Notes under the pieces: model-generated
Databases searched by the model: none
Seen by the model: the letters and a program-made list of their open reading frames with translations, nothing else
What the model was told of the DNA's origin: nothing
Position numbers and translations under genes: made by a program
In this document: one piece after another, positions 1-64,000 of the stretch
How positions within the stretch are numbered: position 1 is the first letter of the stretch
Layout of the letters: each line of letters begins with the position of its first letter
Assembly: GCF_016863275.1 (NCBI RefSeq)
Contig: NZ_BOOO01000042.1
Coordinates: 1 to 64,000, forward strand
DNA: 64,000 nt
Direction: 5' to 3'
DNA from: Planotetraspora mira
GTDB lineage: Bacteria; Actinomycetota; Actinomycetes; Streptosporangiales; Streptosporangiaceae

Positions 1-45
1 TTCACCTACCTCAACCCACGCATCAACCGCCCCACGCGAACATGA
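1..45 (+). CDS. C-terminal end of a gene starting outside the window (uncertain)
   Basis: Frame 1 is open from the first base and ends at a TGA at 43-45, giving the tail FTYLNPRINRPTRT. Fourteen residues are too few to assign a family. It is listed only because the frame is open at the window edge; it could equally be non-coding. Confidence 0.25.
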   Translation, partial: FTYLNPRINRPTRT

Positions 46-193
46 TCAGCACACCCAGACCCAGACCCCAGACGACACGGGCACCGGGAGGGCGCGAACA
101 TGCCGCCGACCGGGGATGACGGCTGCCCGAAGGCACGAAGCGAAGGTATGGGTCCCGTCAACGCCCGGGACTCCCGACGGGCACGCGGCTGAG

Positions 194-392
194 CGGTCCG
201 GCCGAGCGGGCCCGACAGAGCGGTCCGGCAGAGTCATCCACCCATGCGGTCCGGTCAGGCGAGCCGGCCAAAACGGTCCGGACAAGTGAGCCGGTTCTAG
301 GGCTGGGCCAGGTGTGGCTCGGGATGCTGGACCGGAGGGGTGGCTCGGAGGACTGGGACCCACAGATGGCTCGGGACCCTGGGCCGGATGCT
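194..392. repeat. Degenerate 26-27 bp tandem repeat array
   Basis: CGGTCCGG recurs at 194, 221, 247 and 274 (spacing 27, 26, 27) and the related TGGCTCGG recurs at 315, 341 and 367 (spacing 26, 26). Several units also share CCGG about 17 bases into the unit. The array fills most of the 46-500 gap, in which I see no convincing gene; apparent reading frames there are low-complexity. Confidence 0.6.
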
Positions 393-423
393 GGGGCTGG
401 GCGAGACGGAGGGGCTGACACTC

Positions 424-453
424 GTACGGCCCGCCGGGTGGGGCGGGCCGTAC
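424..453. terminator. Stem-loop terminator downstream of the permease gene
   Basis: Perfect 12-bp stem (GTACGGCCCGCC with GGCGGGCCGTAC) and a 6-nt loop, 48 bases beyond the stop of the leftward permease gene. There is no strong T-tract, as is common in high-GC actinomycetes. Confidence 0.7.
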
Positions 454-500
454 AAGATGGGGCTCCAGATGATCGATACCGGAGGATCAAGGCTGGAGGA

Positions 501-2051
501 TCAGGCGACGGTCTCGGGTGATTCGACCTCGTCGATCGTCCGGCGTGGGCCGGTGAACCACTTCTTGGCGGACAGGCTCCACCACAGGGCGATGCCGATC
601 AGGACGGCGCCGACCGCGATGGGGGCGTAGTTGACGGAGGTCCAGGCGAAGTCCTTGTTGCCTGGCACACCCGCGGGTGCGATGGGGAGGATGAAGTAGA
701 TCGAGATGATGATGATCTCGATCACGGCGATCCAGCCCAGGACCTTGTACTTGCGCCCGAGTGTCCAGGGGCCGGGCTGGAAGGAGTCGCCGGCACGGAG
801 CCGGAGCCAGATGGGGATGAGGAAGGCCAGGTAGAGCCCGATCACCGCGATGGAGACCACGGCCAGGAACGCCACGGGGGTGGCGCTTCCGGGAGGGGCG
901 TACAGCGCGGGCAGCGTGATCAGGAGGGCGACGGCGCAGCCGCCGATGATGGCGTTGACCGGAGTGCGGTTGCGGTCCACGCGTGACCAGAGCCGCCAGC
1001 CGGGCACGGCGCCGTCGCGGGAGAACGCGTAGGTCATCCGCGACATGGAGGTGACACAACTCATGCCGCAGAAGAACTGACCGATGGTGGAGATGCCGAA
1101 GATGGCGGTCGCGAGAGGCGACGACAGAGCCGAGGTGAAGATGGCCCCGACGAAGCCGAACTCCTTGTTCACCGCGTCGACGTCGGTGGCCGCGAACAGG
1201 AACGCCAGGAGCAGGATCCAGCCGCCGATCGCCGAGTAGAAGATCGACTTCCAGAGCCCCTTGGCCGCAGTCTTGGCCGCGTCGTGCGTCTCCTCCGAGA
1301 CGTGCGCGCAGGCGTCGAAACCGGTGATCGTGTACTGGGTCAGCAGGAAGCCCAGCGGCAGGACGTAGAGCCAGAAGGTCGCCCCGGAGGTGCTTCCGCC
1401 GCCGAAGCCGGAGTTGTTGAACTGCTCGAACAGGAACCCGACGCTCTGGTGCTTGGACGGACCGAAAATCAGGATCAGGACCACGGCTGCGGCGCCGAAG
1501 ACGTGCCACCAGACGGAGATGTTCTGCAGGATGGAGATCAACCGGTGGCTGAAGATGTTGATCAGTGCGTGCAGCACCAGGACGACGGCGAACAGCAGGA
1601 AAGTCTGGTGTAGCGCGTTGCCGGCGGCCCAGCTGTCGCTGAACCGGCCGATGGTGATGTTGAGGAAAGTGGCGCAGCCGTAGTCGACCGAGGCGGTCAC
1701 CGCGATCAGACCCACCAGGTTGAGCCAGCCGGTGAACCAGCCGTGGATCGGCTTGCCCAGCTTCGTGGCCCACCAGTAGATCCCGCCGGCGGTCGGGTAG
1801 GCCGAGACCAGCTCCGACATGCAGAAACCAATGATCAGGATGAAAATCGAGATCAACGGCCAGCCCACGGAGATGGCGAGCGGACCACCGTTGTTCCACG
1901 CCTGGCCGAAGGTGGTGAAACATCCCGCGAGGATCGAGATGATGGAGAAGGAGATCGCGAAGTTGGAGAAACCGCTCCACGATCGGGACAGTTCCTGCTT
2001 GTAACCGAGCTCGGCTAGTCGTTTGGCGTCGTCGTCGAGGGCTTGCGCCAT
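501..2051 (-). CDS. APC-superfamily amino acid/amine permease
   Basis: The 516-residue protein has about twelve hydrophobic segments and the look of the amino acid-polyamine-organocation (APC) superfamily, GABA/choline-permease-like branch. The N-terminus contains a cytosolic lead (KRLAELGYKQELSRSW) followed by the first helix pair, and YPTAGGIYWWATKLG is a typical APC signature region near residue 85. It should import an amine or amino acid across the cytoplasmic membrane. The gene starts 10 bases after the stop of a choline-kinase-like gene, so the two are almost certainly one operon. The divergent sarcosine-dehydrogenase-like enzyme suggests an N-methylated amine or choline-derived substrate; that is inference from context. 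Confidence 0.9.
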   Translation of the reverse strand: MAQALDDDAKRLAELGYKQELSRSWSGFSNFAISFSIISILAGCFTTFGQAWNNGGPLAISVGWPLISIFILIIGFCMSELVSAYPTAGGIYWWATKLGKPIHGWFTGWLNLVGLIAVTASVDYGCATFLNITIGRFSDSWAAGNALHQTFLLFAVVLVLHALINIFSHRLISILQNISVWWHVFGAAAVVLILIFGPSKHQSVGFLFEQFNNSGFGGGSTSGATFWLYVLPLGFLLTQYTITGFDACAHVSEETHDAAKTAAKGLWKSIFYSAIGGWILLLAFLFAATDVDAVNKEFGFVGAIFTSALSSPLATAIFGISTIGQFFCGMSCVTSMSRMTYAFSRDGAVPGWRLWSRVDRNRTPVNAIIGGCAVALLITLPALYAPPGSATPVAFLAVVSIAVIGLYLAFLIPIWLRLRAGDSFQPGPWTLGRKYKVLGWIAVIEIIIISIYFILPIAPAGVPGNKDFAWTSVNYAPIAVGAVLIGIALWWSLSAKKWFTGPRRTIDEVESPETVA

Positions 2052-2061
2052 GAGGCCTCCT

Positions 2062-2982
2062 CTAACAGGTGGGGGATGTCCGGCCGTCGATCAGATGGCC
2101 GAAGCTCGGATCTTCGATATCTCGTACGGCCTGCGCGAACTTGTCGGCGGCCTCCGCGTTGTAGTCGAAGCCGGGAAGCGCTCGATCGCGGACCAGGCCC
2201 TGGTGGACGACGAACCACAACGTCCAGGTGAGGTTGGACATGATCAGGTTCAGCCGCACCCGCGGGACCTGCTCGTCATCGCCGAAATAGGCGCGCGTGA
2301 GCCGTACGACCTGGTCGGGGTCGAGGTCGGACTCCGCGGCGATGTCGCCGAGTTCGAAGCTGGGATCGTTGTTGCCGGAAAGCTGGTAGTCGATGATGCG
2401 GATGTCCGGTCCTGTGGCGATCAGGTTCTCGGCGAGCAGGTCGTTGTGGCACGGAACGGTCGGCAGCGGGCGCGCGTTGACGGCCGCCTCGATGTCGGCC
2501 ACGACGGGCAACAGGTCCGTGTATCCCGCGGGGAGCCGCAACCCGTGTGTACGGCACCGCGCCAGCAGATCGTCGAGCTTGCGGAAGATGGAGAAGTCGT
2601 TCACGAAGGGCGGTCCGGCGTGGAGCCGCCGGCAGGCGGCCGCCACCTTCTCGATCGTCGCGGGGGTGCGCACCGCGGGAGCGTTGAGGGTGACGCCGTC
2701 GAGGTATTCGAGGACCAACGCGCCCGGCATGACATGAAGGACGCGCGCACCGATTCCTGTGGAAGCGGCGCGCAGCGTGTTCGCGATCTCCTGGTCGAGC
2801 GGGATGCCCAGTCCGGCCGCCGCGATCGCGGGGTCCAGGACGCGGAGGAGCCAGCGTTCGCCGTCCTCGGTCTCCAGCCGGGAGATGTGGTGGCTCAGGC
2901 CGCCCTTGATCGTCGTGGAGGTGATCGGCCGGCCGGCCCAGGCCGTGACGAGCTCCAGCGCGTCTTTGACGGCATCTGGCAT
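2062..2982 (-). CDS. Choline/ethanolamine kinase-like phosphotransferase (APH fold)
   Basis: The 306-residue protein belongs to the aminoglycoside phosphotransferase/choline kinase fold. The catalytic-loop motif is seen as VPCHNDLLAENLI (HxDxxxxN type) near residue 190, followed by the metal-binding IIDYQLSGNND (DxE/D region). It is expected to phosphorylate a small hydroxyl or amine substrate with ATP. I chose the ATG at 2982 because AAAGGAG lies 6 bases upstream; longer upstream readings are antisense to the divergent gene. It is the first gene of a leftward operon with the APC permease. Whether the substrate is choline, ethanolamine or something else cannot be read from the sequence. Confidence 0.85.
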   Translation of the reverse strand: MPDAVKDALELVTAWAGRPITSTTIKGGLSHHISRLETEDGERWLLRVLDPAIAAAGLGIPLDQEIANTLRAASTGIGARVLHVMPGALVLEYLDGVTLNAPAVRTPATIEKVAAACRRLHAGPPFVNDFSIFRKLDDLLARCRTHGLRLPAGYTDLLPVVADIEAAVNARPLPTVPCHNDLLAENLIATGPDIRIIDYQLSGNNDPSFELGDIAAESDLDPDQVVRLTRAYFGDDEQVPRVRLNLIMSNLTWTLWFVVHQGLVRDRALPGFDYNAEAADKFAQAVRDIEDPSFGHLIDGRTSPTC

Positions 2983-2995
2983 GCCCGGCTCCTTT

Positions 2996-3013
2996 TGGTC
3001 TACCTTCAGACCA
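2996..3013. promoter_or_regulatory. Inverted repeat in the divergent promoter region (candidate operator)
   Basis: Perfect 6-bp arms TGGTCT and AGACCA separated by 6 bases, centred in the 72-bp gap between the phosphotransferase and the flavoenzyme genes. Its position suits a regulator controlling both directions; no cognate regulator gene is adjacent in the window. Confidence 0.45.
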
Positions 3014-3054
3014 TTGATCCGATTGTGCGGGCCAGGTGTTACAGGACGGTTTAA

Positions 3055-5796
3055 ATGTCGCAACTTCCTGCCGACGCCCAAGTCGTCGTCATCGGTGGTG
3101 GCGTGGCCGGATGCAGCGTCGCCTACCACCTTGCCCGGCTGGGTTGGACCGACGTGATCCTGGTCGAGCGGCATGACCTGACCGAGGGGACGACCTGGCA
3201 CTCGGCCGGGTTCGTCGGGCAACTCCGGTCGACGGTGACACAGACGCGCATGATCATGTATTCGGCCGGCCTCTACCCCGAGTTGCGTGAACTCACCGGG
3301 CTCGACCCGGGCTGGCACGGCGTCGGCGGGCTGCGGCTCGCGACGACTCCCGAACGCCAGGAGGAACTCCTGCGTCAGGCCGGTGCGGCGGAGACCTACG
3401 GCCTCGACATGGAGATGCTCGACGCGGCGCGGACCCTGGAGCGGTTTCCCTCGATGGAGGTCGGAGACGTCCAGGGATCGTTGTGGCTTCCCGGTGACGG
3501 ATGGCTCGACCCCGCGCGGCTGGGCCGGGCGCTCGCCGAAGGCGCCCGCAGGCTCGGGGTCAAGATCTTCACCGGTGTCGAGGTGACCGGCGTGGAGGTC
3601 GAGGACGGCCGAGTGCATGCCGTACGGCTCCGCGCGACGCCGGCAGGAGATGGCGCGCGAGAAGGCGGGCAAGCAAGCGAGCGAGAAAGCGCGCGAGAAA
3701 GCGCGCAAGAAGACAGGCGGGACGGCGGGCGAGGAGGCAGGCGCGGAGACGGGCAGCACGACGAGTGGGTCGTTCGCACGGAGACCGTGGTCAACGCCGC
3801 GGGCGCGGCCGCCGGAGTCGTGGGGCGCCTCGCGGGCGTCGATGTGCCGATCGTGCCGATCAAGCACCAGTACGTGGTGACGAAACCCATGGGCGTCCCG
3901 GCGGACACGCCGACCGTCCGTGACCCGGACAACATCGTCTACTTCAGGGAAGACGGCGGCGGGATCCTCGTGGGGGGATATATCCGTACGCCGCAGGTCT
4001 GGGACGTCGCACGCCCGTTGGCCGAGCCGCGCACGCTCTTCGCCCCTGATATGCCGAAATTTCGGGAGTCGTGGGAGTCGGCCGTCCGCCGCCTGCCGGG
4101 ACACCTCGCCGGGACCAGCGCCCAGATCAGCGCTCAGAACAGCGCCCAGAACAGCGCCCAGAACACTGCCCGGTCAGGCTCAGGCGACCATGCGGATGCC
4201 GAGGGAGTGTTCCGGAAGGTGGTCCACGGGCCGGAGGCGTTCACCCCGGACGGCGAGTTCCTGCTGGGTGAGACCGCAGTTCAGGGCTTCTGGGTCGCCG
4301 CGGGGTTCTGCGTTCACGGCCTGGCCGCGGCCGGTGGCGTGGGCAAGGTCATGGCCGAGTGGATCGTCGACGGCGGTCCCGAGTACGACGTCTTCGGAAT
4401 GGACGTCCGCCGTTTCGGCGCCCACGCGCGCTCGGCCAGGTGGGCGAGGGAGAAGGCGCTCGACTCCTACAGCAAGTACTACGACATCGTGTATCCCGGG
4501 GAGGAGCGCACCGCGGCCCGGCCGCTCCGTCGCTCGCCCGCATGGGTACGGCATGCCGCGCTCGACGCCGCCTTCGGGGAGAAGGCCGGCTGGGAGCGGG
4601 TCAACTGGTTCGGTTCGCCCGCCGGTTCGCCCGCCGGTTCGCCCGCCGGTTCGCCCGCCGGTTCGCCCGTCGCTCCGGGCGGCGATCAGGCCGGCACCAC
4701 CCGCGGCGCCACCCGCGGCGCCTCCCGCGGGGCCGAGCCGAGAGGCTGGGCGGGCAAGGCGTGGTCCCCGGCGATCCGCGAGGAGTGCCTGGCCACCGCG
4801 AGCGCCGCCGGCCTTTTCGACCAGACGTCGTTCTCGAAGCTCGAGGTCTCGGGGAAGAACGCCCTGGCCGACCTGGAACGCGTCTGCGGCAACGGTCTCG
4901 ACCGGCCCGTCGGCACAGTCGTCTACACCCAGGTGCTCAACGAACGTGGGGGGATCGACGCCGACGTCACCGTGACGCGACTCGCCGAGGACCGGTTCCG
5001 GGTGATCACGGGGACGGCCTTCGGCGTCCACGACGCCGCGATCCTGCGCCGCCACGGCCTGGAGGTCAGGGACGTCACCTCCGCCCACGCCTGCTACTGC
5101 CTGTGGGGACCCAGGGCGTACGACATCCTGAGCGCGTTGAGCGACGACGACCTGACCTTCGGATACATGCGGGCCAGGCAGATCAGCGTCGGTCATGTCC
5201 CGGTGCTGGCCCAGCGGGTGACCTTCGTCGGCGAGTTCGGGTGGGAGCTGTACTGCCCGGCAGAGTTCGGCCTGACCCTCTGGGACGCGCTCATGGAGGC
5301 CGGCCTGCCGTACGGCATGCGCCCCGCGGGCTATCGCGCCCTCGACTCGATGCGGCTGGAAAAGGGTTACCGGGTCTGGGGACTCGACATCACCCCAGAG
5401 ACGACGCCGCTCGAAGCCGGACTCGGTTTCGTCGTACGGCCCGAGCGGCGGGCCGCCCTTCCGGCGCCTCGCCAGACGTTGCGCTGCCTGGTGGTGGACG
5501 ACGAGCGTGACGTCTGCCTGGGCGGCGAGCCGGTCCGGCTGGACGGGCGGCCCGTGTCCCGCATCACCAGCGGCGGGTACGGCTGTCGCGTCGGCCGCTC
5601 GATCGCCTACGCGTACCTGCCCGGCGACGCAGGCGATGCCGGCGGTGCCGGCGATGACGCTGATGTCGCAGGTATCGCCGCGGGCACACGCGTGGAGGTG
5701 GGCGTGAACGGCACCTGGGTCGGCGCGGAGATCGTCGCGGAGCCCCTCTACGACCCCGGTCACGACCGGGTCAGAAGCGCGCCCTGGACGATGTGA
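3055..5796 (+). CDS. Sarcosine/dimethylglycine dehydrogenase-like FAD enzyme fused to a GcvT-type domain
   Basis: The 913-residue protein starts with a Rossmann FAD motif (VVVIGGGVAGCSVAYHLA) followed by TTWHSAG, where the His is the covalent flavin attachment residue in the dimethylglycine/sarcosine dehydrogenase family. The N-terminal DAO domain (about 1-420) is followed by a linker domain and an aminomethyltransferase (GcvT-like) region from about 590 to the end. The family oxidatively demethylates N-methylglycines and passes the one-carbon unit to folate. Four low-complexity insertions occur at about residues 195-238, 354-376, 519-561 and 855-878; two of them consist of 12-bp tandem repeats. 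All preserve the frame, so the gene looks intact. It diverges from the permease/kinase operon. Specificity between sarcosine and dimethylglycine is not resolved. Confidence 0.88.
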   Translation: MSQLPADAQVVVIGGGVAGCSVAYHLARLGWTDVILVERHDLTEGTTWHSAGFVGQLRSTVTQTRMIMYSAGLYPELRELTGLDPGWHGVGGLRLATTPERQEELLRQAGAAETYGLDMEMLDAARTLERFPSMEVGDVQGSLWLPGDGWLDPARLGRALAEGARRLGVKIFTGVEVTGVEVEDGRVHAVRLRATPAGDGAREGGQASERESARESAQEDRRDGGRGGRRGDGQHDEWVVRTETVVNAAGAAAGVVGRLAGVDVPIVPIKHQYVVTKPMGVPADTPTVRDPDNIVYFREDGGGILVGGYIRTPQVWDVARPLAEPRTLFAPDMPKFRESWESAVRRLPGHLAGTSAQISAQNSAQNSAQNTARSGSGDHADAEGVFRKVVHGPEAFTPDGEFLLGETAVQGFWVAAGFCVHGLAAAGGVGKVMAEWIVDGGPEYDVFGMDVRRFGAHARSARWAREKALDSYSKYYDIVYPGEERTAARPLRRSPAWVRHAALDAAFGEKAGWERVNWFGSPAGSPAGSPAGSPAGSPVAPGGDQAGTTRGATRGASRGAEPRGWAGKAWSPAIREECLATASAAGLFDQTSFSKLEVSGKNALADLERVCGNGLDRPVGTVVYTQVLNERGGIDADVTVTRLAEDRFRVITGTAFGVHDAAILRRHGLEVRDVTSAHACYCLWGPRAYDILSALSDDDLTFGYMRARQISVGHVPVLAQRVTFVGEFGWELYCPAEFGLTLWDALMEAGLPYGMRPAGYRALDSMRLEKGYRVWGLDITPETTPLEAGLGFVVRPERRAALPAPRQTLRCLVVDDERDVCLGGEPVRLDGRPVSRITSGGYGCRVGRSIAYAYLPGDAGDAGGAGDDADVAGIAAGTRVEVGVNGTWVGAEIVAEPLYDPGHDRVRSAPWTM
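4116..4163 (+). repeat. 12-bp tandem repeat inside the flavoenzyme gene (SAQN-type)
   Basis: Four contiguous 12-bp units resembling CAGCGCCCAGAA, with 1-2 differences among them, encode a SAQx tetrapeptide repeat. The insertion interrupts the DAO domain without shifting frame. Confidence 0.85.
4612..4671 (+). repeat. 12-bp tandem repeat inside the flavoenzyme gene (GSPA-type)
   Basis: Five contiguous 12-bp units GGTTCGCCCGCC (the last ends in GTC) encode repeated GSPA. They sit between the FAD part and the GcvT part, where a flexible linker could be tolerated. Confidence 0.9.
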
Positions 5797-5806
5797 TCGC
5801 GGGCCT

Positions 5807-5878
5807 GGTCACGGGTCGGGTCGCAGGTCGGGGTCGCAGGTCGGTCACGGGCCGGGTCACGGCGCTGGTCACGGGGGC
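5807..5878. repeat. Six 12-bp tandem repeat units between convergent genes
   Basis: Six consecutive 12-bp units related to GGTCACGGGTCG start 11 bases after the flavoenzyme stop and run into the last codons of the leftward PfkB-type gene. Units 1, 4, 5 and 6 keep GGTCACGG exactly; units 2 and 3 carry GGTCGCAGG-like versions. Confidence 0.7.
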
Positions 5879-6747
5879 AGTTCGCCCCGGGTGGGCAGCC
5901 CCTGCCACGAGCCGTGGCCGGCCACGGCGTACGCGGCCAGCGAGATGCCCCGCTTCAGCCGGTCGGAGGGATGGAGATCGTCGAGGAGGGCGCTGAGATA
6001 GCCCGCGACGAAGGCGCCGCCGACCCCCGCCGCGTCGACGGCGGTCACCGGCGCCGCCTGGGTGTCATACCGCAGGCCGTCGACCGTCGCGCTCGCCCCC
6101 TTGGCCCCGCGGGTCACGACCAGCTCGGGAACGCCCGCCAGCGCCGGCTCGACGAGCGGAAGCTCGTCCTGGTTGGCGAACAGGATGTCGGCGGAGGCGG
6201 CCAGCTCGGCCAGCGCCTGCCGTGCCTCGTCGACGCTGTCCCAGAGGTGAGGCCGGTGATTGACGTCGACCGAGACGAGCACCCCGGCATCGCGTGCCAG
6301 CTTGACCGCATGGTACACGGCGCTCCAGGCATATCCGCTGAGCGCCAGCGTGATGCCGGTGATGTGCAGGATCCGCGCCGACTGGACGGCCTCGGCGGGG
6401 ACGTCGCCCGTGGACAGACGCGACCCCGCGGAGCCGCTCTGGTAGTGGACCTCGTGTGACAACCGGCCGATCCGCCGCTGGCGGACCACGATGCCGGTGG
6501 GGGCGGTCTCGTCGACCCGGGCGTGGGAGACGTCCACGCCCTCGCCGCGGAGAACGCTCAGCGTGCGTGCGCCAAGTTCGTCGATGCTGACCCGGCCGAG
6601 CCAGGCGACCCGATGCCCGAGCCGTGCGAGGCCGACGGCCATCGTCAGCTCGGGACCTTCGACGTCCAGACGGGCCGTCATGTCATGTCGTATCCGGTCG
6701 GCCGAGACGACGCCGAGCGCCTCTCCGAGCGTGAACACCTCGGTCAT
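5869..6747 (-). CDS. PfkB/ribokinase-family sugar kinase with altered catalytic motif
   Basis: The 292-residue product has the ribokinase-like fold, with similarity along its length to the second PfkB protein at 36825-37772 of this window. The start is taken at ATG 6747 (MTEVFTLGEALG), where the conserved N-terminus begins and GGAG lies 10 bases upstream. The C-terminal signature, normally GAGD with the Asp as catalytic base, reads AAGVGGAFVAG: the Asp is Gly in the DNA (GTC GGC GGC). The rest of the motif and the DVNHRPHLW region are intact. It may be inactive, use another residue, or act as a binding protein. It converges on the flavoenzyme gene. Confidence 0.85.
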   Translation of the reverse strand: MTEVFTLGEALGVVSADRIRHDMTARLDVEGPELTMAVGLARLGHRVAWLGRVSIDELGARTLSVLRGEGVDVSHARVDETAPTGIVVRQRRIGRLSHEVHYQSGSAGSRLSTGDVPAEAVQSARILHITGITLALSGYAWSAVYHAVKLARDAGVLVSVDVNHRPHLWDSVDEARQALAELAASADILFANQDELPLVEPALAGVPELVVTRGAKGASATVDGLRYDTQAAPVTAVDAAGVGGAFVAGYLSALLDDLHPSDRLKRGISLAAYAVAGHGSWQGLPTRGELPP

Positions 6748-6834
6748 GCCAGTATTTCTCCGCGCTCTCGTGCCGCGATGGTGCCGCGTGAAAGCATGGC
6801 AGAGCCCGTTCCCCACGCGTAAGCCGTATGCCGA

Positions 6835-7383
6835 TCAGGTGGCGAACGCGTCCAGGAACGCCTGGCAGAACGCCTTGAGGTCGTCGGGCTTGCGACTGGT
6901 CACCAGCGTGTTCGGCCCGGCCGTGTCGATCATGACCTCCTGGTCGACCCACTCCGCCCCGGCGTTGCGCAGGTCCGTCTGCAGACTCGGCCAGGACGTG
7001 AGCGTACGGCCGCGGACGACGTCGGCCTCGATGAGCGTCCACGGCGCGTGACAGACGGCCGCCACCGGCTTGCCCGCGTCGAAGAAGCTCTTGGCGAACT
7101 GGACGGCCTTCGGAACGGTGCGCAGCATGTCCGGGTTGGCCACGCCGCCAGGCAGGACCAGTCCGTCGAACTCGGCGGCGGACGTCTCGTCGACCGTCAT
7201 GTCGACCGGGAAGGTGTCGGCCTTGTCCAAGTGGTCGAACCCCTGGACGCGGCCAGGCCTGATGGACACCAGCCGCGGCGTTCCGCCGGCCTGCTCGACG
7301 GCCCTCCACGGTTCGGTGAGCTCGATCTGCTCGACTCCCTCAGGAGCGACCAGAAAGGCGATCGTCTTTCCCTGGATCATCAT
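6835..7383 (-). CDS. DJ-1/PfpI (type 1 glutamine amidotransferase-like) protein
   Basis: The 182-residue protein has the DJ-1/PfpI fold with the nucleophile elbow as AVCHAPW near residue 112 (reactive Cys followed by His). Family members are deglycases, chaperones or stress-related hydrolases in the cytoplasm; the exact activity is not defined here. GAGAGGGG precedes two consecutive ATG codons (7383 and 7380), and either could be used. It is transcribed leftward toward the PfkB gene and may share its transcript; it is divergent from the DUF72 gene. Confidence 0.88.
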   Translation of the reverse strand: MMIQGKTIAFLVAPEGVEQIELTEPWRAVEQAGGTPRLVSIRPGRVQGFDHLDKADTFPVDMTVDETSAAEFDGLVLPGGVANPDMLRTVPKAVQFAKSFFDAGKPVAAVCHAPWTLIEADVVRGRTLTSWPSLQTDLRNAGAEWVDQEVMIDTAGPNTLVTSRKPDDLKAFCQAFLDAFAT

Positions 7384-7493
7384 TCGCCCCTCTCATTACC
7401 TTCTTGTGCGCTGGGCGGCCCGAATCCGGCCTGTCCGAAATTCGCCTGCCCCGCTATGGGCGATCTATGCCGAATGTGGGGTAGGGGAGTCGT

Positions 7494-8291
7494 ATGCCGA
7501 TGTTCATCGGGACCTCCGGCTGGCAATACGCCGACTGGCGGGACATGATCTACTCCGGCGTGCCCCAGCGGCTCTGGCTGGAGAGGTACGGCGAGGCCTT
7601 CGCCACCGTGGAGAACAACAACGCCTTCTACCGCCTGCCCACGAGGGAGACGTTCGAGAGTTGGCGGGAGCGCACGCCGGACGACTTCGTCATGGCGGTG
7701 AAGGCCAGCAGGTTCCTCACGCACATCAAGCGGCTGAAGGACCCGGAGGAGCCGGTCGAGCGGCTCATGGGCGTGGCGGAAGGGCTCGGCGGCAAGCTCG
7801 GTCCGATCCTGCTGCAGCTGCCGCCCACTCTGCAGGCCGACGCGGAGCGGCTCCGCCGGTGTCTCGCGCGCTTCCCGAAGAGGGTCAGGGTCGCGGTCGA
7901 GCCGAGGCACGAGTCGTGGTGGACGGACGAGATCCGGGAGGTCCTGGCCGGAAGTGGTGAAAGCGGCGCGGCCCTGTGCTGGGCCGACAGGCGGGGCAAG
8001 CCGCAGTCACCCCTGTGGCGCACGGCCGACTGGGCGTACCTGCGGTTCCACGAGGGCCGGGCCCGGCCGTGGCCCGGCTATGGCGATCAGGCGCTGAAGA
8101 CCTGGCTCGACCGGCTGGGTGACGCCGGTGATGTGCGGGACGTGTACGTCTACTTCAACAACGATCTGGGCGGCGCCGCCGTACGGAACGCCTTCACGCT
8201 CGCCGTTCTGGCGGAGGACGCCGGGTGGGACGTCAGCCGCGTCAGGCAACTCGACGAGCTCGAGTCCATGCACGCGGGCGGGAAGCCCTGA
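7494..8291 (+). CDS. DUF72 (YecE-like) family protein
   Basis: The 265-residue protein begins MPMFIGTSGWQYADWR and contains FAVVENNNAFYRLP-like and MAVKASRFLTHIKRL segments, which are hallmarks of the DUF72/YecE TIM-barrel family. Biochemical function is not established. GGGGAG lies just upstream of the ATG. It is monocistronic by context, with a strong bidirectional hairpin after its stop. Confidence 0.9.
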   Translation: MPMFIGTSGWQYADWRDMIYSGVPQRLWLERYGEAFATVENNNAFYRLPTRETFESWRERTPDDFVMAVKASRFLTHIKRLKDPEEPVERLMGVAEGLGGKLGPILLQLPPTLQADAERLRRCLARFPKRVRVAVEPRHESWWTDEIREVLAGSGESGAALCWADRRGKPQSPLWRTADWAYLRFHEGRARPWPGYGDQALKTWLDRLGDAGDVRDVYVYFNNDLGGAAVRNAFTLAVLAEDAGWDVSRVRQLDELESMHAGGKP

Positions 8292-8304
8292 CGTAGGCGA
8301 ACCT

Positions 8305-8343
8305 CATGCCGTCCCGCGTTCCGCTGAAACGCGGGACGGCATG
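8305..8343. terminator. Bidirectional 16-bp stem-loop terminator
   Basis: CATGCCGTCCCGCGTT pairs perfectly with AACGCGGGACGGCATG across a 7-nt loop. It lies between the convergent DUF72 gene and the membrane-anchored coiled-coil gene, so it can serve both. Confidence 0.85.
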
Positions 8344-8371
8344 AGCGGCATGAGGCTCACGGGAGATCTGG

Positions 8372-8980
8372 TCAGGCCCGGTCGCCGGGGTCGTCGGAGC
8401 GGGCCGTGCCACGGCGGCCGGCCACGAGCTGATCAGGCGGCTGGGCCGGGACCGAGATGGGACGACCGGCCGGTTCGGTGGCACGGTCACGTTCCGTCCG
8501 GCCGGGACGGGCCATCTCACGCGTGTCGGCTTCGCGGATGTCGGCTTCGCGGGCCGCCGCACGCTCTCGCTCCCGTTCTGCCGCACGGGCGGTGACGGGA
8601 TCGGTGCCAGGGCCGGGGCCGGCGGTGGCAGGGTCTGTGGGGCCGGCTGTGGGATCGGCCGCGGGGCCGGTTCCCTCCAGTCGCCGTTCCAGGTCGCGCT
8701 TCTCGGCCTCAAGCTGGGACAGGCGCTGCCGCTCGGCCACCCGGGCCTCGCGGAGCTTGCGGCGCTTCGCGGTCGACCGGCGCATGCCGCCGCTGACCAT
8801 GAGAAGTCCGATCAGGAACACCACTGCCGTCGCCGCGCCGGCGAGGAACAGTTCGAACGGGCTCAGATTGAACGTCCGATCCAAGATGGTGATCGGCATC
8901 GTAACGGCGGTGTCGTCGATCGATACCTCGATCATGGCCGCCGCCGCGACAATGATCAAGAGAAGGCCCAGGAGGACCAT
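8372..8980 (-). CDS. Two-TM membrane protein with cytosolic charged coiled coil
   Basis: The 202-residue protein has a TM segment at about 2-17 and another at about 44-63, a layout reminiscent of LapA/DUF1049 proteins. A strongly charged region follows (MRRSTAKRRKLREARVAERQ onward) that should form a coiled coil, and then a Pro/Thr/Gly/Arg-rich disordered tail. Function unknown. It stands alone on the minus strand. Confidence 0.75.
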   Translation of the reverse strand: MVLLGLLLIIVAAAAMIEVSIDDTAVTMPITILDRTFNLSPFELFLAGAATAVVFLIGLLMVSGGMRRSTAKRRKLREARVAERQRLSQLEAEKRDLERRLEGTGPAADPTAGPTDPATAGPGPGTDPVTARAAERERERAAAREADIREADTREMARPGRTERDRATEPAGRPISVPAQPPDQLVAGRRGTARSDDPGDRA

Positions 8981-9120
8981 GTGACCTCACCTCACGCTGC
9001 GGTTCTGATTCGCGGGCGACCACCGACTGCCCAGGAAATCCAGGTTCATGTTCGCGAAACGGCGCCGAGTGGGCACCTCGCCTTAATGCGGGGGTCGTTT
9101 ACAGCGCTTATGGTCCGGCC

Positions 9121-10230
9121 ATGACCATGATCCGTAAGTTCGTGGCCGGAGCCCTGGCCGTCATCGCGGGCGGTACCGTGGCCGCTGTGCTGATTCAGCC
9201 CGGCTCGGCGACCGCTGACAAGCGTGACCGTGAGCCCATCGTCATCGGCCACCGAGGCGCGAGCGCCTGGCGGCCGGAGCACACTCTCCTGTCCTACGAG
9301 ACGGCCATCGGCCTGGGCGCCGACTTCATCGAGCCCGACCTCGTCTCGACCAAGGACCACATCCTCGTCGCCAGGCACGAGAACGAGATCGGGGGGACCA
9401 CCGACGTGGCCGACCACCCCGAGTTCGCGAGCCGGCGCACCACCAAGACCATCGACGGCGTGGCGGTGACCGGATGGTTCACCGAGGACTTCACGCTCGC
9501 CGAGCTGCGCACCCTCCGGGCCAAGGAGCGCATCCCCGACCTGCGCCCGGAGAGCACGGCCTTCAACGGCCTGGTGCCGATCCCGACCTTCGACGAGGTG
9601 ATCGACCTCGCCCAGCGTCATGGCGTGGGCGTCTATCCCGAGACGAAGCACCCGACCTACTTCGACTCCATCGGGCTGTCCCTGGAGGAGCCGCTGCTCG
9701 CCACGCTGGCCAGGCACGGCTGGCGGAAGGCGAGCGACCCGGTGTTCATCCAGTCGTTCGAGACGGCGAACATCCGCGACCTGCACAAGAAGACCAAGCT
9801 GCGGCTCATCCAGCTGGTCAACGGGTCCGGCGCGCCCTACGACCACGTGGCCAAGGGTGACGGCTTCACCTATGACCAGATGGTCACCCCGGCGGGCCTC
9901 AAGGACGTGGCGTCCTACGCGTACGGCGTGGGCGTGGCGACCACCCGCATCCTGCCCGTGGGTGCGGACGGCCGTACGGTCGCCCCGACCACGCTGGTCA
10001 GGGACGCGCACCGGGCGCACCTCGACGTGCACACCTGGACGGTGCGCCCCGAGAACTCGCAGCTCCCGGTGGACTACCGGCGCGGCGACCCGGCGAGCCC
10101 CGTGTACGCCCGGGCGACCGGTGACGTCACGGGCTACTTCAACAAGCTGTTCGACCAGAACATCGACGGTGTCTTCTCCGACGACCCCGGTATCGCCCGC
10201 GCGGTGCTGGGAGCCCGCGCGCTTCACTAG
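9121..10230 (+). CDS. glpQ: Secreted glycerophosphodiester phosphodiesterase
   Basis: The 369-residue protein has an N-terminal signal peptide (MIRKFVAGALAVIAGGTVAAV) and the GDPD motifs: IGHRGASAWRPEHTL (catalytic HRG), FIEPDLVSTKD (metal-binding ExD) and ARHENEIGGTTDV. It should hydrolyse glycerophosphodiesters outside the membrane to glycerol-3-phosphate and an alcohol, mainly for phosphate and carbon recovery. Two ATGs (9121, 9127) are possible starts and no clear ribosome site precedes them. A 9-bp repeat array and a terminator hairpin follow the stop. Confidence 0.92.
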   Translation: MTMIRKFVAGALAVIAGGTVAAVLIQPGSATADKRDREPIVIGHRGASAWRPEHTLLSYETAIGLGADFIEPDLVSTKDHILVARHENEIGGTTDVADHPEFASRRTTKTIDGVAVTGWFTEDFTLAELRTLRAKERIPDLRPESTAFNGLVPIPTFDEVIDLAQRHGVGVYPETKHPTYFDSIGLSLEEPLLATLARHGWRKASDPVFIQSFETANIRDLHKKTKLRLIQLVNGSGAPYDHVAKGDGFTYDQMVTPAGLKDVASYAYGVGVATTRILPVGADGRTVAPTTLVRDAHRAHLDVHTWTVRPENSQLPVDYRRGDPASPVYARATGDVTGYFNKLFDQNIDGVFSDDPGIARAVLGARALH

Positions 10231-10239
10231 GCGCAGGAG

Positions 10240-10284
10240 CCACCTGAGCCATCTGAGCCACCAGAACCACCTGAATCACCTGGC
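10240..10284. repeat. 9-bp tandem repeat (five units) after the GDPD gene
   Basis: Five consecutive 9-bp units related to CCACCTGAG begin 10 bases after the stop codon and end at the base of a terminator hairpin. The units differ at 1-4 positions. Confidence 0.65.
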
Positions 10285-10310
10285 GTGCCGATGACCGGTG
10301 TCATCGGCAC
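10285..10310 (+). terminator. Stem-loop terminator of the GDPD gene
   Basis: GTGCCGATGAC pairs perfectly with GTCATCGGCAC around a CGGT loop, directly after the 9-bp repeats and before the zinc-transport promoter. Confidence 0.75.
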
Positions 10311-10347
10311 GTCGTCGTTCCGGGGTGCCGTAAGTCCGAAACGAAGT

Positions 10348-10362
10348 TGACAATCATTTTCA
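10348..10362. promoter_or_regulatory. Zur box upstream of the zinc transporter operon
   Basis: TGACAATCATTTTCA is a 7-1-7 near-palindrome with one mismatch and matches the actinobacterial Zur consensus TGAAAATGATTTTCA at 13 of 15 positions. It overlaps a good -35 hexamer (TTGACA, 10347-10352), so Zn-loaded Zur would block RNA polymerase. The regulator gene itself is not in the window. Confidence 0.8.
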
Positions 10363-10427
10363 TTTGCGCCACGATTCGGTTGTATCCCCTAGATACGCTT
10401 ACATACGTCGAATCGAACAGGACTGTC

Positions 10428-11390
10428 GTGCGCTCCCCTCTTGCCCGATCCCTGCCGGTCGCCGCTCTTGTCGTGATGTTCGCGGCTGCCTGTGGCTCCG
10501 GCTCGTCGTCTTCGTCACAGTCCAGCGGAAGCCCGGGGGCTCCCCAGCCTCTCAAGGTCGTCGCCACCACCACCCAGGTCGGCGACTTCGCCCGGAACGT
10601 GGGCGGCGACAAGGTCGTGGTCCAGCAGATCCTCAAGCCCAACGTCGACCCGCACGACTATGAGCCGTCCCCCGCGGACATCCAGGCCATCGCCGAGGCC
10701 GATGTCGTGGTCAAGAACGGCGTGGGCCTGGAGAAGTGGCTCGACCAGGTGATCACGTCCGCCGGCTTCAACGGCACGATCGTCGACGCCAGCCAGGGCG
10801 TCGCGATCCGTCAGGGCGACGGGTCCGAGGAAGAGGCCGCCGGGGACCCGCACATCTGGCACAACCCGATGAACGCGAAGATCATGGCGACCAACATCGA
10901 GAAGGCGTTCGCCGCAAAGGACGCCGCCGACGCGTCGGCCTACCAGGCCAACCTGGCCGCCTACAGCGCCAAGATCGACACTCTCGACGCCGACATCGCC
11001 AAGAAGATCGACTCGATTCCGGTGGACAGGCGCAAGCTCGTCACCAACCACGACGCCTTCGGCTACTACATCGACCGCTACAAGCTGACCTTCGTGGGCT
11101 CGATCATCCCGAGCTTCGACACCTCGGCGGAGTTGTCCGGCAAGCAGATCGCCGATCTCGTCGCGAAGATCAAGTCGACCGGTGTCACCGCGATCTTCTC
11201 CGAGTCGTCCCTGCCGCCGAAGACGGCGGACGCGATCGGCCGTGAGGCCGGTGTGGAGGTGGAGGCGGGAGAGGACTCGCTGTACGGCGATACCCTCGGT
11301 CCGGAGGGGTCGGCGGGAGCCACCTACCTCCAGATGGAAGAGCACAACACCGACACGATCGTCACCGCCCTCAAGGGTTCCGCCACATGA
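10428..11390 (+). CDS. znuA: Zinc ABC transporter substrate-binding lipoprotein
   Basis: The 320-residue protein belongs to the cluster A-I metal-binding family (ZnuA/TroA). GTG 10428 was chosen because AGGA precedes it and it places a lipoprotein signal (LPVAALVVMFAAAC) at the N-terminus; a TTG further upstream lies inside the Zur box. Conserved metal-site elements include VDPHDYEPSP, GDPHIWHNP, TNHDAFGYY and the late IFSES region. The usual His-rich loop is replaced by a short acidic stretch (GDGSEEEAAG). First gene of a four-gene operon with 4-bp overlaps. Confidence 0.92.
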   Translation: MRSPLARSLPVAALVVMFAAACGSGSSSSSQSSGSPGAPQPLKVVATTTQVGDFARNVGGDKVVVQQILKPNVDPHDYEPSPADIQAIAEADVVVKNGVGLEKWLDQVITSAGFNGTIVDASQGVAIRQGDGSEEEAAGDPHIWHNPMNAKIMATNIEKAFAAKDAADASAYQANLAAYSAKIDTLDADIAKKIDSIPVDRRKLVTNHDAFGYYIDRYKLTFVGSIIPSFDTSAELSGKQIADLVAKIKSTGVTAIFSESSLPPKTADAIGREAGVEVEAGEDSLYGDTLGPEGSAGATYLQMEEHNTDTIVTALKGSAT

Positions 11391-12157
11391 CACAGCAGCA
11401 AGACCGTACGGCGGCGCTGGTCCTCGAAAAGGCCAGTGTCGCCTACGGGCATGTACCGGTGCTGGAGGAGTTGCACGGCACCGTCCACTCCGGCGAGGCC
11501 GTGGCGCTCATCGGCCCCAACGGCGCCGGCAAATCCACGCTGATCAAAGCCGTCCTCGGCCTGGTGCCGACGGTCCGCGGCCGGATCGAGGTGCTCGGCG
11601 TCACGCCCGCGCAGGCGCGCCGCGACGTCGCCTACGTGCCGCAGGCCGACACCCTCGACCCCGACTTCCCGGTGTCGGTCGAGCAGGTGGTGATGATGGG
11701 CCGCTACCGGAAGATCGGCTGGCTCCGTCGTCCGTCCGCGACCGACCGCGCCCTCGCGGCCGAGGCGCTGGAGCGCGTCGGGCTCAGCGACCGCGCCAGG
11801 AACAGGTTCGGCACGCTGTCCGGCGGCCAGCGTCAGCGGGTGCTCCTCGCCCGGGCGATCGCCGCCCAGCCGCGGCTGCTGCTGCTCGACGAGCCCTTCA
11901 ACGGGGTGGACGCGGTGAGCCAGCACGCACTGCTCGAAGCGATAGCCCAGCTCAAGCAGCAGGGGGCCGCGGTCGTCGTCAGCACGCACGACCTGGCCAT
12001 CGCGCATCTCGCCTGCGACGAGGTGTGCCTGCTCAACCGCCACCAGTTCGGTTTCGGGCCGACCGACGAGATCCTGACCCCCGAGCGGCTCCGGGCGACG
12101 TACGGAGGGCACGCCTTGGAGTTGCGCGGTGACCGGGTGATCGTGACCCAGACATGA
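11387..12157 (+). CDS. znuC: Zinc ABC transporter ATP-binding protein
   Basis: The 256-residue ATPase has Walker A GPNGAGKST near residue 43, signature LSGGQRQR near 145, Walker B LLLLDEPFNGVD near 163 and the switch His in STHD. It overlaps the substrate-binding gene by 4 bp (ATGA) and the first permease by 4 bp, indicating translational coupling. It energises metal import in the cluster A-I metal family. Confidence 0.95.
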   Translation: MTQQQDRTAALVLEKASVAYGHVPVLEELHGTVHSGEAVALIGPNGAGKSTLIKAVLGLVPTVRGRIEVLGVTPAQARRDVAYVPQADTLDPDFPVSVEQVVMMGRYRKIGWLRRPSATDRALAAEALERVGLSDRARNRFGTLSGGQRQRVLLARAIAAQPRLLLLDEPFNGVDAVSQHALLEAIAQLKQQGAAVVVSTHDLAIAHLACDEVCLLNRHQFGFGPTDEILTPERLRATYGGHALELRGDRVIVTQT

Positions 12158-13041
12158 GCCTGTTCGAGCCGTTCCATCTGCCGTTCATGGCACGGGCGCT
12201 GATCGAGTTGGTCATCCTCGGAGTGCTCGCCGGCACGGTCGGGGTCCTGGTGCTGCTGCGCCGTCTCGCGTTCGTGAGCGACACCCTGACCCACACCGTC
12301 TTCCCCGGCGTGGTCATCGGCTACCTGATGGCCGGCCAGGACGGCGTCTTCTGGGGAGCGCTGGCCGCGGGCGCGCTGACGGCGGTGCTGCTCACCGTGC
12401 TCGCCCACCGGAGGCGGGTGAGCGAGGACGCCGCGCTCGCCATGGTGCTGACCTCGCTGTTCGCGGTCGGCGTCGTGCTCGTCTCCCGGCGGACCGCCTT
12501 CACCTCCGATCTCACGCAGTTCCTGTTCGGGCGGATCCTCACCGTCACCCAGGAGCAGCTCGTCCAGACCGCCGTGGTGACCGTCCTCGTCGCCGGGCTG
12601 CTGGCGGTGTTGCGGCGACAGCTCATGTTGCGCACCTTCGACCCCGAGGGCGCGGCGGCGTCGGGCATCCGCGTCGGCCTGCTCGACCTGGTCATGAACG
12701 TCGCCGTGGCCCTGGTGGTGGTCGCCGCGGTGCAGGCCGTGGGGACGATCCTGGTCATCGCGCTATTGATCGTCCCGGCTGCGGCGGCGCGCGCACTGTC
12801 CGACCGCCTCGTGTTCATCGTGCCGCTCGCCTGTCTCATCGGCGCCCTCGGCGGCTGGCTCGGGCTCGCGGCCAGCTACGAGGCCTCCGTCTACCACGGG
12901 CTTCGGCTCGCCTCGGGCGGCACCGTGGTCCTGGTCCTCGTCGTCCTGTACGGCGTGGCCGCCCTGGCGGGAGCCGTACGGAGACGTGTGGGGCTCGGCC
13001 GTGCCCGGCTGAGCACCCCTGAACTGGAGATGACGCGGTGA
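12154..13041 (+). CDS. znuB: Zinc ABC transporter permease, first subunit
   Basis: The 295-residue ABC-3 family integral membrane protein has about eight to nine hydrophobic helices and the conserved RRLAFVSDTLTHTVFPGVV segment near residue 30. It is one of two consecutive permease genes, which suggests a heterodimeric membrane channel, as in Sit/Tro-type metal importers. Start and stop overlap the neighbours by 4 bp. Confidence 0.92.
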   Translation: MSLFEPFHLPFMARALIELVILGVLAGTVGVLVLLRRLAFVSDTLTHTVFPGVVIGYLMAGQDGVFWGALAAGALTAVLLTVLAHRRRVSEDAALAMVLTSLFAVGVVLVSRRTAFTSDLTQFLFGRILTVTQEQLVQTAVVTVLVAGLLAVLRRQLMLRTFDPEGAAASGIRVGLLDLVMNVAVALVVVAAVQAVGTILVIALLIVPAAAARALSDRLVFIVPLACLIGALGGWLGLAASYEASVYHGLRLASGGTVVLVLVVLYGVAALAGAVRRRVGLGRARLSTPELEMTR

Positions 13042-13898
13042 GCTGGCTCGACTCCACCGTCCACCGGGCCATGATCGAGGCGGCGCTCGTCGGCGTCCTC
13101 GGCGGCGTGGTGGGCGTGTTCGTCATCGCGCGGAGGTTGCCGTTCTTCACGATGGCGCTGACGCACGGGACCTTCCCCGGCATCGTCATCGCCGCGTTGC
13201 TGGGCGTCGACCTCTATCTCGGCGGCGGCGTCTTCGGCCTGCTCGTGGTCCTCGCCGTCGTCGTCTTCTCGCGGGCGCGCGGACAGGACTTCACCGCCGC
13301 GACCGGGATCGCGCTGTCCGGGGGGTTCGCCCTCGGCGTCGTCCTGGTGTCGGCGCAGGACGGCTTCAGCAAGGACCTGACCGCCTACACGGTGGGCGAC
13401 GTGCTCGCGGTGAGCACCTCGGATCTGGTGATCACGGCAGGCGTGGCCGTCGTGGTGCTCGTCGTGATGGCCGCGCTGGGCAAGGAACTGCTGCTCGTGG
13501 CCTTCGACAGGGACGGTGCGTCGGCCGTCGGGCTGCCCACCGCGGTGCTCGACTTCGCCCTTCTGGCGATCATCGAGGTGACCGTGGTGGCCACCGTGCC
13601 CGCCCTCGGCGCGATCCTCACCGTCGCCCTCCTGGTCGGCCCGGCCGCGACGGCGCGGCTGATCACCGACCGGCTCGTCCTGCTGTTCCCCATCGCCGTG
13701 GCGGTCGGCGTCTCGTGCGCGCTCGCCGGCGTCTGGGTCTCCACGCAGTGGAACATCGCGGCCGGAGCGTCCATCGCGCTGTTCTGCGGCGCCGCGTTCG
13801 GCCTGGCCTTCCTCGCCTCGGTCCTGCGCGGCAGGCTGCGGCCCGCGGCGGGCGTGCCCGCGTCGCCGGTCGCGGTGCCGGAAGAGGCGCGCGCCTAG
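13038..13898 (+). CDS. Zinc ABC transporter permease, second subunit
   Basis: The 286-residue ABC-3 permease carries RRLPFFTMALTHGTFPGIV near residue 32, aligned with the equivalent stretch of the preceding permease. It ends the Zur-controlled operon. The two permeases are clearly paralogous but well diverged. It converges with a CBM48 protein gene 8 bases away. Confidence 0.92.
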   Translation: MSWLDSTVHRAMIEAALVGVLGGVVGVFVIARRLPFFTMALTHGTFPGIVIAALLGVDLYLGGGVFGLLVVLAVVVFSRARGQDFTAATGIALSGGFALGVVLVSAQDGFSKDLTAYTVGDVLAVSTSDLVITAGVAVVVLVVMAALGKELLLVAFDRDGASAVGLPTAVLDFALLAIIEVTVVATVPALGAILTVALLVGPAATARLITDRLVLLFPIAVAVGVSCALAGVWVSTQWNIAAGASIALFCGAAFGLAFLASVLRGRLRPAAGVPASPVAVPEEARA

Positions 13899-13906
13899 GA
13901 CGGGTG

Positions 13907-14182
13907 TCAGAGGTAGACGACGCTGCCCAGGTGGTCGATCTTGTCCGCGGTCTCGTCGTCGAACCACACCCCGCCGGTCGCGAGGTAGCGGAAACGGTGG
14001 ACGCCGGCCGGCAGGATCACGGACACGGTCCGTGTCCCGTCGCGGCGGCGCAGCAGCACGTGGTCGCCCGGCCGCCATTCGTTGAAGTCGCCGACGACGC
14101 TGACGGCGCCGGAGGGCTGATCAAGGGGAAGGGTGAACGTGACGCGGGTCTTCTGTCCGAAAAGGCGGGTCCGCCGAAGCAT
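13907..14182 (-). CDS. Small isoamylase/CBM48 N-terminal-domain protein
   Basis: The 91-residue protein is a stand-alone early-set domain of the glycogen-binding/isoamylase N-terminal type: VSVVGDFNEWRPGDHVLLRR followed by LPAGVHRFRYLATGGVWFDDE. Such proteins bind alpha-glucans or act as AMPK-beta-like modules; no catalytic domain is present. The start at 14182 has GGGAGG 7 bases upstream and MLRRTRLFGQK as N-terminus. Confidence 0.85.
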   Translation of the reverse strand: MLRRTRLFGQKTRVTFTLPLDQPSGAVSVVGDFNEWRPGDHVLLRRRDGTRTVSVILPAGVHRFRYLATGGVWFDDETADKIDHLGSVVYL

Positions 14183-14420
14183 GTGAAGATCCTCCCTTGT
14201 GGCCGGGATGAGCACAGCATTCCGTGCAGTCACCGTTCTGGAGAAATGGGACACGCGGCGCGTAACACAATATTCACCGTATTTTGAGGACTAGCCGGAA
14301 GTTCGTTTCGGCTTCCTGACTGGGGTGCGCCGCGATGGGTGAGATGCGGGTGTACGTCCGGTGAATAACGATTGCCGTTACCCGCTTCCTGCCGATCTCC
14401 CCGGCGGTCACGATGGGTAC

Positions 14421-14795
14421 ATGAGCGTGTCTGGAATCGCCAGGCAGTCGATGGCCTCACGGGTCCTGAAGCAGCTGGAGACCTGGCCGGAATGCCGGAC
14501 CGGTACGGCCGTATGCGGCAGCGGAGCAGGGGTGTCGGTGGGCGCGAGGCAGATCCTCCACCTGCACACCGGCAACGAGGCGGAGTTGTGGCTGACCGTG
14601 CCGCTCATCGAGCGGATGCGCCCGGCTCTCGAATCGGCGCAGCAGGTGGCGCTGGAGCCGCACCGCGACTGGATCGGCATCCGGTTGGACACCGAGGACG
14701 ACGCGGACCTGCTCGTCGCGTTGTTCAGCCTGGCGATCAGGAGCCATGACGGGGCGGAGCCCGAGCCCGAGATGTCGGAGTGTCTCGCCTGCTGA
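14421..14795 (+). CDS. Luciferase-family (DUF5519-like) small protein
   Basis: The product, 124 residues from ATG 14421, resembles the small 'luciferase domain' family (DUF5519), with QILHLHTGNEAELWLT and EPHRDWIGIRLDTEDDADLL as recognisable stretches. That family binds or predicts ligand pockets but has no firm function here. A GTG at 14361 in the same frame is an alternative start; neither has a strong ribosome site. It converges on the DUF574 methyltransferase. Confidence 0.7.
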   Translation: MSVSGIARQSMASRVLKQLETWPECRTGTAVCGSGAGVSVGARQILHLHTGNEAELWLTVPLIERMRPALESAQQVALEPHRDWIGIRLDTEDDADLLVALFSLAIRSHDGAEPEPEMSECLAC

Positions 14796-14805
14796 CAGTC
14801 CCAGG

Positions 14806-15621
14806 TCAGGGCACCCGGCCGGCGCCGCACAGGAACCACGTCGGCAGGTCGAGCCCCCGGCTCGCCAGGGGGGCGTCGTGGTCCGGCCGCCACTCGTCGA
14901 GCCGTACCACTCCGGGGTCGACGAGATCGAATCCCTCGAAGAAGCCGCAGATCTCGGCGCGTCCGCGCAACGTCACGCTCGAACTGGCCCTCTGGTAGAC
15001 GGCGGCGCCCTGGCGGGCGGATGTCGTGCGCTCTTCCCCGGTGACGTGCGACAACACGACATAGCTGCCGGGCGGCAAGGTGTCACGGAGCCGGGCGACC
15101 ACCTCGGCGGGCTTGTCGCTGTCGGGCAGGAAGTGCAGCACGGCCACGAGCAGCACCGCCACCGGCTCGGCGAAATCGATCAGAGACAGGAGTTCGGGGC
15201 TGTCGAAGATGCGCTCGGGCTCCCGGAGATCACCGGGGATGGTGATCGTGTTGGTGGCGTTGGACAGCAGGGCGCGGGCGTGCCCGAGGACGACGGGGTC
15301 GTTGTCCACGTAGACCACCCGGGTCCCGGGGTCGACCTCGCCGGCCACCTCATGGACGTTCCCCTGGGTCGGCAGCCCCGTGCCGATGTCCACGAACTGG
15401 CGGATCCCGGCGTCCGCCGTGAGATGACGTACGGCCCTGCGCAGGAACAGTCGGTTCTGCCACGCCAGTCGCCTGGCCTCGGGCGCGACCGCGAGAACGT
15501 GTTCGGCGGCCTCCCTGTCGACGGGGAAGTTGTCCTTTCCGCCCAGGAAGTAGTTGTACATCCGTGCGGCGTTCGGGATGTGCACATCGATTCCGTGCGG
15601 CAGGGGTTCGTCCTCAGCCAA
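14806..15621 (-). CDS. SAM-dependent methyltransferase, DUF574 (Methyltransf_19) family
   Basis: The 271-residue protein carries the family opening IDVHIPNAARMYNYFLGGKDNF, split here as PNAARMYNY and LGGKDNFPVD, then the SAM-binding QFVDIGTGLPTQGNVHEVA motif near residue 75 and YVDNDPVV. The family is greatly expanded in Streptomyces and Streptosporangiales; substrates are unknown. It starts at TTG 15621 with AAAGGAG seven bases upstream. Confidence 0.9.
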   Translation of the reverse strand: MAEDEPLPHGIDVHIPNAARMYNYFLGGKDNFPVDREAAEHVLAVAPEARRLAWQNRLFLRRAVRHLTADAGIRQFVDIGTGLPTQGNVHEVAGEVDPGTRVVYVDNDPVVLGHARALLSNATNTITIPGDLREPERIFDSPELLSLIDFAEPVAVLLVAVLHFLPDSDKPAEVVARLRDTLPPGSYVVLSHVTGEERTTSARQGAAVYQRASSSVTLRGRAEICGFFEGFDLVDPGVVRLDEWRPDHDAPLASRGLDLPTWFLCGAGRVP

Positions 15622-15682
15622 ACATTCGCTCCTTTATGGGGATCTATTGCGAGCATATGAGGCGTTAGCAGGAATTCAAATC

Positions 15683-15706
15683 AATTGCTGGCACAAGCCA
15701 GCAATT
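15683..15706 (-). terminator. Intrinsic terminator of the molybdoenzyme gene
   Basis: AATTGCTGGC pairs perfectly with GCCAGCAATT around a 4-nt loop, about 32 bases past the leftward stop, and is followed on the minus strand by a T-rich run (GATTTGAATT). Confidence 0.8.
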
Positions 15707-15737
15707 TCGCGGGCAGGCGAGGAGGGGGAGGGCGCGT

Positions 15738-16817
15738 TCACCCGACCATGACAGGGTGGGCGAGCACCGCGTTCTGGCAGTAGCCGAGAGCGTTCCACGG
15801 GCTGGAGTCGGGCTGGGAACGTCCCTGGTCGTCGCTGGCGCGCACGCGGATCACATGGTCGCCGGGACGGGGGTTCCAGTGGAACTGCCAGCGCGCCCAG
15901 GCGCCCGCCGTGCCCGGCGTGGTCAGGACCGCCGGCCTCCAGGGATCATGGTCGATGCGGTAGTCGACCGCCACGACCGGTCGTTCGCCCGCGAAGGCCC
16001 TTCCGCGGACGATCTGGGGGCCGGGCCGGAGTCGTCCGGGCCAGGGCAGCTCGACCAGGGCGGACACGGGCACGCCGGTGATGGGCGTCCCCTCGGGCGG
16101 ATGGCCGGGGCCGATGAGCACGTAGTCACGGGTGTTCCAGGGCACGTGGAGCGGCCGCTCCGACACCTCGATGCGGCCCACCCACTTGATGCTGGCCGCG
16201 CCCAGCCAGCCGGACACCACGATCCGGGCGGGGAAGCCGTGATCGGGCGGAAGGATCTCGCCGTTCATGGCGACGGCGAGCAGGGTGTCGTCCGCCAGAG
16301 CCTTCGCCAGCGGCATCGGCCTGCGTGCGCGGACCGCGTCGAGGGACTCCGGCATGATCTCGCACGCGCGGGACGTGATCCCCGCCGGTTCGAGCAGGTC
16401 GCGTAGCCGCACGCCCGTCCACTCCGCCGTGCCCACGGCGCCGCGTCCCCATTGCGTGCCTTCGAAGCGGGCCCCGACCTCCTCGGCGAACAGCGCGCGG
16501 CGGTTTCCGGCGCATTCGAGCGTGCGGACCACCGAGATCATCGGGAAACGACTCCACAGATCGTCGTAGGTGTAGGAGACGGGCACGCGCACGCCGCCGC
16601 CCTCGATCCGCAAAGTCCAGGCCGTCGGGTCCAACCGGGGCGTCGGCGCGTGGTTGCGGATGAAGAAGCGGTCGGTGGGGGTGAGATGGCCGGGCAGTCG
16701 GTCGGGACGCGTCCCGAAGTCCAGCCCGGTGCCGGTGTCCTCCATCAGGTCCGCCGGAGTCGGCTTGACCACCTCGCGCGTGGTGAGGGCCCGCGTCGCG
16801 GTGTGCTGTTCGGTCAT
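15738..16817 (-). CDS. Sulfite oxidase-like molybdopterin-dependent oxidoreductase
   Basis: The 359-residue protein has an oxidoreductase molybdopterin-binding domain (about 45-230) and a Mo-co dimerisation domain (about 250-355). The Mo-coordinating Cys is seen in RTLECAGNRR near residue 102. No signal peptide or heme domain is present, so it is a cytoplasmic member of the sulfite oxidase family. Substrate unknown. AGGAGAGG precedes the start. It is divergent from the DUF4142 gene. Confidence 0.9.
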   Translation of the reverse strand: MTEQHTATRALTTREVVKPTPADLMEDTGTGLDFGTRPDRLPGHLTPTDRFFIRNHAPTPRLDPTAWTLRIEGGGVRVPVSYTYDDLWSRFPMISVVRTLECAGNRRALFAEEVGARFEGTQWGRGAVGTAEWTGVRLRDLLEPAGITSRACEIMPESLDAVRARRPMPLAKALADDTLLAVAMNGEILPPDHGFPARIVVSGWLGAASIKWVGRIEVSERPLHVPWNTRDYVLIGPGHPPEGTPITGVPVSALVELPWPGRLRPGPQIVRGRAFAGERPVVAVDYRIDHDPWRPAVLTTPGTAGAWARWQFHWNPRPGDHVIRVRASDDQGRSQPDSSPWNALGYCQNAVLAHPVMVG

Positions 16818-16910
16818 CGGTGCCGCCCTCTCCTCGTGGCCCGTCGAGAGACCGCGTGACCGGCAACTTTGTCCGGGTATAGGGCTTATATCCGAATTAT
16901 CAACTCCGAA

Positions 16911-16945
16911 ATATCAACAGGATATCAACAGGGATATCAACAGGG
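16911..16945. repeat. Triple direct repeat ATATCAACAGG(G) upstream of the DUF4142 gene
   Basis: Three head-to-tail copies of ATATCAACAGG(G) at 16911-16921, 16922-16933 and 16934-16945 lie 35-69 bases upstream of the DUF4142 start. An 11-12 bp period places copies on one helix face, as for cooperative regulator binding. A GGGTAT hexamer (16875-16880), the -10 type of SigB-like sigma factors, lies just upstream. Confidence 0.6.
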
Positions 16946-16979
16946 CGAACGGAAGACAACGGCCGAACCGGGGGGTCGC

Positions 16980-17537
16980 ATGCTGTCGAGAATCGCCGTC
17001 GTGCTGGGCGTGTCCGTCGTCGTGCTGGGCGGGACGGCCGGCCTCGCCGTCGCACAGGAGGGGGTGAACCGGCAGGAGGGGGTGAACCAGCAGGACCGCA
17101 TGTTCCTGACCGAGACGCATCAGGCGAACCTGGACATGATCGAACACGGCCCGATGGTCGAGAGGACGGCGAGCGCGCCTGCCGTACGCGATCTGGCGAA
17201 GCGGCTGGTGAAGGACCACATCGCGCTCGACGAGGACGTCAAGCGGGTGGCCGGGCAGGTCGCGGTCCCGCTACCCGGTACGGCAGGGGCCGCGGGGATG
17301 GCGGACTTCCGTCGGATGGCGCGGAACAAGGGGGCGGCGTTCGACCGGGCCTGGCTGTCTCACGAGGCCGATCATCACCACCACCTTCTCCAGGCCATCG
17401 CCCAGGAGTTGCGCACGGGCTCGTCCCTCGAGGTGAAGAAACTCGCCGCCGAGGCGAGGCCGGCCGTACGGGCGCATCTGGCCCTGCTGAGCCAGGCGGG
17501 CGGAGAGATCCCCGACGCCGGGATGCCCGGCCACTGA
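16980..17537 (+). CDS. Secreted DUF4142 (ferritin-like four-helix) protein
   Basis: The 185-residue protein starts at ATG 16980 after a G-rich ribosome site. It has a signal peptide (MLSRIAVVLGVSVVVLGGTAGLAVAQ) and a helical DUF4142 domain (DRMFLTETHQANLDMIEHG ... VRDLAKRLVKDHIALDEDVK). DUF4142 proteins are exported four-helix bundles without assigned activity, frequently stress induced. A duplicated EGVNRQEGVNQQ follows the cleavage site. Confidence 0.88.
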   Translation: MLSRIAVVLGVSVVVLGGTAGLAVAQEGVNRQEGVNQQDRMFLTETHQANLDMIEHGPMVERTASAPAVRDLAKRLVKDHIALDEDVKRVAGQVAVPLPGTAGAAGMADFRRMARNKGAAFDRAWLSHEADHHHHLLQAIAQELRTGSSLEVKKLAAEARPAVRAHLALLSQAGGEIPDAGMPGH

Positions 17538-17539
17538 AC

Positions 17540-17555
17540 CGGGACCACGGTCCCG
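17540..17555. terminator. Short stem-loop between convergent genes
   Basis: CGGGACC and GGTCCCG form a compact hairpin directly after the DUF4142 stop, before the aminotransferase stop on the other strand. It is short, so efficiency is uncertain. Confidence 0.45.
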
Positions 17556-17594
17556 TTCTGCGGTCAAGGCCCACATCGGCGCCGGAGACCACGC

Positions 17595-18380
17595 TCAGAT
17601 GACGTCCCAGGGGACGGTCTCGTACAGGCGCGCCGCGGCTTCGACGACGTCGTGCCCGGTGGGAAGCGTCATGTCGTCGATGCGCCCCACCGCGGCGACC
17701 CCGTGGGAGTTGGTGATGAAGACCGCCTCGAAGCCGGTCACGTCGGCCAGCCGCACCGGCCCGCGCCGGGACTCGATCCCGATGCCCGGGAGTCGCGGCT
17801 CGAGCAATTGCATGGTGATGCCGTGCAGGGACGGTTCGTCGGGCCAGACGACGGACGTCCCGTCGAAGAAACCGATGTTGGCGATGCCGCTTTCCGCGAT
17901 GACGCCGCCGTGACCGGTCAGCAGCGCGTCGTCGAAGCCCTCACGTACGGCCTGGCGGCCGTAGTAGGCCTGCCCGAATCCGCCGAGGTGCTTGATGTGG
18001 GCGGCCGGCCGCTGGTAGCCGACCGACCTGAGGCTCTGCGGGCTCTTGGGCGTGGGGGCCGGCGGGCGCACGGTCACCACGACGGACGCCGCGTCGTCGC
18101 CCTCCGGCCAGTAGACGTAGACGCGCACCGACGCGTCGGGGGTGTCGTCGCCGAGGGCGTGCCGGATGTGGTCGCGTACCTGGTCGCCGTCCAGGCCGTC
18201 GCCGAACAACTCCCGGGTGGCGCCGTCGAGTCGTGCGAGATGGAGATCGAGGCCACGCGTCTTCCCGCCTCTGACCTGCATGGCGGTGAAGTGCCCGTGG
18301 TTGACGAGCGGGAGCGGGAACTGCTCGGCGGACGGCGGACGGCCGTTGACCTCAATTCGCGGCTGAGCCAGAAGTCTCAT
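17595..18380 (-). CDS. Class IV aminotransferase (aminodeoxychorismate lyase/D-amino acid transaminase-like)
   Basis: The 261-residue PLP enzyme of fold type IV has HIKHLGGFGQAYYGRQA (likely PLP Lys in IKHL, near residue 130) and GGVIAESGIANIGFFDG, the phosphate-binding segment typical of the family. It could act as aminodeoxychorismate lyase or a branched-chain/D-amino acid transaminase; the sequence does not decide. Its start overlaps the 3' end of the TauE/SafE gene by 29 bp, so the two are co-transcribed. Confidence 0.85.
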   Translation of the reverse strand: MRLLAQPRIEVNGRPPSAEQFPLPLVNHGHFTAMQVRGGKTRGLDLHLARLDGATRELFGDGLDGDQVRDHIRHALGDDTPDASVRVYVYWPEGDDAASVVVTVRPPAPTPKSPQSLRSVGYQRPAAHIKHLGGFGQAYYGRQAVREGFDDALLTGHGGVIAESGIANIGFFDGTSVVWPDEPSLHGITMQLLEPRLPGIGIESRRGPVRLADVTGFEAVFITNSHGVAAVGRIDDMTLPTGHDVVEAAARLYETVPWDVI

Positions 18381-19365
18381 GCCCCATTTTGGGGGTTTCC
18401 GGGCTGTCGTTGCGAACAGGGAGGTGAGCGCGCCTCCGGGGAATCGCGGGCAGGCCGTGCCGGATACGCAGGAGGGCCCAGACGGCGGGCGCGGCGAGCA
18501 GCACGCCGATCAGCACCCACACCGTGGCGGTGTTGCCCACGCCGAACATCTTCAGCGCCGAGGCGAGCAGCACGAACGCCAGAATCCGGCGCACCAGCCC
18601 GCCGGGAGCGCGGGAGGAGATGCGCGAGCCGAGATAGACGCCGGGGACGGACCCGGCGAGCAGCGCGGCGGTCACCGACAACTGGAAGTCACCGAAGAGC
18701 ACGTGGCCGAGGGCCGCCGACATGACGAGCGGCACGGCCTGGACCAGGTCGGTGCCGACGAGTTGATTGGCCTTGAGCGCGGGATACAGGGCCAGCAGCG
18801 CCACGATGATCAGCGAGCCCGACCCCACCGACGTCATGCCGACCACCAGGCCGCCCACGACTCCGACCAGCACGGTAGGCAGTCGCCGTACGGTCACGGT
18901 GGGCAGGCCGGTCGCGGCGGGCTCGCCCGGAACCGCCGTCCGCCGTCCCGTCGCCGGGGTGCGCTCCTCGGCCCTGTCGCGCATGGCGAGATAGCCGCGT
19001 ACGGCCAGGCCCGCCGCCGCGATGAGCAGAGCGACACCCAGAGCCGCCTGGATCACACCCTGGACGTCCTCGCCGGTGCCGAGCGCCCGCGCGACCAGCA
19101 CGCCGCAGAACGCGGCGGGAACCGAACCCGCGCACAGCCAGCCGACGAGCCTGAGGTCGACGGTGCCGCGCCGCAGGTGGACGAAGCCGCCGACGGGCTT
19201 CATGACGGCCGCGGCGACGAGGTCGCTGGAGACCGCGGCGAGTGGCGGCACGCCGAAGAAGGTCACCAGCATGGGTGTCATGAGCGCGCCGCCGCCCATG
19301 CCCGTCAGTCCGACGACGACCGCGACCAGGAAGGAGCCGATCGCCATGACGTAGTCGAAATGCAT
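18352..19365 (-). CDS. TauE/SafE-family sulfite/organosulfonate permease
   Basis: The 337-residue integral membrane protein has eight or so helices in two repeats; the paired motifs LTGMGGGALMTPML (near residue 20) and GMTSVGSGSLIIVALLALYP (near residue 175) are diagnostic of TauE/SafE (DUF81). It probably exports sulfite or sulfonate-type anions, or takes up an organic acid. AGGA precedes ATG 19365. It leads a two-gene operon with the aminotransferase. Confidence 0.9.
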   Translation of the reverse strand: MHFDYVMAIGSFLVAVVVGLTGMGGGALMTPMLVTFFGVPPLAAVSSDLVAAAVMKPVGGFVHLRRGTVDLRLVGWLCAGSVPAAFCGVLVARALGTGEDVQGVIQAALGVALLIAAAGLAVRGYLAMRDRAEERTPATGRRTAVPGEPAATGLPTVTVRRLPTVLVGVVGGLVVGMTSVGSGSLIIVALLALYPALKANQLVGTDLVQAVPLVMSAALGHVLFGDFQLSVTAALLAGSVPGVYLGSRISSRAPGGLVRRILAFVLLASALKMFGVGNTATVWVLIGVLLAAPAVWALLRIRHGLPAIPRRRAHLPVRNDSPETPKMGHETSGSAAN

Positions 19366-19422
19366 CGGGAAATCCTACCAAAACCATCGGAATAATCGAG
19401 TACATCGTTCGAGAATTCCGGG

Positions 19423-19461
19423 GCCGGATGTCGGAGCCGGATGCCTGAGCCGGTGGTCTGA
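19423..19461. repeat. Three 13-bp tandem repeat units
   Basis: GCCGGATGTCGGA, GCCGGATGCCTGA and GCCGGTGGTCTGA run head to tail, immediately beyond the terminator of the DUF1996 gene. Confidence 0.6.
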
Positions 19462-19462
19462 A

Positions 19463-19501
19463 CCTCGGGGTGGGGCCCGGAGACCAGGCTCCACCCCGAG
19501 G
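19463..19501 (-). terminator. Strong stem-loop terminator of the DUF1996 gene
   Basis: A 15-bp stem (CCTCGGGGTGGGGCC with GGCTCCACCCCGAGG, one G-U pair) and a 9-nt loop lie about 40 bases past the stop. Confidence 0.85.
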
Positions 19502-19539
19502 GGTCGGGTGACTGTCACCAGGTGTCAGTCAAGGGCCTG

Positions 19540-20829
19540 TCAAGGGTGACCGTCCGCCCCGCACTTGATGATGGGACGGATGCAGTCGTTGACGCGCCGC
19601 GCCATCTCCGCCTCAGGCCAGGCGTTGAAGAAGTCGCCGTGCATCGTGAACCCGGCTCCCGACGCCAGCCGGAAGTGCGACGGGTCGCCGGTCACGGGAT
19701 AGCGCAGGACCTGCCGCAGCTTCGGCACCGGTACGGGGTGGGTCGCCGGGCACTGGCCGTTCACCGGGTAGGCCATGTGACTCTTGTGGTCGGCGGAGTC
19801 GAGGTCCCTGCCGTTCCAGCACTGCGGGAAGTCGAGGTACGACTCCAGCATCGTGCCCGCCGGGCAGTTGACGAAGTCCTTCCCGGGGTTCACCTCGCCG
19901 GCGTGCAGGCACGACCAGCGGGAGATGGTCGTGGCGTCCGGCGCCGTCGCCTTGGCGTTGCCGGCCACGATGCGCAGGCCCAGGGGCATGGGCTGCGTCT
20001 GGGCGATGACGTCGTCACGGACGCCCTCGCCCAGGTAGTAGAACGTGGTGATGACCGGCTCGACCGGCACGTCGTCCTTGTACAACGTCGGCACCCAGTA
20101 GGCCGACTTGTCGACGGCCGGGTTGCAGTTGCTGTTGGCGTTCTGCAGGCTCGTCAGGGTCGAGCTCGCGTTGGTCGTGGTGCTCCCGAAGAAGCTGTGC
20201 ATGTGGGAGGCGCCGGGCAGGCCCGGGTAGATGATCGGGTCATCGGGGAGCCGGTGACTGAAGGGACAGTCGGCGAGGAACTCCGCGACGCGCACGACGT
20301 TCCCGCCGCCACCGGTCGGCGGAGGCGTCGTTCCCCCACTGCCGAAGACCTGGAACTCCCACAAGGACACGCCGTACTGGGTGGCGCGGGCGGTGGCGTA
20401 CAGCCGGACGTAGCGGCCGCTGCCCGCGACGTTGAGCGTCTGGTTGCCGCCGGTCCCCGTCGTGGTGGAGTAGACGGTGGTCCAGCTCGTCCCGTTGGTG
20501 GAGGTCTGGATCTGGAAGGCCCTCGCGTAGGCCGCCTCCCAGTTGAGCACGACCTGGTTGACGGTGGCGGTCGCGCCCAGGTCGACCTGCAGCCACTGCG
20601 GGTCGGCGAACGCGCTGGACCAGCGGGTGCCCAGGTTGCCGTCCACCGCGGCGGAGGCGGGAGAGCCGCCGTTCTCCGTGGAGGAGGCGGTGACCGGGTG
20701 CCCCTGGGAGAGCGGGGGTGCGGCGGCCTCGGCACGCGGGAGGAACACCGCGGAGGCGCCGAGGAGCGCGAACAGGGCGGCGGCGAGCGCCGCCAGTCTC
20801 AGGCGGGGGACATGGCTGGGTGGTGACAT
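19540..20829 (-). CDS. Secreted F5/8C (discoidin) + DUF1996 protein
   Basis: The 429-residue protein has a signal peptide (LAALAAALFALLGASAVF), an F5/8 type C module at about 40-165 (GTRWSSAFADPQWLQVDLGA ... GRYVRLYA ... SLWEFQVFG), a Pro/Gly linker and a DUF1996 domain from about 185 (HMHSFFGSTTTN, HKSHMAYP). DUF1996 is common in fungi and actinomycetes and often travels with carbohydrate-binding modules; activity is unknown. The F5/8C module is nearly the same as those of the neighbouring GH16 enzyme. GGAG is placed 6 bases before ATG 20829. Confidence 0.9.
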   Translation of the reverse strand: MSPPSHVPRLRLAALAAALFALLGASAVFLPRAEAAAPPLSQGHPVTASSTENGGSPASAAVDGNLGTRWSSAFADPQWLQVDLGATATVNQVVLNWEAAYARAFQIQTSTNGTSWTTVYSTTTGTGGNQTLNVAGSGRYVRLYATARATQYGVSLWEFQVFGSGGTTPPPTGGGGNVVRVAEFLADCPFSHRLPDDPIIYPGLPGASHMHSFFGSTTTNASSTLTSLQNANSNCNPAVDKSAYWVPTLYKDDVPVEPVITTFYYLGEGVRDDVIAQTQPMPLGLRIVAGNAKATAPDATTISRWSCLHAGEVNPGKDFVNCPAGTMLESYLDFPQCWNGRDLDSADHKSHMAYPVNGQCPATHPVPVPKLRQVLRYPVTGDPSHFRLASGAGFTMHGDFFNAWPEAEMARRVNDCIRPIIKCGADGHP

Positions 20830-20854
20830 GGCGGACTCCAGGGGTGGGGGGGTG

Positions 20855-20882
20855 GGTGGCCCGGGAGGACTCCCGGGCCACC
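20855..20882 (-). terminator. Stem-loop between the GH16 and DUF1996 genes
   Basis: GGTGGCCCGGGAG pairs perfectly with CTCCCGGGCCACC around a minimal loop. It follows the GH16 stop by about 60 bases and ends 25 bases before the DUF1996 start, so it may terminate or attenuate read-through. Confidence 0.7.
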
Positions 20883-20897
20883 GGCTGATCAGTTCTC

Positions 20898-20941
20898 GAT
20901 CAGTGCTGGATCAGTGCTGGATCAGTGCTGGATCAGTGCTG
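20898..20941. repeat. Four perfect 11-bp tandem repeats GATCAGTGCTG
   Basis: Four identical contiguous copies of GATCAGTGCTG end one base before the GH16 stop codon. Two partial copies (CTGATCAG on the left, GATCACTG on the right) flank the array. Confidence 0.9.
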
Positions 20942-20942
20942 A

Positions 20943-23111
20943 TCACTGGTAGACGCGCACGTAGTCGACGAGCATCCTCGACGGGAACGGCGTGCTCGCG
21001 TCCGGCGGGCCGGGCCAGTCGCCGCCCACCGCCAGGTTGAGGATGATGTAGAAGGGGTGGTCGTAGACCCACGGTCCCCGTGTCGCCTCGACCTGGTCCT
21101 TGCTGAGGGTGAACACCGTCTGGCCGTCCAGCGTGTAGACGATGCCCTTGCTGTCCCAGTTCGCGGCCCAGACGTGGTAGTCCGCGGAGAAGTCCGCGTT
21201 CCCCGCAAGCGTGTACGGCGAGCCGATCCCGGCTCCGCCGTTGTAGGCGGGGGCGTGGATCGTGGAGTAGGACGTCTTCACGTCCTTGCCGAGGACCTCC
21301 ATGATGTCCACCTCCCCGTTGTACGGCCAGGGCCGGCCGGTCAGGAAGTCAGCGCCCATCATCCAGAACGCGGGCCAGAAGCCGTTGCCCTTGGGCACCT
21401 TGATCCGGGCCTCGACGCGGCCGTAGGTGAAGTGGAACTTGTTGGAGGTGTTCAGCCGGGCCGAGGTGTACTGGCAGGTGCCGCCGGGACAGGCCGAGCC
21501 GGGAGTGGTCTCCCTGCGCGCCTCCATCACGAGGCTGCCGGCTCCGTCCATGGAGGCGTTGTTGTTGTTCGTGTAGTACTCCAGCTCGTTGTTCGGGCCG
21601 GTGCCGGTGTCGACGGTCCACTTGGCGGGGTCGGGCTTGGCGCCGGCGGCGCCGTTGAACTCGTCGCTCCACACCAGTTGCGGTGGGTTGCGCGGGTCTG
21701 ACGGGAGCGGGGGCGGGGTGGTGGGGGCGCCACCGGTTCCCCACACCTGGAATTCCCACAGCGAGTAGCCGTAGGCCGTGGCGCGCTGCGTGCCGTACAT
21801 GCGGACGTAGCGGCCGGTGCCGTTGACGGTCAGGGTCTGCTTGAACCCGGTGCCCGTGGTGGTGGAGTAGATCGGGGTCCAGTTGGCGGCGTCCGGTGAC
21901 ACCTGGATCTGGAACGCCCTGGCGTAGGCCGGGTCCCACTGGAGCACGACCTTGTGGATCTGCGCGGTCGCGCCGAGGTCGACGTAGATCCAGCCGGGGT
22001 CGACCCAGCCGGTGGTGCTGCTCGTCGCCCAGCGCGACGCCGGGTCACGGTCGAAGGCGCGGGCGGGGATGCACTCGTAGCAGTTGACGTCGCTCTGGGA
22101 GGTCGAGGCCACGCCGGGCTTGCCGTACGACAGCAGTTTGTCGCCGCCCGGGTCAGGGGGAGTCGGCGTCGGTGTGGGGGTGGGGGTCGGCGTGGGCGTC
22201 GGCGTGGTGCCGGAACCGGTGCGGACGGAGAACGTGAACAGCGAGTAACCGAAGGCCGTGGCCCGCTGCGTGCCGTACATGCGGACGTAGCGGCCGGTGC
22301 CGGTCACGTCGAGGGCCTGGGTGCCCCCGGTGCCGGTCGTGGTGGAGTAGACGTTCGTCCAGGTCGTGCCGTCGGCGGAGGTCTGGATCTGGAAGGCCCT
22401 GGCGTAGGCCGCCTCCCAGGTGAGGGTGACGCCGCAGATCTGCTGGGCGGATCCGAGGTCGACCTGGATCCACTGCGGGTCGCTGAACGCGCTGGCCCAG
22501 CGGGTCCCGCCGTCGCCGTCGACGGCGTTGGCGGCGGGGAAGACGGCGTTCTCCGTGGAGGAGGCGGTGGCGGGGCGGCCGCGTGCGGCGTCGGCCGTGC
22601 CGCAACCCGGCGAGGTGCCGCCGGGGCCGTAGACCTGGAACTCGAGCAGTGAGTAGCCGTAGGGGAGGGCGCGCTGCGTGCCGTACATGCGGACGTAGCG
22701 GCCGGCGCCGGTCACGGCGAGCGTCTGGTTGCCGCCCGTCCCCGTGGTGGTGGAGTAGACGGACGTCCAGTTCGTCCCGTCGGCTGAGGTCTGGATCTGG
22801 AAGGCCCTGGCGTAGGAGGCCTCCCAGTTGAGCACGACCTGGCTGACGGTCTGGACGGAGCCGAGGTCGATCTGGATCCACTGGGGATCGCTGAACGCGC
22901 TCGACCAGCGGGTGGTCAGGCTGCCGTCGACGACGTTGGCGGCGGGGAACGCCGCGTTCTCCACTGAGGACGCGGTGACCGTCTTCCCCTGGGAGATGAG
23001 GGTGTCGGCCGCGGCGGCGGGGACCAGGACGAAGCAGGACGTGATGAGGATGATCGCCGTTGCGACCAGTAGGCCCAGGCGGTGACGTCCTGGACTGCGG
23101 GATGGACTCAC
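20943..23111 (-). CDS. Secreted GH16 endo-beta-glucanase with three F5/8C modules
   Basis: The 722-residue exoenzyme has a signal peptide, three F5/8 type C modules (about 36-168, 172-300, 325-465), a TP-repeat linker between the second and third, and a C-terminal GH16 domain (about 480-722). The catalytic signature is GEVDIMEVLG (ExDxxE), with WPAFWMMG upstream; this resembles laminarinase-type beta-1,3(4)-glucanases. It starts at GTG 23111 with AAGGAG 5 bases upstream. A CebR-type palindrome at 23140-23151 lies in its 5' region, tying it to the beta-glucoside uptake operon transcribed away from it. Substrate assignment to beta-1,3-glucan is inference from the family. Confidence 0.93.
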   Translation of the reverse strand: MSPSRSPGRHRLGLLVATAIILITSCFVLVPAAAADTLISQGKTVTASSVENAAFPAANVVDGSLTTRWSSAFSDPQWIQIDLGSVQTVSQVVLNWEASYARAFQIQTSADGTNWTSVYSTTTGTGGNQTLAVTGAGRYVRMYGTQRALPYGYSLLEFQVYGPGGTSPGCGTADAARGRPATASSTENAVFPAANAVDGDGGTRWASAFSDPQWIQVDLGSAQQICGVTLTWEAAYARAFQIQTSADGTTWTNVYSTTTGTGGTQALDVTGTGRYVRMYGTQRATAFGYSLFTFSVRTGSGTTPTPTPTPTPTPTPTPPDPGGDKLLSYGKPGVASTSQSDVNCYECIPARAFDRDPASRWATSSTTGWVDPGWIYVDLGATAQIHKVVLQWDPAYARAFQIQVSPDAANWTPIYSTTTGTGFKQTLTVNGTGRYVRMYGTQRATAYGYSLWEFQVWGTGGAPTTPPPLPSDPRNPPQLVWSDEFNGAAGAKPDPAKWTVDTGTGPNNELEYYTNNNNASMDGAGSLVMEARRETTPGSACPGGTCQYTSARLNTSNKFHFTYGRVEARIKVPKGNGFWPAFWMMGADFLTGRPWPYNGEVDIMEVLGKDVKTSYSTIHAPAYNGGAGIGSPYTLAGNADFSADYHVWAANWDSKGIVYTLDGQTVFTLSKDQVEATRGPWVYDHPFYIILNLAVGGDWPGPPDASTPFPSRMLVDYVRVYQ

Positions 23112-23139
23112 GGGGTCTCCTTGGCGGGCGGGGGGTTCA

Positions 23140-23151
23140 GGGAGCGCTCCC
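23140..23151. promoter_or_regulatory. CebR-type operator near the GH16 start
   Basis: The palindrome GGGAGCGCTCCC matches the core of the CebR/CelR box TGGGAGCGCTCCCA. It lies 28 bases before the GTG of the glucanase. Confidence 0.85.
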
Positions 23152-23248
23152 GGACAGGAGCGTGCTACTTGTTAGGAAGAGCTGTCAAGAACCCCGTTAA
23201 CCAAACCGAAATGCAACGCACACCCGTAATATCCCTCGAGTTACAAGT

Positions 23249-23262
23249 AGAGAGCGCTCTCT
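23249..23262. promoter_or_regulatory. CebR-type operator, central site
   Basis: AGAGAGCGCTCTCT is a perfect 14-bp palindrome and a variant of the CebR box, in the middle of the 357-bp divergent region. A weaker copy (AGAAACCGCTCTCT, 23321-23334) lies further right. No gene was found in this gap. Confidence 0.75.
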
Positions 23263-23421
23263 GATCCGGCGATCCGATCAGGCTGTGCCGCTCTGAACTG
23301 CGGATATGGGATTGGCGCTAAGAAACCGCTCTCTCGCATTATTCCGGACGCCGTTCCGCAGGTATCCACCATTGTTACAGGGGGGCCCTTGACACGAAAT
23401 GCCGCCGGAATCCACCGTGTG

Positions 23422-23435
23422 AGGGAGCGCTCCCT
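23422..23435. promoter_or_regulatory. CebR-type operator upstream of the importer operon
   Basis: AGGGAGCGCTCCCT, a perfect 14-bp palindrome, lies 33 bases before the start of the substrate-binding gene and matches the CebR consensus at 12 of 14 positions. Confidence 0.88.
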
Positions 23436-23468
23436 ACAAGATCACTTAAGGGGCCCAAGGAGGGTTCT

Positions 23469-24761
23469 ATGGGCAAGCTTCGCCCCGGACGCATCGCCCC
23501 GATGCTCGCCGCAGCTTTACTGGCCGCCAGTGTGGCCGCCTGTGGTGGCGGCTCGGACGAACCGGCGGCCTCCGGCCAGCCGGCCGAGAAGATCAAGCTC
23601 ACCGTTGGACTGTTCAGCGACTTCCACTTCGCGCCGCTGTACGAGGAGTTCAAGAAGACCCACCCGAACGTCGAGATCGTCGAGCGTCGGGCGCAGTTCA
23701 ACGACCACCACAAGAACCTCACCACGCAACTCGCGACCGGCGCGGGCGCCGCGGACGTGGTGGCCGTCGAGGCCGGATACATCGCCACGTTCACTCCGCT
23801 CGCCGACAAGTTCTACGACCTCGGCCAGTACGGCCTGGGCAAGAGGCAGGCCGACTACCTGGACTGGAAGTGGAGCCAGGGCCTGTCGCCCGACGGCAAG
23901 CTGCTGGGCCTCGGCACCGACATCGGCGGCACGGCCATGTGCTACCGGACCGACCTGTTCAAGGCGGCGGGCCTGCCGACCAACCGTGACGAGGTGTCCA
24001 AGCTCTGGCCCACGTGGGAGGACTACGCGAAGGTCGGCCAGCAGTTCATGGCCGCCAAGGTGAAGAACGCCAAGTGGTTCGACGGGCCGGGTGAGAACTT
24101 CCGCGCCATGGTCGACCAGGCTCCCGTCGGGTTCTACGACGAGCAGAACAACCTGGTCGCCGGGACCAACCCCGATGTGAAGAAGGCGTGGGACCTGTCG
24201 GTCCAGATGCTCCAGGCGGACGAGTCGGCCAAGCTCGCCGCCTTCAGCCCCCCATGGAACACCGGCCTGACCAAGGGCTCATTCGCCACGATCGTCTGCC
24301 CGTCGTGGAAGACCGGCAGCATCAAGGACGCGGCCCCGACCACGGCCGGCAAGTGGGACGTCGCGGCGGTGCCCGGCGGTGGCGGCGGCAACCAGGGTGG
24401 GACCCACCTCATGGCGCCGAAGCAGGGCAAGCACCCCAAGGAGGCCGCCGAGCTGATCGACCTGCTCACCAGCAAGGACAACCAGCTCAAGCTCTTCACC
24501 GACGCCGGCGCTCTGCCGTCGATCCCCGCGTTGTACGACGACCCGGCGATCACGGGCTTCACCAACCCGTTCTTCAACGACGCGCCGACAGGCAAGATCT
24601 TCACCGACGCCGCCAAGGCTCTGAAGCCCCAGCACGTGGGGCCCAAGGCCGGTGACGTGCTCACCGCGTTCGGCAACGCCCTGCAACGCATCGAACAGGG
24701 CAAGCAGCAGCCCGACGCGTCGTGGCAGCAGGCCCTGCAGGACCTCGACCGGATCAAGTAG
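23469..24761 (+). CDS. cebE: Beta-glucoside/cello-oligosaccharide ABC substrate-binding lipoprotein (CebE-like)
   Basis: The 430-residue family 1 extracellular solute-binding protein has a lipobox (LLAASVAAC) at the N-terminus. The fold segments FHFAPLYEEFKKTHPNVEIV and LGLGTDIGGTAMCYRTDLFKAAGLP are typical of sugar-binding proteins. Gene order (binding protein, two permeases, GH1 glucosidase, LacI regulator) and the CebR boxes point to cellobiose, laminaribiose or related beta-glucosides. GGAGG precedes ATG 23469. A stable hairpin separates it from the permease genes. Confidence 0.9.
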   Translation: MGKLRPGRIAPMLAAALLAASVAACGGGSDEPAASGQPAEKIKLTVGLFSDFHFAPLYEEFKKTHPNVEIVERRAQFNDHHKNLTTQLATGAGAADVVAVEAGYIATFTPLADKFYDLGQYGLGKRQADYLDWKWSQGLSPDGKLLGLGTDIGGTAMCYRTDLFKAAGLPTNRDEVSKLWPTWEDYAKVGQQFMAAKVKNAKWFDGPGENFRAMVDQAPVGFYDEQNNLVAGTNPDVKKAWDLSVQMLQADESAKLAAFSPPWNTGLTKGSFATIVCPSWKTGSIKDAAPTTAGKWDVAAVPGGGGGNQGGTHLMAPKQGKHPKEAAELIDLLTSKDNQLKLFTDAGALPSIPALYDDPAITGFTNPFFNDAPTGKIFTDAAKALKPQHVGPKAGDVLTAFGNALQRIEQGKQQPDASWQQALQDLDRIK

Positions 24762-24767
24762 CTCGCC

Positions 24768-24802
24768 GGGTGGCCGGCTCGGACCAAGCGAGCCGGCCAC
24801 CC
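24768..24802 (+). other. Intra-operon stem-loop after the binding-protein gene
   Basis: GGGTGGCCGGCTCG pairs perfectly with CGAGCCGGCCACCC around a 7-nt loop, inside the operon. Such hairpins after binding-protein genes often stabilise the upstream message or partly terminate, giving excess binding protein over permease. Confidence 0.75.
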
Positions 24803-24834
24803 CAACGATCTCACGAACCAAGAGAGGACCCGCT

Positions 24835-25794
24835 GTGGCCACCCGCGCCCCCGACCGTCCGACGGCGGTCCCGCGCCACAGGTCTGAACGGTTCGGCCGG
24901 CAACTCGCGTACCGGCTCGACGTCAAGGCCTCGCCGTACGCGTATGTCATGCCGTTCCTGCTGGTGTTCTGCGCGTTCGGGCTGTTCCCCCTGGTCTACA
25001 CGGCCTGGGTGAGCCTGCACGACTGGACGCTGCTCTCCGACGTCCACAAGTTCGTCGGCCTGGACAACTTCGCCTTCCTGCTCGGCGACGACTACTTCTG
25101 GAACGCGACCTTCAACACCGTGTCCATCGGGCTGGTGTCGACTGTCCCGCAGTTGCTGCTGGCGATCTGGCTGGCGCACCTGCTGAACCGCCCGCTCCGG
25201 GCCCAGACGCTCTTCCGGGTCACGCTGCTGCTCCCGAACGTCACCAGCGTCGTCGCCGTCGTGGTCATCTTCAGCCAGCTCTTCGGCCGCGACTACGGGC
25301 TGATCAACTGGGTGTTGTCGTGGTTCGGCGTCGGCGCCATCGACTGGAACGCCGGGACCGCGAGCTCGCACGTGGCCATCTCCACCATGATCATGTGGCG
25401 CTGGACCGGCTACAACGCGCTGATCTTCCTGGCGGCCATGCAGGCCGTGCCGCGTGACCTCTACGAGGCCGCCACCATCGACGGCGCCTCCGGGTTCACG
25501 CAACTGAGGAAGATCACCATTCCGATGATCAAGCCCACGATCGTCTTCGTGGTCATCACCTCCACCATCGGGGCGATGCAGGTCGTCGCGGAGCCGCTGC
25601 TGTTCGGCACCTACAGCCCCACCGGCGGCCCCGACCGCCAGTACCAGACGCTCTCGCTGTTCATCTATGAGAACTTCGCGAAGCTCGACTTCGGCTACGC
25701 CTCGGCGATCTCCTGGATGATGTTCGTCTTCATCGTCATCGCCGCCGGCGTCAACTACCTGCTCACCCGCCGTTCGGGGGGGAACCTGACATGA
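24835..25794 (+). CDS. cebF: ABC sugar transporter permease (CebF-like)
   Basis: The 319-residue MalF-type permease has about six helices and the EAA-loop (LYEAATIDGASGFTQLRKITIP) that docks on the ATPase. I took GTG 24835, preceded by AGAGAGGA, rather than in-frame starts upstream that overlap the binding-protein gene. No ATPase gene is in the operon; CebEFG-type systems use the shared ATPase MsiK encoded elsewhere. Confidence 0.92.
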   Translation: MATRAPDRPTAVPRHRSERFGRQLAYRLDVKASPYAYVMPFLLVFCAFGLFPLVYTAWVSLHDWTLLSDVHKFVGLDNFAFLLGDDYFWNATFNTVSIGLVSTVPQLLLAIWLAHLLNRPLRAQTLFRVTLLLPNVTSVVAVVVIFSQLFGRDYGLINWVLSWFGVGAIDWNAGTASSHVAISTMIMWRWTGYNALIFLAAMQAVPRDLYEAATIDGASGFTQLRKITIPMIKPTIVFVVITSTIGAMQVVAEPLLFGTYSPTGGPDRQYQTLSLFIYENFAKLDFGYASAISWMMFVFIVIAAGVNYLLTRRSGGNLT

Positions 25795-26624
25795 TCCCGC
25801 GGCTGGGTTCGGGCAAGGCCCGCACGCTCACCTACCTCACGCTGATCGCCGTGGTGTTCTTCTCGGCGCTGCCGCTCTACTACAGCGTGGTCGTCGCCTC
25901 CCGCGACAACTCGGCGCTGGCCGACGTGCCGCCGCCGCTCTGGCCGGGAGGCAACTTCGTCGCCAACGTGGAGAAGGTCTTCGACACCGTCCCGTTCGCG
26001 CTGGCGCTGCTGAACTCCGTCCTGGTGGCGGGGTCGATCGCGATCGCGGTCATGTTCTTCTCGACGCTCGCCGGGTTCGCCTTCGCCAAGCTGCGCTTCC
26101 GGGGGCGCAACGCACTCCTGCTGATCACCGTGGCCACGATGATGGTCCCCACGCAGCTCGGCATCATCCCGCTCTACCTGATCATGGTGAAGCTGGAGTG
26201 GACCGGGTCGATGTACGCGCTCATCGTCCCCGCCCTGGTCAACGCGTTCGGGGTGTTCTTCATGACGCAGTTCCTGTCCCGGGCGTTGCCGACCGAGCTC
26301 CTGGAGGCGGGCCGCGTGGACGGCTGCACGACCTGGGGCCTTTTCTGGCACGTGGTGCTGCCGGTGGCCCGTCCGGCGGCGGCGGTGCTGGGCATGCTGA
26401 CGTTCATGTCGGCGTGGAACGACTACTTCTGGCCGCTGATCGTGCTCACCCCTGAGAACCCCACCGTCCAGGTCGCCCTGTCCACGCTGGCCGCGGGTTA
26501 CGTCAGCGACTACGCGCTCAGCCTGACCGGCACCACGCTCGGCACGCTGCCGCTCGTCATCGTTTTCGCCCTGCTCGGCAAGCAGATCATCGGAGGAATC
26601 ATGCAAGGAGCTGTCAAGGGATGA
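25791..26624 (+). CDS. cebG: ABC sugar transporter permease (CebG-like)
   Basis: The 277-residue MalG-type permease has six helices and its EAA-type loop ELLEAGRVDGCTTWGLFWHV near residue 170. It overlaps the CebF-like gene and the downstream beta-glucosidase gene by 4 bp each, consistent with tight coupling. Confidence 0.92.
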   Translation: MIPRLGSGKARTLTYLTLIAVVFFSALPLYYSVVVASRDNSALADVPPPLWPGGNFVANVEKVFDTVPFALALLNSVLVAGSIAIAVMFFSTLAGFAFAKLRFRGRNALLLITVATMMVPTQLGIIPLYLIMVKLEWTGSMYALIVPALVNAFGVFFMTQFLSRALPTELLEAGRVDGCTTWGLFWHVVLPVARPAAAVLGMLTFMSAWNDYFWPLIVLTPENPTVQVALSTLAAGYVSDYALSLTGTTLGTLPLVIVFALLGKQIIGGIMQGAVKG

Positions 26625-28006
26625 CGATCACCACCGTCGAGACTCGGGGGCAGACGCTGGTCTTCCCTGATGGTTTCCTCTGGGGCGCGGCCACCGCGTC
26701 CTACCAGATCGAAGGCGCCGCGCGGGACGACGGCCGGGGGCCGTCGATCTGGGACACCTTCTCGCACACGCCCGGCAGGGTCGCCACGGGCCACACGGGC
26801 GACGTGGCCTGCGACCACTACCACCGCTACGCCGACGACGTGCGGCTGATGGCCGACCTCGGCCTCGGGGTCTACCGGTTCTCCGTCTCCTGGCCGCGCG
26901 TGCAGCCCGACGGCTCGGGGCCGACCAACATGCGCGGGCTGGACTTCTACGACCGGCTCGTCGACCGGCTGCTGGATGCCGGGATCGACCCCTACGTCAC
27001 GCTCTACCACTGGGACCTGCCGCAGAGTCTGGAAGACCACGGCGGCTGGCCCAACCGGGACACGGCCTACCGCTTCACCGACTACGCCCTGGCCGTGCAC
27101 GCCCGGCTGGGCGACCGGGTGAAGACCTGGACCACACTGAACGAGCCGTGGGTGGCGGCCTTCCTGGGATACGGCAACGGCGTGCACGCGCCCGGCCGTA
27201 CGGACGCCGCGGACGCACTGCGGGCCGCGCACCACCTGCTGCTCGCCCACGGGTTGTCCACGTCGGCCCTGCGCTCCGCGGGCGTCGAGGAGATCGCTCT
27301 CACACTCAACCTGTCGCCGGTCATCACGCACGGAGCGGGGGAGGCGGACGCCGAGGCCGTGAACCGGGCCGACGTCCTGCTCAACCGCCAGTTCCTCGAC
27401 CCGGCGCTGCGCGGCGTCTATCCCACGGAACTGCTCGAGATCATGGAGCGCCGCGCGGGCCTCGGGCACATCCACGACGACGACCTGGACGTGATCCACC
27501 AGCCGATCGAACTGCTGGGCATCAACTACTACAACCCCACCTATGTCATCGCGAAGCCGGGTGAGCCGGCCGATCCGGCATGGCCCGGCAGCGAGGGCAT
27601 CGGGTTCGACGGCTCCGACGAGCCGACCACCGCGATGGGCTGGCCGATCAGTCCCGACGGCCTGTCCTCACTGCTGGTACGGCTCTCGCACGACTACCCC
27701 GAGGTCGGGCTGATCGTCACGGAGAACGGCGCGGCCTTCGACGACGTCGTCGTCGGCGACCAGGTCCACGACGCCGATCGCGTGGCGTACCTGGACGGGC
27801 ACATGCGCGCCGCCCACGCCGCGATCGAGGCCGGCGCCGACCTCCGCGGCTACCTCGTGTGGTCGCTGCTGGACAACTTCGAGTGGCATGACGGGTATCA
27901 CCGGAGGTTCGGCCTGGTGCGGGTCGACTTCGGCACCCAGCGCCGCCTGCTGAAGGACAGCGCGCTGTGGTACCGGGGGGTCATCGAACGCAACGGGCTG
28001 GCCTGA
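26621..28006 (+). CDS. bglC: GH1 beta-glucosidase (BglC-like)
   Basis: The 461-residue cytoplasmic enzyme is full length for GH1. The acid/base Glu is seen in TTLNEPW (about 170) and the nucleophile in IVTENGAAF (about 368); the N-terminal FLWGAATASYQIEGA binding motif is intact. It should hydrolyse imported cellobiose- or laminaribiose-type disaccharides to glucose. It overlaps the CebG-like gene by 4 bp. Confidence 0.95.
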   Translation: MTITTVETRGQTLVFPDGFLWGAATASYQIEGAARDDGRGPSIWDTFSHTPGRVATGHTGDVACDHYHRYADDVRLMADLGLGVYRFSVSWPRVQPDGSGPTNMRGLDFYDRLVDRLLDAGIDPYVTLYHWDLPQSLEDHGGWPNRDTAYRFTDYALAVHARLGDRVKTWTTLNEPWVAAFLGYGNGVHAPGRTDAADALRAAHHLLLAHGLSTSALRSAGVEEIALTLNLSPVITHGAGEADAEAVNRADVLLNRQFLDPALRGVYPTELLEIMERRAGLGHIHDDDLDVIHQPIELLGINYYNPTYVIAKPGEPADPAWPGSEGIGFDGSDEPTTAMGWPISPDGLSSLLVRLSHDYPEVGLIVTENGAAFDDVVVGDQVHDADRVAYLDGHMRAAHAAIEAGADLRGYLVWSLLDNFEWHDGYHRRFGLVRVDFGTQRRLLKDSALWYRGVIERNGLA

Positions 28007-28041
28007 GCCACCCACTCTGGAGGCCGAGGGAGACGGTGAGC

Positions 28042-28077
28042 ATGCTCGACGAGCCCGTGACCCGTGAGAGGGCATGA
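28042..28077 (+). CDS. Possible 11-codon leader peptide overlapping the LacI gene
   Basis: ATG 28042 opens a short frame, MLDEPVTRERA, whose TGA overlaps the ATG of the regulator gene (ATGA at 28074-28077). GGGAGA lies upstream at normal distance, whereas the regulator itself has AGAGGG only 1-2 bases before its start. This fits translational coupling, but so short a frame could be chance. Confidence 0.4.
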   Translation: MLDEPVTRERA

Positions 28078-29072
28078 CGAAGCGGCCCACGCTGGAGGCC
28101 GTGGCCGCGCGGGCGGGTGTCTCCCGTGCCACGGTCTCCAGGGTCGTCAACGGAGAGACCACGGTCACGCCGGGGATCCGCGACGCGGTGCTGCGTGCCG
28201 TCAACGAGTTGGGCTACGTCCCGAACCTGGCGGCACGCAGCCTCGTCACGCAGCGGACCGACTCGGTGGCCCTCGTCGTGTCCGAGCCGCCCACCAGGGT
28301 CTTCTCCGACGACCCGATGTTCTCCACGGTCATCCGCTCGGCCAGCGCCGAGCTCGAGGCGGCGGACAAGCAGGTCGTGCTGATGCTGGTCGGCGACCGC
28401 ACGAGCCACGGCAGGGTCGAGCGGTATCTCACCGGCGGGCACGTGGACGGCGTCATGCTGATCTCGATGCACGGCGCCGACCCCATCCCGGCCGCGCTCG
28501 CGCGGATGCGCGTCCCCGTCGTGTCGTACGGCAGGCCGGCCGTCAACATCGCCCTGCCGTATGTGGACAACGACAACGTCGGAGGGGCCGAGGCGGCCGT
28601 CCGGCACCTGCTCGAACGGGGCCGCAGGCGCATCGCCACCATCGCCGGTCCTCCGGACATGATCGCGGGGCAGGACCGGCTGACCGGCTACCGCACGGTC
28701 CTGCGCGACTCCGACCGCCGTTCCATCGTGGCGGTGGGCGACTTCACCCGGGAGTCGGGCGCGACCGCGATGCGGCAACTCCTGCGCGACGACCCGGGGC
28801 TCGACGCGGTGTTCGCCGCCAACGACCTGATGGCGATCGGCGCCCTGCGGACGTTGCGTGAGGCGGGCCGCCGCGTCCCCGACGACGTCGCGGTCGTGGG
28901 ATTCGACGACATCGAGGCGGCGAGCTACGCCGAGCCGCCGCTCACCACCATGCGTCACCCGTTCCCCGAGCAGGCCGCGGCCATGGTCACGCTGCTGCTC
29001 GCCCTGCTCAAGGGGCAGCCCGCCGTCCCGATCATCCTCCCCACCGAACTCGTGGTCAGAGAGTCCACCTAG
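28074..29072 (+). CDS. cebR: LacI-family regulator (CebR-like)
   Basis: The 332-residue repressor has an N-terminal LacI HTH (TLEAVAARAGVSRATVSRVV) and hinge region (NLAARSLVTQRT), followed by a periplasmic-binding-protein-like effector domain. It closes the cebEFG-bglC operon, the usual place for CebR/CelR, and the palindromes at 23140, 23249 and 23422 fit this subfamily. It should be released from DNA by cellobiose or a related disaccharide. Confidence 0.92.
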   Translation: MTKRPTLEAVAARAGVSRATVSRVVNGETTVTPGIRDAVLRAVNELGYVPNLAARSLVTQRTDSVALVVSEPPTRVFSDDPMFSTVIRSASAELEAADKQVVLMLVGDRTSHGRVERYLTGGHVDGVMLISMHGADPIPAALARMRVPVVSYGRPAVNIALPYVDNDNVGGAEAAVRHLLERGRRRIATIAGPPDMIAGQDRLTGYRTVLRDSDRRSIVAVGDFTRESGATAMRQLLRDDPGLDAVFAANDLMAIGALRTLREAGRRVPDDVAVVGFDDIEAASYAEPPLTTMRHPFPEQAAAMVTLLLALLKGQPAVPIILPTELVVREST

Positions 29073-29093
29073 CGCCTCGCCCGGCAGCGGAGA

Positions 29094-30221
29094 TCAGTTG
29101 ACCGGTTTCGTGGTCCATTGCGCCTCGTCTGTGCCGAGAACCGTCGTCCTGAGGAACAGGCCGGAGACTCCGCCGGTCTCGTTGAGCTTGGCCAGGATGG
29201 CGCCGGTGGCGCTGATGCTGACGTCGAAGCCGTTGACTCCGTAGACGTACACGAAGCGTGGTGTCCGGTAGGCGGGGTGGCCGTTCAGCTTCGTGTTGGG
29301 ACGGGGTAGTCCGAGGATCGCTCCCTGCTCGTCGGGGACGCCGGTGCCGATGGTGCCGTCCGTTTTGATCATGCTGATCTCCAGGATGGAAGCCCCCGGT
29401 TCGAGGAAGGAGAGGCCCACACTGACCTCGTCGAACGCGCCGTTGTTGAGCCCCGCCGTCGTCGGCGTCAATCCGCCGGGCACGCCGTCGACGTGCAGGG
29501 GCAGCGCGATCGGCCGGGTGCCGCCGAACCGCACCGATTCGGCGATCTTGTACGCCATCGTGGTCAGCTCGGCGCTGCTGCCGTGCAGCCCGTTGCCCGC
29601 CAGCTCCGCCCAGCTGTCCGGGGCGTACTGCCAGCGCAGCTCGAACGTGGACTGCCCGTTCTCGTCGGGTGCGAATGTCCAGTAGGCGTAGTGGCCGTTG
29701 ACGGGCGTGGCGGGGATCCGCTTGCCGGGGACGCCGCCGGGCAGGTGCGGCAGGTCCGGCTCCTTGCCGCGCCCATGGTCGATGAGAGTCACGCCTGACC
29801 TGGTCCCCGGCCTTATCGCGGTGATAGTGAAGGCGTCCTGATACTGACGGTCGATGCCGTAGCCGTTGGCGTGCAGGCCGTCCGGCAGCCAGCCGAAGGA
29901 GGCGCGTTCCACCAGCAGATCGGTGTAGTCGGCGTCCGCGGCAGGAAGGGGATGCAGCGTGGTGGGGCGGACGTCCACCGAGCCGGGGTGGACGCCCACC
30001 TGGGTGGCCACGGCAACAGCGGCGGCGACTGCCGCCGCGGCGCCGGCCAGCAGCATGCGTCGTATCTCCCTGAGACCCCGTCCCGTCTTCACGGCACGCG
30101 ACGGCGAGGACGCGATGGCCGCCAGGAGCCGTTCCTGGCCGGCGTCCAGGCGCTGCCGCGACGGGGTAGCGGTGTCGGCGCGCATCGCGCGCACCAGATC
30201 GAGGTCGTTCACGGTCGGCAC
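29094..30221 (-). CDS. CU044_5270-family protein (membrane-anchored, sigma-associated)
   Basis: The 375-residue protein has a cytosolic N-terminus of about 50 residues, one TM segment (LLAGAAAAVAAAVAVATQVG) and an extracytoplasmic domain. It resembles the CU044_5270 family usually encoded right after an ECF sigma gene in actinomycetes, which is the case here: GTG 30221 follows the sigma stop by one base. An anti-sigma or sensory role is plausible but not demonstrated by a recognisable ZAS motif. Confidence 0.75.
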   Translation of the reverse strand: MPTVNDLDLVRAMRADTATPSRQRLDAGQERLLAAIASSPSRAVKTGRGLREIRRMLLAGAAAAVAAAVAVATQVGVHPGSVDVRPTTLHPLPAADADYTDLLVERASFGWLPDGLHANGYGIDRQYQDAFTITAIRPGTRSGVTLIDHGRGKEPDLPHLPGGVPGKRIPATPVNGHYAYWTFAPDENGQSTFELRWQYAPDSWAELAGNGLHGSSAELTTMAYKIAESVRFGGTRPIALPLHVDGVPGGLTPTTAGLNNGAFDEVSVGLSFLEPGASILEISMIKTDGTIGTGVPDEQGAILGLPRPNTKLNGHPAYRTPRFVYVYGVNGFDVSISATGAILAKLNETGGVSGLFLRTTVLGTDEAQWTTKPVN

Positions 30222-30222
30222 C

Positions 30223-30819
30223 TCAGCCTTCCTCTGAAACGGACAGGGGGTTCTCGTCGCCGATCTCGGCGCGGATCTTCCTTCGGGCCCGATGCAGCCG
30301 TGACCGCACCGTGCCCACGGAGGTGCTGAGCGCCTGGGCCGCCTCCTCGTAGGACAGGTCGGCCCAGGCGATCAGCAGCAGAACCTCCCGGTGCGCCCGG
30401 CTGAGACCGGCGAGGGCCGCCGCGAGTGACCGGTGCATCCCGGCCGCCACCACTCGGTCGTCGGCGCCGTCCATCTGACTTCCGACGGTCCTGGCCACGG
30501 GGTCGGCGCCGCTGCGGGCGAACGCCAGCAGCATCCGGGTCTCCCTCCGGTGATGCTGGGCCATGACGTTGGCGGCGATGCCGTACAACCACGGCCTGGC
30601 GTCCGGTCGCCCGAGGTCGTATTGCCGGCGTTTCTCGAATGCCCGGTAGAACGTCTCGGCGGCGACGTCGTCGGCGAGATCGTCACCCAGCCTGCGAGCG
30701 ACGTAGCGGATGATGTGGGGTGCGTGCCGCTCGTAGAGCACGGCGAAGACCTCAGGTTCGCGCCACGACTGCTCGATGGCAGCGGCGTCGCTCACGCCCT
30801 GCCGGGTCGTCACAGTCAT
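30223..30819 (-). CDS. ECF RNA polymerase sigma factor
   Basis: The 198-residue protein has sigma region 2 (VFAVLYERHAPHIIRYVARR ... DDVAAETFYRAFEKR) and region 4 (LSRAHREVLLLIAWADLSYE ... GTVRSRLHRARRKI). ATG 30819 is preceded by CAGGAG at 4 bases. It belongs to the SigE-like ECF groups that are co-encoded with CU044_5270 proteins. Its target promoters cannot be inferred from the window. Confidence 0.9.
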   Translation of the reverse strand: MTVTTRQGVSDAAAIEQSWREPEVFAVLYERHAPHIIRYVARRLGDDLADDVAAETFYRAFEKRRQYDLGRPDARPWLYGIAANVMAQHHRRETRMLLAFARSGADPVARTVGSQMDGADDRVVAAGMHRSLAAALAGLSRAHREVLLLIAWADLSYEEAAQALSTSVGTVRSRLHRARRKIRAEIGDENPLSVSEEG

Positions 30820-31063
30820 ACGGCTCCTGTCTCTCGCAGCCGGGGGTCCGGCCGTGCGCGGTGTGCGCCTCACCGGCTTTTCCCTGAACCGGGAATCGGG
30901 TTCCCTCAGCGCGGAGGCGGAGGGCCGGTGCGGTCGCGCTCGGCGAAACGGCCGGACGGGGGAGGTCGAGGTGAGCCGGAACGCAGGGGACGTTACATCC
31001 GCTTTGTCGCGCCTGTGACCGGCATACGCGGTGGGTACCGCATGCCCGTGAGAGGTCTAAATT

Positions 31064-31078
31064 TTCATTTTTTATGAA
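31064..31078. promoter_or_regulatory. AT-rich inverted repeat upstream of the galactonate operon
   Basis: TTCAT and ATGAA arms around five T form a small inverted repeat in an unusually AT-rich stretch (31058-31088) about 90 bases before the binding-protein start. The rest of 30820-31168 shows no gene. It may be the binding site of the GntR regulator or a promoter -10 region. Confidence 0.4.
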
Positions 31079-31168
31079 TAGTTATTGACGGCGCTCGAGC
31101 TGGAGTGCCAAGGTTTCCTCTGTCTCGGCCGGACCCACCCCCCACCGGTTCCTTACGGAGGTCCCCCT

Positions 31169-32458
31169 GTGAGTCACCCCATCGTGAGCCGACGCGGCTT
31201 CCTCGCCGGTGTCGGCGCGCTCGGCGTCGCGTCCGCTCTGAGCGCGTGCGCGACCAGCACCCCCTCGCCGGCCGCGGGATCCGGCGCGAAGTCCACCGCG
31301 CTGCAGCTGAAGTCCCGCGAGACCAGCGACGGCGGACGCAAGGCCATGCAGGCGTTGCTGGATGAGTTCGTCAAGGCGAATCCGCAGTACAAGCCGACGC
31401 TCAACACGATGGAGCCGGCCGCCTTCCAGCAGCAGATCCGCGCCGACCTCACCCTGGCCACGCCGCCCGACATGCTCACCTGGTTCGCCGGTGAGATCGC
31501 GAGCAACTTCGCCAAGCAGGGGCTGCTCCTCGACGCCACGTCGGCGTTCCCCGCGGACGGTTACAGCAAGCAGTTCGCGGACCTGTCGACGGACGCCTCC
31601 GGCAAGAAGATCTTCGTCCCCACCAACTACTACTGGTGGGGCATGTTCTACCGCACGTCCAACTTCGAGAAGTGGGACGTCTCCGAGCCCAAGACCTGGG
31701 ACGAGTTCATCGCCCTGTGCAAGACCCTGAAGGGCAAGGGCGTCAGCCCGATCGCGCTCCCGCTGGCCGACTCCGCCTGGCTGACCGCGTCGTGGTTCGA
31801 CTACCTCAACCTGCGCATCAACGGCGCGACCTTCCACCGGGCGCTGCTCGCCGGCCAGGAGGCCTACACCGACCCGCGTGTCGCCAAGGTGCTCGACACC
31901 TGGCGCGAGGTCCTGCCGTACCTCGACCCGGACGGCAAGGGCCTGGCCTTCCAGGAGGGTTCGGCGAAGTGGCAGCAGGGCAAGGACGCGATGTTCCTGG
32001 CCGGCACGTTCCTCGGCGACGCGACGCCGGCGGACGTCAAGGCCGATGTCAACTTCTTCCAGTTCCCGATCATCGACGCCAACGTGCCCGTCGCGGAGGA
32101 GGCGCCGCTGGACGGCTTCATCGCCAGCGCCCGCACCGCGAACCCGGAGGGCGCCACGGCGTTCCTGAAGTACGTCGCCACCCCGCAGGCCCAGGAGCTC
32201 TACCTCAAGACGTCCGGGAGCACCCTCATCCCGGCCAACAGCAACGCCAAGTCGCCCGTGTCGACGCCGCTGCTGGAGAAGGGCCGGGCCATGGTGGCCT
32301 CGGCGGCCGACGTCACCCAGTTCTTCAACCGCGACTCCAACGACGACCAGTTGAACGCGCTCACCACGGCGCTCGTCCGGTTCATCGACAAGCCCGACGA
32401 GGCCGGCGACATCCTCAAGCAGTGGCAGAGCGACTCCGCGAAGGCGCGCGGTAACTGA
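31169..32458 (+). CDS. Sugar ABC transporter substrate-binding lipoprotein (Tat-type signal)
   Basis: The 429-residue family 1 binding protein starts at GTG 31169 with GGAGG seven bases upstream. The signal contains a twin Arg (SRRGFLAGVGALG) and a lipobox ending in SAC, so it is a likely Tat-exported lipoprotein. Downstream genes encode D-galactonate catabolism, so galactose, galactosides or galactonate are plausible ligands. Confidence 0.9.
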   Translation: MSHPIVSRRGFLAGVGALGVASALSACATSTPSPAAGSGAKSTALQLKSRETSDGGRKAMQALLDEFVKANPQYKPTLNTMEPAAFQQQIRADLTLATPPDMLTWFAGEIASNFAKQGLLLDATSAFPADGYSKQFADLSTDASGKKIFVPTNYYWWGMFYRTSNFEKWDVSEPKTWDEFIALCKTLKGKGVSPIALPLADSAWLTASWFDYLNLRINGATFHRALLAGQEAYTDPRVAKVLDTWREVLPYLDPDGKGLAFQEGSAKWQQGKDAMFLAGTFLGDATPADVKADVNFFQFPIIDANVPVAEEAPLDGFIASARTANPEGATAFLKYVATPQAQELYLKTSGSTLIPANSNAKSPVSTPLLEKGRAMVASAADVTQFFNRDSNDDQLNALTTALVRFIDKPDEAGDILKQWQSDSAKARGN

Positions 32459-32460
32459 CG

Positions 32461-33396
32461 ATGGCCGCCGTTCCCAAGGCCGTCTCGCGCGGTGGTCCGG
32501 GCGCCCTCTCCGTGGGCGTCCGCCGTGGATCCCGTGAGACGCTCGTCCTCCTCGCGTTCGTGCTGATCCCGTTCGGCCTGGAGATGTTCTGGACCTTCTG
32601 GCCCGCGCTGAACAGCGTCTACATCTCGCTGACCCAATGGGACGGCATCGCGCCGCCCGTCTTCGTCGGCCTGGACAACTACGCCAGGATGTGGTCGGAC
32701 GAGACGTTCCGTACGGCACTGCGCAACACCGTCATCTGGCTGGTGTTGTTCGGCGGGCTGTCCGTGCTGGGCGGCCTGGGACTGGCGCTGCTGCTCGACA
32801 AGCCGCGAAAGGGGATCGGGGTCTACCGGGCGATCTTCTTCCTGCCGGTCGTGTTCTCCATGGTCGTGACCGCGCTGGTATGGCGGATGATCTTCCAGCC
32901 GGATGGTGTGGTCAACGGCCTCCTCGCCGCCGTCGGGCTGGAGGACCAGGCGCGCATCTGGCTCGGCGAACCGGAGACGGCGCTCTACGCCCTCATCGTC
33001 CCGGCGCTCTGGCGGCAGGTCGGCTACATCATGGTGCTGTTCCTGGCGGGGCTGAAGACCGTCGACCCCCTGCTGCACGAGGCGGCCAAGGTGGACGGGG
33101 CCACCGCCTTCGAGCGGTTCCGCCATGTCACGCTGCCGCAGCTCCGCCCGATCACCACGGTCGTGCTCGCGGTCACCGTGATCGACGCGCTGCGTTCCTT
33201 CGACATCGTCTGGGCGCTGACCAAGGGCGGCCCGTACCACTCGTCCGAACTGCTGAGCACCTACCAGTTCTCGACCGGACTGCTCGGATCGCAACTCGGC
33301 TACGGCTCGGCCCTCGCCGTGGTGATCTTCCTGCTGACTGTGGGGACGATCGTCGTCTATCTCGTCCGGAGCCTGCGCGATGAGGAGTCCGCATGA
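32461..33396 (+). CDS. Sugar ABC transporter permease (MalF type)
   Basis: The 311-residue permease has six helices and the coupling loop LLHEAAKVDGATAFERFRHV near residue 205. It starts two bases after the binding-protein stop and overlaps the next permease by 4 bp. Confidence 0.92.
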   Translation: MAAVPKAVSRGGPGALSVGVRRGSRETLVLLAFVLIPFGLEMFWTFWPALNSVYISLTQWDGIAPPVFVGLDNYARMWSDETFRTALRNTVIWLVLFGGLSVLGGLGLALLLDKPRKGIGVYRAIFFLPVVFSMVVTALVWRMIFQPDGVVNGLLAAVGLEDQARIWLGEPETALYALIVPALWRQVGYIMVLFLAGLKTVDPLLHEAAKVDGATAFERFRHVTLPQLRPITTVVLAVTVIDALRSFDIVWALTKGGPYHSSELLSTYQFSTGLLGSQLGYGSALAVVIFLLTVGTIVVYLVRSLRDEESA

Positions 33397-34223
33397 CGGC
33401 CACGAACTCCCGGGTCAGGCCGTGGTTGTTCCACGGGGGGATGTCGATCCTGGCGGCGCTGTGGGTTGTCCCGCTCGCGCTGGTGGTCGTCACCTCGCTG
33501 CGAACCTTCGACGACCTCGCCGACGCGGGGCTCGCGAGTGTGCCCAAGGGCCTGACCTTCGACCCCTACCAGCAGGCGCTGGAGTCGGGCGAATGGCACT
33601 CGATCGTGAACAGCCTGCTCATCACCGTCCCCGTCGTCATCGTGACGTTGCTGCTCGCGTCGATGGCCGCCTACGGCCTGGCGAGGCACCGCATCCCGTT
33701 CCGCAAGACCCTGCTTCTGCTGATGCTCGCCGGCAACCTGCTGCCGGCCCAGCTCCTGCTGATCCCGGTGCTGAAGCTGACCGAGCAGTTCGGGATCTTC
33801 GACTCACGGATCGGCATGATCGTCGTGCTCACCGCGGTGGGCCTCGGCTTCTACGTCTTCGTGCTGCACGGCTTCATGCGGGGCATCCCCGAAGAGGTCA
33901 CACACGCCGCGAAGATCGACGGCGCCACCACCTTCGGCGTGTACCTGCGCATCGTGCTGCCGCTGACCAAGCCGGCCATGGCGGCACTCGGCTCGCTGGC
34001 CTTCACCTGGACGTTCAACGACCTCCTGTGGTCGATCACCCTTCTGCGCGACGAGCAGAAGCTGCCGGTGACGCCCGCCATCCTCGGCATGCAGGGGGAG
34101 TTCGTCTCCTCCTGGAACGTCATCGCGGCGGCCACCGTGATCGCCGCGATCCCGACCGTGATCGTGTTCCTGCGCTTCCAGCGCTACTTCATCTCGGGAC
34201 TGCTGATCGGATCCTCCAAATGA
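33393..34223 (+). CDS. Sugar ABC transporter permease (MalG type)
   Basis: The 276-residue permease has six helices and the loop EEVTHAAKIDGATTFGVYLR near residue 170. As in the other importer of this window, no ATPase is co-encoded, implying use of a shared MsiK-type ATPase. Confidence 0.92.
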   Translation: MTATNSRVRPWLFHGGMSILAALWVVPLALVVVTSLRTFDDLADAGLASVPKGLTFDPYQQALESGEWHSIVNSLLITVPVVIVTLLLASMAAYGLARHRIPFRKTLLLLMLAGNLLPAQLLLIPVLKLTEQFGIFDSRIGMIVVLTAVGLGFYVFVLHGFMRGIPEEVTHAAKIDGATTFGVYLRIVLPLTKPAMAALGSLAFTWTFNDLLWSITLLRDEQKLPVTPAILGMQGEFVSSWNVIAAATVIAAIPTVIVFLRFQRYFISGLLIGSSK

Positions 34224-34279
34224 CACGGCTCGGCGTCTTGGTGGACGGCGGCGGGAGCTCGGTGAAAGATTCCGCATGA
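34220..34279 (+). pseudogene. Possible remnant of an ASKHA-type kinase N-terminus
   Basis: ATG 34220 overlaps the permease stop (ATGA) and encodes MTRLGVLVDGGGSSVKDSA before a stop. LVDGGGS is the phosphate-1 motif that opens BadF/BcrA/GlcNAc-kinase-like proteins, but nothing follows. It could be the stump of a deleted kinase gene or a chance short frame. Confidence 0.3.
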
Positions 34280-34310
34280 TCACAGATTCCCCCATACGAG
34301 GACGGCGAAA

Positions 34311-35009
34311 TTGAGCGTCTACCCGGGCCGTGGCGTACATGGGCAGGTCGTCGAGGCGATCGGCCGGCGAATCGTCACGGGCCAGGAGGCCCCCGGCTCG
34401 ACCCTCGACATGGAGGCGCTGGAGATCACCTACGACGTGAGCAAGACGGTCGTGCGTGAGGCGCTGAAGGTGCTCGCCGCGAAGGGACTGGTGGACGCCC
34501 GGCCCAAGCGCGGCACCTTCGTGCGCCCCCGCTCCGAGTGGAGCCTGCTCGACCCCGACCTGCTGCGCTGGCAGTTCGAGGACCCCGCGGGCTCCGGGAT
34601 GCTCGACGACCTGTACGAGGTGCGGATCATCGTGGAGCCTGCGGGGGCCAGGCTCGCGGCGTCGCGCCGTACGGAGGAGGACGTCGCCCGGCTGACGGCC
34701 ACGCTCGCGGCGGTCAGCCCGGGGGTGGGGGCCAAGGAGATCGTCGAGGCCGACCTGGCCTTCCACCGTCAGCTTCTTGAGGCCTCGCACAACGAACTCC
34801 TGATCCGGATGGAGTACATCATCGAGATCGGGCTGCGAGCCCGTGACCTGCTTGTCCACGCAGAAGGGCATCAGGACGACTTCCTGCCGCCGCACCAGGC
34901 CGTGCTCGACGCGGTCCGCGACGCCGACGCCGACGGCGCAGAGCGTGCGATGCGGGTCCTGCTGGAGCAGGCGGCCAAGGACGAACAAGAGATCAAGAAT
35001 CGGGGGTGA
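34311..35009 (+). CDS. GntR-family (FadR subfamily) regulator
   Basis: The 232-residue protein has a winged HTH (DMEALEITYDVSKTVVREAL) and an all-helical FCD effector domain (LYEVRIIVEPAGARLAASRR ... ADLAFHRQLLEASHN). It starts at TTG 34311 after GAGGA. Placed between the importer and the catabolic genes, it most likely controls this operon in response to galactonate or a related acid, like E. coli DgoR. Confidence 0.9.
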   Translation: MSVYPGRGVHGQVVEAIGRRIVTGQEAPGSTLDMEALEITYDVSKTVVREALKVLAAKGLVDARPKRGTFVRPRSEWSLLDPDLLRWQFEDPAGSGMLDDLYEVRIIVEPAGARLAASRRTEEDVARLTATLAAVSPGVGAKEIVEADLAFHRQLLEASHNELLIRMEYIIEIGLRARDLLVHAEGHQDDFLPPHQAVLDAVRDADADGAERAMRVLLEQAAKDEQEIKNRG

Positions 35010-35011
35010 CG

Positions 35012-36157
35012 ATGAAAATCGTCAGGATCGAGACGTTCCTCGTCCCGCCGCGCTGGTTGTTCTGCCGCGTGGAGACGGACGAGGGCGTCGTCGGCTGGGG
35101 CGAGCCAGTCGTGGAAGGCCGTGCGGAGGCGGTGCGCGCGGCCGTGCACGTGCTGGCGGAATACCTGGTCGGGCAGGATCCGCTGCGCATCGAGGACCAC
35201 TGGCAGGTGATGGCGAACGGCGGCTTCTACCGGGGAGGTCCGGTGCTGTCCAGCGCGTTGGCCGGCCTGGACCAGGCGTTGTGGGACATCGCGGGCAAGG
35301 CCTACGGCGCCCCGGTCCACGCGCTGCTCGGCGGCCCGGTCCGCGACCGGGTCCGCATGTACGCCTGGGTCGGCGGCGACGAGCCCGCCGAACTGGCCGA
35401 GAGCATCACGGAGAGGATCGAGGCAGGCTTCACCGCGGTGAAGATGAACGCCGCCGGCCGGATGTCCGTCCTCGCGACCGCGGCCGACGTCGCGGCGGTG
35501 GTGGACCGGCTGGCACTGGCCAGGCAGGTGCTCGGCCCGGCGCGGGACGTGGCCGTCGACTTCCACGGCCGGGTCTCCGCGGCGGACGCGCGCCGGATCC
35601 TGCCGCTCCTCGCCGAATATCACCCGATGTTCGCCGAGGAGCCGATCCTGCCCGACCGGCCGCACCTGCTGCGCGACGTGGTGACCGCGAGCAGCGTTCC
35701 CGTCGCCACGGGGGAGCGGCTCTACTCGCGGTGGGACTTCCGGCCCGCTCTGGAGGCCGGGGTCTCCGTGGTGCAGCCCGACCTCTCCCACGCGGGCGGC
35801 ATCTCCGAGACCCGCAGGATCGCCGCGCTCGCCGAGGTGTGGGACGCCAAGCTCGCCCCGCACTGCCCGCTGGGGCCCATCGCCCTGGCGGCCAGCCTGC
35901 AGGTCGCCTTCGCGACGCCGAACTTCCTGATCCAGGAGCACTCGATCGGCATCCACTACAACGAGGGCGCCGACCTGCTCGACTACGTCGCCGACCCCGC
36001 CGTCTTCCGTTTCGTGGACGGCCACGCCGCGCGGCCGGAGGCGCCGGGGCTGGGCGTGGAGATCGACGAGGCCGCCGTGCGCCGGGCGGACAGGACCGGG
36101 CACGCGTGGCGCAACCCGGTCTGGCGGCACGAGGACGGCGGGCTCGCCGAATGGTGA
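35012..36157 (+). CDS. dgoD: D-galactonate dehydratase (enolase superfamily)
   Basis: The 381-residue enzyme matches DgoD across its length, beginning MKIVRIETFLVPPRWLF and continuing TDEGVVGWGEPVVEGRA. Metal and acid-base regions of the mandelate-racemase subgroup are visible (VDFHGRVS, EEPILPD, TGERLYSRWDF, APHCPLGPIA). It dehydrates D-galactonate to 2-keto-3-deoxygalactonate. A GTG at 35006 overlapping the regulator stop is an alternative start, but ATG 35012 matches the family N-terminus. Confidence 0.92.
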   Translation: MKIVRIETFLVPPRWLFCRVETDEGVVGWGEPVVEGRAEAVRAAVHVLAEYLVGQDPLRIEDHWQVMANGGFYRGGPVLSSALAGLDQALWDIAGKAYGAPVHALLGGPVRDRVRMYAWVGGDEPAELAESITERIEAGFTAVKMNAAGRMSVLATAADVAAVVDRLALARQVLGPARDVAVDFHGRVSAADARRILPLLAEYHPMFAEEPILPDRPHLLRDVVTASSVPVATGERLYSRWDFRPALEAGVSVVQPDLSHAGGISETRRIAALAEVWDAKLAPHCPLGPIALAASLQVAFATPNFLIQEHSIGIHYNEGADLLDYVADPAVFRFVDGHAARPEAPGLGVEIDEAAVRRADRTGHAWRNPVWRHEDGGLAEW

Positions 36158-36828
36158 CGGGTGCGGACCTGGCGGCTCCTATCGGCCGCGGAACGGATGG
36201 AACGGTGAAGGAACAGAGCTTTCTGGAGACGCTGACCGAGCGGCGCCTGCTCGCGATCGTCCGCGGGACGGACGCGGACGCCGCGCTGCGCACGGTGATC
36301 ACGCTCGCCGAGGAGGGCGTCGAGCTGATCGAGGTCTCCCTCGTGACCCCCGGCGCGGTGCGGGTGATCCGTGACGCTCGGGCGGCGCTCGGGGAGTCGG
36401 CGGGCCTCGGAGCGGGGACGGTGGTCACCGCCGCCGACGCCCGCGCGGCGGCGGACGCGGGCGCGTCCTACCTCGTCACCCCGGCGGTGAGCGAGGCCGT
36501 GCGGACCGGTCATGAGCTGGGGCTGCCCGTGCTCGCGGGCGCGCTGACCCCGACCGAGGTGGTGACCGCGCTCAGCGAGGGAGCCACCGCCATCAAGTTG
36601 TTCCCGGCCTCCCTCGGGGGAACGCGCCACCTGCGCGCACTGCGCGATCCGTTCCCGCAGGTCCCGTTCGTGCCGGTCGGCGGGGTCGGCGTCGCGGAGG
36701 CCCGCGAATACCTGGATGCGGGTGCGGTCGCGGTCGGCGTCGGCTCCCCGCTCGTCGGCGACGCCGCGGCAGGCGGCGGCATCGACGCACTCAAGGAACG
36801 GATCAAGAGCTTCCTGGACGCGCTGTGA
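36151..36828 (+). CDS. dgoA: 2-keto-3-deoxy-6-phospho(galacto/glucon)ate aldolase
   Basis: This is a KDPG/KDPGal aldolase TIM barrel with RLLAIVRGTDAD (catalytic Glu region follows), AGTVVTAADARAAADAGASY, the Schiff-base Lys in ATAIKLFPAS and FVPVGGVG. ATG 36151 overlaps the dehydratase stop; GTG 36205 would give 207 residues, closer to the usual family length, and is equally possible. In this operon it should cleave KDPGal to pyruvate and glyceraldehyde-3-phosphate. Confidence 0.9.
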   Translation: MVTGADLAAPIGRGTDGTVKEQSFLETLTERRLLAIVRGTDADAALRTVITLAEEGVELIEVSLVTPGAVRVIRDARAALGESAGLGAGTVVTAADARAAADAGASYLVTPAVSEAVRTGHELGLPVLAGALTPTEVVTALSEGATAIKLFPASLGGTRHLRALRDPFPQVPFVPVGGVGVAEAREYLDAGAVAVGVGSPLVGDAAAGGGIDALKERIKSFLDAL

Positions 36829-37772
36829 TCGACGTCGTCACCTTCGGCGAGACGATGGCCGCTCTGCGGGCCCGCGACCCCATCAGGCTCGGCGGGACGA
36901 TGCGCCTGTCGGTTGCGGGGGCCGAGTCCAACGTCGCGATCGGCCTCGCCCGCCTCGGCCACCGGGTCCGGTGGACCGGTCTCGTCGGAGCGGACGAGAC
37001 GGGCGAGCTCGTGCTCCGCACGCTCCGCGCCGAAGGGGTCGACGTCTCCCACGCGCGCGCCGACGGCCGGGGGCCCACGGGGCTGATCCTGTTCGAGCGG
37101 CGGATCGGCGACCTCACCCGGGTCATCTATCACCGGGAGGGGTCGGCCGGCTCGTTCCTGGACACCGCCGACGTGCTGCCCGCGTTCGACCCGCTCCCCA
37201 GGCTGCTGCACGTCACCGGCATCACGCCGGCGCTCGGCCCGGGGCCCGCCGCCGCCGTCCGCGCGGCGGTGCGCACAGCCGCGGCCGCGGGTGTGCGCGT
37301 CTGCCTCGATGTGAACCATCGCTCGCGCCTGTGGACACGCGACGCGGCCGCCGAGGTCCTGCGCCCGCTGGCGTCCTCGTTGTCGGTGGTCGTCGCGTCC
37401 GACGACGAGCTGGAACTGGTCGCGCCCGCCTCGGCGACGACGGAACGCGACCGGGTTTCGGCCCTCCTGGACCTGGGGGTGTCCGAGGTCGTCGTCAAGC
37501 GCGGAGCCGAAGGAGCGAGTGGCCACACCCCGGTGGAGACCGTGCACACACCGGCCAGGCGCGTCCAGGTCACGGATCTCGTCGGCGCGGGCGACGCGTT
37601 CGTCGCCGGTCACCTGTCCGGCCTGCTCGACGGCCTGGACCTGGCCGGACGCCTCGACCGGGCCGTCACCGCCGGTGCGTTCGCCGTCGCCTCTCCCGGT
37701 GACTGGGAGGGACTGCCCACCCGGGCCGAGCTCGGACTGCTCGACGCCCTGCCCGGATCCACGCTGCGCTGA
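36825..37772 (+). CDS. PfkB-family 2-keto-3-deoxygalactonate/gluconate kinase
   Basis: The 315-residue ribokinase-family enzyme has an intact GAGDAFVAG motif (VTDLVGAGDAFVAGHLSG) near residue 255. It overlaps the aldolase stop (GTGA), indicating coupling. By position it supplies the KDGal phosphorylation step usually done in E. coli by the unrelated DgoK. Confidence 0.9.
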   Translation: MIDVVTFGETMAALRARDPIRLGGTMRLSVAGAESNVAIGLARLGHRVRWTGLVGADETGELVLRTLRAEGVDVSHARADGRGPTGLILFERRIGDLTRVIYHREGSAGSFLDTADVLPAFDPLPRLLHVTGITPALGPGPAAAVRAAVRTAAAAGVRVCLDVNHRSRLWTRDAAAEVLRPLASSLSVVVASDDELELVAPASATTERDRVSALLDLGVSEVVVKRGAEGASGHTPVETVHTPARRVQVTDLVGAGDAFVAGHLSGLLDGLDLAGRLDRAVTAGAFAVASPGDWEGLPTRAELGLLDALPGSTLR

Positions 37773-37784
37773 ACGAGGTGAGAC

Positions 37785-38624
37785 ATGGACGTCTGGTGCC
37801 CGGCATCCTGCGAGCTGGGTGAGGGGGCGAGGTGGATCGGCGGGCGGCTGGTCTTCGTCGACATCCTCGCCGGGAGGTTGCTCGCCGCCTCGGCCGACCG
37901 GCCGGGGCCGGCTGAGGAACTGGTCACGGTCGGCGTTCCGCTCGGTGCCGTGGCCCCGGTGGCGGGCCGTCCCGGCACCTGGATCGCGGCGGCCGGTCGG
38001 GGAGTCGCGCTGCTCGACCAGGCGTCGGGCGCACTGGACTGGATCGACCGGCCGATGCCCGCGACCTCCCGGGTGAACGACGCGGTCTGCGACCCGGCGG
38101 GCCGGTTCTGGATGGGCGGCATGCCGTACGACGGGACGCGGGGGGCGGGCGTCCTCTACCGGGTGGACGCGGATCTGACCGTGACGGCCGTGCGGACCGG
38201 CCTGACGGTTCCCAACGGACCGGCGTTCACGGCGGACGGCCGGACCATGTACCTCGCCGACAGCGCCGAGGGCCGGATCGACCGCCACCCGGTTGACCCG
38301 GTCACCGGCGACCTCGGCGAACCGTCCGTGTTCGCCACGATCGCGGACGGGAGCCCCGACGGGATGACGGTGGACGAGGACGGTCATCTGTGGGTCGCGG
38401 TGTGGGGCGGCTCCGCCGTACACCGCTACGCACCCGACGGCCGGCTCGACCTCGTCGTTGCCGTGCCCACTCCCCAGCCGACCAGCGTCTGCCTCATCGG
38501 CGGTCGCCTGTTCGTCACCTCCGCCGCGTACGGCCTCGACCCGATTCCGCGGGGCGCGGGCGCGGTCTACGCGATGGACGGCGTCGCGCAGGGCCGGCCG
38601 GCGAGCCGCTTTCTGCTCGGCTGA
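37785..38624 (+). CDS. SMP-30/gluconolactonase-family lactonase
   Basis: The 279-residue six-bladed propeller has the metal-site residues in ELGEGARW (Glu), SRVNDAVCDPAGRFWMGGM (Asn and Asp) and GSPDGMTVDEDGHLWVA (Asp). The family hydrolyses sugar lactones; here galactonolactone opening to galactonate is the natural reading. GAGGTGA precedes ATG 37785. No galactose dehydrogenase gene is in the window, so the first oxidation step must be encoded elsewhere or the lactone is imported. Confidence 0.88.
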   Translation: MDVWCPASCELGEGARWIGGRLVFVDILAGRLLAASADRPGPAEELVTVGVPLGAVAPVAGRPGTWIAAAGRGVALLDQASGALDWIDRPMPATSRVNDAVCDPAGRFWMGGMPYDGTRGAGVLYRVDADLTVTAVRTGLTVPNGPAFTADGRTMYLADSAEGRIDRHPVDPVTGDLGEPSVFATIADGSPDGMTVDEDGHLWVAVWGGSAVHRYAPDGRLDLVVAVPTPQPTSVCLIGGRLFVTSAAYGLDPIPRGAGAVYAMDGVAQGRPASRFLLG

Positions 38625-38667
38625 CCTTTCCCCGGCGCCGGGCCGGACCTGGGGAACGGTCAGCGGC

Positions 38668-39363
38668 TCACGCGGGCTCCCCGCAGCAGGCGCATCCTCC
38701 GGCACAGCCGTCCTGCGTCTCCACTCCCGCGGCACCCGGTACGGCGCAGCAGGCGTCGCCGCGCCACGCCTCGCGGCCTTCCTTGAGCGCGACGGCCGCG
38801 ATGACCAGGGCGGCCACGGGGTCGGCCCACGACCAGCCGAACAGGCTGTTCAACGCCAGCCCGACGAGTAGCACGGCGGACAGATAGGTGCACAACAGGG
38901 TCTGCTTGGAGTCGGCCACCGCGCTCGCGGAGCCCAGTTCACGTCCGGCCAGGCGCTGTGCCCGGGAGAGCACCGGCATGACCACGAGGGACAGCGCCGC
39001 GAGGACCATCCCCGTCGTGGAGTGCGCGGCCTCGCCCGCTCCGAGCAACGCGCGGACGGCGTCGAAGGACACATATGCGGCCAGGGCGAAGAACGACAGG
39101 GCGATGATCCGAAGGGCCGCCCGTTCCCGGCGCTCGTGGTCGGCGCCGGAGAACTGCCAGGCCACGGCGAGGGCCGAGGCGACCTCGATGGTCGAGTCGA
39201 GCCCGAACCCGACCAGCGCGGCCGAGGAGGCGGCGGTCCCCGCGGTGAGCGCGACCGCGGCCTCGGCCACGTTGTAGGTGATCGTCGCCGCGACGAGCAG
39301 GCGGATCCGCCGCGCCAGCGCCAGGCGCCGGGCCGGCGAGGGGCCGATCGAGGCCGCCGTCAT
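38668..39363 (-). CDS. Cation-efflux-like membrane transporter with Cys-rich tail
   Basis: The 231-residue protein has about six helices and resembles the small CDF-like cation transporters found beside ArsR/SmtB genes in actinomycetes. LVGFGLDSTIEVASALAVAW (near 48) and the later SKQTLLCTYLSAVLL and WADPVAALVIA segments carry the Asp residues of the two metal-binding helices. The C-terminus is Cys-rich (DACC ... DGCAGGCACC), suggesting soft-metal handling. Its ATG overlaps the stop of the regulator gene. Confidence 0.82.
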   Translation of the reverse strand: MTAASIGPSPARRLALARRIRLLVAATITYNVAEAAVALTAGTAASSAALVGFGLDSTIEVASALAVAWQFSGADHERRERAALRIIALSFFALAAYVSFDAVRALLGAGEAAHSTTGMVLAALSLVVMPVLSRAQRLAGRELGSASAVADSKQTLLCTYLSAVLLVGLALNSLFGWSWADPVAALVIAAVALKEGREAWRGDACCAVPGAAGVETQDGCAGGCACCGEPA

Positions 39364-39728
39364 GGCGAGGGCCTCGCGTCGTCGTCGCAACATTGCGAGC
39401 CGGGCGGGCACTCGTCGTGCTCGACCACCAGCACGAGCGAGGCCAGGTCGGCCAGCGCGCCCGCGAGACGGGGGTCGGCGAGTTCGTAGCGCACGCGCCG
39501 GCCGACCGGTGTGGTCGTGACGAGCCCGCAACCGCGCAGGCAGGACAGATGATTGGAGACGTTGCCGCGGGTCAGCTCGAGCCGTTCGGCCAGGTCGGCG
39601 GGGAACGCCGGGCCTTCGAGCAGCGTGAGGAGGAGACGGCGCCGGGTGGCGTCGGCGAGCGCGACGCCGACGCGGGCCAGCGCGTCCGCGTCCACGGCGA
39701 CGCGGGGACCGGGAGAAGTGGCAGGCAC
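39360..39728 (-). CDS. ArsR/SmtB-family metal sensor (CmtR-like)
   Basis: The 122-residue winged-helix protein has an HTH reading LTRGNVSNHLSCLRGCGLV, where the Cys positions in the recognition helix match the Cd/Pb site of mycobacterial CmtR, and further Cys in the C-terminal ECPPGSQCC. It should repress itself and the downstream transporter until metal binds. The start is uncertain: GTG 39728 has a poorly spaced ribosome site and an in-frame GTG at 39695 is an alternative. Confidence 0.85.
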   Translation of the reverse strand: MPATSPGPRVAVDADALARVGVALADATRRRLLLTLLEGPAFPADLAERLELTRGNVSNHLSCLRGCGLVTTTPVGRRVRYELADPRLAGALADLASLVLVVEHDECPPGSQCCDDDARPSP

Positions 39729-39747
39729 CCTCTAACGGTAAACCAGC

Positions 39748-39761
39748 CACTGAATTCAGTG
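39748..39761. promoter_or_regulatory. Operator palindrome upstream of the CmtR-like gene
   Basis: CACTGAATTCAGTG is a perfect 14-bp palindrome 19 bases before the regulator gene. On the minus strand TTGCAC overlaps it as a possible -35 hexamer, the usual location of an ArsR-type operator. Confidence 0.7.
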
Positions 39762-39876
39762 CAAGCTGAATCGTTGATCCAGGGCGCCGGGGGCCCTTCA
39801 CGGGAATCCTGACTGAGGTTAGGTTCCCATGGACAAGGTTGGTGGATATCCCGTCATTGGATCCAAAGGAGGACCA

Positions 39877-41436
39877 ATGCGCATCCCCGTAAGCCGCAGG
39901 GCCGGCATCGCCACCGCGACCGCCGCGCTCCTGCTCCCTCTGGCGCTCGCCGGGCCGGCCAGTGCCGATCCGGACCCCGCGCAGCTGGCGCGATCGATCT
40001 CTGCCCCCGGAGTGAAGCAGCACCTGCAGAAGCTGCAGGCGATAGCCAACGCCAACAACGGCACCCGCGCCGCGGGGACACCGGGATTCGCCGCCTCCCG
40101 CGACTATGTGGCGGGGCAGTTGAAGAAGGCCGGCTACAAGGTGACGGTGCAGCCCTTCGAGTTCCCGTTCTACGAGGAGCACTCGACCGCCACTCTGCAG
40201 CAGGTCTCTCCGGACGCCAGGACCTACGCCCCCACTCCTCCGGACGGGAGCGCGGTCGGGGAGTTCGCGACCATGACCTACTCGGGGTCCGGCGACGTGA
40301 CGGGAACCGTGCAGAACGTCGACCTGGTGCTGCCGCCGGCCCCCACGCCGAGCAGCACCTCGGGGTGCGAGTCGGCGGACTTCGCCTCGTTCACCCCCGG
40401 CAACATCGCCCTGCTGCAGCGCGGCACCTGCAACTTCCAGGTGAAGGCGGAGAACGCGCAGGCCGCGGGCGCCGCGGGCGCGATCATCTTCAACGAGGGC
40501 CAGCCGGGCCGCACCGAGACCCTCCAGGGAACGCTGAGCGCGCCCACGGTCACGATCCCCGTGGTCGGCGTCGGCTTCACCATCGGAGAGGACCTCTCGA
40601 GCCCGGCCGGAACCGTGGTGCGCATCGAGACCGACACCACGAGCGAGATCCGCACCACCCAGAACGTCATCGCCGACTCCAAGTGGGGCGACCCGAACAA
40701 GGTGGTCCAGCTCGGCGCCCACCTGGACAGCGTCCTCGCCGGCCCGGGGATCAACGACAACGGCTCGGGCAGCGCGGCGATCCTCGAGGTGGCGGAGACC
40801 CTCGGCAAGATCCCGACCAGGAACAAGCTGCGCTTCTCGTTCTGGAGCGCGGAGGAACTGGGTCTGCTCGGCTCCGATCACTATGTCGCGAGCCTGTCCC
40901 CCGCGGACGCGGCCAAGATCAAGCTGTACCTCAACTTCGACATGGTCGGCTCGCCGAACTACGCGCTCAAGATCTACGACGGGGACGACTCCGACGCCAC
41001 GGGCTCGCCCGCGGGTCCCGCCGGCTCCGACGAGATCGAGAAGCTCTTCGAGAAGTACTTCAACACCCTCCGGCAGGGCCACGTGGGCACCGACTTCGAC
41101 GGGCGCTCCGACTACGGGCCGTTCATCGCCGTGGGCATTCCCTCGGGCGGCCTGTTCACGGGAGCCGAGGGGATCAAGACGCCCGAGGAGCAGGCACTGT
41201 TCGGCGGGACGGCGGGCGCGGCCTACGACGCCTGCTACCACCAGGCGTGCGACACCATCGCCAACATCAACGACAAGGCGCTCGCGCTGAACACCGGCGC
41301 CATCGTCACGGCGGCGGTCGTCTACGCGTTCAGCGGCAACCTGCCCGGACCTGACGTACGGCCCGCCGCCGCGGCGGCGCGTGCCAAGGGCGCTCAGGTG
41401 TCGGGCGTGCAGGTGGCCGGAGGGCTCGCCCGGTAA
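39877..41436 (+). CDS. Secreted M28-family aminopeptidase with PA domain
   Basis: The 519-residue protein starts at ATG 39877 behind AGGAGG. It has a signal peptide, an inserted PA domain (GNIALLQRGTCNFQVKAENA) and a zinc peptidase domain: LGAHLDSV and INDNGSGSAA, the catalytic WSAEELGLLGS, LNFDMVGSPN and the last ligand in CYHQACDT. It resembles the Streptomyces griseus aminopeptidase family, removing N-terminal residues from extracellular peptides. Confidence 0.93.
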   Translation: MRIPVSRRAGIATATAALLLPLALAGPASADPDPAQLARSISAPGVKQHLQKLQAIANANNGTRAAGTPGFAASRDYVAGQLKKAGYKVTVQPFEFPFYEEHSTATLQQVSPDARTYAPTPPDGSAVGEFATMTYSGSGDVTGTVQNVDLVLPPAPTPSSTSGCESADFASFTPGNIALLQRGTCNFQVKAENAQAAGAAGAIIFNEGQPGRTETLQGTLSAPTVTIPVVGVGFTIGEDLSSPAGTVVRIETDTTSEIRTTQNVIADSKWGDPNKVVQLGAHLDSVLAGPGINDNGSGSAAILEVAETLGKIPTRNKLRFSFWSAEELGLLGSDHYVASLSPADAAKIKLYLNFDMVGSPNYALKIYDGDDSDATGSPAGPAGSDEIEKLFEKYFNTLRQGHVGTDFDGRSDYGPFIAVGIPSGGLFTGAEGIKTPEEQALFGGTAGAAYDACYHQACDTIANINDKALALNTGAIVTAAVVYAFSGNLPGPDVRPAAAAARAKGAQVSGVQVAGGLAR

Positions 41437-41472
41437 GCCACCCGATAACCGGTTCGGTAGTCTCTGCGCGTC

Positions 41473-41509
41473 ACGTGGTCATGCGTTTTCCCCGAGCGCA
41501 TGACCACGT
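41473..41509. terminator. Bidirectional 13-bp stem-loop terminator
   Basis: ACGTGGTCATGCG pairs perfectly with CGCATGACCACGT around an 11-nt loop, between the convergent peptidase and SulP-carbonic anhydrase genes. Confidence 0.85.
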
Positions 41510-41518
41510 TCGCGTCGC

Positions 41519-43834
41519 TCACTCCGTGACGGACCGCTCGGGAACCGGAGTGAAGCCGTCGTCGTCGAGCACGTGCACGCGTGCCGTACCGATGTCGAAG
41601 TAGAGGCCGGTCAGCTCGAGCCGTCCCGATCGGACGAGGTCGTCGACCAGCGGATGGGTGCGCAGGTTGTCCAACTGCTGGATCACGTTGATCCGGCAGA
41701 GCTTGTCGAGCCGGCTCCCGCCGGACGCCCCGTCTGGGCCTGGCGGCTCCTCTGCCGCCTCTGACTCCTCGAAGGACCGGAAACGATCCAGGCTGAGTGT
41801 CCCGTGACGCAGCCAGCCGCGAAGCCCGGGGAGGTCGGGCGTCTTGCCCAGCAGCGCGGCCATCGCACCGCATCCCGAGTGCCCGCACACGGTGATCGTC
41901 TGCACCTCCAGCACGCCCACGGCGTACTCGATCGCGGCGGTGACCGACTCGTCGGGCGGGGCGCTCGCGGCGCGGGGCACCAGGTTCCCGATGTTGCGCG
42001 CGGTGAACAGGTCTCCGGGTCCGCTGGAGGTGATGAGGTTCGGCACGACCCGCGAGTCCGCGCAGGTGATGAACAGGTGAGAGGGTGCCTGGTCGCGGGA
42101 CATCCCGTGCAGGAGCGGGCGCATGAGCGGCGCCGTCCGCCGCTGGAACTCCCGTGCGCCTTCGATCAGGCCGGGCAGCGCCGCGCCGTCCGCCCGCTCG
42201 ACGTCGGTCGACGGCGCCGCGTCGTGGACGCCCGCGCCGTACGCGTGTCCGGACTCCGGCGGAGCGCTGGACGGCCAAGCGGGGTCGAGGCGGCCGCGAC
42301 GGTGGGCCCAGGGCAGCCACCACTGGTCGTGGCGCATGTGCGTCTTCCCCTGCGACGTCCGTGTGCCGCTGACCGCATTGACGTACCACTCGCTGTGCAC
42401 CTCGTCGACGTCGACGGTGCCGCCGCCGCGCTCGTGCTCCAGCCGCCATGCCTGTAGCGCCTCGAAGGCGGCGTTGTCCATGAAGTCGATGTTGAGGTCG
42501 AGGTCGACGGCCGCTCCGGTGGGGACCGCGGCCAGCGACCTGGTCAGCCGGGGCACGGCGAGGAACGTGAGCGAGCCGTCGACGGCGACCCTCCAGCGTC
42601 CGTCGGCTTCCCGCACCCGCACCGAGACCCTCGTGAGCCGCAGGAGTGCGAGCAGCGCCGCCAGTGCGAGGCCGATGGCGACGCCTTCCGCCAGCCCGAT
42701 CACCACGACGCCGGCCATCGTCACGAAGTAGATCGGCATCTCCCGATGGTTGCGGAGGTTGCGCGCGTGGCCGAGGTTGACCATCTGAACGCCGATGAAC
42801 ATCAGCAGCGCGGCGAGGGCCTCCATCGGGATGAGCCCGATCATCCAGCCGAATGCCACGACGAACACCAGGATCCAGACGCCGTGCAAGACCGTCGACC
42901 AGCGGCTGCGCGCTCCCGCCCGGACGTTGGTGGTCGTCCGGACGACCACGCCGGCCACGGGGAGCCCGCCGCACGCGCCGGAGATGACGTTGGCCACGCC
43001 CTGCGCGGTGAGCTCCCTGTCGAGGTTCGCCCTCGGTCCGGAGTGCATCCGGTCGGACGCGACACAGGTGAGCAACGACTCAACGCCCGCGAGGAGGGCG
43101 ACGAGCAGGACGGCCGAGACGATGGCGAACCACTCGCCCTGCGGCAGCAGCGGATGCTGGAGCGAGGAGAAGCCGCCGGAGAGGTCGATCTTGGTCAGGC
43201 AGCCGAGCATGGCGGCGGGCACCGCGGCTATCAGCAGCGCCGCCAGCGGGGCGGGCACGACGCGGACCTTCGGCAGCCGTCTCCACACCAGCAGGACACC
43301 CACCGTGAGCAGGCCGATCAGGACGGCGTGGCCGTGGTGGTCGGCGATCTGCGCCGGCAGGGTGAGGACGTTCTCCATGGCGGAGCTCTGGGGTTTGCCG
43401 CCCAGCACGATGTGCACCTGGGACAACGCGATCACGATTCCCACTCCGGCGAGCATGCCGTGGACGACCGCCGGGGAGACGCCCAGCGCCGCCCTCGCCA
43501 CGCGGACCAGGCCGAGCAGGAGTTGCAACAGTCCGGCGAGCAACGTGATCATGCAGGTCGCCCGCCAGCCGAACTTGTGGACCAGTTCGGCCACGATCAG
43601 CGCGAGCCCCGCCGCGGGCCCGCTGACCTGGACGACCGATCCACCCAAGGCGCCCGCGACCACTCCGCCGATGACCGCGGCCACGAGGCCGGCCGCGATG
43701 GGCGCTCCGGACGCGACCGAGATGCCCAGCGACAGCGGAACCGCGACGAGGAACACCACGAGCGACGCGGGAACGTCATTCCGCAACACGGACAACAAGT
43801 AGCTCTTTGGATTTACTCCGACACAGTGGGTCAC
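41519..43834 (-). CDS. SulP anion transporter fused to beta-carbonic anhydrase
   Basis: The 771-residue protein has a SulP membrane domain (about 1-410), a STAS-like region (about 430-490) and a C-terminal beta-carbonic anhydrase (about 545-760). Zinc ligands are visible in CADSRVVPN and CGHSGCGAM. The fusion suggests bicarbonate (or sulfate) import directly coupled to CO2/bicarbonate interconversion. The start is uncertain: GTG 43834 lacks a clear ribosome site. Both domains appear complete. Confidence 0.92.
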   Translation of the reverse strand: MTHCVGVNPKSYLLSVLRNDVPASLVVFLVAVPLSLGISVASGAPIAAGLVAAVIGGVVAGALGGSVVQVSGPAAGLALIVAELVHKFGWRATCMITLLAGLLQLLLGLVRVARAALGVSPAVVHGMLAGVGIVIALSQVHIVLGGKPQSSAMENVLTLPAQIADHHGHAVLIGLLTVGVLLVWRRLPKVRVVPAPLAALLIAAVPAAMLGCLTKIDLSGGFSSLQHPLLPQGEWFAIVSAVLLVALLAGVESLLTCVASDRMHSGPRANLDRELTAQGVANVISGACGGLPVAGVVVRTTTNVRAGARSRWSTVLHGVWILVFVVAFGWMIGLIPMEALAALLMFIGVQMVNLGHARNLRNHREMPIYFVTMAGVVVIGLAEGVAIGLALAALLALLRLTRVSVRVREADGRWRVAVDGSLTFLAVPRLTRSLAAVPTGAAVDLDLNIDFMDNAAFEALQAWRLEHERGGGTVDVDEVHSEWYVNAVSGTRTSQGKTHMRHDQWWLPWAHRRGRLDPAWPSSAPPESGHAYGAGVHDAAPSTDVERADGAALPGLIEGAREFQRRTAPLMRPLLHGMSRDQAPSHLFITCADSRVVPNLITSSGPGDLFTARNIGNLVPRAASAPPDESVTAAIEYAVGVLEVQTITVCGHSGCGAMAALLGKTPDLPGLRGWLRHGTLSLDRFRSFEESEAAEEPPGPDGASGGSRLDKLCRINVIQQLDNLRTHPLVDDLVRSGRLELTGLYFDIGTARVHVLDDDGFTPVPERSVTE

Positions 43835-43945
43835 TGAATGAACTTACGACACAGATCACCAGGAATTTCGCAAGCCATGGAGAAGGGACAGGTAAGAGAT
43901 CACATCGGCTTCCGCTCCCCGGCGAGCGCGGCTGACGGCGTTGAC

Positions 43946-43977
43946 GGCGCGCCCTGTGGGCCCATCCGGGCGCGTCC
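43946..43977 (-). terminator. Stem-loop downstream of the MarR gene
   Basis: GGCGCGCCC pairs with GGGCGCGTCC (one G-U pair) around a 13-nt loop, about 47 bases past the MarR stop. The remainder of 43835-44024 shows no gene. Confidence 0.5.
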
Positions 43978-44024
43978 GCCCGCCCTCTCCGGTGCCCTTC
44001 GCGACGTCCTGACCCGCCGGGCGG

Positions 44025-44492
44025 TCAGGCCTCCGTGCACGCCGGGTCGTTGGGCGAGGTCCTGACCCGGGAGAGGAGCCGGCGCAACTGGGCGACCTGT
44101 TCGTCGTCGAGATCGGCGAACAGGTCGCGCTCCACGGCCGCGATCGCGTCCTCGGCCACGGTCGTGGCCGTTCTTCCCGCCGGTGTGATCTCCACGATGT
44201 GGCGCCGCCGGTCGGCGGGGTCGCGACGGCGTTCGACGAGCCCGGCGCGCTCGAGTTCGTTGAGGATCGCGACCAGGACGCTGGGGTCGACCTCGAGGGC
44301 CTCCAGGAGTGCCTGCTGGCTCATCTGTCCGGCGCTCGCCAGGTTCATCAGCACGATCCCCTGGCGCGACGTGAGCCCGTTGACGCCGAGTGCGTCACGG
44401 ATGCGGAGGTTGGTGATCCCTCCGTGCCGGGCCAGCAGCAACCCGAGCCGGTCGGTGCCGCTCGTCCCCGTCGGGAGGTCCTCGAGTGCCAT
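44025..44492 (-). CDS. MarR-family transcriptional regulator
   Basis: The 155-residue protein has a central winged HTH (MSQQALLEALEVDPSVLVAI then LVERRRDPADRRRHIVEITP, the wing). It is divergent from a hemerythrin-like and an LLM-oxidoreductase gene, with a palindrome between them, so it probably controls both. Ligand unknown. Confidence 0.9.
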   Translation of the reverse strand: MALEDLPTGTSGTDRLGLLLARHGGITNLRIRDALGVNGLTSRQGIVLMNLASAGQMSQQALLEALEVDPSVLVAILNELERAGLVERRRDPADRRRHIVEITPAGRTATTVAEDAIAAVERDLFADLDDEQVAQLRRLLSRVRTSPNDPACTEA

Positions 44493-44536
44493 GACCGTAT
44501 GCTAACAGACTGTCAATGATCGATGGAATGCAAATA

Positions 44537-44552
44537 GTTGAAGCACTTCAAC
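44537..44552. promoter_or_regulatory. Candidate MarR operator
   Basis: GTTGAAG and CTTCAAC arms with a 2-base centre form a near-perfect 16-bp palindrome between the MarR gene and the divergent hemerythrin gene, a typical size and symmetry for MarR sites. Confidence 0.7.
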
Positions 44553-44572
44553 GATCTGGTACGGTCAACGGC

Positions 44573-45094
44573 ATGACTCAACGCAAGGTCTCGCCGGGGG
44601 CGCCCGGGGAGCATCTGGTGCGCGAGCTCGCCTGGGTTCACGGCATGGTTCGGCGGGATCTCCGGACCGTGCAGGAGCTCGCCGCCCGGGTCGCCTCCGG
44701 CGCCTCGTCCACGCACATCACGACGACGATCCGTTCCCTGCAGACGCGGGGGCCGTTGTGGCAGTTGCGCGTCAACTGCCTGCAGTACTGCCAGTTCGTC
44801 CATCACCATCACGAGTCCGAGAGCGCGATGTTGTTCCCCGCCCTGCGCCGGGCCGACCCCACTCTCGGGCGGACGGTGGACCGCCTGGAGTCCGACCACA
44901 AGAAGGTGGCCGTCCTCCTGGACACGGTCGAGGACTTGGCGAAGGCGCTCGGCGACGGTCAGAACGCCGACACCCGGCGGGCACTGATCGGCGCGCTCAC
45001 CGACCTGGCCACACACCTGCTGGAGCATCTCGACTTCGAGGAGAAGTCGATCAACCCGACGTTGCGGAAGTGGAGAAAGTGGCCATGGCAGTGA
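44573..45094 (+). CDS. Hemerythrin-like domain protein
   Basis: The 173-residue helical bundle has the iron-ligand pattern ELAWVHGMVRRDL, QFVHHHHESESAMLFPAL, LESDHKKV and HLLEHLDFEEKSI, matching the HHE domain. It likely binds a di-iron centre and senses or scavenges O2/NO or reactive species. ATG 44573 (MTQRKVSPG) fits the family; an in-frame upstream start at 44516 would span the operator. It overlaps the next gene by 10 bases. Confidence 0.85.
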   Translation: MTQRKVSPGAPGEHLVRELAWVHGMVRRDLRTVQELAARVASGASSTHITTTIRSLQTRGPLWQLRVNCLQYCQFVHHHHESESAMLFPALRRADPTLGRTVDRLESDHKKVAVLLDTVEDLAKALGDGQNADTRRALIGALTDLATHLLEHLDFEEKSINPTLRKWRKWPWQ

Positions 45095-45978
45095 ACGGTT
45101 CCCGCCCGCCTGTGCTGTTCGGTGTGTCGGTCACGCCCGACGCCGCGGCCATCGACGAGATCACGAACCTCACCCGGATCGCGGACGCCGCCGGGCTCGA
45201 CCTCGTGGCCATCCAGGATCATCCGTACCAGCCGGGGTTCCTCGACACCTGGACACTGATCACCCATCTGGCCGCCAGGACGGAGCGGATCAGGTTCTTC
45301 CCCGACGTCGCCGACCTGGCGCTGCGACCGCCGGCGATGCTCGCCAAGGCCGCCGCCTCGCTCGACCTGCTCAGTGGCGGCAGGATCGAGCTCGGCGTGG
45401 GCGCGGGGGCGTTCGCGGACGCCATCGCCGGGATGGGCGGCCCGTCGCGGACTCCCGCCGGGAACGTCGAGGCCACGCAGGAGGCCCTGCAGATCATCAA
45501 GGCGGCCTGGGGGGCTCGCCCGTTCGCCATTCTCGGCGACCACCACCGGATCCGGGGGTACCAGCCCGGACCCCCGCCGAGCCGTGAGATCGGCCTGTGG
45601 GTGGGCGCGCAGAAGCCGCGGATGCTCCGGCTCATCGGTCACCTGGCCGACGGATGGGTGTGCCCGCTGAACATCTACATCTCGCCCGACGAGGTGCCGC
45701 CGCTGCAGGAGGTCATCGACGAGGCGGCGTCGGACGCCGGTCGCGACCCGAACCGGATCCGCCGGATCTACAACGTGCTCGGCGGGATCGGGCCCGAGAC
45801 CGGTGGTCAGGGGCTGAACGGCCCCGTCGAGATGTGGGCCGAAACCCTGGCCGACTGGGCCACCCGGCTGCGCTTCGACACGTTCGTCTTCTGGCCCACG
45901 GACGCGCCGGCCACACAGTTCCGCCTGTTCGCCGAGGAGGTCGTGCCGAGGGTCCGCGCCCTGCTCGACGCGGGCTGA
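45085..45978 (+). CDS. LLM-class (luciferase-like, probably F420-dependent) oxidoreductase
   Basis: The 297-residue TIM-barrel protein belongs to the bacterial luciferase-like family: LVAIQDHPYQPGFLDTWTL, LASLDLLSGGRIELGVGAG-type segment (ASLDLLSGGRIELG), and LWVGAQKPRMLRLIG. In actinomycetes this group mostly uses F420. GGAG precedes ATG 45085, which lies inside the end of the hemerythrin gene. Substrate unknown. Confidence 0.88.
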   Translation: MAVNGSRPPVLFGVSVTPDAAAIDEITNLTRIADAAGLDLVAIQDHPYQPGFLDTWTLITHLAARTERIRFFPDVADLALRPPAMLAKAAASLDLLSGGRIELGVGAGAFADAIAGMGGPSRTPAGNVEATQEALQIIKAAWGARPFAILGDHHRIRGYQPGPPPSREIGLWVGAQKPRMLRLIGHLADGWVCPLNIYISPDEVPPLQEVIDEAASDAGRDPNRIRRIYNVLGGIGPETGGQGLNGPVEMWAETLADWATRLRFDTFVFWPTDAPATQFRLFAEEVVPRVRALLDAG

Positions 45979-46023
45979 GGCCGGCGGTCAAGGCTGTCGG
46001 TGCGGGCTGTTAGCGTCCGGCCC

Positions 46024-46533
46024 ATGAAGCGACAAGTGCCGTACACCGCTGACGAGAAGCAGAGCATGCACGTCAGTCTCGACCGTCACCGCGACGTGGT
46101 GGTCTGGAAGTTGCGAGGCCTCGATGACGAGCAGTTGCGGCGGCCGATGACCCCGTCGGGGACGAACCTGCTCGGACTCGTCAAACACCTGGCCAGTGTG
46201 GAGTACGGCTGGTTCTGCGAGACCTTCGGCCGTGAGACCGAGCCGCTCCCGTTCGACGAGGACGACGAGGACGCCGACTTGCGCGTGCTGGCGCATGAGA
46301 CGACCGAGCAGATCCTGGCGTTCTACGAACGGGCGCGGGTGGCGGCGGACAAGGTCATCGAGGAGGTCGAGATCGACGGCGTCGGCACGGCGTGGCACGG
46401 CGCCACGGTGTCGATGCGCTGGGTGCTCATCCACATGATCGAGGAGACGGCCCGGCACGCCGGCCACATGGACATCCTGCGGGAGTTGATCGACGGAGCC
46501 ACCGGCGATCATCTCGAGGGCGCCACGGCGTAG
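46024..46533 (+). CDS. DinB/DUF664 (mycothiol transferase-like) protein
   Basis: The 169-residue protein is a four-helix DinB-superfamily member with LGLVKHLASVEYGWFCETFG and WVLIHMIEETARHAGHMDIL, where the spaced His residues bind a metal. In actinobacteria the DUF664 branch includes mycothiol-dependent S-transferases. No clear ribosome site precedes ATG 46024, so it may be leaderless. Confidence 0.85.
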   Translation: MKRQVPYTADEKQSMHVSLDRHRDVVVWKLRGLDDEQLRRPMTPSGTNLLGLVKHLASVEYGWFCETFGRETEPLPFDEDDEDADLRVLAHETTEQILAFYERARVAADKVIEEVEIDGVGTAWHGATVSMRWVLIHMIEETARHAGHMDILRELIDGATGDHLEGATA

Positions 46534-46554
46534 GGGAGCGCCCGCGCCGGAGGC

Positions 46555-47253
46555 TCAGACCGTGGTGGCCTGGTCGGGCTCGGTGCCTCCCCAGGGGGCG
46601 CTCCAGTCGATGTCCTGTCCGTCGATCCGGACCGTCGGAGTGCCCTGCACCGCGTCCCGCAAGGCCGCCCTGGACATCTCGTCGGCCTTGTCGGAGGTGT
46701 CCTCGGACGAGAGGCAGTCCGCGAAGTCGGCCGAGGGGACGCCGGTCTTCTCCGCGAGGGCCACCAGATCGGCAATGGCGAACCCGCCGTCCTGCGTCTC
46801 CTCCGGCTGACCGGCGTACAGGGCGTCGTGGTAGGCCAGCCACTTCTCCGGGTCGGTGACGCACAACGAGGCCGACAGCGCCCGATGCGAGTTCTCGTGC
46901 ATCGGCGACTCGCTGAAGATCGTCATGGGATGGATGAGCAACGCGATCTCTCCGCGGAGCACGGCCTGCCTGGCCACCTTGCCGTTCCCCCGCTCGAACT
47001 CCTGGCACACGGGGCACTGGAAGTCCTCGTAGACCTCGAGAACAGGGCGCACCACGCCGGGCCGGGCCACCATGACGCTGCCGTCCGGACGCAGGGTGAC
47101 CAACTGCTCGATCGCGTCGGCGCGCGCCGGAGCGGTGGGCTCCTGCGGGGACAGGTTGGCCACCAGGGACACCACGATGACCGCCAGGGCGACGAGCATG
47201 GCCGAGTACCTGCGTGTTCTACTCCGGCTCGGCGGGACATCCACAGAGTTCAC
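46555..47253 (-). CDS. Membrane-anchored DsbA-like thiol oxidoreductase
   Basis: The product has one N-terminal TM segment (MLVALAVIVVSLVANL) and an extracytoplasmic thioredoxin-fold domain with CPVC (about residues 80-83 from GTG 47253) and the cis-Pro loop GTPTV. It resembles actinobacterial DsbA/BdbD-type proteins that make or shuffle disulfides in exported proteins. GTG 47253 is chosen for AGGGAGAGG upstream. Confidence 0.85.
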   Translation of the reverse strand: MNSVDVPPSRSRTRRYSAMLVALAVIVVSLVANLSPQEPTAPARADAIEQLVTLRPDGSVMVARPGVVRPVLEVYEDFQCPVCQEFERGNGKVARQAVLRGEIALLIHPMTIFSESPMHENSHRALSASLCVTDPEKWLAYHDALYAGQPEETQDGGFAIADLVALAEKTGVPSADFADCLSSEDTSDKADEMSRAALRDAVQGTPTVRIDGQDIDWSAPWGGTEPDQATTV

Positions 47254-47446
47254 GACCGGCTGCCTCTCCCTAATGTTCGTTCGCAAGGCACCCTAATGGG
47301 ACATCGGTCGTCGTCCGCGCCCGGCCTCGGCGTCCTTCGAGGACCGGATAGGAACCCTGACCCCTTTGTCGTCTTAACTGCGCTTATATCCTCGAAAATA
47401 CGGATGATCCGCCACTGCGCATCGGCGATCGAGGGCGGTGTGACCG

Positions 47447-48346
47447 ATGACGAATCCGGCGATGGAGACGATGAAGCGGACGACTCGGCTGCGGGAGTTG
47501 CTGAGCGCGCCTGAGATCCTGGTCGCGCCCGGCGCCTACGACGGGACCGGTGCCCGGATCGCCCGATCTCTCGGCTTCAAGGCGATCTATCTCAGCGGTT
47601 TCGAGACCTCCGCCAGCCTGCTGGGAGCGCCCGACGTCGGCTACCTGACGATGACGCAGATGGCCATGCGGGTCTCCGCCATCTGCGACGCCGTCGACCT
47701 GCCGCTCATCGCGGACGGTGACACGGGCTACGGCAATCCGTTGAACGTCCGCCGGGCTGTCGGCGCGTACGAGAAGGCGGGCGCGGCGGGCATGCACATC
47801 GAGGACCAGACCTTCCCCAAACGCTGCGGCCACATGCTCGGACGGCAGGTGATCCCGGTGAGCCGGATGGTCGAGAAGGTCAAGGCGGCGGTCGACGCGC
47901 GCACCGACCCCGACTTCCTGATCATCGCCCGCACCGACGCGCGCACGACGATGGGGCTCGACGAGGCACTCGACCGGGGCGCCGCCTATCACGAGGCCGG
48001 TGCGGACATGTTGTTCATCGAGTCCCCCGAGAGCGAGGACGAGATGCGGCGCGTCTGCGCGGCCTTCCGCGGCACGGTTCCCGTGCTCAGCAACCAGATA
48101 GAGGGCGGCCGCACGCCGATGCCGGGCGTCCGCGCGCTTGAGGAGATGGGTTACGCGCTCGCGCTCTTCTCGCTCGGCACGGCCTTCGCCGCAGCGAAGG
48201 GGCTGAGGACCTATCTGGAGGAACTCGCGGCCAAGGGCGACACGCGTGGCGTGCTCGACGACATGATCCTTTTCGAGGATTTCAACGAGCTGATCGGTCT
48301 CGGCGAACACACGGAACTCGAGAAGCGGTACGAAGAACACGACTGA
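47447..48346 (+). CDS. Isocitrate lyase/PEP mutase-family enzyme (methylisocitrate lyase-like)
   Basis: The 299-residue TIM-barrel enzyme has the Mg-binding LIADGDTGYGNPLNV, the catalytic loop EDQTFPKRCGHM (KRCGH, as in isocitrate and methylisocitrate lyases) and IIARTDARTTMG. It could be a 2-methylisocitrate lyase, oxaloacetate decarboxylase or carboxyphosphonoenolpyruvate-type enzyme; no methylcitrate synthase is adjacent, so the substrate is left open. Confidence 0.88.
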   Translation: MTNPAMETMKRTTRLRELLSAPEILVAPGAYDGTGARIARSLGFKAIYLSGFETSASLLGAPDVGYLTMTQMAMRVSAICDAVDLPLIADGDTGYGNPLNVRRAVGAYEKAGAAGMHIEDQTFPKRCGHMLGRQVIPVSRMVEKVKAAVDARTDPDFLIIARTDARTTMGLDEALDRGAAYHEAGADMLFIESPESEDEMRRVCAAFRGTVPVLSNQIEGGRTPMPGVRALEEMGYALALFSLGTAFAAAKGLRTYLEELAAKGDTRGVLDDMILFEDFNELIGLGEHTELEKRYEEHD

Positions 48347-48371
48347 GCCGCGCCCGCACGGCCGTATGGCG

Positions 48372-48791
48372 TCAGGGCCGCGGGACGTGCGGGGAGGCGC
48401 CGACGCGTCGGAGGACCGCCCGCCGGAAGTTCGGGCACCGGGTGAAGTCGTCGTGGTCGCAGTCCAGGGCGTGATCGATGAGGTCCATCGACGCCTGTGC
48501 CTCGTCGATCCTGCGGGCGAGATCCGAACGATGCCGGTGGAGCACCTCACGCCGGGCGGCCGGATCAGGGGTGTCGATCATCTCCCGGATGTCGCCCAGA
48601 CCGAATCCGGCCTCCTTGGCCCGAAGGATTGTCGCGACCCGGTAGAGATCGTCCGGGCCGTAGCGTCGCCTGTCCCCGCCCACCCGGACGGGCGACAGCA
48701 GGCCCATCGACTCCCAATGGCGCAACACATGGGTGGCGAGGCCGAAACGCGCCGCGACGTCGCCGATGGTCATGAGCGCGCTTGACTTCAT
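48372..48791 (-). CDS. MerR-family transcriptional regulator
   Basis: The 139-residue protein has the N-terminal MerR HTH (MTIGDVAARFGLATHVLRHW) and the wing (GGDRRRYGPDDLYRV), a coiled-coil dimerisation helix and a C-terminal CDHDDFTRCPNF that could bind a metal or ligand. ATG 48791 or the internal ATG 48773 may be the start. It diverges from a methyltransferase gene. Confidence 0.88.
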   Translation of the reverse strand: MKSSALMTIGDVAARFGLATHVLRHWESMGLLSPVRVGGDRRRYGPDDLYRVATILRAKEAGFGLGDIREMIDTPDPAARREVLHRHRSDLARRIDEAQASMDLIDHALDCDHDDFTRCPNFRRAVLRRVGASPHVPRP

Positions 48792-48804
48792 GTCGACATT
48801 AAGT
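48785..48804. promoter_or_regulatory. Candidate MerR operator in the divergent region
   Basis: ACTTCATGTCGACATTAAGT is a 20-bp palindrome with one mismatched pair, lying between the divergent MerR and methyltransferase genes. TTGACT (48783-48788) overlaps its edge as a possible -35 element. Confidence 0.65.
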
Positions 48805-48819
48805 TCCATCCTGGCGTGC

Positions 48820-49590
48820 ATGGTCAAGAACTCTGAAGCAGACGTGACGGCCGCCGGTCCGGCAGAGACGCTCGTCGGAATGCTCGACGCGATCGACACG
48901 ATGCCCGCGGCCGCCGCGCTGCGTGCCAGGTCCTACGAGCTCCTCGGCACGGGATCACCCATCGCCGACGTGGGGTGCGGGCCCGGCCGGGCCGTCGCCG
49001 AGCTCAACGAGCGGGGCAGGCGCGCGATCGGTGTCGACATGAACCCGGAGATGATCGCGATCGCCCGCCGCCGGTGGCCGGACGCCGACTTCCGTACGGG
49101 CGACGCCGGTGCTCTGCCCTTCGAGGACGGCGAGGTCGCGGGCTACCGGGCGGAGAAGGTGTTCCACGAGATCGGCGACCCGGCCCGAGCGCTGGAGGAG
49201 GCCCGGCGCGTTCTCACCCCCGGTGGGCACGTCGTCTTGATAGGGCAGGACTGGGACGCCCTCGTCATCGACTCCGCCGATCCCGCGCTGACCCGGACCA
49301 TCGTCCACGCGCGCGCCGACCTGGTGCCCAGTCCGCGTGCCGCCCGCGGGTATCGCAACCTGCTGCGAGATGCGGGTTTCGAGGACGTGCACGCCGAGGC
49401 GCACATCGGCGTGTTCACTGGGGAGCTCATGCTTCCCCTGCTGGCAGGCCTCGCGCGCGCCGTACACGAGTCGGGCGTCATCACGCGAAAGCAGCGGGAC
49501 GCATGGATCGCGGAGCAGGCGGACCGCGCCCGCTTCGACCGGCTGTTCCTCGCCTTCCCCGTGTTCCTCGCTTTCGGGCGCCGCCCCTGA
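48820..49590 (+). CDS. Class I SAM-dependent methyltransferase
   Basis: The 256-residue protein has the SAM motif SPIADVGCGPGRAVAELNERG near residue 52, AIGVDMNPEM and the ubiquinone-methyltransferase-like EARRVLTPGGHVVLIG. The substrate is unknown. ATG 48820 has no clear ribosome site. It shares a palindromic control region with the divergent MerR gene. Confidence 0.85.
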   Translation: MVKNSEADVTAAGPAETLVGMLDAIDTMPAAAALRARSYELLGTGSPIADVGCGPGRAVAELNERGRRAIGVDMNPEMIAIARRRWPDADFRTGDAGALPFEDGEVAGYRAEKVFHEIGDPARALEEARRVLTPGGHVVLIGQDWDALVIDSADPALTRTIVHARADLVPSPRAARGYRNLLRDAGFEDVHAEAHIGVFTGELMLPLLAGLARAVHESGVITRKQRDAWIAEQADRARFDRLFLAFPVFLAFGRRP

Positions 49591-49755
49591 CGGCGTCATC
49601 ACGATGGGCGGCCCGGTCGCCGCCTGCCTCTTCATGGTCCTTCCGAAAGTCTCCTGAAGGTCCCGACCGGAAATCGGCGCTTCGCCGGAGCTGGAACCGA
49701 TCGGCATTCTGCGCGCGTTGTGGGGGTGTATTCGCAGCGGGCGCGAGGTGACCGG

Positions 49756-50619
49756 ATGTCGCAGCTGTCAGTCGAATTGTTGTCCCTCGGCTCCGCTTTC
49801 ACGGTCGTCCTGTTCGTGCTGACGGATCGCGAAGCGCGTCGCCGTTCACGCCAGGTGCCGCGCGACGCCGTCGAACGCCATCCAGGTCTCTACGAACTGG
49901 CCTATCTCGCGGGCGGCCCGCGCCGTGTCGTGTTGACGGCGCTGACGGCCCTGGTCCGGACGAAGGCCGTACGGCTCGGCGGCGACGGGGACATCGAACT
50001 CGCCTCGGCCGGCAGAAGGACGAACGCGGTCGAGGACGCCGCGGTGACCACTCTGGCGTCCCGCGACGGCCGTCTCACCGTCGGCGAGTTGTGCGCCGGG
50101 ATGTACGGCGGCGCCGCGATCGCCGATCTGCCGGAGCGGCTCACCCGCCAGAGATTGTTGCTGCCCCCCGGCTACAGCGCTCCAGGCTGGAGCCGGCGGC
50201 TCCTGAGGCTCTCCACGGGGATCGCCTGCGGTGTCGTGGTGCTCGCCGCCTTCGAGCGCCAGCCGTTGAGCGCGGTGATCGCACTCGTCGCCGTGGTCGC
50301 CGGGGAGGCCGCGTGGCGGGTCGCCCGCGCGAACGGCAGGGTCCCGCTGACCGACGCGGGGCGGTTCGTGCTGGCACGCGCGCTGACCCGGCACAAGGAG
50401 GGGAACCTCCGGGGGATGCCGGACGTCGCGGTGGCCCTGCAGGGCGGCTCGGCCGCGGACGAACTCGAGGTGCGGCGAGGGCTCGGCACGGTGGATGTGA
50501 TCCCTCTGGACGCGGACGGCTCGTGGGCCTGGAAGCCGACGCGACTTCCTTCGGACGGCCACGACGACGGAAGCGGCAATCACACCAGTGGGCTTCCGTA
50601 CGGAACGGGATCGTATTGA
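49756..50619 (+). CDS. TIGR04222-domain membrane protein
   Basis: The 287-residue protein has an N-terminal hydrophobic segment, a cytosolic region (PGLYELAYLAGGPRRVVLTALT ... EDAAVTTLASRDGRLTVGEL, split here), and two closely spaced TM helices near 155-190. The motif YELAYLAGG and repeat-like winged-helix segments characterise the TIGR04222 family, whose function is unknown. GAGGTGA precedes ATG 49756. It stands upstream of the kinase gene. Confidence 0.8.
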   Translation: MSQLSVELLSLGSAFTVVLFVLTDREARRRSRQVPRDAVERHPGLYELAYLAGGPRRVVLTALTALVRTKAVRLGGDGDIELASAGRRTNAVEDAAVTTLASRDGRLTVGELCAGMYGGAAIADLPERLTRQRLLLPPGYSAPGWSRRLLRLSTGIACGVVVLAAFERQPLSAVIALVAVVAGEAAWRVARANGRVPLTDAGRFVLARALTRHKEGNLRGMPDVAVALQGGSAADELEVRRGLGTVDVIPLDADGSWAWKPTRLPSDGHDDGSGNHTSGLPYGTGSY

Positions 50620-50714
50620 CCGGATCCCATCCGCGTTAACGATCGTTTCGTGTCGGAAGAACCACCGGCTCCGGTAATGTCGCCTCCGTTTCCGCGTGCC
50701 CGTGGAGGATTAAA

Positions 50715-52142
<1,428 letters not shown>

Positions 52143-52361
52143 CGACACTGGAGTCCGTCATCGGCCTGCGGAAACTCCACGGCTGAAGTTTCGCGGCGCC
52201 GCGAATTCGCGTCCCGCGGAATGCGCAATTCACGTGCCGGGAAATTAGGCGGGCCGGCCTGCCATTCTCATGAATGGAAGTGGGAATCCCGTGCGAGTTC
52301 ACGCCGGCATCCGGCCGGGCTATGTTTGGAGCTTGAACTCACGTCGCCGGAATTGGATGTC

Positions 52362-55300
52362 ATGAGTGCCGCATCACGTGTCTCTCGGATCGAGTTCAGC
52401 GTTCTGGGCTCGTTCGAGGTCCGCGTCGACGGCGAACGTGTGGACCTGGGCGGCCGGCGGCGCCGGATCGTGCTCGCGACGCTCGCGATCGAGGCCGGTC
52501 GGCCGGTCTCCGTCGAGCGGCTGATGACCGCCCTCTACGGCGACGACCCGCCCTCCACCTCCCGCGGCCAGGTGCAGATCTGCATCTCCGCCCTGCGCCG
52601 TCTGCTCGGCGCGTACGGACTGTCCGACCTGATCGCCACCCGCTCCCATGGCTACGTGATCGAGGCCGGCGACGATGACATCGATCTGCGGCGCTACGAG
52701 AACCTGGTGACGCGGGGTCGCCGGTTACGCGACGACCGCCGGTACGACGAGGCGGCCGGTTGCTACCGGGAGGGGCTGGCGTTGTGGTCCGGGCCGGCTC
52801 TCGACGGTCTCGACGGCGACGTCGTGCGCTCGGCCGCGACCAGGCTGGACGAGCAGCGCGTCAGCGTCATCGAGGACTGCGTCGAGCTGGAGCTGGCCCA
52901 GGGCCGTCACCACGATCTGCTCGCCGAGCTGGCCGAGCTCGTCGAGCGTCATCCGCTGCGCGAGCGGCTCCACGGGCAGCTGATGCTCGCGCTCTACCGG
53001 TCCGGGCGTCAGGCCGAGGCGCTGGAGGTCTACCGGCGGGCCCGCCGCCTCCTGGTCGACGAGCTGGGGATCGAGCCCAACGCGTGGCTCCAGCAGCTCG
53101 AGCGGGCGATCCTCGTCGGCGACGCCCGGCTGCACCCCCAGGCGGCGCCGCCCGGCTTCACCGGGGCGGGCCGCCGTCCTCCTTCCGTCGCCGTACCACG
53201 GCTGCTGCCCACGGACATCGCCGACTTCACCGGCCGGGCCGCCCAGGTGCAGGCGATGGAGCAGAGGTTCTCCCGGACGGGTGAGAGCCGAGAGGGGCCG
53301 GCCGTACCGATCACCGTTGTGAGCGGCAAACCCGGCGTGGGCAAGACCGCTCTGGCCGTGCACGTCGCGCACCGTCTGGCCGGCCGGTTCCCCGACGGAC
53401 AGCTCTTCGCCGACCTGCACGGGCAGGCGCGCACCCGGGCCGATCCCGCGCAGATCCTGGAACGTTTCCTGCGCATCCTGGGCGTTCCCGGAAGCGGAGT
53501 GCCCGACGGGCTCGAGGCGCGCGCCGAGATGTACCGGGATCTGCTCTCCGATCGCAAGGTCCTCGTCGTGCTCGACAACGCGGGCGACGAGAGCCAGGTC
53601 CGCCCGCTGCTGCCGGGAGCCCCGCCGGCTGCGGTGCTCGTCACCGGCCGCAACCGTTTCGCCGGGCTGGCGGGCGCGGAGCATGTCGAGCTCGACGTCC
53701 TCGACTCCGCGCAGTCGGTCGAACTGCTGGCCCGAATCGCGGGAGCCGAACGGATGATGGCGGAGCGGCGCGGTGCGGCGGAGCTCGCCGAACTGTGCGG
53801 TCATCTGCCGCTCGCGCTGCGCATCGCCGGCGCGCGCTTGGGCGCGCGGCCGCACTGGCAGGTGGCCCAGCTGGTCGAGCGATTGGAGGACGAGGCGCGT
53901 CGTCTCGACGAACTCGACCACGGAGGGCTCGGCATCCGGCCCAGCATCTCGCTGACGTACGACGGCTTGGGCGACGACGCCCGGCGGCTCTTCCGCCGGT
54001 TGGCCCTGCTCGACTTCCCCCATTTCTCCGGCTGGGTCGCCGCCGCACTGCTCGACCAGCCGTACGCCACGGGACAGGATCTGCTCGACGATCTCGCCGA
54101 GGCGCACCTGGTGGACACCGTCGCGGTCGGGCAGGGCGCTCCCGGCCACTACCGGCTCCACGATCTGATCCGGGTGTTCGCCCGCGAGCGGGTCACGGCC
54201 GAGGAGGACGCCGCCGACCGTGCCGTCGCGCTCGAACGGGTTCTGGGTGCACTGCTGTTCCTGGCCGACAACGCGCGTAACGACGCGTACGGCGGCGACT
54301 ACGAGCAGGTTCGCAGCGACGCACCGCGGTGGCCCCTGCCCTCCCACGTGACCGGCCGGCTGGTGTCCTCGCCGTGGGAATGGTTCGAACGGGAGCGTCA
54401 GACCCTCGCCGCGGCCATCGGCCAGGCGGCACGGGAGGGCTTCACGGCGGCCTGCTGGGACCTCGCCGACACCGCGGCGACGTGGTATGAGGCGCGGGCC
54501 TACTTCGACGACTGGCGGGAGACGCACCAGGTCGCCCTCGAGGCCGTCCGGGCGGCGGGCGACGACCGAGGTCTGGGGATGATCCTCTATTCGATCGGTG
54601 GGCTGCACATGGGCGAGCAGCGGTACGACGAGGCCCGCCGGGCGTTGGAATCGGCCGCCGACCTGTTCGGCGGCGTCGCCGACGAGTACTTCGAAGCCCG
54701 GGCGATCCGGAACCTCGCTTACATCGACAGGCTGACGGGCGATCTGGACGCGGCCGTGGCCCGTTACGAGAGGGCGGTCGGGGTCTTCCGCCGCCACGGC
54801 GACCCCGTGGGCGTGGCCTACCTGCTGAACGGCCTGGCGCACATCAGCCTGGAGCGCGGTGACGCCGGGGCCGCCCTGACGCTCCTCGCCGAGGCGCGCG
54901 AACTGGCCGGGCGCACACGGAACAACCGGGTGCACGCGCAGGTCCTGCATCGCCTCGGGGAGGTGTACCTCCAACTCGACCAGCCGTTGGTCGCCGCCGA
55001 CACCTTCGCCGAGACGCTGTCCCGGGTCCAGGACATCGGTGATTCGATCGGTGAGGCGTACGCGCTGTGGGGTCTCGGGACCGCGTGGACGCGGACGGGG
55101 CGTTTGGAGGAGGCGGGAACCACGCTCGAGAGCGCGCTGCGGTCGGCCCAGTCCGCGGGTGACAGGTTGATCGAGGGGCGGGTGTCGCTCGCGTTCGGCG
55201 AGCACTTCCTCGCGAAGGGCGGGACGCCGCAGGCGGTGCTGCATCTGCACCGTGCCCTCGACCTGTTCCGGGCGGTGGACTCGCCGCTGTACGAGTCGAG

Positions 55301-55376
55301 GGCTCTGGCCATGCTCGCCAACGCCAACGCGGTCTCCACCTCCGCCAACGTCGGTGCCGCCGACGCCACGCGGTGA
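52362..55376 (+). CDS. AfsR/SARP-type regulator (wHTH-BTAD-NB-ARC-TPR)
   Basis: The 1004-residue regulator has an OmpR-type wHTH (FSVLGSFEVRVDGERVDLGG, about 12-95), a BTAD domain (about 98-240), an NB-ARC ATPase with P-loop SGKPGVGKT near 325 and a C-terminal TPR array. This is the AfsR architecture that integrates kinase signals and activates secondary-metabolite genes. It lies just downstream of the Ser/Thr kinase gene, reminiscent of the AfsK-AfsR pair, though pairing here is inference. No biosynthetic cluster is in the window. Confidence 0.92.
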   Translation: MSAASRVSRIEFSVLGSFEVRVDGERVDLGGRRRRIVLATLAIEAGRPVSVERLMTALYGDDPPSTSRGQVQICISALRRLLGAYGLSDLIATRSHGYVIEAGDDDIDLRRYENLVTRGRRLRDDRRYDEAAGCYREGLALWSGPALDGLDGDVVRSAATRLDEQRVSVIEDCVELELAQGRHHDLLAELAELVERHPLRERLHGQLMLALYRSGRQAEALEVYRRARRLLVDELGIEPNAWLQQLERAILVGDARLHPQAAPPGFTGAGRRPPSVAVPRLLPTDIADFTGRAAQVQAMEQRFSRTGESREGPAVPITVVSGKPGVGKTALAVHVAHRLAGRFPDGQLFADLHGQARTRADPAQILERFLRILGVPGSGVPDGLEARAEMYRDLLSDRKVLVVLDNAGDESQVRPLLPGAPPAAVLVTGRNRFAGLAGAEHVELDVLDSAQSVELLARIAGAERMMAERRGAAELAELCGHLPLALRIAGARLGARPHWQVAQLVERLEDEARRLDELDHGGLGIRPSISLTYDGLGDDARRLFRRLALLDFPHFSGWVAAALLDQPYATGQDLLDDLAEAHLVDTVAVGQGAPGHYRLHDLIRVFARERVTAEEDAADRAVALERVLGALLFLADNARNDAYGGDYEQVRSDAPRWPLPSHVTGRLVSSPWEWFERERQTLAAAIGQAAREGFTAACWDLADTAATWYEARAYFDDWRETHQVALEAVRAAGDDRGLGMILYSIGGLHMGEQRYDEARRALESAADLFGGVADEYFEARAIRNLAYIDRLTGDLDAAVARYERAVGVFRRHGDPVGVAYLLNGLAHISLERGDAGAALTLLAEARELAGRTRNNRVHAQVLHRLGEVYLQLDQPLVAADTFAETLSRVQDIGDSIGEAYALWGLGTAWTRTGRLEEAGTTLESALRSAQSAGDRLIEGRVSLAFGEHFLAKGGTPQAVLHLHRALDLFRAVDSPLYESRALAMLANANAVSTSANVGAADATR

Positions 55377-55460
55377 GACGCCCGGGCCTGCTGCTGAGGT
55401 GGCCTCGTGCACTCATCTCGCTGGAAGTTGGAGCGCGGAGGTTAGAGGAGCATCGACCAC

Positions 55461-55541
55461 GGTCGCATGGTCTGACCCGAGGGCGCGTGGCCTGATCTAC
55501 GCCCGCCTGGTTTGATCCACGGGCGCGTGGCCCTGATCTAC
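55461..55541. repeat. Four ~20-bp degenerate tandem repeats upstream of a membrane protein gene
   Basis: Four units with 20-bp spacing (55461, 55481, 55501, 55521; last one 21 bp) share the pattern GGGCGCGTGGCCTGATCTAC; units 2 and 4 are nearly identical. They lie between the AfsR-like stop and the next start. Confidence 0.7.
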
Positions 55542-55572
55542 GGTCGCTGAGCGACGACTGCCGGGCCGTACG

Positions 55573-56223
55573 GTGGAGCGGATGACGCCGCCTGTGAAGG
55601 CCTGGGTTCCTCTTATTGATCAAGTCGTCGATAAGGTTCCCGTCATGCCACGTATGACCGGAATGTTGATCGGTGCCGTCTTTGGGACTGTATTCGTGCT
55701 CATCAACGCGAACAGCCCGTTGAACACAGTGATCGGTGTCGTCCTTCGTGGGCTGGCCGTCCTCAGCCTCGTCGGCGTCGTCGTCATGTGGTTCCTCGCC
55801 GTCAGGCGGGTGAAGACCGGTCGCGCCGAGCCGATCGCCGTTCCCGGGCAGGCGGCGCCCATGTTCAGCCGGGGCTACTGGCTGGTCGTCGTCGCCGAGG
55901 CCGTCCTGCTCTTCGGGGGCATCGCGCTGCTCCGTTCCTGGGGACGGCCCGAGCAGACCAACGTCGCCTGGATCGCTTTCGTCGTGGGTGTGCACTTCAT
56001 CGTGCTGGCGCCGGTCTGGAAGCAGTCGGGCATCGCCGTCCCGGGTGTCGTCCTGACCCTCCTCGGCGTCATCGGTCTCGTGCTGGCGGCGACATCCGCC
56101 GTCGCGTGGGTGCCCTTCGTCAGCGGCGTCCTGTCAGGAGTGAGCCTCCTGGCGGGCTGCCTCACGTTCTCGTGGCGTGGCCTGGCCTCGCTGACGCCGC
56201 GGGATCAGGTCGCCGAGGCGTAG
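55573..56223 (+). CDS. Multi-pass membrane protein of unknown function
   Basis: The protein, up to 216 residues, has about six hydrophobic helices arranged in three pairs, a short charged loop (RRVKTGRAEP) and a cytosolic tail. I do not recognise a family. Starts at GTG 55573, ATG 55582 (GGAG three bases upstream) or ATG 55645 are all possible. It is monocistronic by context. Confidence 0.7.
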   Translation: MERMTPPVKAWVPLIDQVVDKVPVMPRMTGMLIGAVFGTVFVLINANSPLNTVIGVVLRGLAVLSLVGVVVMWFLAVRRVKTGRAEPIAVPGQAAPMFSRGYWLVVVAEAVLLFGGIALLRSWGRPEQTNVAWIAFVVGVHFIVLAPVWKQSGIAVPGVVLTLLGVIGLVLAATSAVAWVPFVSGVLSGVSLLAGCLTFSWRGLASLTPRDQVAEA

Positions 56224-56313
56224 ATCCACGCGCCGGTTCCCGCGGCTGCGGGGAGCTCCGCCCCGGCGTCGGGCTTCGGAGTTCGGCCTCGAGTCCGGCC
56301 CGGCGTATATGGG

Positions 56314-56343
56314 TTGACGCAAGATCCGCTGGTCGGCTGTACT
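56314..56343 (+). promoter_or_regulatory. Possible promoter of the conserved-protein/tRNA-like RNA locus
   Basis: TTGACG (56314-56319) and TGTACT (56338-56343) are spaced by 18 bases, 72 bases upstream of the GTG start. The -10 match is weak. Confidence 0.35.
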
Positions 56344-56415
56344 GGCGGCCCGAAATGCCGCAACTGATCCGTCGGCCGGCGTCGCCCGCCGTGTCTCGAC
56401 GGAAGGGAAACCCCC

Positions 56416-57147
56416 GTGACCAAGCTCAACCAGATCCTCGCCGTGGAGAAGGGCGTCAAGGCCGACGCTCAGCGCAAGGTGACCGACGCCTACCACACCA
56501 TCCAGAAGAGTCCCCTTCTGTCGGGCATCTCGCGGTCGTATCAGCCGATCGACGACGAGGGCGAGCAGCTTCCGCCCGAGTCGACCAGGGTGCAGGTACA
56601 GGGTGGCAACGTCCTGAAAGACGTTGGGGTCGCGCTGACGCGGTTGTTCGACGTGACGGCGACGAAGGACTGGACGAACTGCTCGGCCAGGGCCAGCGTC
56701 ACGGTGGACGGTGAGACCCTCCTGGACGATGTCCCGGTCACCTACCTGTTGTTCCTGGAGAAGCAGCTGGTCGACCTGCACACGTTCATCAGCAAGCTGC
56801 CCACACTGGACCCGTCCGAGACGTGGACGCTCGATGAGAACACCGACACCTGGCGCACGGAGCCGGTGAAGACGACGCGGACGAAGAAGGTTCCGCGCAA
56901 CCACGTGCTCGCCGAGGCGACCGACAAGCACCCGGCCCAGGTGCAGGTCTACAACGAGGACGTCGTCGTCGGTTACTGGACCAAGGTCACCTTCTCCGGT
57001 GCGTTGCCGCAGCGGCGTGTCAACGAGCTTCTGGGCAGGGTGCAGAAGCTCCAGGACGCGGTGAAGTACGCCCGTGAGGAGGCCAACGGGACGGAGGTCG
57101 TCGACCGCCGGATCGGTGACGCCGTGTTCGGTTACCTGCTGGGGTAG
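56416..57147 (+). CDS. Conserved protein of unknown function next to the tRNA-like RNAs
   Basis: The 243-residue soluble protein starts MTKLNQILAVEKGVKADAQR at GTG 56416 after GGAAGGG. I recognise it only as a conserved actinobacterial hypothetical. Features seen: a positively charged N-terminal helix region, PPESTRVQVQGG, VTATKDWTNCSARASV, VTYLLFLEKQLVDLHTFI, VKTTRTKKVPRNHVLAEATD, and the C-terminal RVQKLQDAVKYAREEANGTE helix. No catalytic motif, TROVE, RtcB or ligase signature is visible. The basic KTTRTKKVPRNH patch would suit nucleic-acid contact. Its stop is 10 bases before the start of the structured RNA region, so co-transcription is likely. Confidence 0.88.
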   Translation: MTKLNQILAVEKGVKADAQRKVTDAYHTIQKSPLLSGISRSYQPIDDEGEQLPPESTRVQVQGGNVLKDVGVALTRLFDVTATKDWTNCSARASVTVDGETLLDDVPVTYLLFLEKQLVDLHTFISKLPTLDPSETWTLDENTDTWRTEPVKTTRTKKVPRNHVLAEATDKHPAQVQVYNEDVVVGYWTKVTFSGALPQRRVNELLGRVQKLQDAVKYAREEANGTEVVDRRIGDAVFGYLLG

Positions 57148-57157
57148 CCCACAGACC

Positions 57158-57176
57158 CCCATCCTGCGTGGATGGG
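57158..57176 (+). other. Stem-loop opening the structured RNA region
   Basis: CCCATCC pairs with GGATGGG around TGCGT, 10 bases after the protein stop. A second hairpin (TGCGC/GCGCA, 57177-57191) abuts it. The sequence ACAGACCCCC before it recurs exactly before the terminator at 57491-57500. Confidence 0.7.
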
Positions 57177-57193
57177 TGCGCAAGGAGCGCAAA

Positions 57194-57320
57194 CTGAAGA
57201 TGAAGCTCAGCCTGAACGACGGTTTCAGCGGAGGTTCGATTCCTCCCCCGGGCACGCGGGCCCGGGTAGCCCAATTGGCAGAGGCAGCCGGTCAAACTCA
57301 GACTCTCGCTCCAGATTCAG
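57194..57320 (+). ncRNA. Circularly permuted tRNA-like RNA, element 1 (Y-RNA-like)
   Basis: In order: CGGTT (57220-57224), 5-base variable segment, T-arm GGAGG-TTCGATT-CCTCC (57230-57246), acceptor 3' strand CCCGGGC (57247-57253), ACGCGG, acceptor 5' strand GCCCGGG (57260-57266; 7 of 7 pairs), T8-A9, D-arm with AATTGGCAG loop containing the GG pair (57269-57285), and AGCCG (57286-57290) that pairs with CGGTT as an anticodon-stem equivalent. Outer sequences are complementary (AGCCTGA/TCAGACT with one mismatch; CTGAA/TTCAG). A tRNA would have the reverse order of halves. Bacterial Y RNAs have this layout; the ends given are limits of the outermost pairing, not mapped termini. Confidence 0.6.
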
Positions 57321-57346
57321 CATCGCCGTCGAGTGCCGGATCGACC

Positions 57347-57455
57347 GGGAGTGGACTGTGATTGTTGAGATGCCGGTTCGAGTCCGGCGCGCGGCTCCAA
57401 GCATGCCGCGGTAGCTCAATGGCAGAGCGCACATCGTGAGGACTGATCCACTCTC
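57347..57455 (+). ncRNA. Circularly permuted tRNA-like RNA, element 2 (Y-RNA-like)
   Basis: T-arm GCCGG-TTCGAGT-CCGGC (57372-57388) is followed by acceptor 3' strand GCGCGGC (57389-57395), TCCA and AGCAT, acceptor 5' strand GCCGCGG (57405-57411; 6 of 7 pairs), T8-A9 and a D-arm GCTC-AATGGCA-GAGC (57414-57428). The ends are joined by a 9-bp helix, GGGAGTGGA (57347-57355) with TCCACTCTC (57447-57455), one G-U pair. An anticodon-stem equivalent may be ACATC with GATTGT (one bulge). The encoded TCCA after the acceptor strand is tRNA-like. It is followed by a strong terminator. Confidence 0.65.
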
Positions 57456-57493
57456 TTAAACGCCGCCGGCACCGTGATGTGGCGGCATCGACA

Positions 57494-57526
57494 GACCCCC
57501 GGGACATGGACAGGTTCCCGGGGGTC
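57494..57526 (+). terminator. Intrinsic terminator of the RNA locus
   Basis: GACCCCCGGGA pairs perfectly (11 bp) with TCCCGGGGGTC around an 11-nt loop and is followed by a TTTT run at 57532-57535, rare in this GC-rich window. Confidence 0.88.
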
Positions 57527-57567
57527 GCTCCTTTTCCGCGGGGTGCCTCCAGCTGAGCCGTGTCTCA

Positions 57568-57580
57568 GATATGGGATATC
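57568..57580. promoter_or_regulatory. Candidate XRE operator
   Basis: GATAT-GGG-ATATC is a perfect inverted repeat just before the probable start of the XRE-cupin gene, suiting autoregulation; an AT-rich -10 region may overlap it. Confidence 0.5.
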
Positions 57581-57589
57581 GTCTCTAAT

Positions 57590-58180
57590 GTGAGAGATGA
57601 AGTCGCACCGCGAAGCGCCGGCGACGACCAGGTGGAGGCCCGCCTGGCCGGTCGGCTCGCACGGTTGCGTGAGGAGCGCGGCTGGTCCCTGGACGAGCTG
57701 GCACAGCGGACGGGCGTGAGCCGTTCGACGTTGTCGCGGCTGGAGCGCACGGAGATCAGCCCGACCGCGGCCCTGCTGAACAGGTTGTGCGCGGCCTACG
57801 GACGGACGATGTCGCAACTGCTGGCCGAGGTCGAGGAGGAGCCGCCGCAACTGGTGCGTGCCGGTCAGCAGATGGTGTGGCGGGATGAGAACTCGGGTTT
57901 CACCCGGCGGTCGGTCTCCCCGCCGCACCCCGGACTACGCGGTGAGCTGGTCGAGGGACTTCTGCGACCGGGCGCTGACATCTCGTACGAGGTCCCGCCC
58001 GTGCCGGGTCTTGAGCAGCACATCTGGGTGCTGGAGGGCGTGCTGGAGGTCACCGCGGGCGGCGGTGTGCACGAGATCCGCGCGGGGGACTGCCTGCGGT
58101 TCCGGCTGTGGGACCGGTCGCGGTTCCGCTGTCCCGGCCCTGATCCGGTCCGCTACGCCCTGATGATCGTCCTGCCGTGA
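57590..58180 (+). CDS. XRE-family regulator with cupin domain
   Basis: The 196-residue protein has an N-terminal HTH (SLDELAQRTGVSRSTLSRLE) and a C-terminal cupin (PGADISYEVPPVPGLEQHIW, then GVHEIRAGDCLRFRL). Such regulators often control a neighbouring transporter or acetyltransferase and bind a small ligand in the cupin. GTG 57590 is preferred because the palindrome lies directly upstream; GTG 57560 in the same frame is possible. The downstream GNAT gene is probably in the same operon. Confidence 0.88.
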   Translation: MRDEVAPRSAGDDQVEARLAGRLARLREERGWSLDELAQRTGVSRSTLSRLERTEISPTAALLNRLCAAYGRTMSQLLAEVEEEPPQLVRAGQQMVWRDENSGFTRRSVSPPHPGLRGELVEGLLRPGADISYEVPPVPGLEQHIWVLEGVLEVTAGGGVHEIRAGDCLRFRLWDRSRFRCPGPDPVRYALMIVLP

Positions 58181-58192
58181 AAGGAATCCCCG

Positions 58193-58714
58193 TTGCACAC
58201 CATCACCCGGTTGTCCGCCGATGACTTCGACCGCAGTGTGAAGAGCCTGGCCGACCTCCTCATGGACGTCGTCGCCGGGGGAGCCTCCCTCGGCTTCATC
58301 CTCCCGTTCGACCAGGACGCGGCGGCGGCCTGGTGGCGGACGCGGCGGCCCGCCGTGTCCGAGGGCAGCCTCATCGTCTGGGCCGCCCACGGTCCCGACG
58401 GCGTCGCCGGGACCATCAGCCTCGCCCTGGAACCCAAGCCGAACGGCCGGCACCGCGCCGAGATCGTCAAGCTCATGGTCCACCGCGAGGCGCGCGGCCG
58501 GGGACTCGCCCGAGAGCTCCTCGCCACCGCCGAACAGGCCGCCTCCCAGGCGGGAGCGACCCTCCTGCTCTTAGACACCGTGACCGGCAGCCCCGCGGAC
58601 CACCTCTACCACTCCGCCGGCTGGACGCGGTTCGGCGTCGTCCCCGACTACGCGACCAGCCCGGGCGGCGTCCTCGAAGACTGCAGCTTCTTCTACAAGC
58701 AGTTGCTCACCTGA
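58193..58714 (+). CDS. GNAT-family N-acetyltransferase
   Basis: The 173-residue protein shows the GNAT acetyl-CoA motif EIVKLMVHREARGRGLARELL near residue 85 and the terminal LYHSAGWTRFGVVPDYA. It starts at TTG 58193 behind AAAGGA, 12 bases after the XRE stop. The substrate is unknown; adjacency to the XRE-cupin gene is a recurrent arrangement. Confidence 0.9.
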   Translation: MHTITRLSADDFDRSVKSLADLLMDVVAGGASLGFILPFDQDAAAAWWRTRRPAVSEGSLIVWAAHGPDGVAGTISLALEPKPNGRHRAEIVKLMVHREARGRGLARELLATAEQAASQAGATLLLLDTVTGSPADHLYHSAGWTRFGVVPDYATSPGGVLEDCSFFYKQLLT

Positions 58715-58727
58715 GTGGCCGACGCGG

Positions 58728-61196
58728 TCAGCGGAGAAGCAGGGTGGTGAGCGGCGTCCGGTGTCCCGACTCGAGGGCCGAGGCCAAATCGGCGGAACCG
58801 AGCTCCTCGCGCAGGGCCGTCCGCAGGATGGTCACGCGCTCATCCCGGTGGCCGGGATCGAGGCGTTCGACGGCGCCGAGCAGGACGGCGGCGCGTCTGG
58901 AGTCGCCGATCGCGTGTTCGGCGCCGGAGAGCAGACGCAGGCCGGTCACGGTGGCGCGGTGGTCGCCGAGGCCGACGGCGATCTCGACACCGTCCGCGAG
59001 ATGGCGCCGGGCCCGCTCGTGGTCCCCGTCGTACGCCGCGGCGCGACCGAGGCCGAGAAGGCACCGGGCCGTGCAGCGGCGGTCGCCGATGCGACGGAAC
59101 TCGGAGACGAGGCCGTCGAACCGGTACCGCGCGGTCGCATGGTCCCCCCGGTGCTGCTCGAGAGTGGCCTGGAAGACCTCGGCGTGGAGTCGTTCGTGGT
59201 CGTTTCCGCTCAACCGGGCCAATTGCCGCGCCTCGGTCAGCCAGGCCGCCGCGTCGTCGAGACGGGTTCCGTTTTCGATCGCGCGGATGGCCATCTGGTT
59301 GAGGCAGTTGGCGCGTTTGACGCCGTCGTGGAGTCGCCCGAACAGGGCGGCCGCCTCCGACATCCGTTCCAGGCCGGTGGTGATGTCCGGAGTGGCCAGC
59401 CCCAGGCAGGACATCGCCAGGGCGCGATGCCATCCGTCGCCCAGTCGCTCGAAACGTGAGGTCGACTGTTCCAAGGGTTCAAGCGCGGCCGAGCGGGGGG
59501 CGCCGTGCACCATCGCCCAGCCGAGCGCGAGCAGGGCGAGGGCCTGATCCCGCTCGGTGCCGTGCTCGGCCTGTTCGCACGCGTGGTCGGCGAACTCCCG
59601 TGCCCGGCCCGTGTCCTGATAGGCCAGCAGGATGGAGCAGGTGACCGCGGCCCGGATGCCCAGGCCGTCCGGCGGCAGGGGATGCTCGAGCAGCCTTTCG
59701 AGCCAGTCGAACAACTCGCCGCGCGCGCCCAGGATCTCCCATCCCGTGCCGATGCCCGCGAGGAACCTCCACGCCGCTGTGGTGTCCCCCTGTTCGAGGG
59801 CCCACCTCATCCCGGTACGCACATCCGCCCAGTGCCGGTCGAACCAGCGCAACGCGGCGGCCTGGTCCCGCCCGCGCAGATCGGCCAGCACGGCCACTCC
59901 GTGGTCGAGATGGTGGCGGGCATGCCGCTCGTGTGCCGTGTCGGCGGCGCCGTGTGCCACCAGTTGACGGTGTGCGAACTGGCGGACGCTGTCGAGCAGG
60001 CGGTATTCGGTGATCTGGTCCCCGCGGCGGCGGGAGATGAGGGAACGATCCAGGAGGCGCGGGAAGAGCCGTACGAGGTCAGAGGAGTCCAACGGGGGAT
60101 AGGCGAGGATCTCCACGGCGGTGTCGTAGTCGAACTCGCCGGGGAACACCGAACAGCGCTCGAACAACAGCCGTTCGTCGTCGCCGAGGAGTTCGTAGCT
60201 CCACCGCAGGGCCTCCTCCAGCGTGCGATGCCTGCTCGGAGCGCCCTGGGCGCCATCGGTCAGGAGCGCGAACCGGTCGTGCAGGCGCGCCAGCAGTTCG
60301 ACCGGCGAGAAGAAGCGGATCCGGGCGGCGGCGAGTTCGATGGCCAGTGGAAGGCCGTCCAGCCGACGGCAGATCATCGCGACGTGCCGGGCGTTCCCCG
60401 GGGTGACCCGGAAGCCGAGGGAGACCGCGGCCGCGCGATCGGCGAACAGCCGCACGGAGGCCGCGCCCAGCACGGCCGACGGATCGTCCGACTCCTCGGG
60501 AAGCGGAAGGGGCGGGGTCTCGTACACGACCTCCCCGGCTATGCCCAGGGGCCCGTGGCTGGTCGCCAGCACCCGGAGTTCGGTGGTGGCCAGCAGATCG
60601 GCGAGCAATGACGCCGCGTTGGCGGCCACGTGCTCGCAGTTGTCCACGACCAGCCAGCGCCGCTGCCCGGAGAGCGTCTCGCGCAGCAGGACGTGAAGCC
60701 GGCGTTCGTCGCCGGAGACCTGGAGGGCGTCCGCGAAGGCTCGTTCCACGGGGTCACCGGGCGCCACGGCTGCCAGATCGACCAGGATCGCGGGCGGCAG
60801 CGTGGTCAGCGAGTGGGCCACGTGCAGTGCCAGTCGCGTCTTGCCTGCTCCCGCGGGACCGGTCAACGTCAGCAGTCGGTGGTCGCCGACGAGCCGGAAC
60901 AGGTCCTCGGTCTCCTGGATCCGGCCGACGAAGGACGACAGGGGTCTCGGCAGCACGTCGCCGGGATTCCGCCGCGTCTGAAGCCGGGCCGCCGCGTCGA
61001 CCAGGGCCCGGCGGTCGGCGCCGCCGAGCTTGCGCAGCAGGGACGACACGTGGCTCTCCACGGTCCGCTCCGACACCCGCAGACTGTCGGCGATCTCCCG
61101 GTTGTGCAGGCGGTCCCCCACGAGCCAGAAGACCTCGAGCTCCCGTGGCGTCACTCCGGCCGCGCGCAGCGGGTCCGGCAAGACATCTGGCCCCAT
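58728..61196 (-). CDS. Large ATPase regulator with N-terminal LuxR HTH
   Basis: The 822-residue protein has a LuxR/GerE HTH at the N-terminus (VTPRELEVFWLVGDRLHNRE ... VSERTVESHVSSLLRKLG, about 15-68), then an NB-ARC/STAND ATPase with P-loop LTGPAGAGKTRLALHV near 112, VVDNCEHV Walker B, and a TPR-rich C-terminus. Usual LAL regulators carry the HTH at the C-terminus. ATG 61196 lacks an obvious ribosome site; upstream in-frame sequence is antisense to the methyltransferase. It is divergent from that gene. Confidence 0.88.
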   Translation of the reverse strand: MGPDVLPDPLRAAGVTPRELEVFWLVGDRLHNREIADSLRVSERTVESHVSSLLRKLGGADRRALVDAAARLQTRRNPGDVLPRPLSSFVGRIQETEDLFRLVGDHRLLTLTGPAGAGKTRLALHVAHSLTTLPPAILVDLAAVAPGDPVERAFADALQVSGDERRLHVLLRETLSGQRRWLVVDNCEHVAANAASLLADLLATTELRVLATSHGPLGIAGEVVYETPPLPLPEESDDPSAVLGAASVRLFADRAAAVSLGFRVTPGNARHVAMICRRLDGLPLAIELAAARIRFFSPVELLARLHDRFALLTDGAQGAPSRHRTLEEALRWSYELLGDDERLLFERCSVFPGEFDYDTAVEILAYPPLDSSDLVRLFPRLLDRSLISRRRGDQITEYRLLDSVRQFAHRQLVAHGAADTAHERHARHHLDHGVAVLADLRGRDQAAALRWFDRHWADVRTGMRWALEQGDTTAAWRFLAGIGTGWEILGARGELFDWLERLLEHPLPPDGLGIRAAVTCSILLAYQDTGRAREFADHACEQAEHGTERDQALALLALGWAMVHGAPRSAALEPLEQSTSRFERLGDGWHRALAMSCLGLATPDITTGLERMSEAAALFGRLHDGVKRANCLNQMAIRAIENGTRLDDAAAWLTEARQLARLSGNDHERLHAEVFQATLEQHRGDHATARYRFDGLVSEFRRIGDRRCTARCLLGLGRAAAYDGDHERARRHLADGVEIAVGLGDHRATVTGLRLLSGAEHAIGDSRRAAVLLGAVERLDPGHRDERVTILRTALREELGSADLASALESGHRTPLTTLLLR

Positions 61197-61213
61197 GGAG
61201 TGAGTATCACTCC
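61197..61213. promoter_or_regulatory. Inverted repeat adjoining the LuxR-ATPase start
   Basis: GGAGTG and CACTCC arms with a 5-base spacer directly abut the start codon, with the palindrome TCCGTACGGA (61211-61220) overlapping its right arm. It is a possible autoregulatory site. Confidence 0.45.
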
Positions 61214-61340
61214 GTACGGACGAGTCCTCCCGAATTCCACGGACCTGACTTCCGTACTGAGCACGGATGTGCCGGACGCGGCCTCGGGATCGAATACGGA
61301 GAGAGCGCCGCCACCGATGGCGCCGCCCGAGGAGGAACGC

Positions 61341-62150
61341 ATGGACGTCGACTTCGAGTCGATCAAGAAGACACAACGGGCGGGCTGGGAGACGGGTGAC
61401 TATCCGCGCGTCGGCAACACCCTTCAGATCATCGCCGAACAACTGGTGGAGGCGGCCGACGTACGCGCCGGACAGCGGGTGCTGGATGTGGCCTGCGGCC
61501 AGGGCAACGCGGCGATCGCGGCGGCCCGCAGGTTCGCCGAGGCCACGGGCGTCGACTACGCCGCCAACCTCCTGGCCCAGGGCAGGGAACGGGCGGCGGT
61601 CGAGCACCTCACGGTGACGTTCGCCGAAGGCGACGCCGAACAGCTGCCATTCCCCGACGAGTCCTTCGACCTGGTGCTCAGCACGGTGGGGGTCATGTTC
61701 GCGCCCGACCATCAGAAGGCCGCCGACGAGCTGGTCCGCGTGACGGCCGGGGGAGGGAAGATCGCGCTGGCCAGCTGGACGCCGAGCGGCATGATCGGCC
61801 GGCTGTTCAGGACGGTGGGCGGATGGGCGCCGCCGCCGGCCGGAGTGCGACCGGCGACGTTGTGGGGCTCCCCTGAGCACCTGGCCGAACTCTTCGGGGA
61901 CCGGGTGGAGTGGACCGGCCTCACCACACGGGAGTACGCATTCCGGTACCACTCGCCCGAGCACTACTCCGAGTGGTTCCGCCGGTACTACGGACCCATC
62001 ACCAGGTTGGCCGGCACCCTGCCGGGCCAGGACCTGGACCGTTTCTCCGAAGACCTCGCCGAGGTGGCCCGGGAGTACAACCGGGCCGACGACGGCACGG
62101 TCGTCGCGCAGGCCGAGTACCTGGAAGCGGTCGGTGTCCGGCGAGCCTGA
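61341..62150 (+). CDS. Class I SAM-dependent methyltransferase
   Basis: The 269-residue protein has GQRVLDVACGQGNAAIAAARR (SAM motif I, written here in part: VLDVACGQGNAAIAAA) near 46, ATGVDYAANLL and FAEGDAEQLPFPDESFDLVL-type motif II/III segments. It resembles UbiE/SmtA-like methyltransferases. GAGGAGGA precedes ATG 61341. It overlaps or closely precedes the carboxymuconolactone-decarboxylase-like gene. Confidence 0.88.
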   Translation: MDVDFESIKKTQRAGWETGDYPRVGNTLQIIAEQLVEAADVRAGQRVLDVACGQGNAAIAAARRFAEATGVDYAANLLAQGRERAAVEHLTVTFAEGDAEQLPFPDESFDLVLSTVGVMFAPDHQKAADELVRVTAGGGKIALASWTPSGMIGRLFRTVGGWAPPPAGVRPATLWGSPEHLAELFGDRVEWTGLTTREYAFRYHSPEHYSEWFRRYYGPITRLAGTLPGQDLDRFSEDLAEVAREYNRADDGTVVAQAEYLEAVGVRRA

Positions 62151-62190
62151 CCTGGTTGCGCGGGCCTCACTCCCGGGGGAACGTACGGCC

Positions 62191-62781
62191 ATGGACAGAA
62201 GCGGCTTTCTCCGGCCTCCGGATCCCACCGCCGACACTCGGCGCCTCTACGACGAGGACGTCGCGGATCTCGGCTACGTGATGAACCTCACCCGGCTATG
62301 GGCCCACCAGCCTGCCACGGCCGACGGGCTGTTCGACCTGATGCGGAGGTCCCTCGCGGGCCACGGTCTCACCCCGCGCCAGCGGGCCGTCCTCGTCGCC
62401 GCCTGCGCGTCGGCGTTCGGCGACTCGTACTGCTCGCTGGCATACGGCGTCAGACTGGCCGACGCGGCCGGAGAGGAGGCGGCCGCCGGGGTGCTCCAGG
62501 GGAATGACGACGGGCTGACCGCCGCCGAGCGGGCGCTGGCCGGGTGGGCACGGAAGGTGGCCCGCGACCCGAACCACACCGGCGAGGCGGACGTCCAGGA
62601 GTTGCGCGACGCCGGTTTCGACGACGCGATGATCTTCGCGATCACGGTGTTCGTCGCGCTGCGCATCGCGTTCTCGACCGTGAACGACGCGCTCGGCGCC
62701 CGTCCCGACGCGGAGTTGGGCGCCACCGCGCCGCCGGCCGTCCTCGGCGCCGTCACCTTCGGCCGCCCCATCTCCGGCTGA
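62191..62781 (+). CDS. Carboxymuconolactone decarboxylase/AhpD-like protein
   Basis: The 196-residue helical protein matches the CMD family (LTPRQRAVLVAACASAFGDS, DDAMIFAITVFVALRIAFST). The usual CxxC of AhpD-type peroxidase partners is reduced to a single Cys (SYCSLAYG), so classic AhpD disulfide chemistry is unlikely. ATG 62191 has GGGGGAA upstream; an in-frame GTG at 62134 would overlap the methyltransferase gene. Confidence 0.82.
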   Translation: MDRSGFLRPPDPTADTRRLYDEDVADLGYVMNLTRLWAHQPATADGLFDLMRRSLAGHGLTPRQRAVLVAACASAFGDSYCSLAYGVRLADAAGEEAAAGVLQGNDDGLTAAERALAGWARKVARDPNHTGEADVQELRDAGFDDAMIFAITVFVALRIAFSTVNDALGARPDAELGATAPPAVLGAVTFGRPISG

Positions 62782-62835
62782 CCGCGGGCCGGCCGGGATT
62801 GGAGCCGGTCGGCATGCTGATGGCATGGTGGGTGA

Positions 62836-63564
62836 GTGACGATCCGCGGGGTTTTGTTCGATGTCGACGACACGCTCTTCGACTACACGTCGTCGGAGCA
62901 GGCAGGTCTGCTGGGACACCTGACGGCTGAGGGGTTGCTGGGGCTCTTCCCGTCGCCCGCCGACGCCGTGACCGTCTGGCGAGAGATCATGGAGGAGGAG
63001 TACACGCGGTATCTCACCGGTGAGCTGACCTTCGCCGGGCAGCAACTCACGCGGACCAGGCGGTTCCTGTCGCACCTGGGGCGCCTCCCGGTCGGCGGCC
63101 TCTCCGACGAGGAGGCCGACCTCTGGTTCGGGCGGTACAGGGAACTGCGCAACGCCGTGTGGGAGGCTTTCCCCGACGCCGATCCCGTGCTCAGGAGACT
63201 CGCGCCCAGGTTCCGGCTCGGGGTCGTGTCGAACTCCTCCCTCGCGTACCAGCAGGGCAAACTCCGCGCGATCGGCCTGCTCGACCATTTCGGCGAAGCG
63301 ATCGTCTGCGCCGTCGAGCACGGTGCCCCCAAGCCGGACGCCGGCATCTTCCTGGCGGGATGCGCGACCCTCGGCCTGCCGGCGGATCAGGTGGCGTACG
63401 TCGGCGACAAATACGACATCGACGCGGTCGGCGCGCTCGAGGCCGGGCTGCGTTCGTACTGGCTCGACAGGGCGGCCACGGGAATCACCCCTCTGGACGG
63501 GATCACCGTGATCCGATCCCTGGACGAGCTCGTGCCCGCCCTGATCGGGCCGGAGCTGCCGTGA
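62836..63564 (+). CDS. HAD-superfamily hydrolase
   Basis: The 242-residue protein has all HAD motifs: VLFDVDDTLFDYTSSE (nucleophile Asp), VVSNSS (motif II), HGAPKPDAGIF (Lys) and YVGDKYDIDAVGAL (acidic motif IV). The helical cap between residues about 20 and 90 resembles the YjjG/haloacid group. It starts at GTG 62836. The substrate is probably a phosphorylated small molecule. Confidence 0.9.
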   Translation: MTIRGVLFDVDDTLFDYTSSEQAGLLGHLTAEGLLGLFPSPADAVTVWREIMEEEYTRYLTGELTFAGQQLTRTRRFLSHLGRLPVGGLSDEEADLWFGRYRELRNAVWEAFPDADPVLRRLAPRFRLGVVSNSSLAYQQGKLRAIGLLDHFGEAIVCAVEHGAPKPDAGIFLAGCATLGLPADQVAYVGDKYDIDAVGALEAGLRSYWLDRAATGITPLDGITVIRSLDELVPALIGPELP

Positions 63565-63576
63565 AGACCCGTGGTG

Positions 63577-63614
63577 GGCCTGCTTCCGAGCGCCGGCGAG
63601 TTCGGAAGCAGGCC
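63577..63614. terminator. 13-bp stem-loop terminator
   Basis: GGCCTGCTTCCGA pairs perfectly with TCGGAAGCAGGCC around a 12-nt loop, 12 bases past the HAD stop and 27 bases beyond the stop of the leftward microprotein gene, so it can serve both strands. Confidence 0.8.
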
Positions 63615-63641
63615 GCATCCCGCATGGCAGGCGGGTGCCGA

Positions 63642-63803
63642 TCAGCCGGTGCCTGAGGCCGGGTGGCAGGCGTCGTGCCCATCGTGGTGATCCTCGTGGT
63701 GTTCATGCCCGTGATCGGCGTGGGCGTCCGCCGGAGCGGGTCCGGTGCACGGCGAGTCCTCGCATGACGCGTGCGCGTGCTGCCTGGGTGTTTCCGCCTC
63801 CAT
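63642..63803 (-). CDS. His/Asp/Cys-rich metal-binding microprotein
   Basis: ATG 63803, with GGAGG 5 bases upstream, opens a 53-residue frame; ATG 63815 would add MEAS. It has eleven His (AHADHGHEHHEDHHDGHDAC in the second half) and three Cys, with many Asp/Glu. The composition is that of a Zn/Ni/Co-binding chaperone or buffer peptide. It is too short for routine gene finding. A SH3-like protein gene lies just upstream on the same strand, and a terminator lies downstream. Confidence 0.65.
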   Translation of the reverse strand: MEAETPRQHAHASCEDSPCTGPAPADAHADHGHEHHEDHHDGHDACHPASGTG

Positions 63804-63845
63804 GGAGGCCTCCATCTCTGGTGCGGGCGTCGTTCGCGGTCCGTG

Positions 63846-64000
63846 CTAGCTGGTCACCCGCTGGAGGTAGTAGTCGGAGACCCAGCCGGGCCGGCCGTTG
63901 GAGGACGTGACGGGAACCCAGCCCTGGGTGGCGGTGCAGCCGCCGCCGAACCGTCCGTCGGCCAGCCTCAGCGTGCCGACCGGCTGGTAGGTGTTGCCGC
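63846..64000 (-). CDS. C-terminal part of an SH3-domain-like protein (runs off the window)
   Basis: An open minus-strand frame enters at the right edge and ends with TAG at 63846-63848. Its last residues, GWVPVTSSNGRPGWVSDYYL followed by QRVTS, match the end of bacterial SH3 (SH3b) domains of secreted actinomycete proteins. The N-terminus lies beyond the window. Confidence 0.75.
   Translation of the reverse strand, partial: GNTYQPVGTLRLADGRFGGGCTATQGWVPVTSSNGRPGWVSDYYLQRVTS

What the first reader, a model, noticed from the sequence alone, without database searches (positions are those of the whole stretch)
57347..57455. Circularly permuted tRNA-like RNA closed by a 9-bp end helix (element 2)
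Seen directly: a canonical T-arm (TTCGAGT loop) precedes, rather than follows, a canonical D-arm (AATGGCA loop), and the intervening acceptor strands GCGCGGC and GCCGCGG pair at 6 of 7 positions around a loop containing TCCA. The two outer ends pair over 9 bp. U8, A14, G18-G19, T54-T55-C56 and A58 equivalents are all present. Known: bacterial Y RNAs (YrlA) bound by Ro60 have a tRNA-mimicking module whose ends leave through the anticodon-stem position into a long helix. Inference: this is a Y-RNA-like or permuted tRNA-like RNA. No Ro60 or RtcB gene is in the window.
Basis: partly seen in the sequence, partly recalled or inferred. Interest (0 to 1): 0.9.

Follow-up and report, generated by a model that had tools for sequence, protein, structure and literature searches.

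The report
Double tRNA-mimic RNA with protein partner
Downstream of a gene of unknown function lies a gene for an RNA with two heads shaped like transfer RNA but with their parts in reordered sequence; RNA and protein are inherited together in soil bacteria and in many phages, and look like a new RNA-protein partnership related in design, but not in partner, to the Y RNAs bound by Ro60.

Summary
57347-57455 is the second of two circularly permuted tRNA-like heads in one RNA region (about 57158-57530) downstream of a DUF7873 gene (56416-57147). In 30 whole RNAs (window included) 54 of 72 pairs change on both sides, including all 9 of the closing helix. RNA and DUF7873 are inherited together: the same 93 of 199 Streptomyces genomes carry both, 106 carry neither; likewise 11 and 49 of 60 genomes of kin. 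The pair recurs in many phages; bacterial copies nest among viral ones. The heads resemble Ro60-bound Y RNA (YrlA) but score far below Rfam's cut-off, are usually tandem in actinobacteria, in phages often encode NCCA where a tRNA ends (61 of 70 in one group; 2 of 20 Ro60-linked heads), and show no association with Ro60 in Streptomyces (p 0.20), though they do in the 60 kin. DUF7873 has no confident PDB fold match. Best reading: a phage-born RNP whose heads engage tRNA-handling enzymes or nucleases. Fold and co-inheritance are well supported; protein-RNA contact and function are inferred.

The parts
56314..56343 (+). promoter-like site TTGACG-18-TGTACT upstream of the DUF7873 gene
   Evidence: read directly; a TTGAC-type pattern lies within 250 nt upstream in 21 of 159 loci versus 3.4 expected from other windows. 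The consensus scanner called no promoter here, so weak.
56416..57147 (+). DUF7873 protein gene (243 aa), the partner
   Evidence: Pfam PF25283, 393 bits, cut-off 27; AlphaFold pLDDT 93.9, pTM 0.68; no PDB fold match at E<=0.001
57158..57176 (+). 5' hairpin of the RNA region (7 bp)
   Evidence: read directly
57193..57215 (+). stalk 1, 5' strand
   Evidence: consensus fold, pair counts; 78-82% of cells paired in its helices, weaker than stalk 2
57230..57246 (+). head 1 T-arm
57247..57253 (+). head 1 acceptor 3' strand
   Evidence: 7 of 7 pairs with a both-sided change
57260..57266 (+). head 1 acceptor 5' strand
57269..57285 (+). head 1 D-arm
   Evidence: 3 of 4 pairs never vary
57298..57321 (+). 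stalk 1, 3' strand (conserved linker CTCAGACTCTCGCTCCAGATTCAG at 57297-57320)
   Evidence: 16 of 16 pairs of these two helices with a both-sided change in 30 sequences; 15 of 15 in 43
57372..57388 (+). head 2 T-arm
57389..57395 (+). head 2 acceptor 3' strand
   Evidence: 7 of 7 pairs with a both-sided change
57396..57404 (+). head 2 closing loop TCCAAGCAT, with NCCA at tRNA positions 73-76
57405..57411 (+). head 2 acceptor 5' strand (G1)
57414..57428 (+). head 2 D-arm
57447..57472 (+). stalk 2, 3' strand, with conserved TTAAACG in the internal loop
57494..57526 (+). strong hairpin followed by GCTCCTTTT: likely transcript end
   Evidence: read directly; analogous hairpins seen by eye in homologues; not called by the terminator scan

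Best explanation
A two-component ribonucleoprotein cassette of phage origin. Component 1 is a structured noncoding RNA with one or (here) two permuted tRNA-like heads, each elbow plus acceptor stem, standing on long stalks in the place of the anticodon arm. Component 2 is DUF7873, encoded next to it. Shown by comparison: the fold, the tandem order, the strict protein-RNA co-inheritance in Streptomyces and in kin, no association with Ro60 in Streptomyces, the NCCA signature in phage copies, and (on a midpoint-rooted tree) bacterial copies nested among viral ones. Inferred: DUF7873 binds the stalks, whose internal loops carry conserved bases; the heads are read as tRNA ends by tRNA enzymes (U at -1, G at 1, NCCA), perhaps cut by RNase P and 3' enzymes into a nicked, CCA-ended tRNA mimic; the particle works as a tRNA decoy or adaptor that occupies or recruits tRNA-handling enzymes, most plausibly nucleases attacking tRNA during phage-host conflict. 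I give the RNP part about 0.85 and the decoy/adaptor function about 0.35.
For: Covariation: 29 of 31 pairs with both-sided changes, 95.0% of cells paired versus 69.2% shuffled and 41-46% slid; all 61 thinned loci plus window 32 of 33 pairs, 92.2%; whole RNA 54 of 72 pairs, 91.0% versus 74.7% shuffled and 36-43% slid. Not tandem tRNA genes: acceptor strands pair 6.96 of 7 in permuted order (the scanner asks for 6) but 4.29 in ordinary order, close to 4.05 for strands of different loci, 94 loci. Co-inheritance: same 93 of 199 Streptomyces genomes, same strand and 19-344 nt downstream in the 30 of 93 measured; 11 of 11 versus 0 of 49 kin genomes. No other recurrent neighbour: next family in 5 of 80 loci. 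RNA as its own gene: upstream of the protein with a terminator-like hairpin between in L172, on the opposite strand in L170. NCCA: 61 of 70, 50 of 100, 26 of 141 heads in three groups; tRNA genes of the same loci 83 of 120, 26 of 302, 2 of 14; Ro60-linked heads 2 of 20. U(-1): 72 of 100 and 40 of 70 phage heads, 59 of 141 bacterial, against 20%, 25% and 15% T in those loci. tRNA genes in 46 of 80 actino-type viral loci versus 11 of 80 bacterial. Phage origin.
Against: No transcript or binding data. NCCA is not enriched in bacterial copies over local tRNA genes (26 of 141 versus 2 of 14) or over Ro60-linked heads (p 0.53), so the CCA argument rests on phage copies, which are not independent of each other. 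U(-1) is also found in 8 of 20 Ro60-linked heads. The acceptor loop may simply stay closed, as in Y RNA; in bacteria it is short (median 7 nt). In gram-negative-type phages only one head is usual and no common stalk came out of the alignment. DUF7873 of the window is acidic (pI 5.7), not an obvious RNA binder. The tree is rooted at the midpoint, its bootstrap had not settled, and the bacterial side was thinned to 6 rows.
Confidence: 0.6

Rival explanations
1. An ordinary, diverged Y RNA of the Ro60 system (YrlA) that happens to sit by DUF7873: Ro60 binds the stalk and the heads tether PNPase.
For: YrlA is the best Rfam match (30.3 and 25.9 bits); Ro60 is in the genome; TROVE enriched among 60 kin genomes (9 of 11 versus 11 of 49, p 0.0004).
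Against: Below gathering (69); no association with TROVE in 199 Streptomyces (p 0.20); 10 of 11 DUF7873 phage records lack TROVE; strict pairing with DUF7873 instead; the own Ro60 locus has its own heads; Ro60-linked heads have NCCA in only 2 of 20.
Confidence: 0.08
2. A circularly permuted tRNA gene: the transcript is circularised and trimmed to a working tRNA, as in some algae and archaea.
For: Order T-arm, acceptor 3' strand, often NCCA, acceptor 5' strand, D-arm; U(-1), G1.
Against: No anticodon arm; long conserved stalks in its place; acceptor and discriminator vary without a fixed identity; no RtcB in 11 of 11 DUF7873 phage records; ARAGORN finds no tRNA in the window.
Confidence: 0.04
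3. A 3'-UTR element of the DUF7873 mRNA: a tRNA-like structure that controls or terminates expression of its own gene (autoregulation).
For: It lies within 600 nt downstream on the same strand in 147 of 160 loci and in the 30 of 93 Streptomyces measured; no separate promoter seen in the window.
Against: In L172 it precedes the gene with a terminator-like hairpin between, in L170 it lies on the opposite strand; one Streptomyces genome (G577) has only a partial DUF7873 match (profile 73-157) but the RNA at 109 bits.
Confidence: 0.15
4. The RNP is the attacker rather than a shield: DUF7873 is an enzyme acting on tRNA or aminoacyl-tRNA and the RNA is its guide, antitoxin-like inhibitor or dock.
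For: Polar residues N88, T169 and N224 are invariant even with the distant phage proteins, and H172, K116, R220 within the actinobacterial-type set; an unmatched fold allows an unknown activity; patchy occurrence (93 of 199).
Against: No known catalytic signature recognised; no PADLOC match for the two proteins tested.
Confidence: 0.18

Closest known systems
Bacterial Y RNA YrlA (Rfam RF02553) with Ro60/Rsr; crystal structure 6CU1
   Same: tRNA-like domain of D-, T- and acceptor arms, circularly permuted relative to tRNA, closed by a stem of the RNA's 5' and 3' ends (PMC8394870 and PMC11472068, passages read); that the ends leave at the anticodon-stem position is recalled
   Different: Co-inherited protein is DUF7873, not Ro60; two heads in one RNA here; in phages NCCA at the acceptor end and, in one group, long acceptor loops (median 20 nt); scores below Rfam gathering; conserved stalk loops of its own
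Circularly permuted tRNA genes of algae and archaea (PMC3978253, start of abstract in the search listing; details recalled)
   Same: 3' half precedes 5' half; acceptor strands face each other across a loop
   Different: No anticodon arm; stalks and a neighbouring protein conserved
tmRNA and plant-virus tRNA-like structures (recalled)
   Same: tRNA mimicry of elbow and acceptor without a normal anticodon arm
   Different: Not permuted in this way; no mRNA-like part found; different partners
Phage Y RNA / Ro60-like candidates (Listeria phage CKA15, PMC12282133; jumbo-phage TROVE, PMC7824862; Vibrio phage pir03, PMC7765460; passages read)
   Same: phage RNA plus RNA-binding protein suspected to steer RNA decay or repair; pir03's authors note that several phages were reported to have YrlA
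   Different: those rest on Ro60-like proteins; whether any of the phage YrlA reported elsewhere are members of this family was not checked

Membership tests
YrlA (Rfam RF02553) | covariance-model score at or above gathering (69 bits) | tested here: not met
   30.3 and 25.9 bits in the window; 33-38 bits for 4 of 7 phage loci, none in the other 3 at E<=0.05. The own Ro60-linked Y also misses it (43.7 bits), so the cut-off alone is not decisive.
YrlA / bacterial Y RNA | permuted tRNA-like domain closed by a stem of the RNA's 5' and 3' ends | tested here: met
   covariation; the true RNA ends are not mapped
YrlA / bacterial Y RNA | gene lies by, and is inherited with, Ro60 (TROVE) | tested here: not met
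   TROVE on another contig; 49 of 93 versus 46 of 106 Streptomyces, p 0.20; but 9 of 11 versus 11 of 49 kin genomes, p 0.0004; 1 of 11 phage records
YrlA / bacterial Y RNA | bound by Ro60 | not testable with these tools
   needs pull-down
YrlA / bacterial Y RNA | one tRNA-like domain, 90-150 nt (size as stated in PMC8394870, passage) | tested here: not met
   two heads in about 280-370 nt in the window, ends unmapped; 2 heads in 61 of 80 bacterial and 33 of 80 actino-type viral loci. Gram-negative-type phage copies usually have one head (66 of 80) and would meet it.
Permuted tRNA gene | T-arm and acceptor 3' strand precede acceptor 5' strand and D-arm | tested here: met
   6.96 of 7 acceptor pairs permuted, 4.29 in ordinary order, 94 loci
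Permuted tRNA gene | anticodon arm and product tRNA | tested here: not met
   stalk without anticodon loop; no ARAGORN hit in the window; the product itself is not testable here
DUF7873 (PF25283) | Pfam score above cut-off 27 | tested here: met
   393 bits over 1-242

The most novel reading that the evidence does not exclude
A new class of ribonucleoprotein, spread by phages, in which DUF7873 (unmatched fold) and a CCA-bearing permuted double tRNA mimic form a machine that manipulates tRNA enzymes; the RNA is matured by the host's own tRNA enzymes into a nicked tRNA mimic that looks like a tRNA cut in its anticodon loop, and protects phage or host tRNA from anticodon nucleases or directs repair or decay of cut tRNA.
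Probability: 0.3. Interest if true: 0.92.

Novelty: new variant of a known kind. Interest (0 to 1): 0.82.

Why it matters
It indicates that the Y-RNA design (a tRNA-mimicking head on a stalk) is used outside the Ro60 system, next to a dedicated protein of unmatched fold, in Streptosporangiaceae, Streptomyces and many phages. If the heads carry real CCA ends, it is a natural tRNA decoy scaffold and makes testable whether phages and bacteria use tRNA mimics against tRNA-cutting defences. It also gives a functional handle on DUF7873, for which no paper was found in the held library.

Tried and rejected
Tandem ordinary tRNA genes read across their borders: rejected by the acceptor pairing (still, 14 of 94 loci pair 6 or 7 of 7 in ordinary order too) and by ARAGORN, whose tRNAs overlap the heads in only 2 of 160 loci (its printed locus count of 81 per set is a parsing slip for 80). 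Single-sequence folding: not significant. Ro60 dependence: opposite answers in two samples, the larger and less confounded one negative. Recurrent neighbour genes: none found (ORFs of 130 codons or more with a GC-pattern filter; the DUF cluster itself was called in 76 of 80 loci). Defence-gene library: no match for the two proteins tested. PDB profile search: one hit, E 0.78. Foldseek: PDB nothing at E<=0.001; BFVD one unnamed 275-aa protein at E 2e-4 with low TM. Stalk alignment of gram-negative-type phage copies: no common stalk. Phylum sample for co-occurrence: only 6 of 346 genomes have DUF7873, too few. Loci without the RNA or with weak signal: of 13 viral loci without a scanner hit, 9 have a model match of 50 bits or more, L132 28 bits, L169 15 bits, L135 and L136 none at E<=0.1; 12 of 80 gram-negative-type loci have no head by the scanner; of 11 named phages, 8 have a match of 37 bits or more beside DUF7873, L024 only 19 bits, L022 one about 2 kb away, the Lak phage L026 none. 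Alanine identity G3-U70: rare. A longer acceptor loop as a general mark: not so in bacteria (median 7 nt, against 4-10 nt in Ro60-linked heads).

A4 used the window plus 42 of 61 thinned loci: 14 of the 19 left out have acceptor loops of 22 nt or more, five (L155, L160, L181, L183, L185) were left out without a written reason; with all 61 back in, the result stands. A5 is the window plus 29 of 60 eligible loci after thinning. Head 1 or head 2 was assigned by a rule of my own where only one head was found. The scanner demands U8, A14, GG, TTCRA and paired arms, so those positions cannot be called conserved from it. CCA counts treat related sequences as independent. Matches in 199 Streptomyces were at E<=1e-12 with strict filters.

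Full report
What is there. The window is from a Planotetraspora-like actinobacterium (inferred from the closest named loci: 97 and 99% protein identity to two Planotetraspora). Folding the stretch alone is no better than shuffled sequence (z -1.0), so the case had to be made by comparison.

The neighbour upstream, 56416-57147, is DUF7873 (PF25283, 393 bits). Homologues were found in 11 of 60 kin genomes, the own one included, at least 570 places in a bacterial collection (80 kept), 82 phage records, some of them duplicates, and 257 plus 137 viral stretches from two queries that may overlap (80 kept of each). Downstream of them the same kind of RNA appears: at least one permuted head within 600 nt in 80 of 80 bacterial and 67 of 80 viral loci, two heads in 61 and 33; background 13 in 966 kb elsewhere and 0 in 946 kb shuffled. 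In gram-negative-type phages (label mine, from the query set of Rhizobium, Klebsiella and Vibrio phages) 68 of 80 have a head within 800 nt, 66 of them one; 4 in 317 kb elsewhere and 0 in 626 kb shuffled. Of 11 named phages, 8 have a model match of 37 bits or more beside the gene, one a weak one, one a distant one, and Lak none.

Fold. In 43 module-2 sequences 29 of 31 pairs change on both sides, and 95.0% of cells pair, against 69.2% after shuffling and 41-46% when slid. The structure was predicted on the same alignment, which favours it over the slid versions. The stalk helices, which took no part in choosing the sequences, have both-sided changes at 15 of 15 pairs. With all 61 thinned loci plus the window, 32 of 33 pairs and 92.2%. 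In 30 whole RNAs, 54 of 72 pairs change on both sides, 91.0% paired. Stalk 1 is weaker (78-83% paired in its helices) and partly held by nearly invariant bases. Acceptor strands pair in permuted order (6.96 of 7; 6 were required), not in ordinary order (4.29; strands of different loci 4.05), which speaks against misread tandem tRNA genes.

Partnership. A covariance model of head 2 with its stalk, searched in 199 Streptomyces genomes at E<=1e-12, hits the same 93 genomes that have DUF7873 and none of the other 106. In 60 kin genomes, matches of 81 bits or more occur in the 11 DUF7873 genomes; the best in the other 49 is 55 bits, head only. In one genome (G577) only a partial DUF7873 match remains (profile 73-157) while the RNA scores 109 bits. 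No other gene family recurs beside the pair in more than 5 of 80 loci. In two viral contigs the RNA is upstream of the gene with a terminator-like hairpin between (L172), or on the opposite strand (L170): it can be a gene in its own right. In the window it is probably co-transcribed with DUF7873 and ends at the hairpin 57494-57526 (inference; the site scanner called neither promoter nor terminator).

Relation to Y RNA. Rfam's YrlA matches both heads below its cut-off. The own genome has a Ro60 gene elsewhere with two Y-like heads just upstream. As a control I took 21 Ro60 stretches; 13 gave 20 heads with acceptor loops of 4-10 nt, NCCA in 2 and U(-1) in 8. The DUF7873 heads have NCCA at positions 73-76 in 26 of 141 (bacteria), 50 of 100 (actino-type viral) and 61 of 70 (gram-negative-type viral); at the seven other offsets tried in the last group CCA is found in 0 or 1 head. 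In both viral groups this exceeds the tRNA genes of the same loci (26 of 302 and 83 of 120; Fisher p 1e-17 and 0.005; sequences not independent). In bacteria it exceeds neither tRNA genes nor Ro60-linked heads. Acceptor loops are short in bacteria (median 7) and actino-type viral copies (8) and long in the gram-negative type (20). U precedes position 1 in 72 of 100 and 40 of 70 viral and 59 of 141 bacterial heads, against 20, 25 and 15% T. These are hallmarks of tRNA precursor ends (recalled knowledge of RNase P and CCA ends), so the viral heads mimic the acceptor end too.

Ro60. TROVE is present in 49 of 93 Streptomyces with and 46 of 106 without the pair (p 0.20), but in 9 of 11 versus 11 of 49 kin genomes (p 0.0004); close kinship explains the latter at least in part (inference). 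Of 11 DUF7873 phage records, one (Rhizobium phage RHph_TM30) has TROVE and none has RtcB.

Protein. AlphaFold gives a confident helix plus long beta-hairpin fold (pLDDT 93.9, pTM 0.68) without a match at E<=0.001 in the PDB. N88, T169 and N224 are invariant across the 14 most diverse proteins aligned. That it binds the RNA is inferred from co-inheritance only.

Origin. In a tree of 137 thinned proteins the bacterial rows (6 after thinning) lie within viral rows (midpoint root, bootstrap not settled). tRNA genes lie in 46 of 80 actino-type viral loci and 11 of 80 bacterial ones. Together with patchy presence in Streptomyces this suggests a phage-born cassette taken up by actinobacteria.

How it works (inference). 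The heads present elbow and acceptor of a tRNA without an anticodon; the stalks take the place of the anticodon arm and probably carry DUF7873. The likeliest task is to engage tRNA enzymes or tRNA nucleases as decoy or adaptor; an RNA-decay adaptor like Ro60-Y RNA-PNPase (PMC8394870, passages read), self-regulation, and an enzyme-guide role are the main alternatives. For Salmonella YrlA itself, a competitive-inhibitor role against an anticodon nuclease was named as a possibility (PMC7790460, passages read).

In print. Searches for DUF7873 and PF25283 found no paper in the held library. In the listings of the searches around YrlA, permuted tRNA and phage tRNA-like RNA and in the passages I read I saw none describing this pair. 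Some papers predict YrlA in mycobacteria, one prophage or phages (PMC9569102, PMC8190616, PMC7765460, passages); whether those are members of this family was not checked. Chen et al. 2014 and the Y RNA reviews are not held, so some of these RNAs may already stand in their lists. Hence 'new variant of a known kind'.

Noticed in passing
L014:7030-7510 (G000:C20 about 103030-103510): Upstream of the own genome's Ro60 gene there are two permuted heads plus repeated GTGCG...TTACTTC and GATCTCGGG-like motifs, as if several Y-like units stood in tandem.
   Followed up: partly
L092 / G004:C48:60049-60770: The DUF7873 copy of Planotetraspora silvatica matches in two pieces in different frames while the RNA beside it scores 139 bits.
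   Followed up: partly
G577:C1:5682534-5682953: A Streptomyces genome with only a partial DUF7873 match (profile 73-157) that keeps the RNA at 109 bits.
   Followed up: no
L015:1072-1600: Gordonia phage Phendrix carries a tmRNA match (Rfam RF00023, 89 bits) not among the features listed for that stretch; ARAGORN lists two tmRNA genes in the viral loci.
   Followed up: no
L021:4374-5246: A band-7-like membrane protein gene is the next protein gene after the DUF7873-RNA pair in Rhodococcus phage NiceHouse.
   Followed up: no
G005:C72:1062-2129 and G032:C188:481-1394: Clusters of weak matches to the head model; may be tRNA arrays or arrays of permuted heads.
   Followed up: no
L228, L236, L241 acceptor loops: In some gram-negative-type viral copies the CCA is part of a small hairpin (CCAAC...GTTGG) capping the acceptor, as if the CCA were masked until cut.
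   Followed up: no
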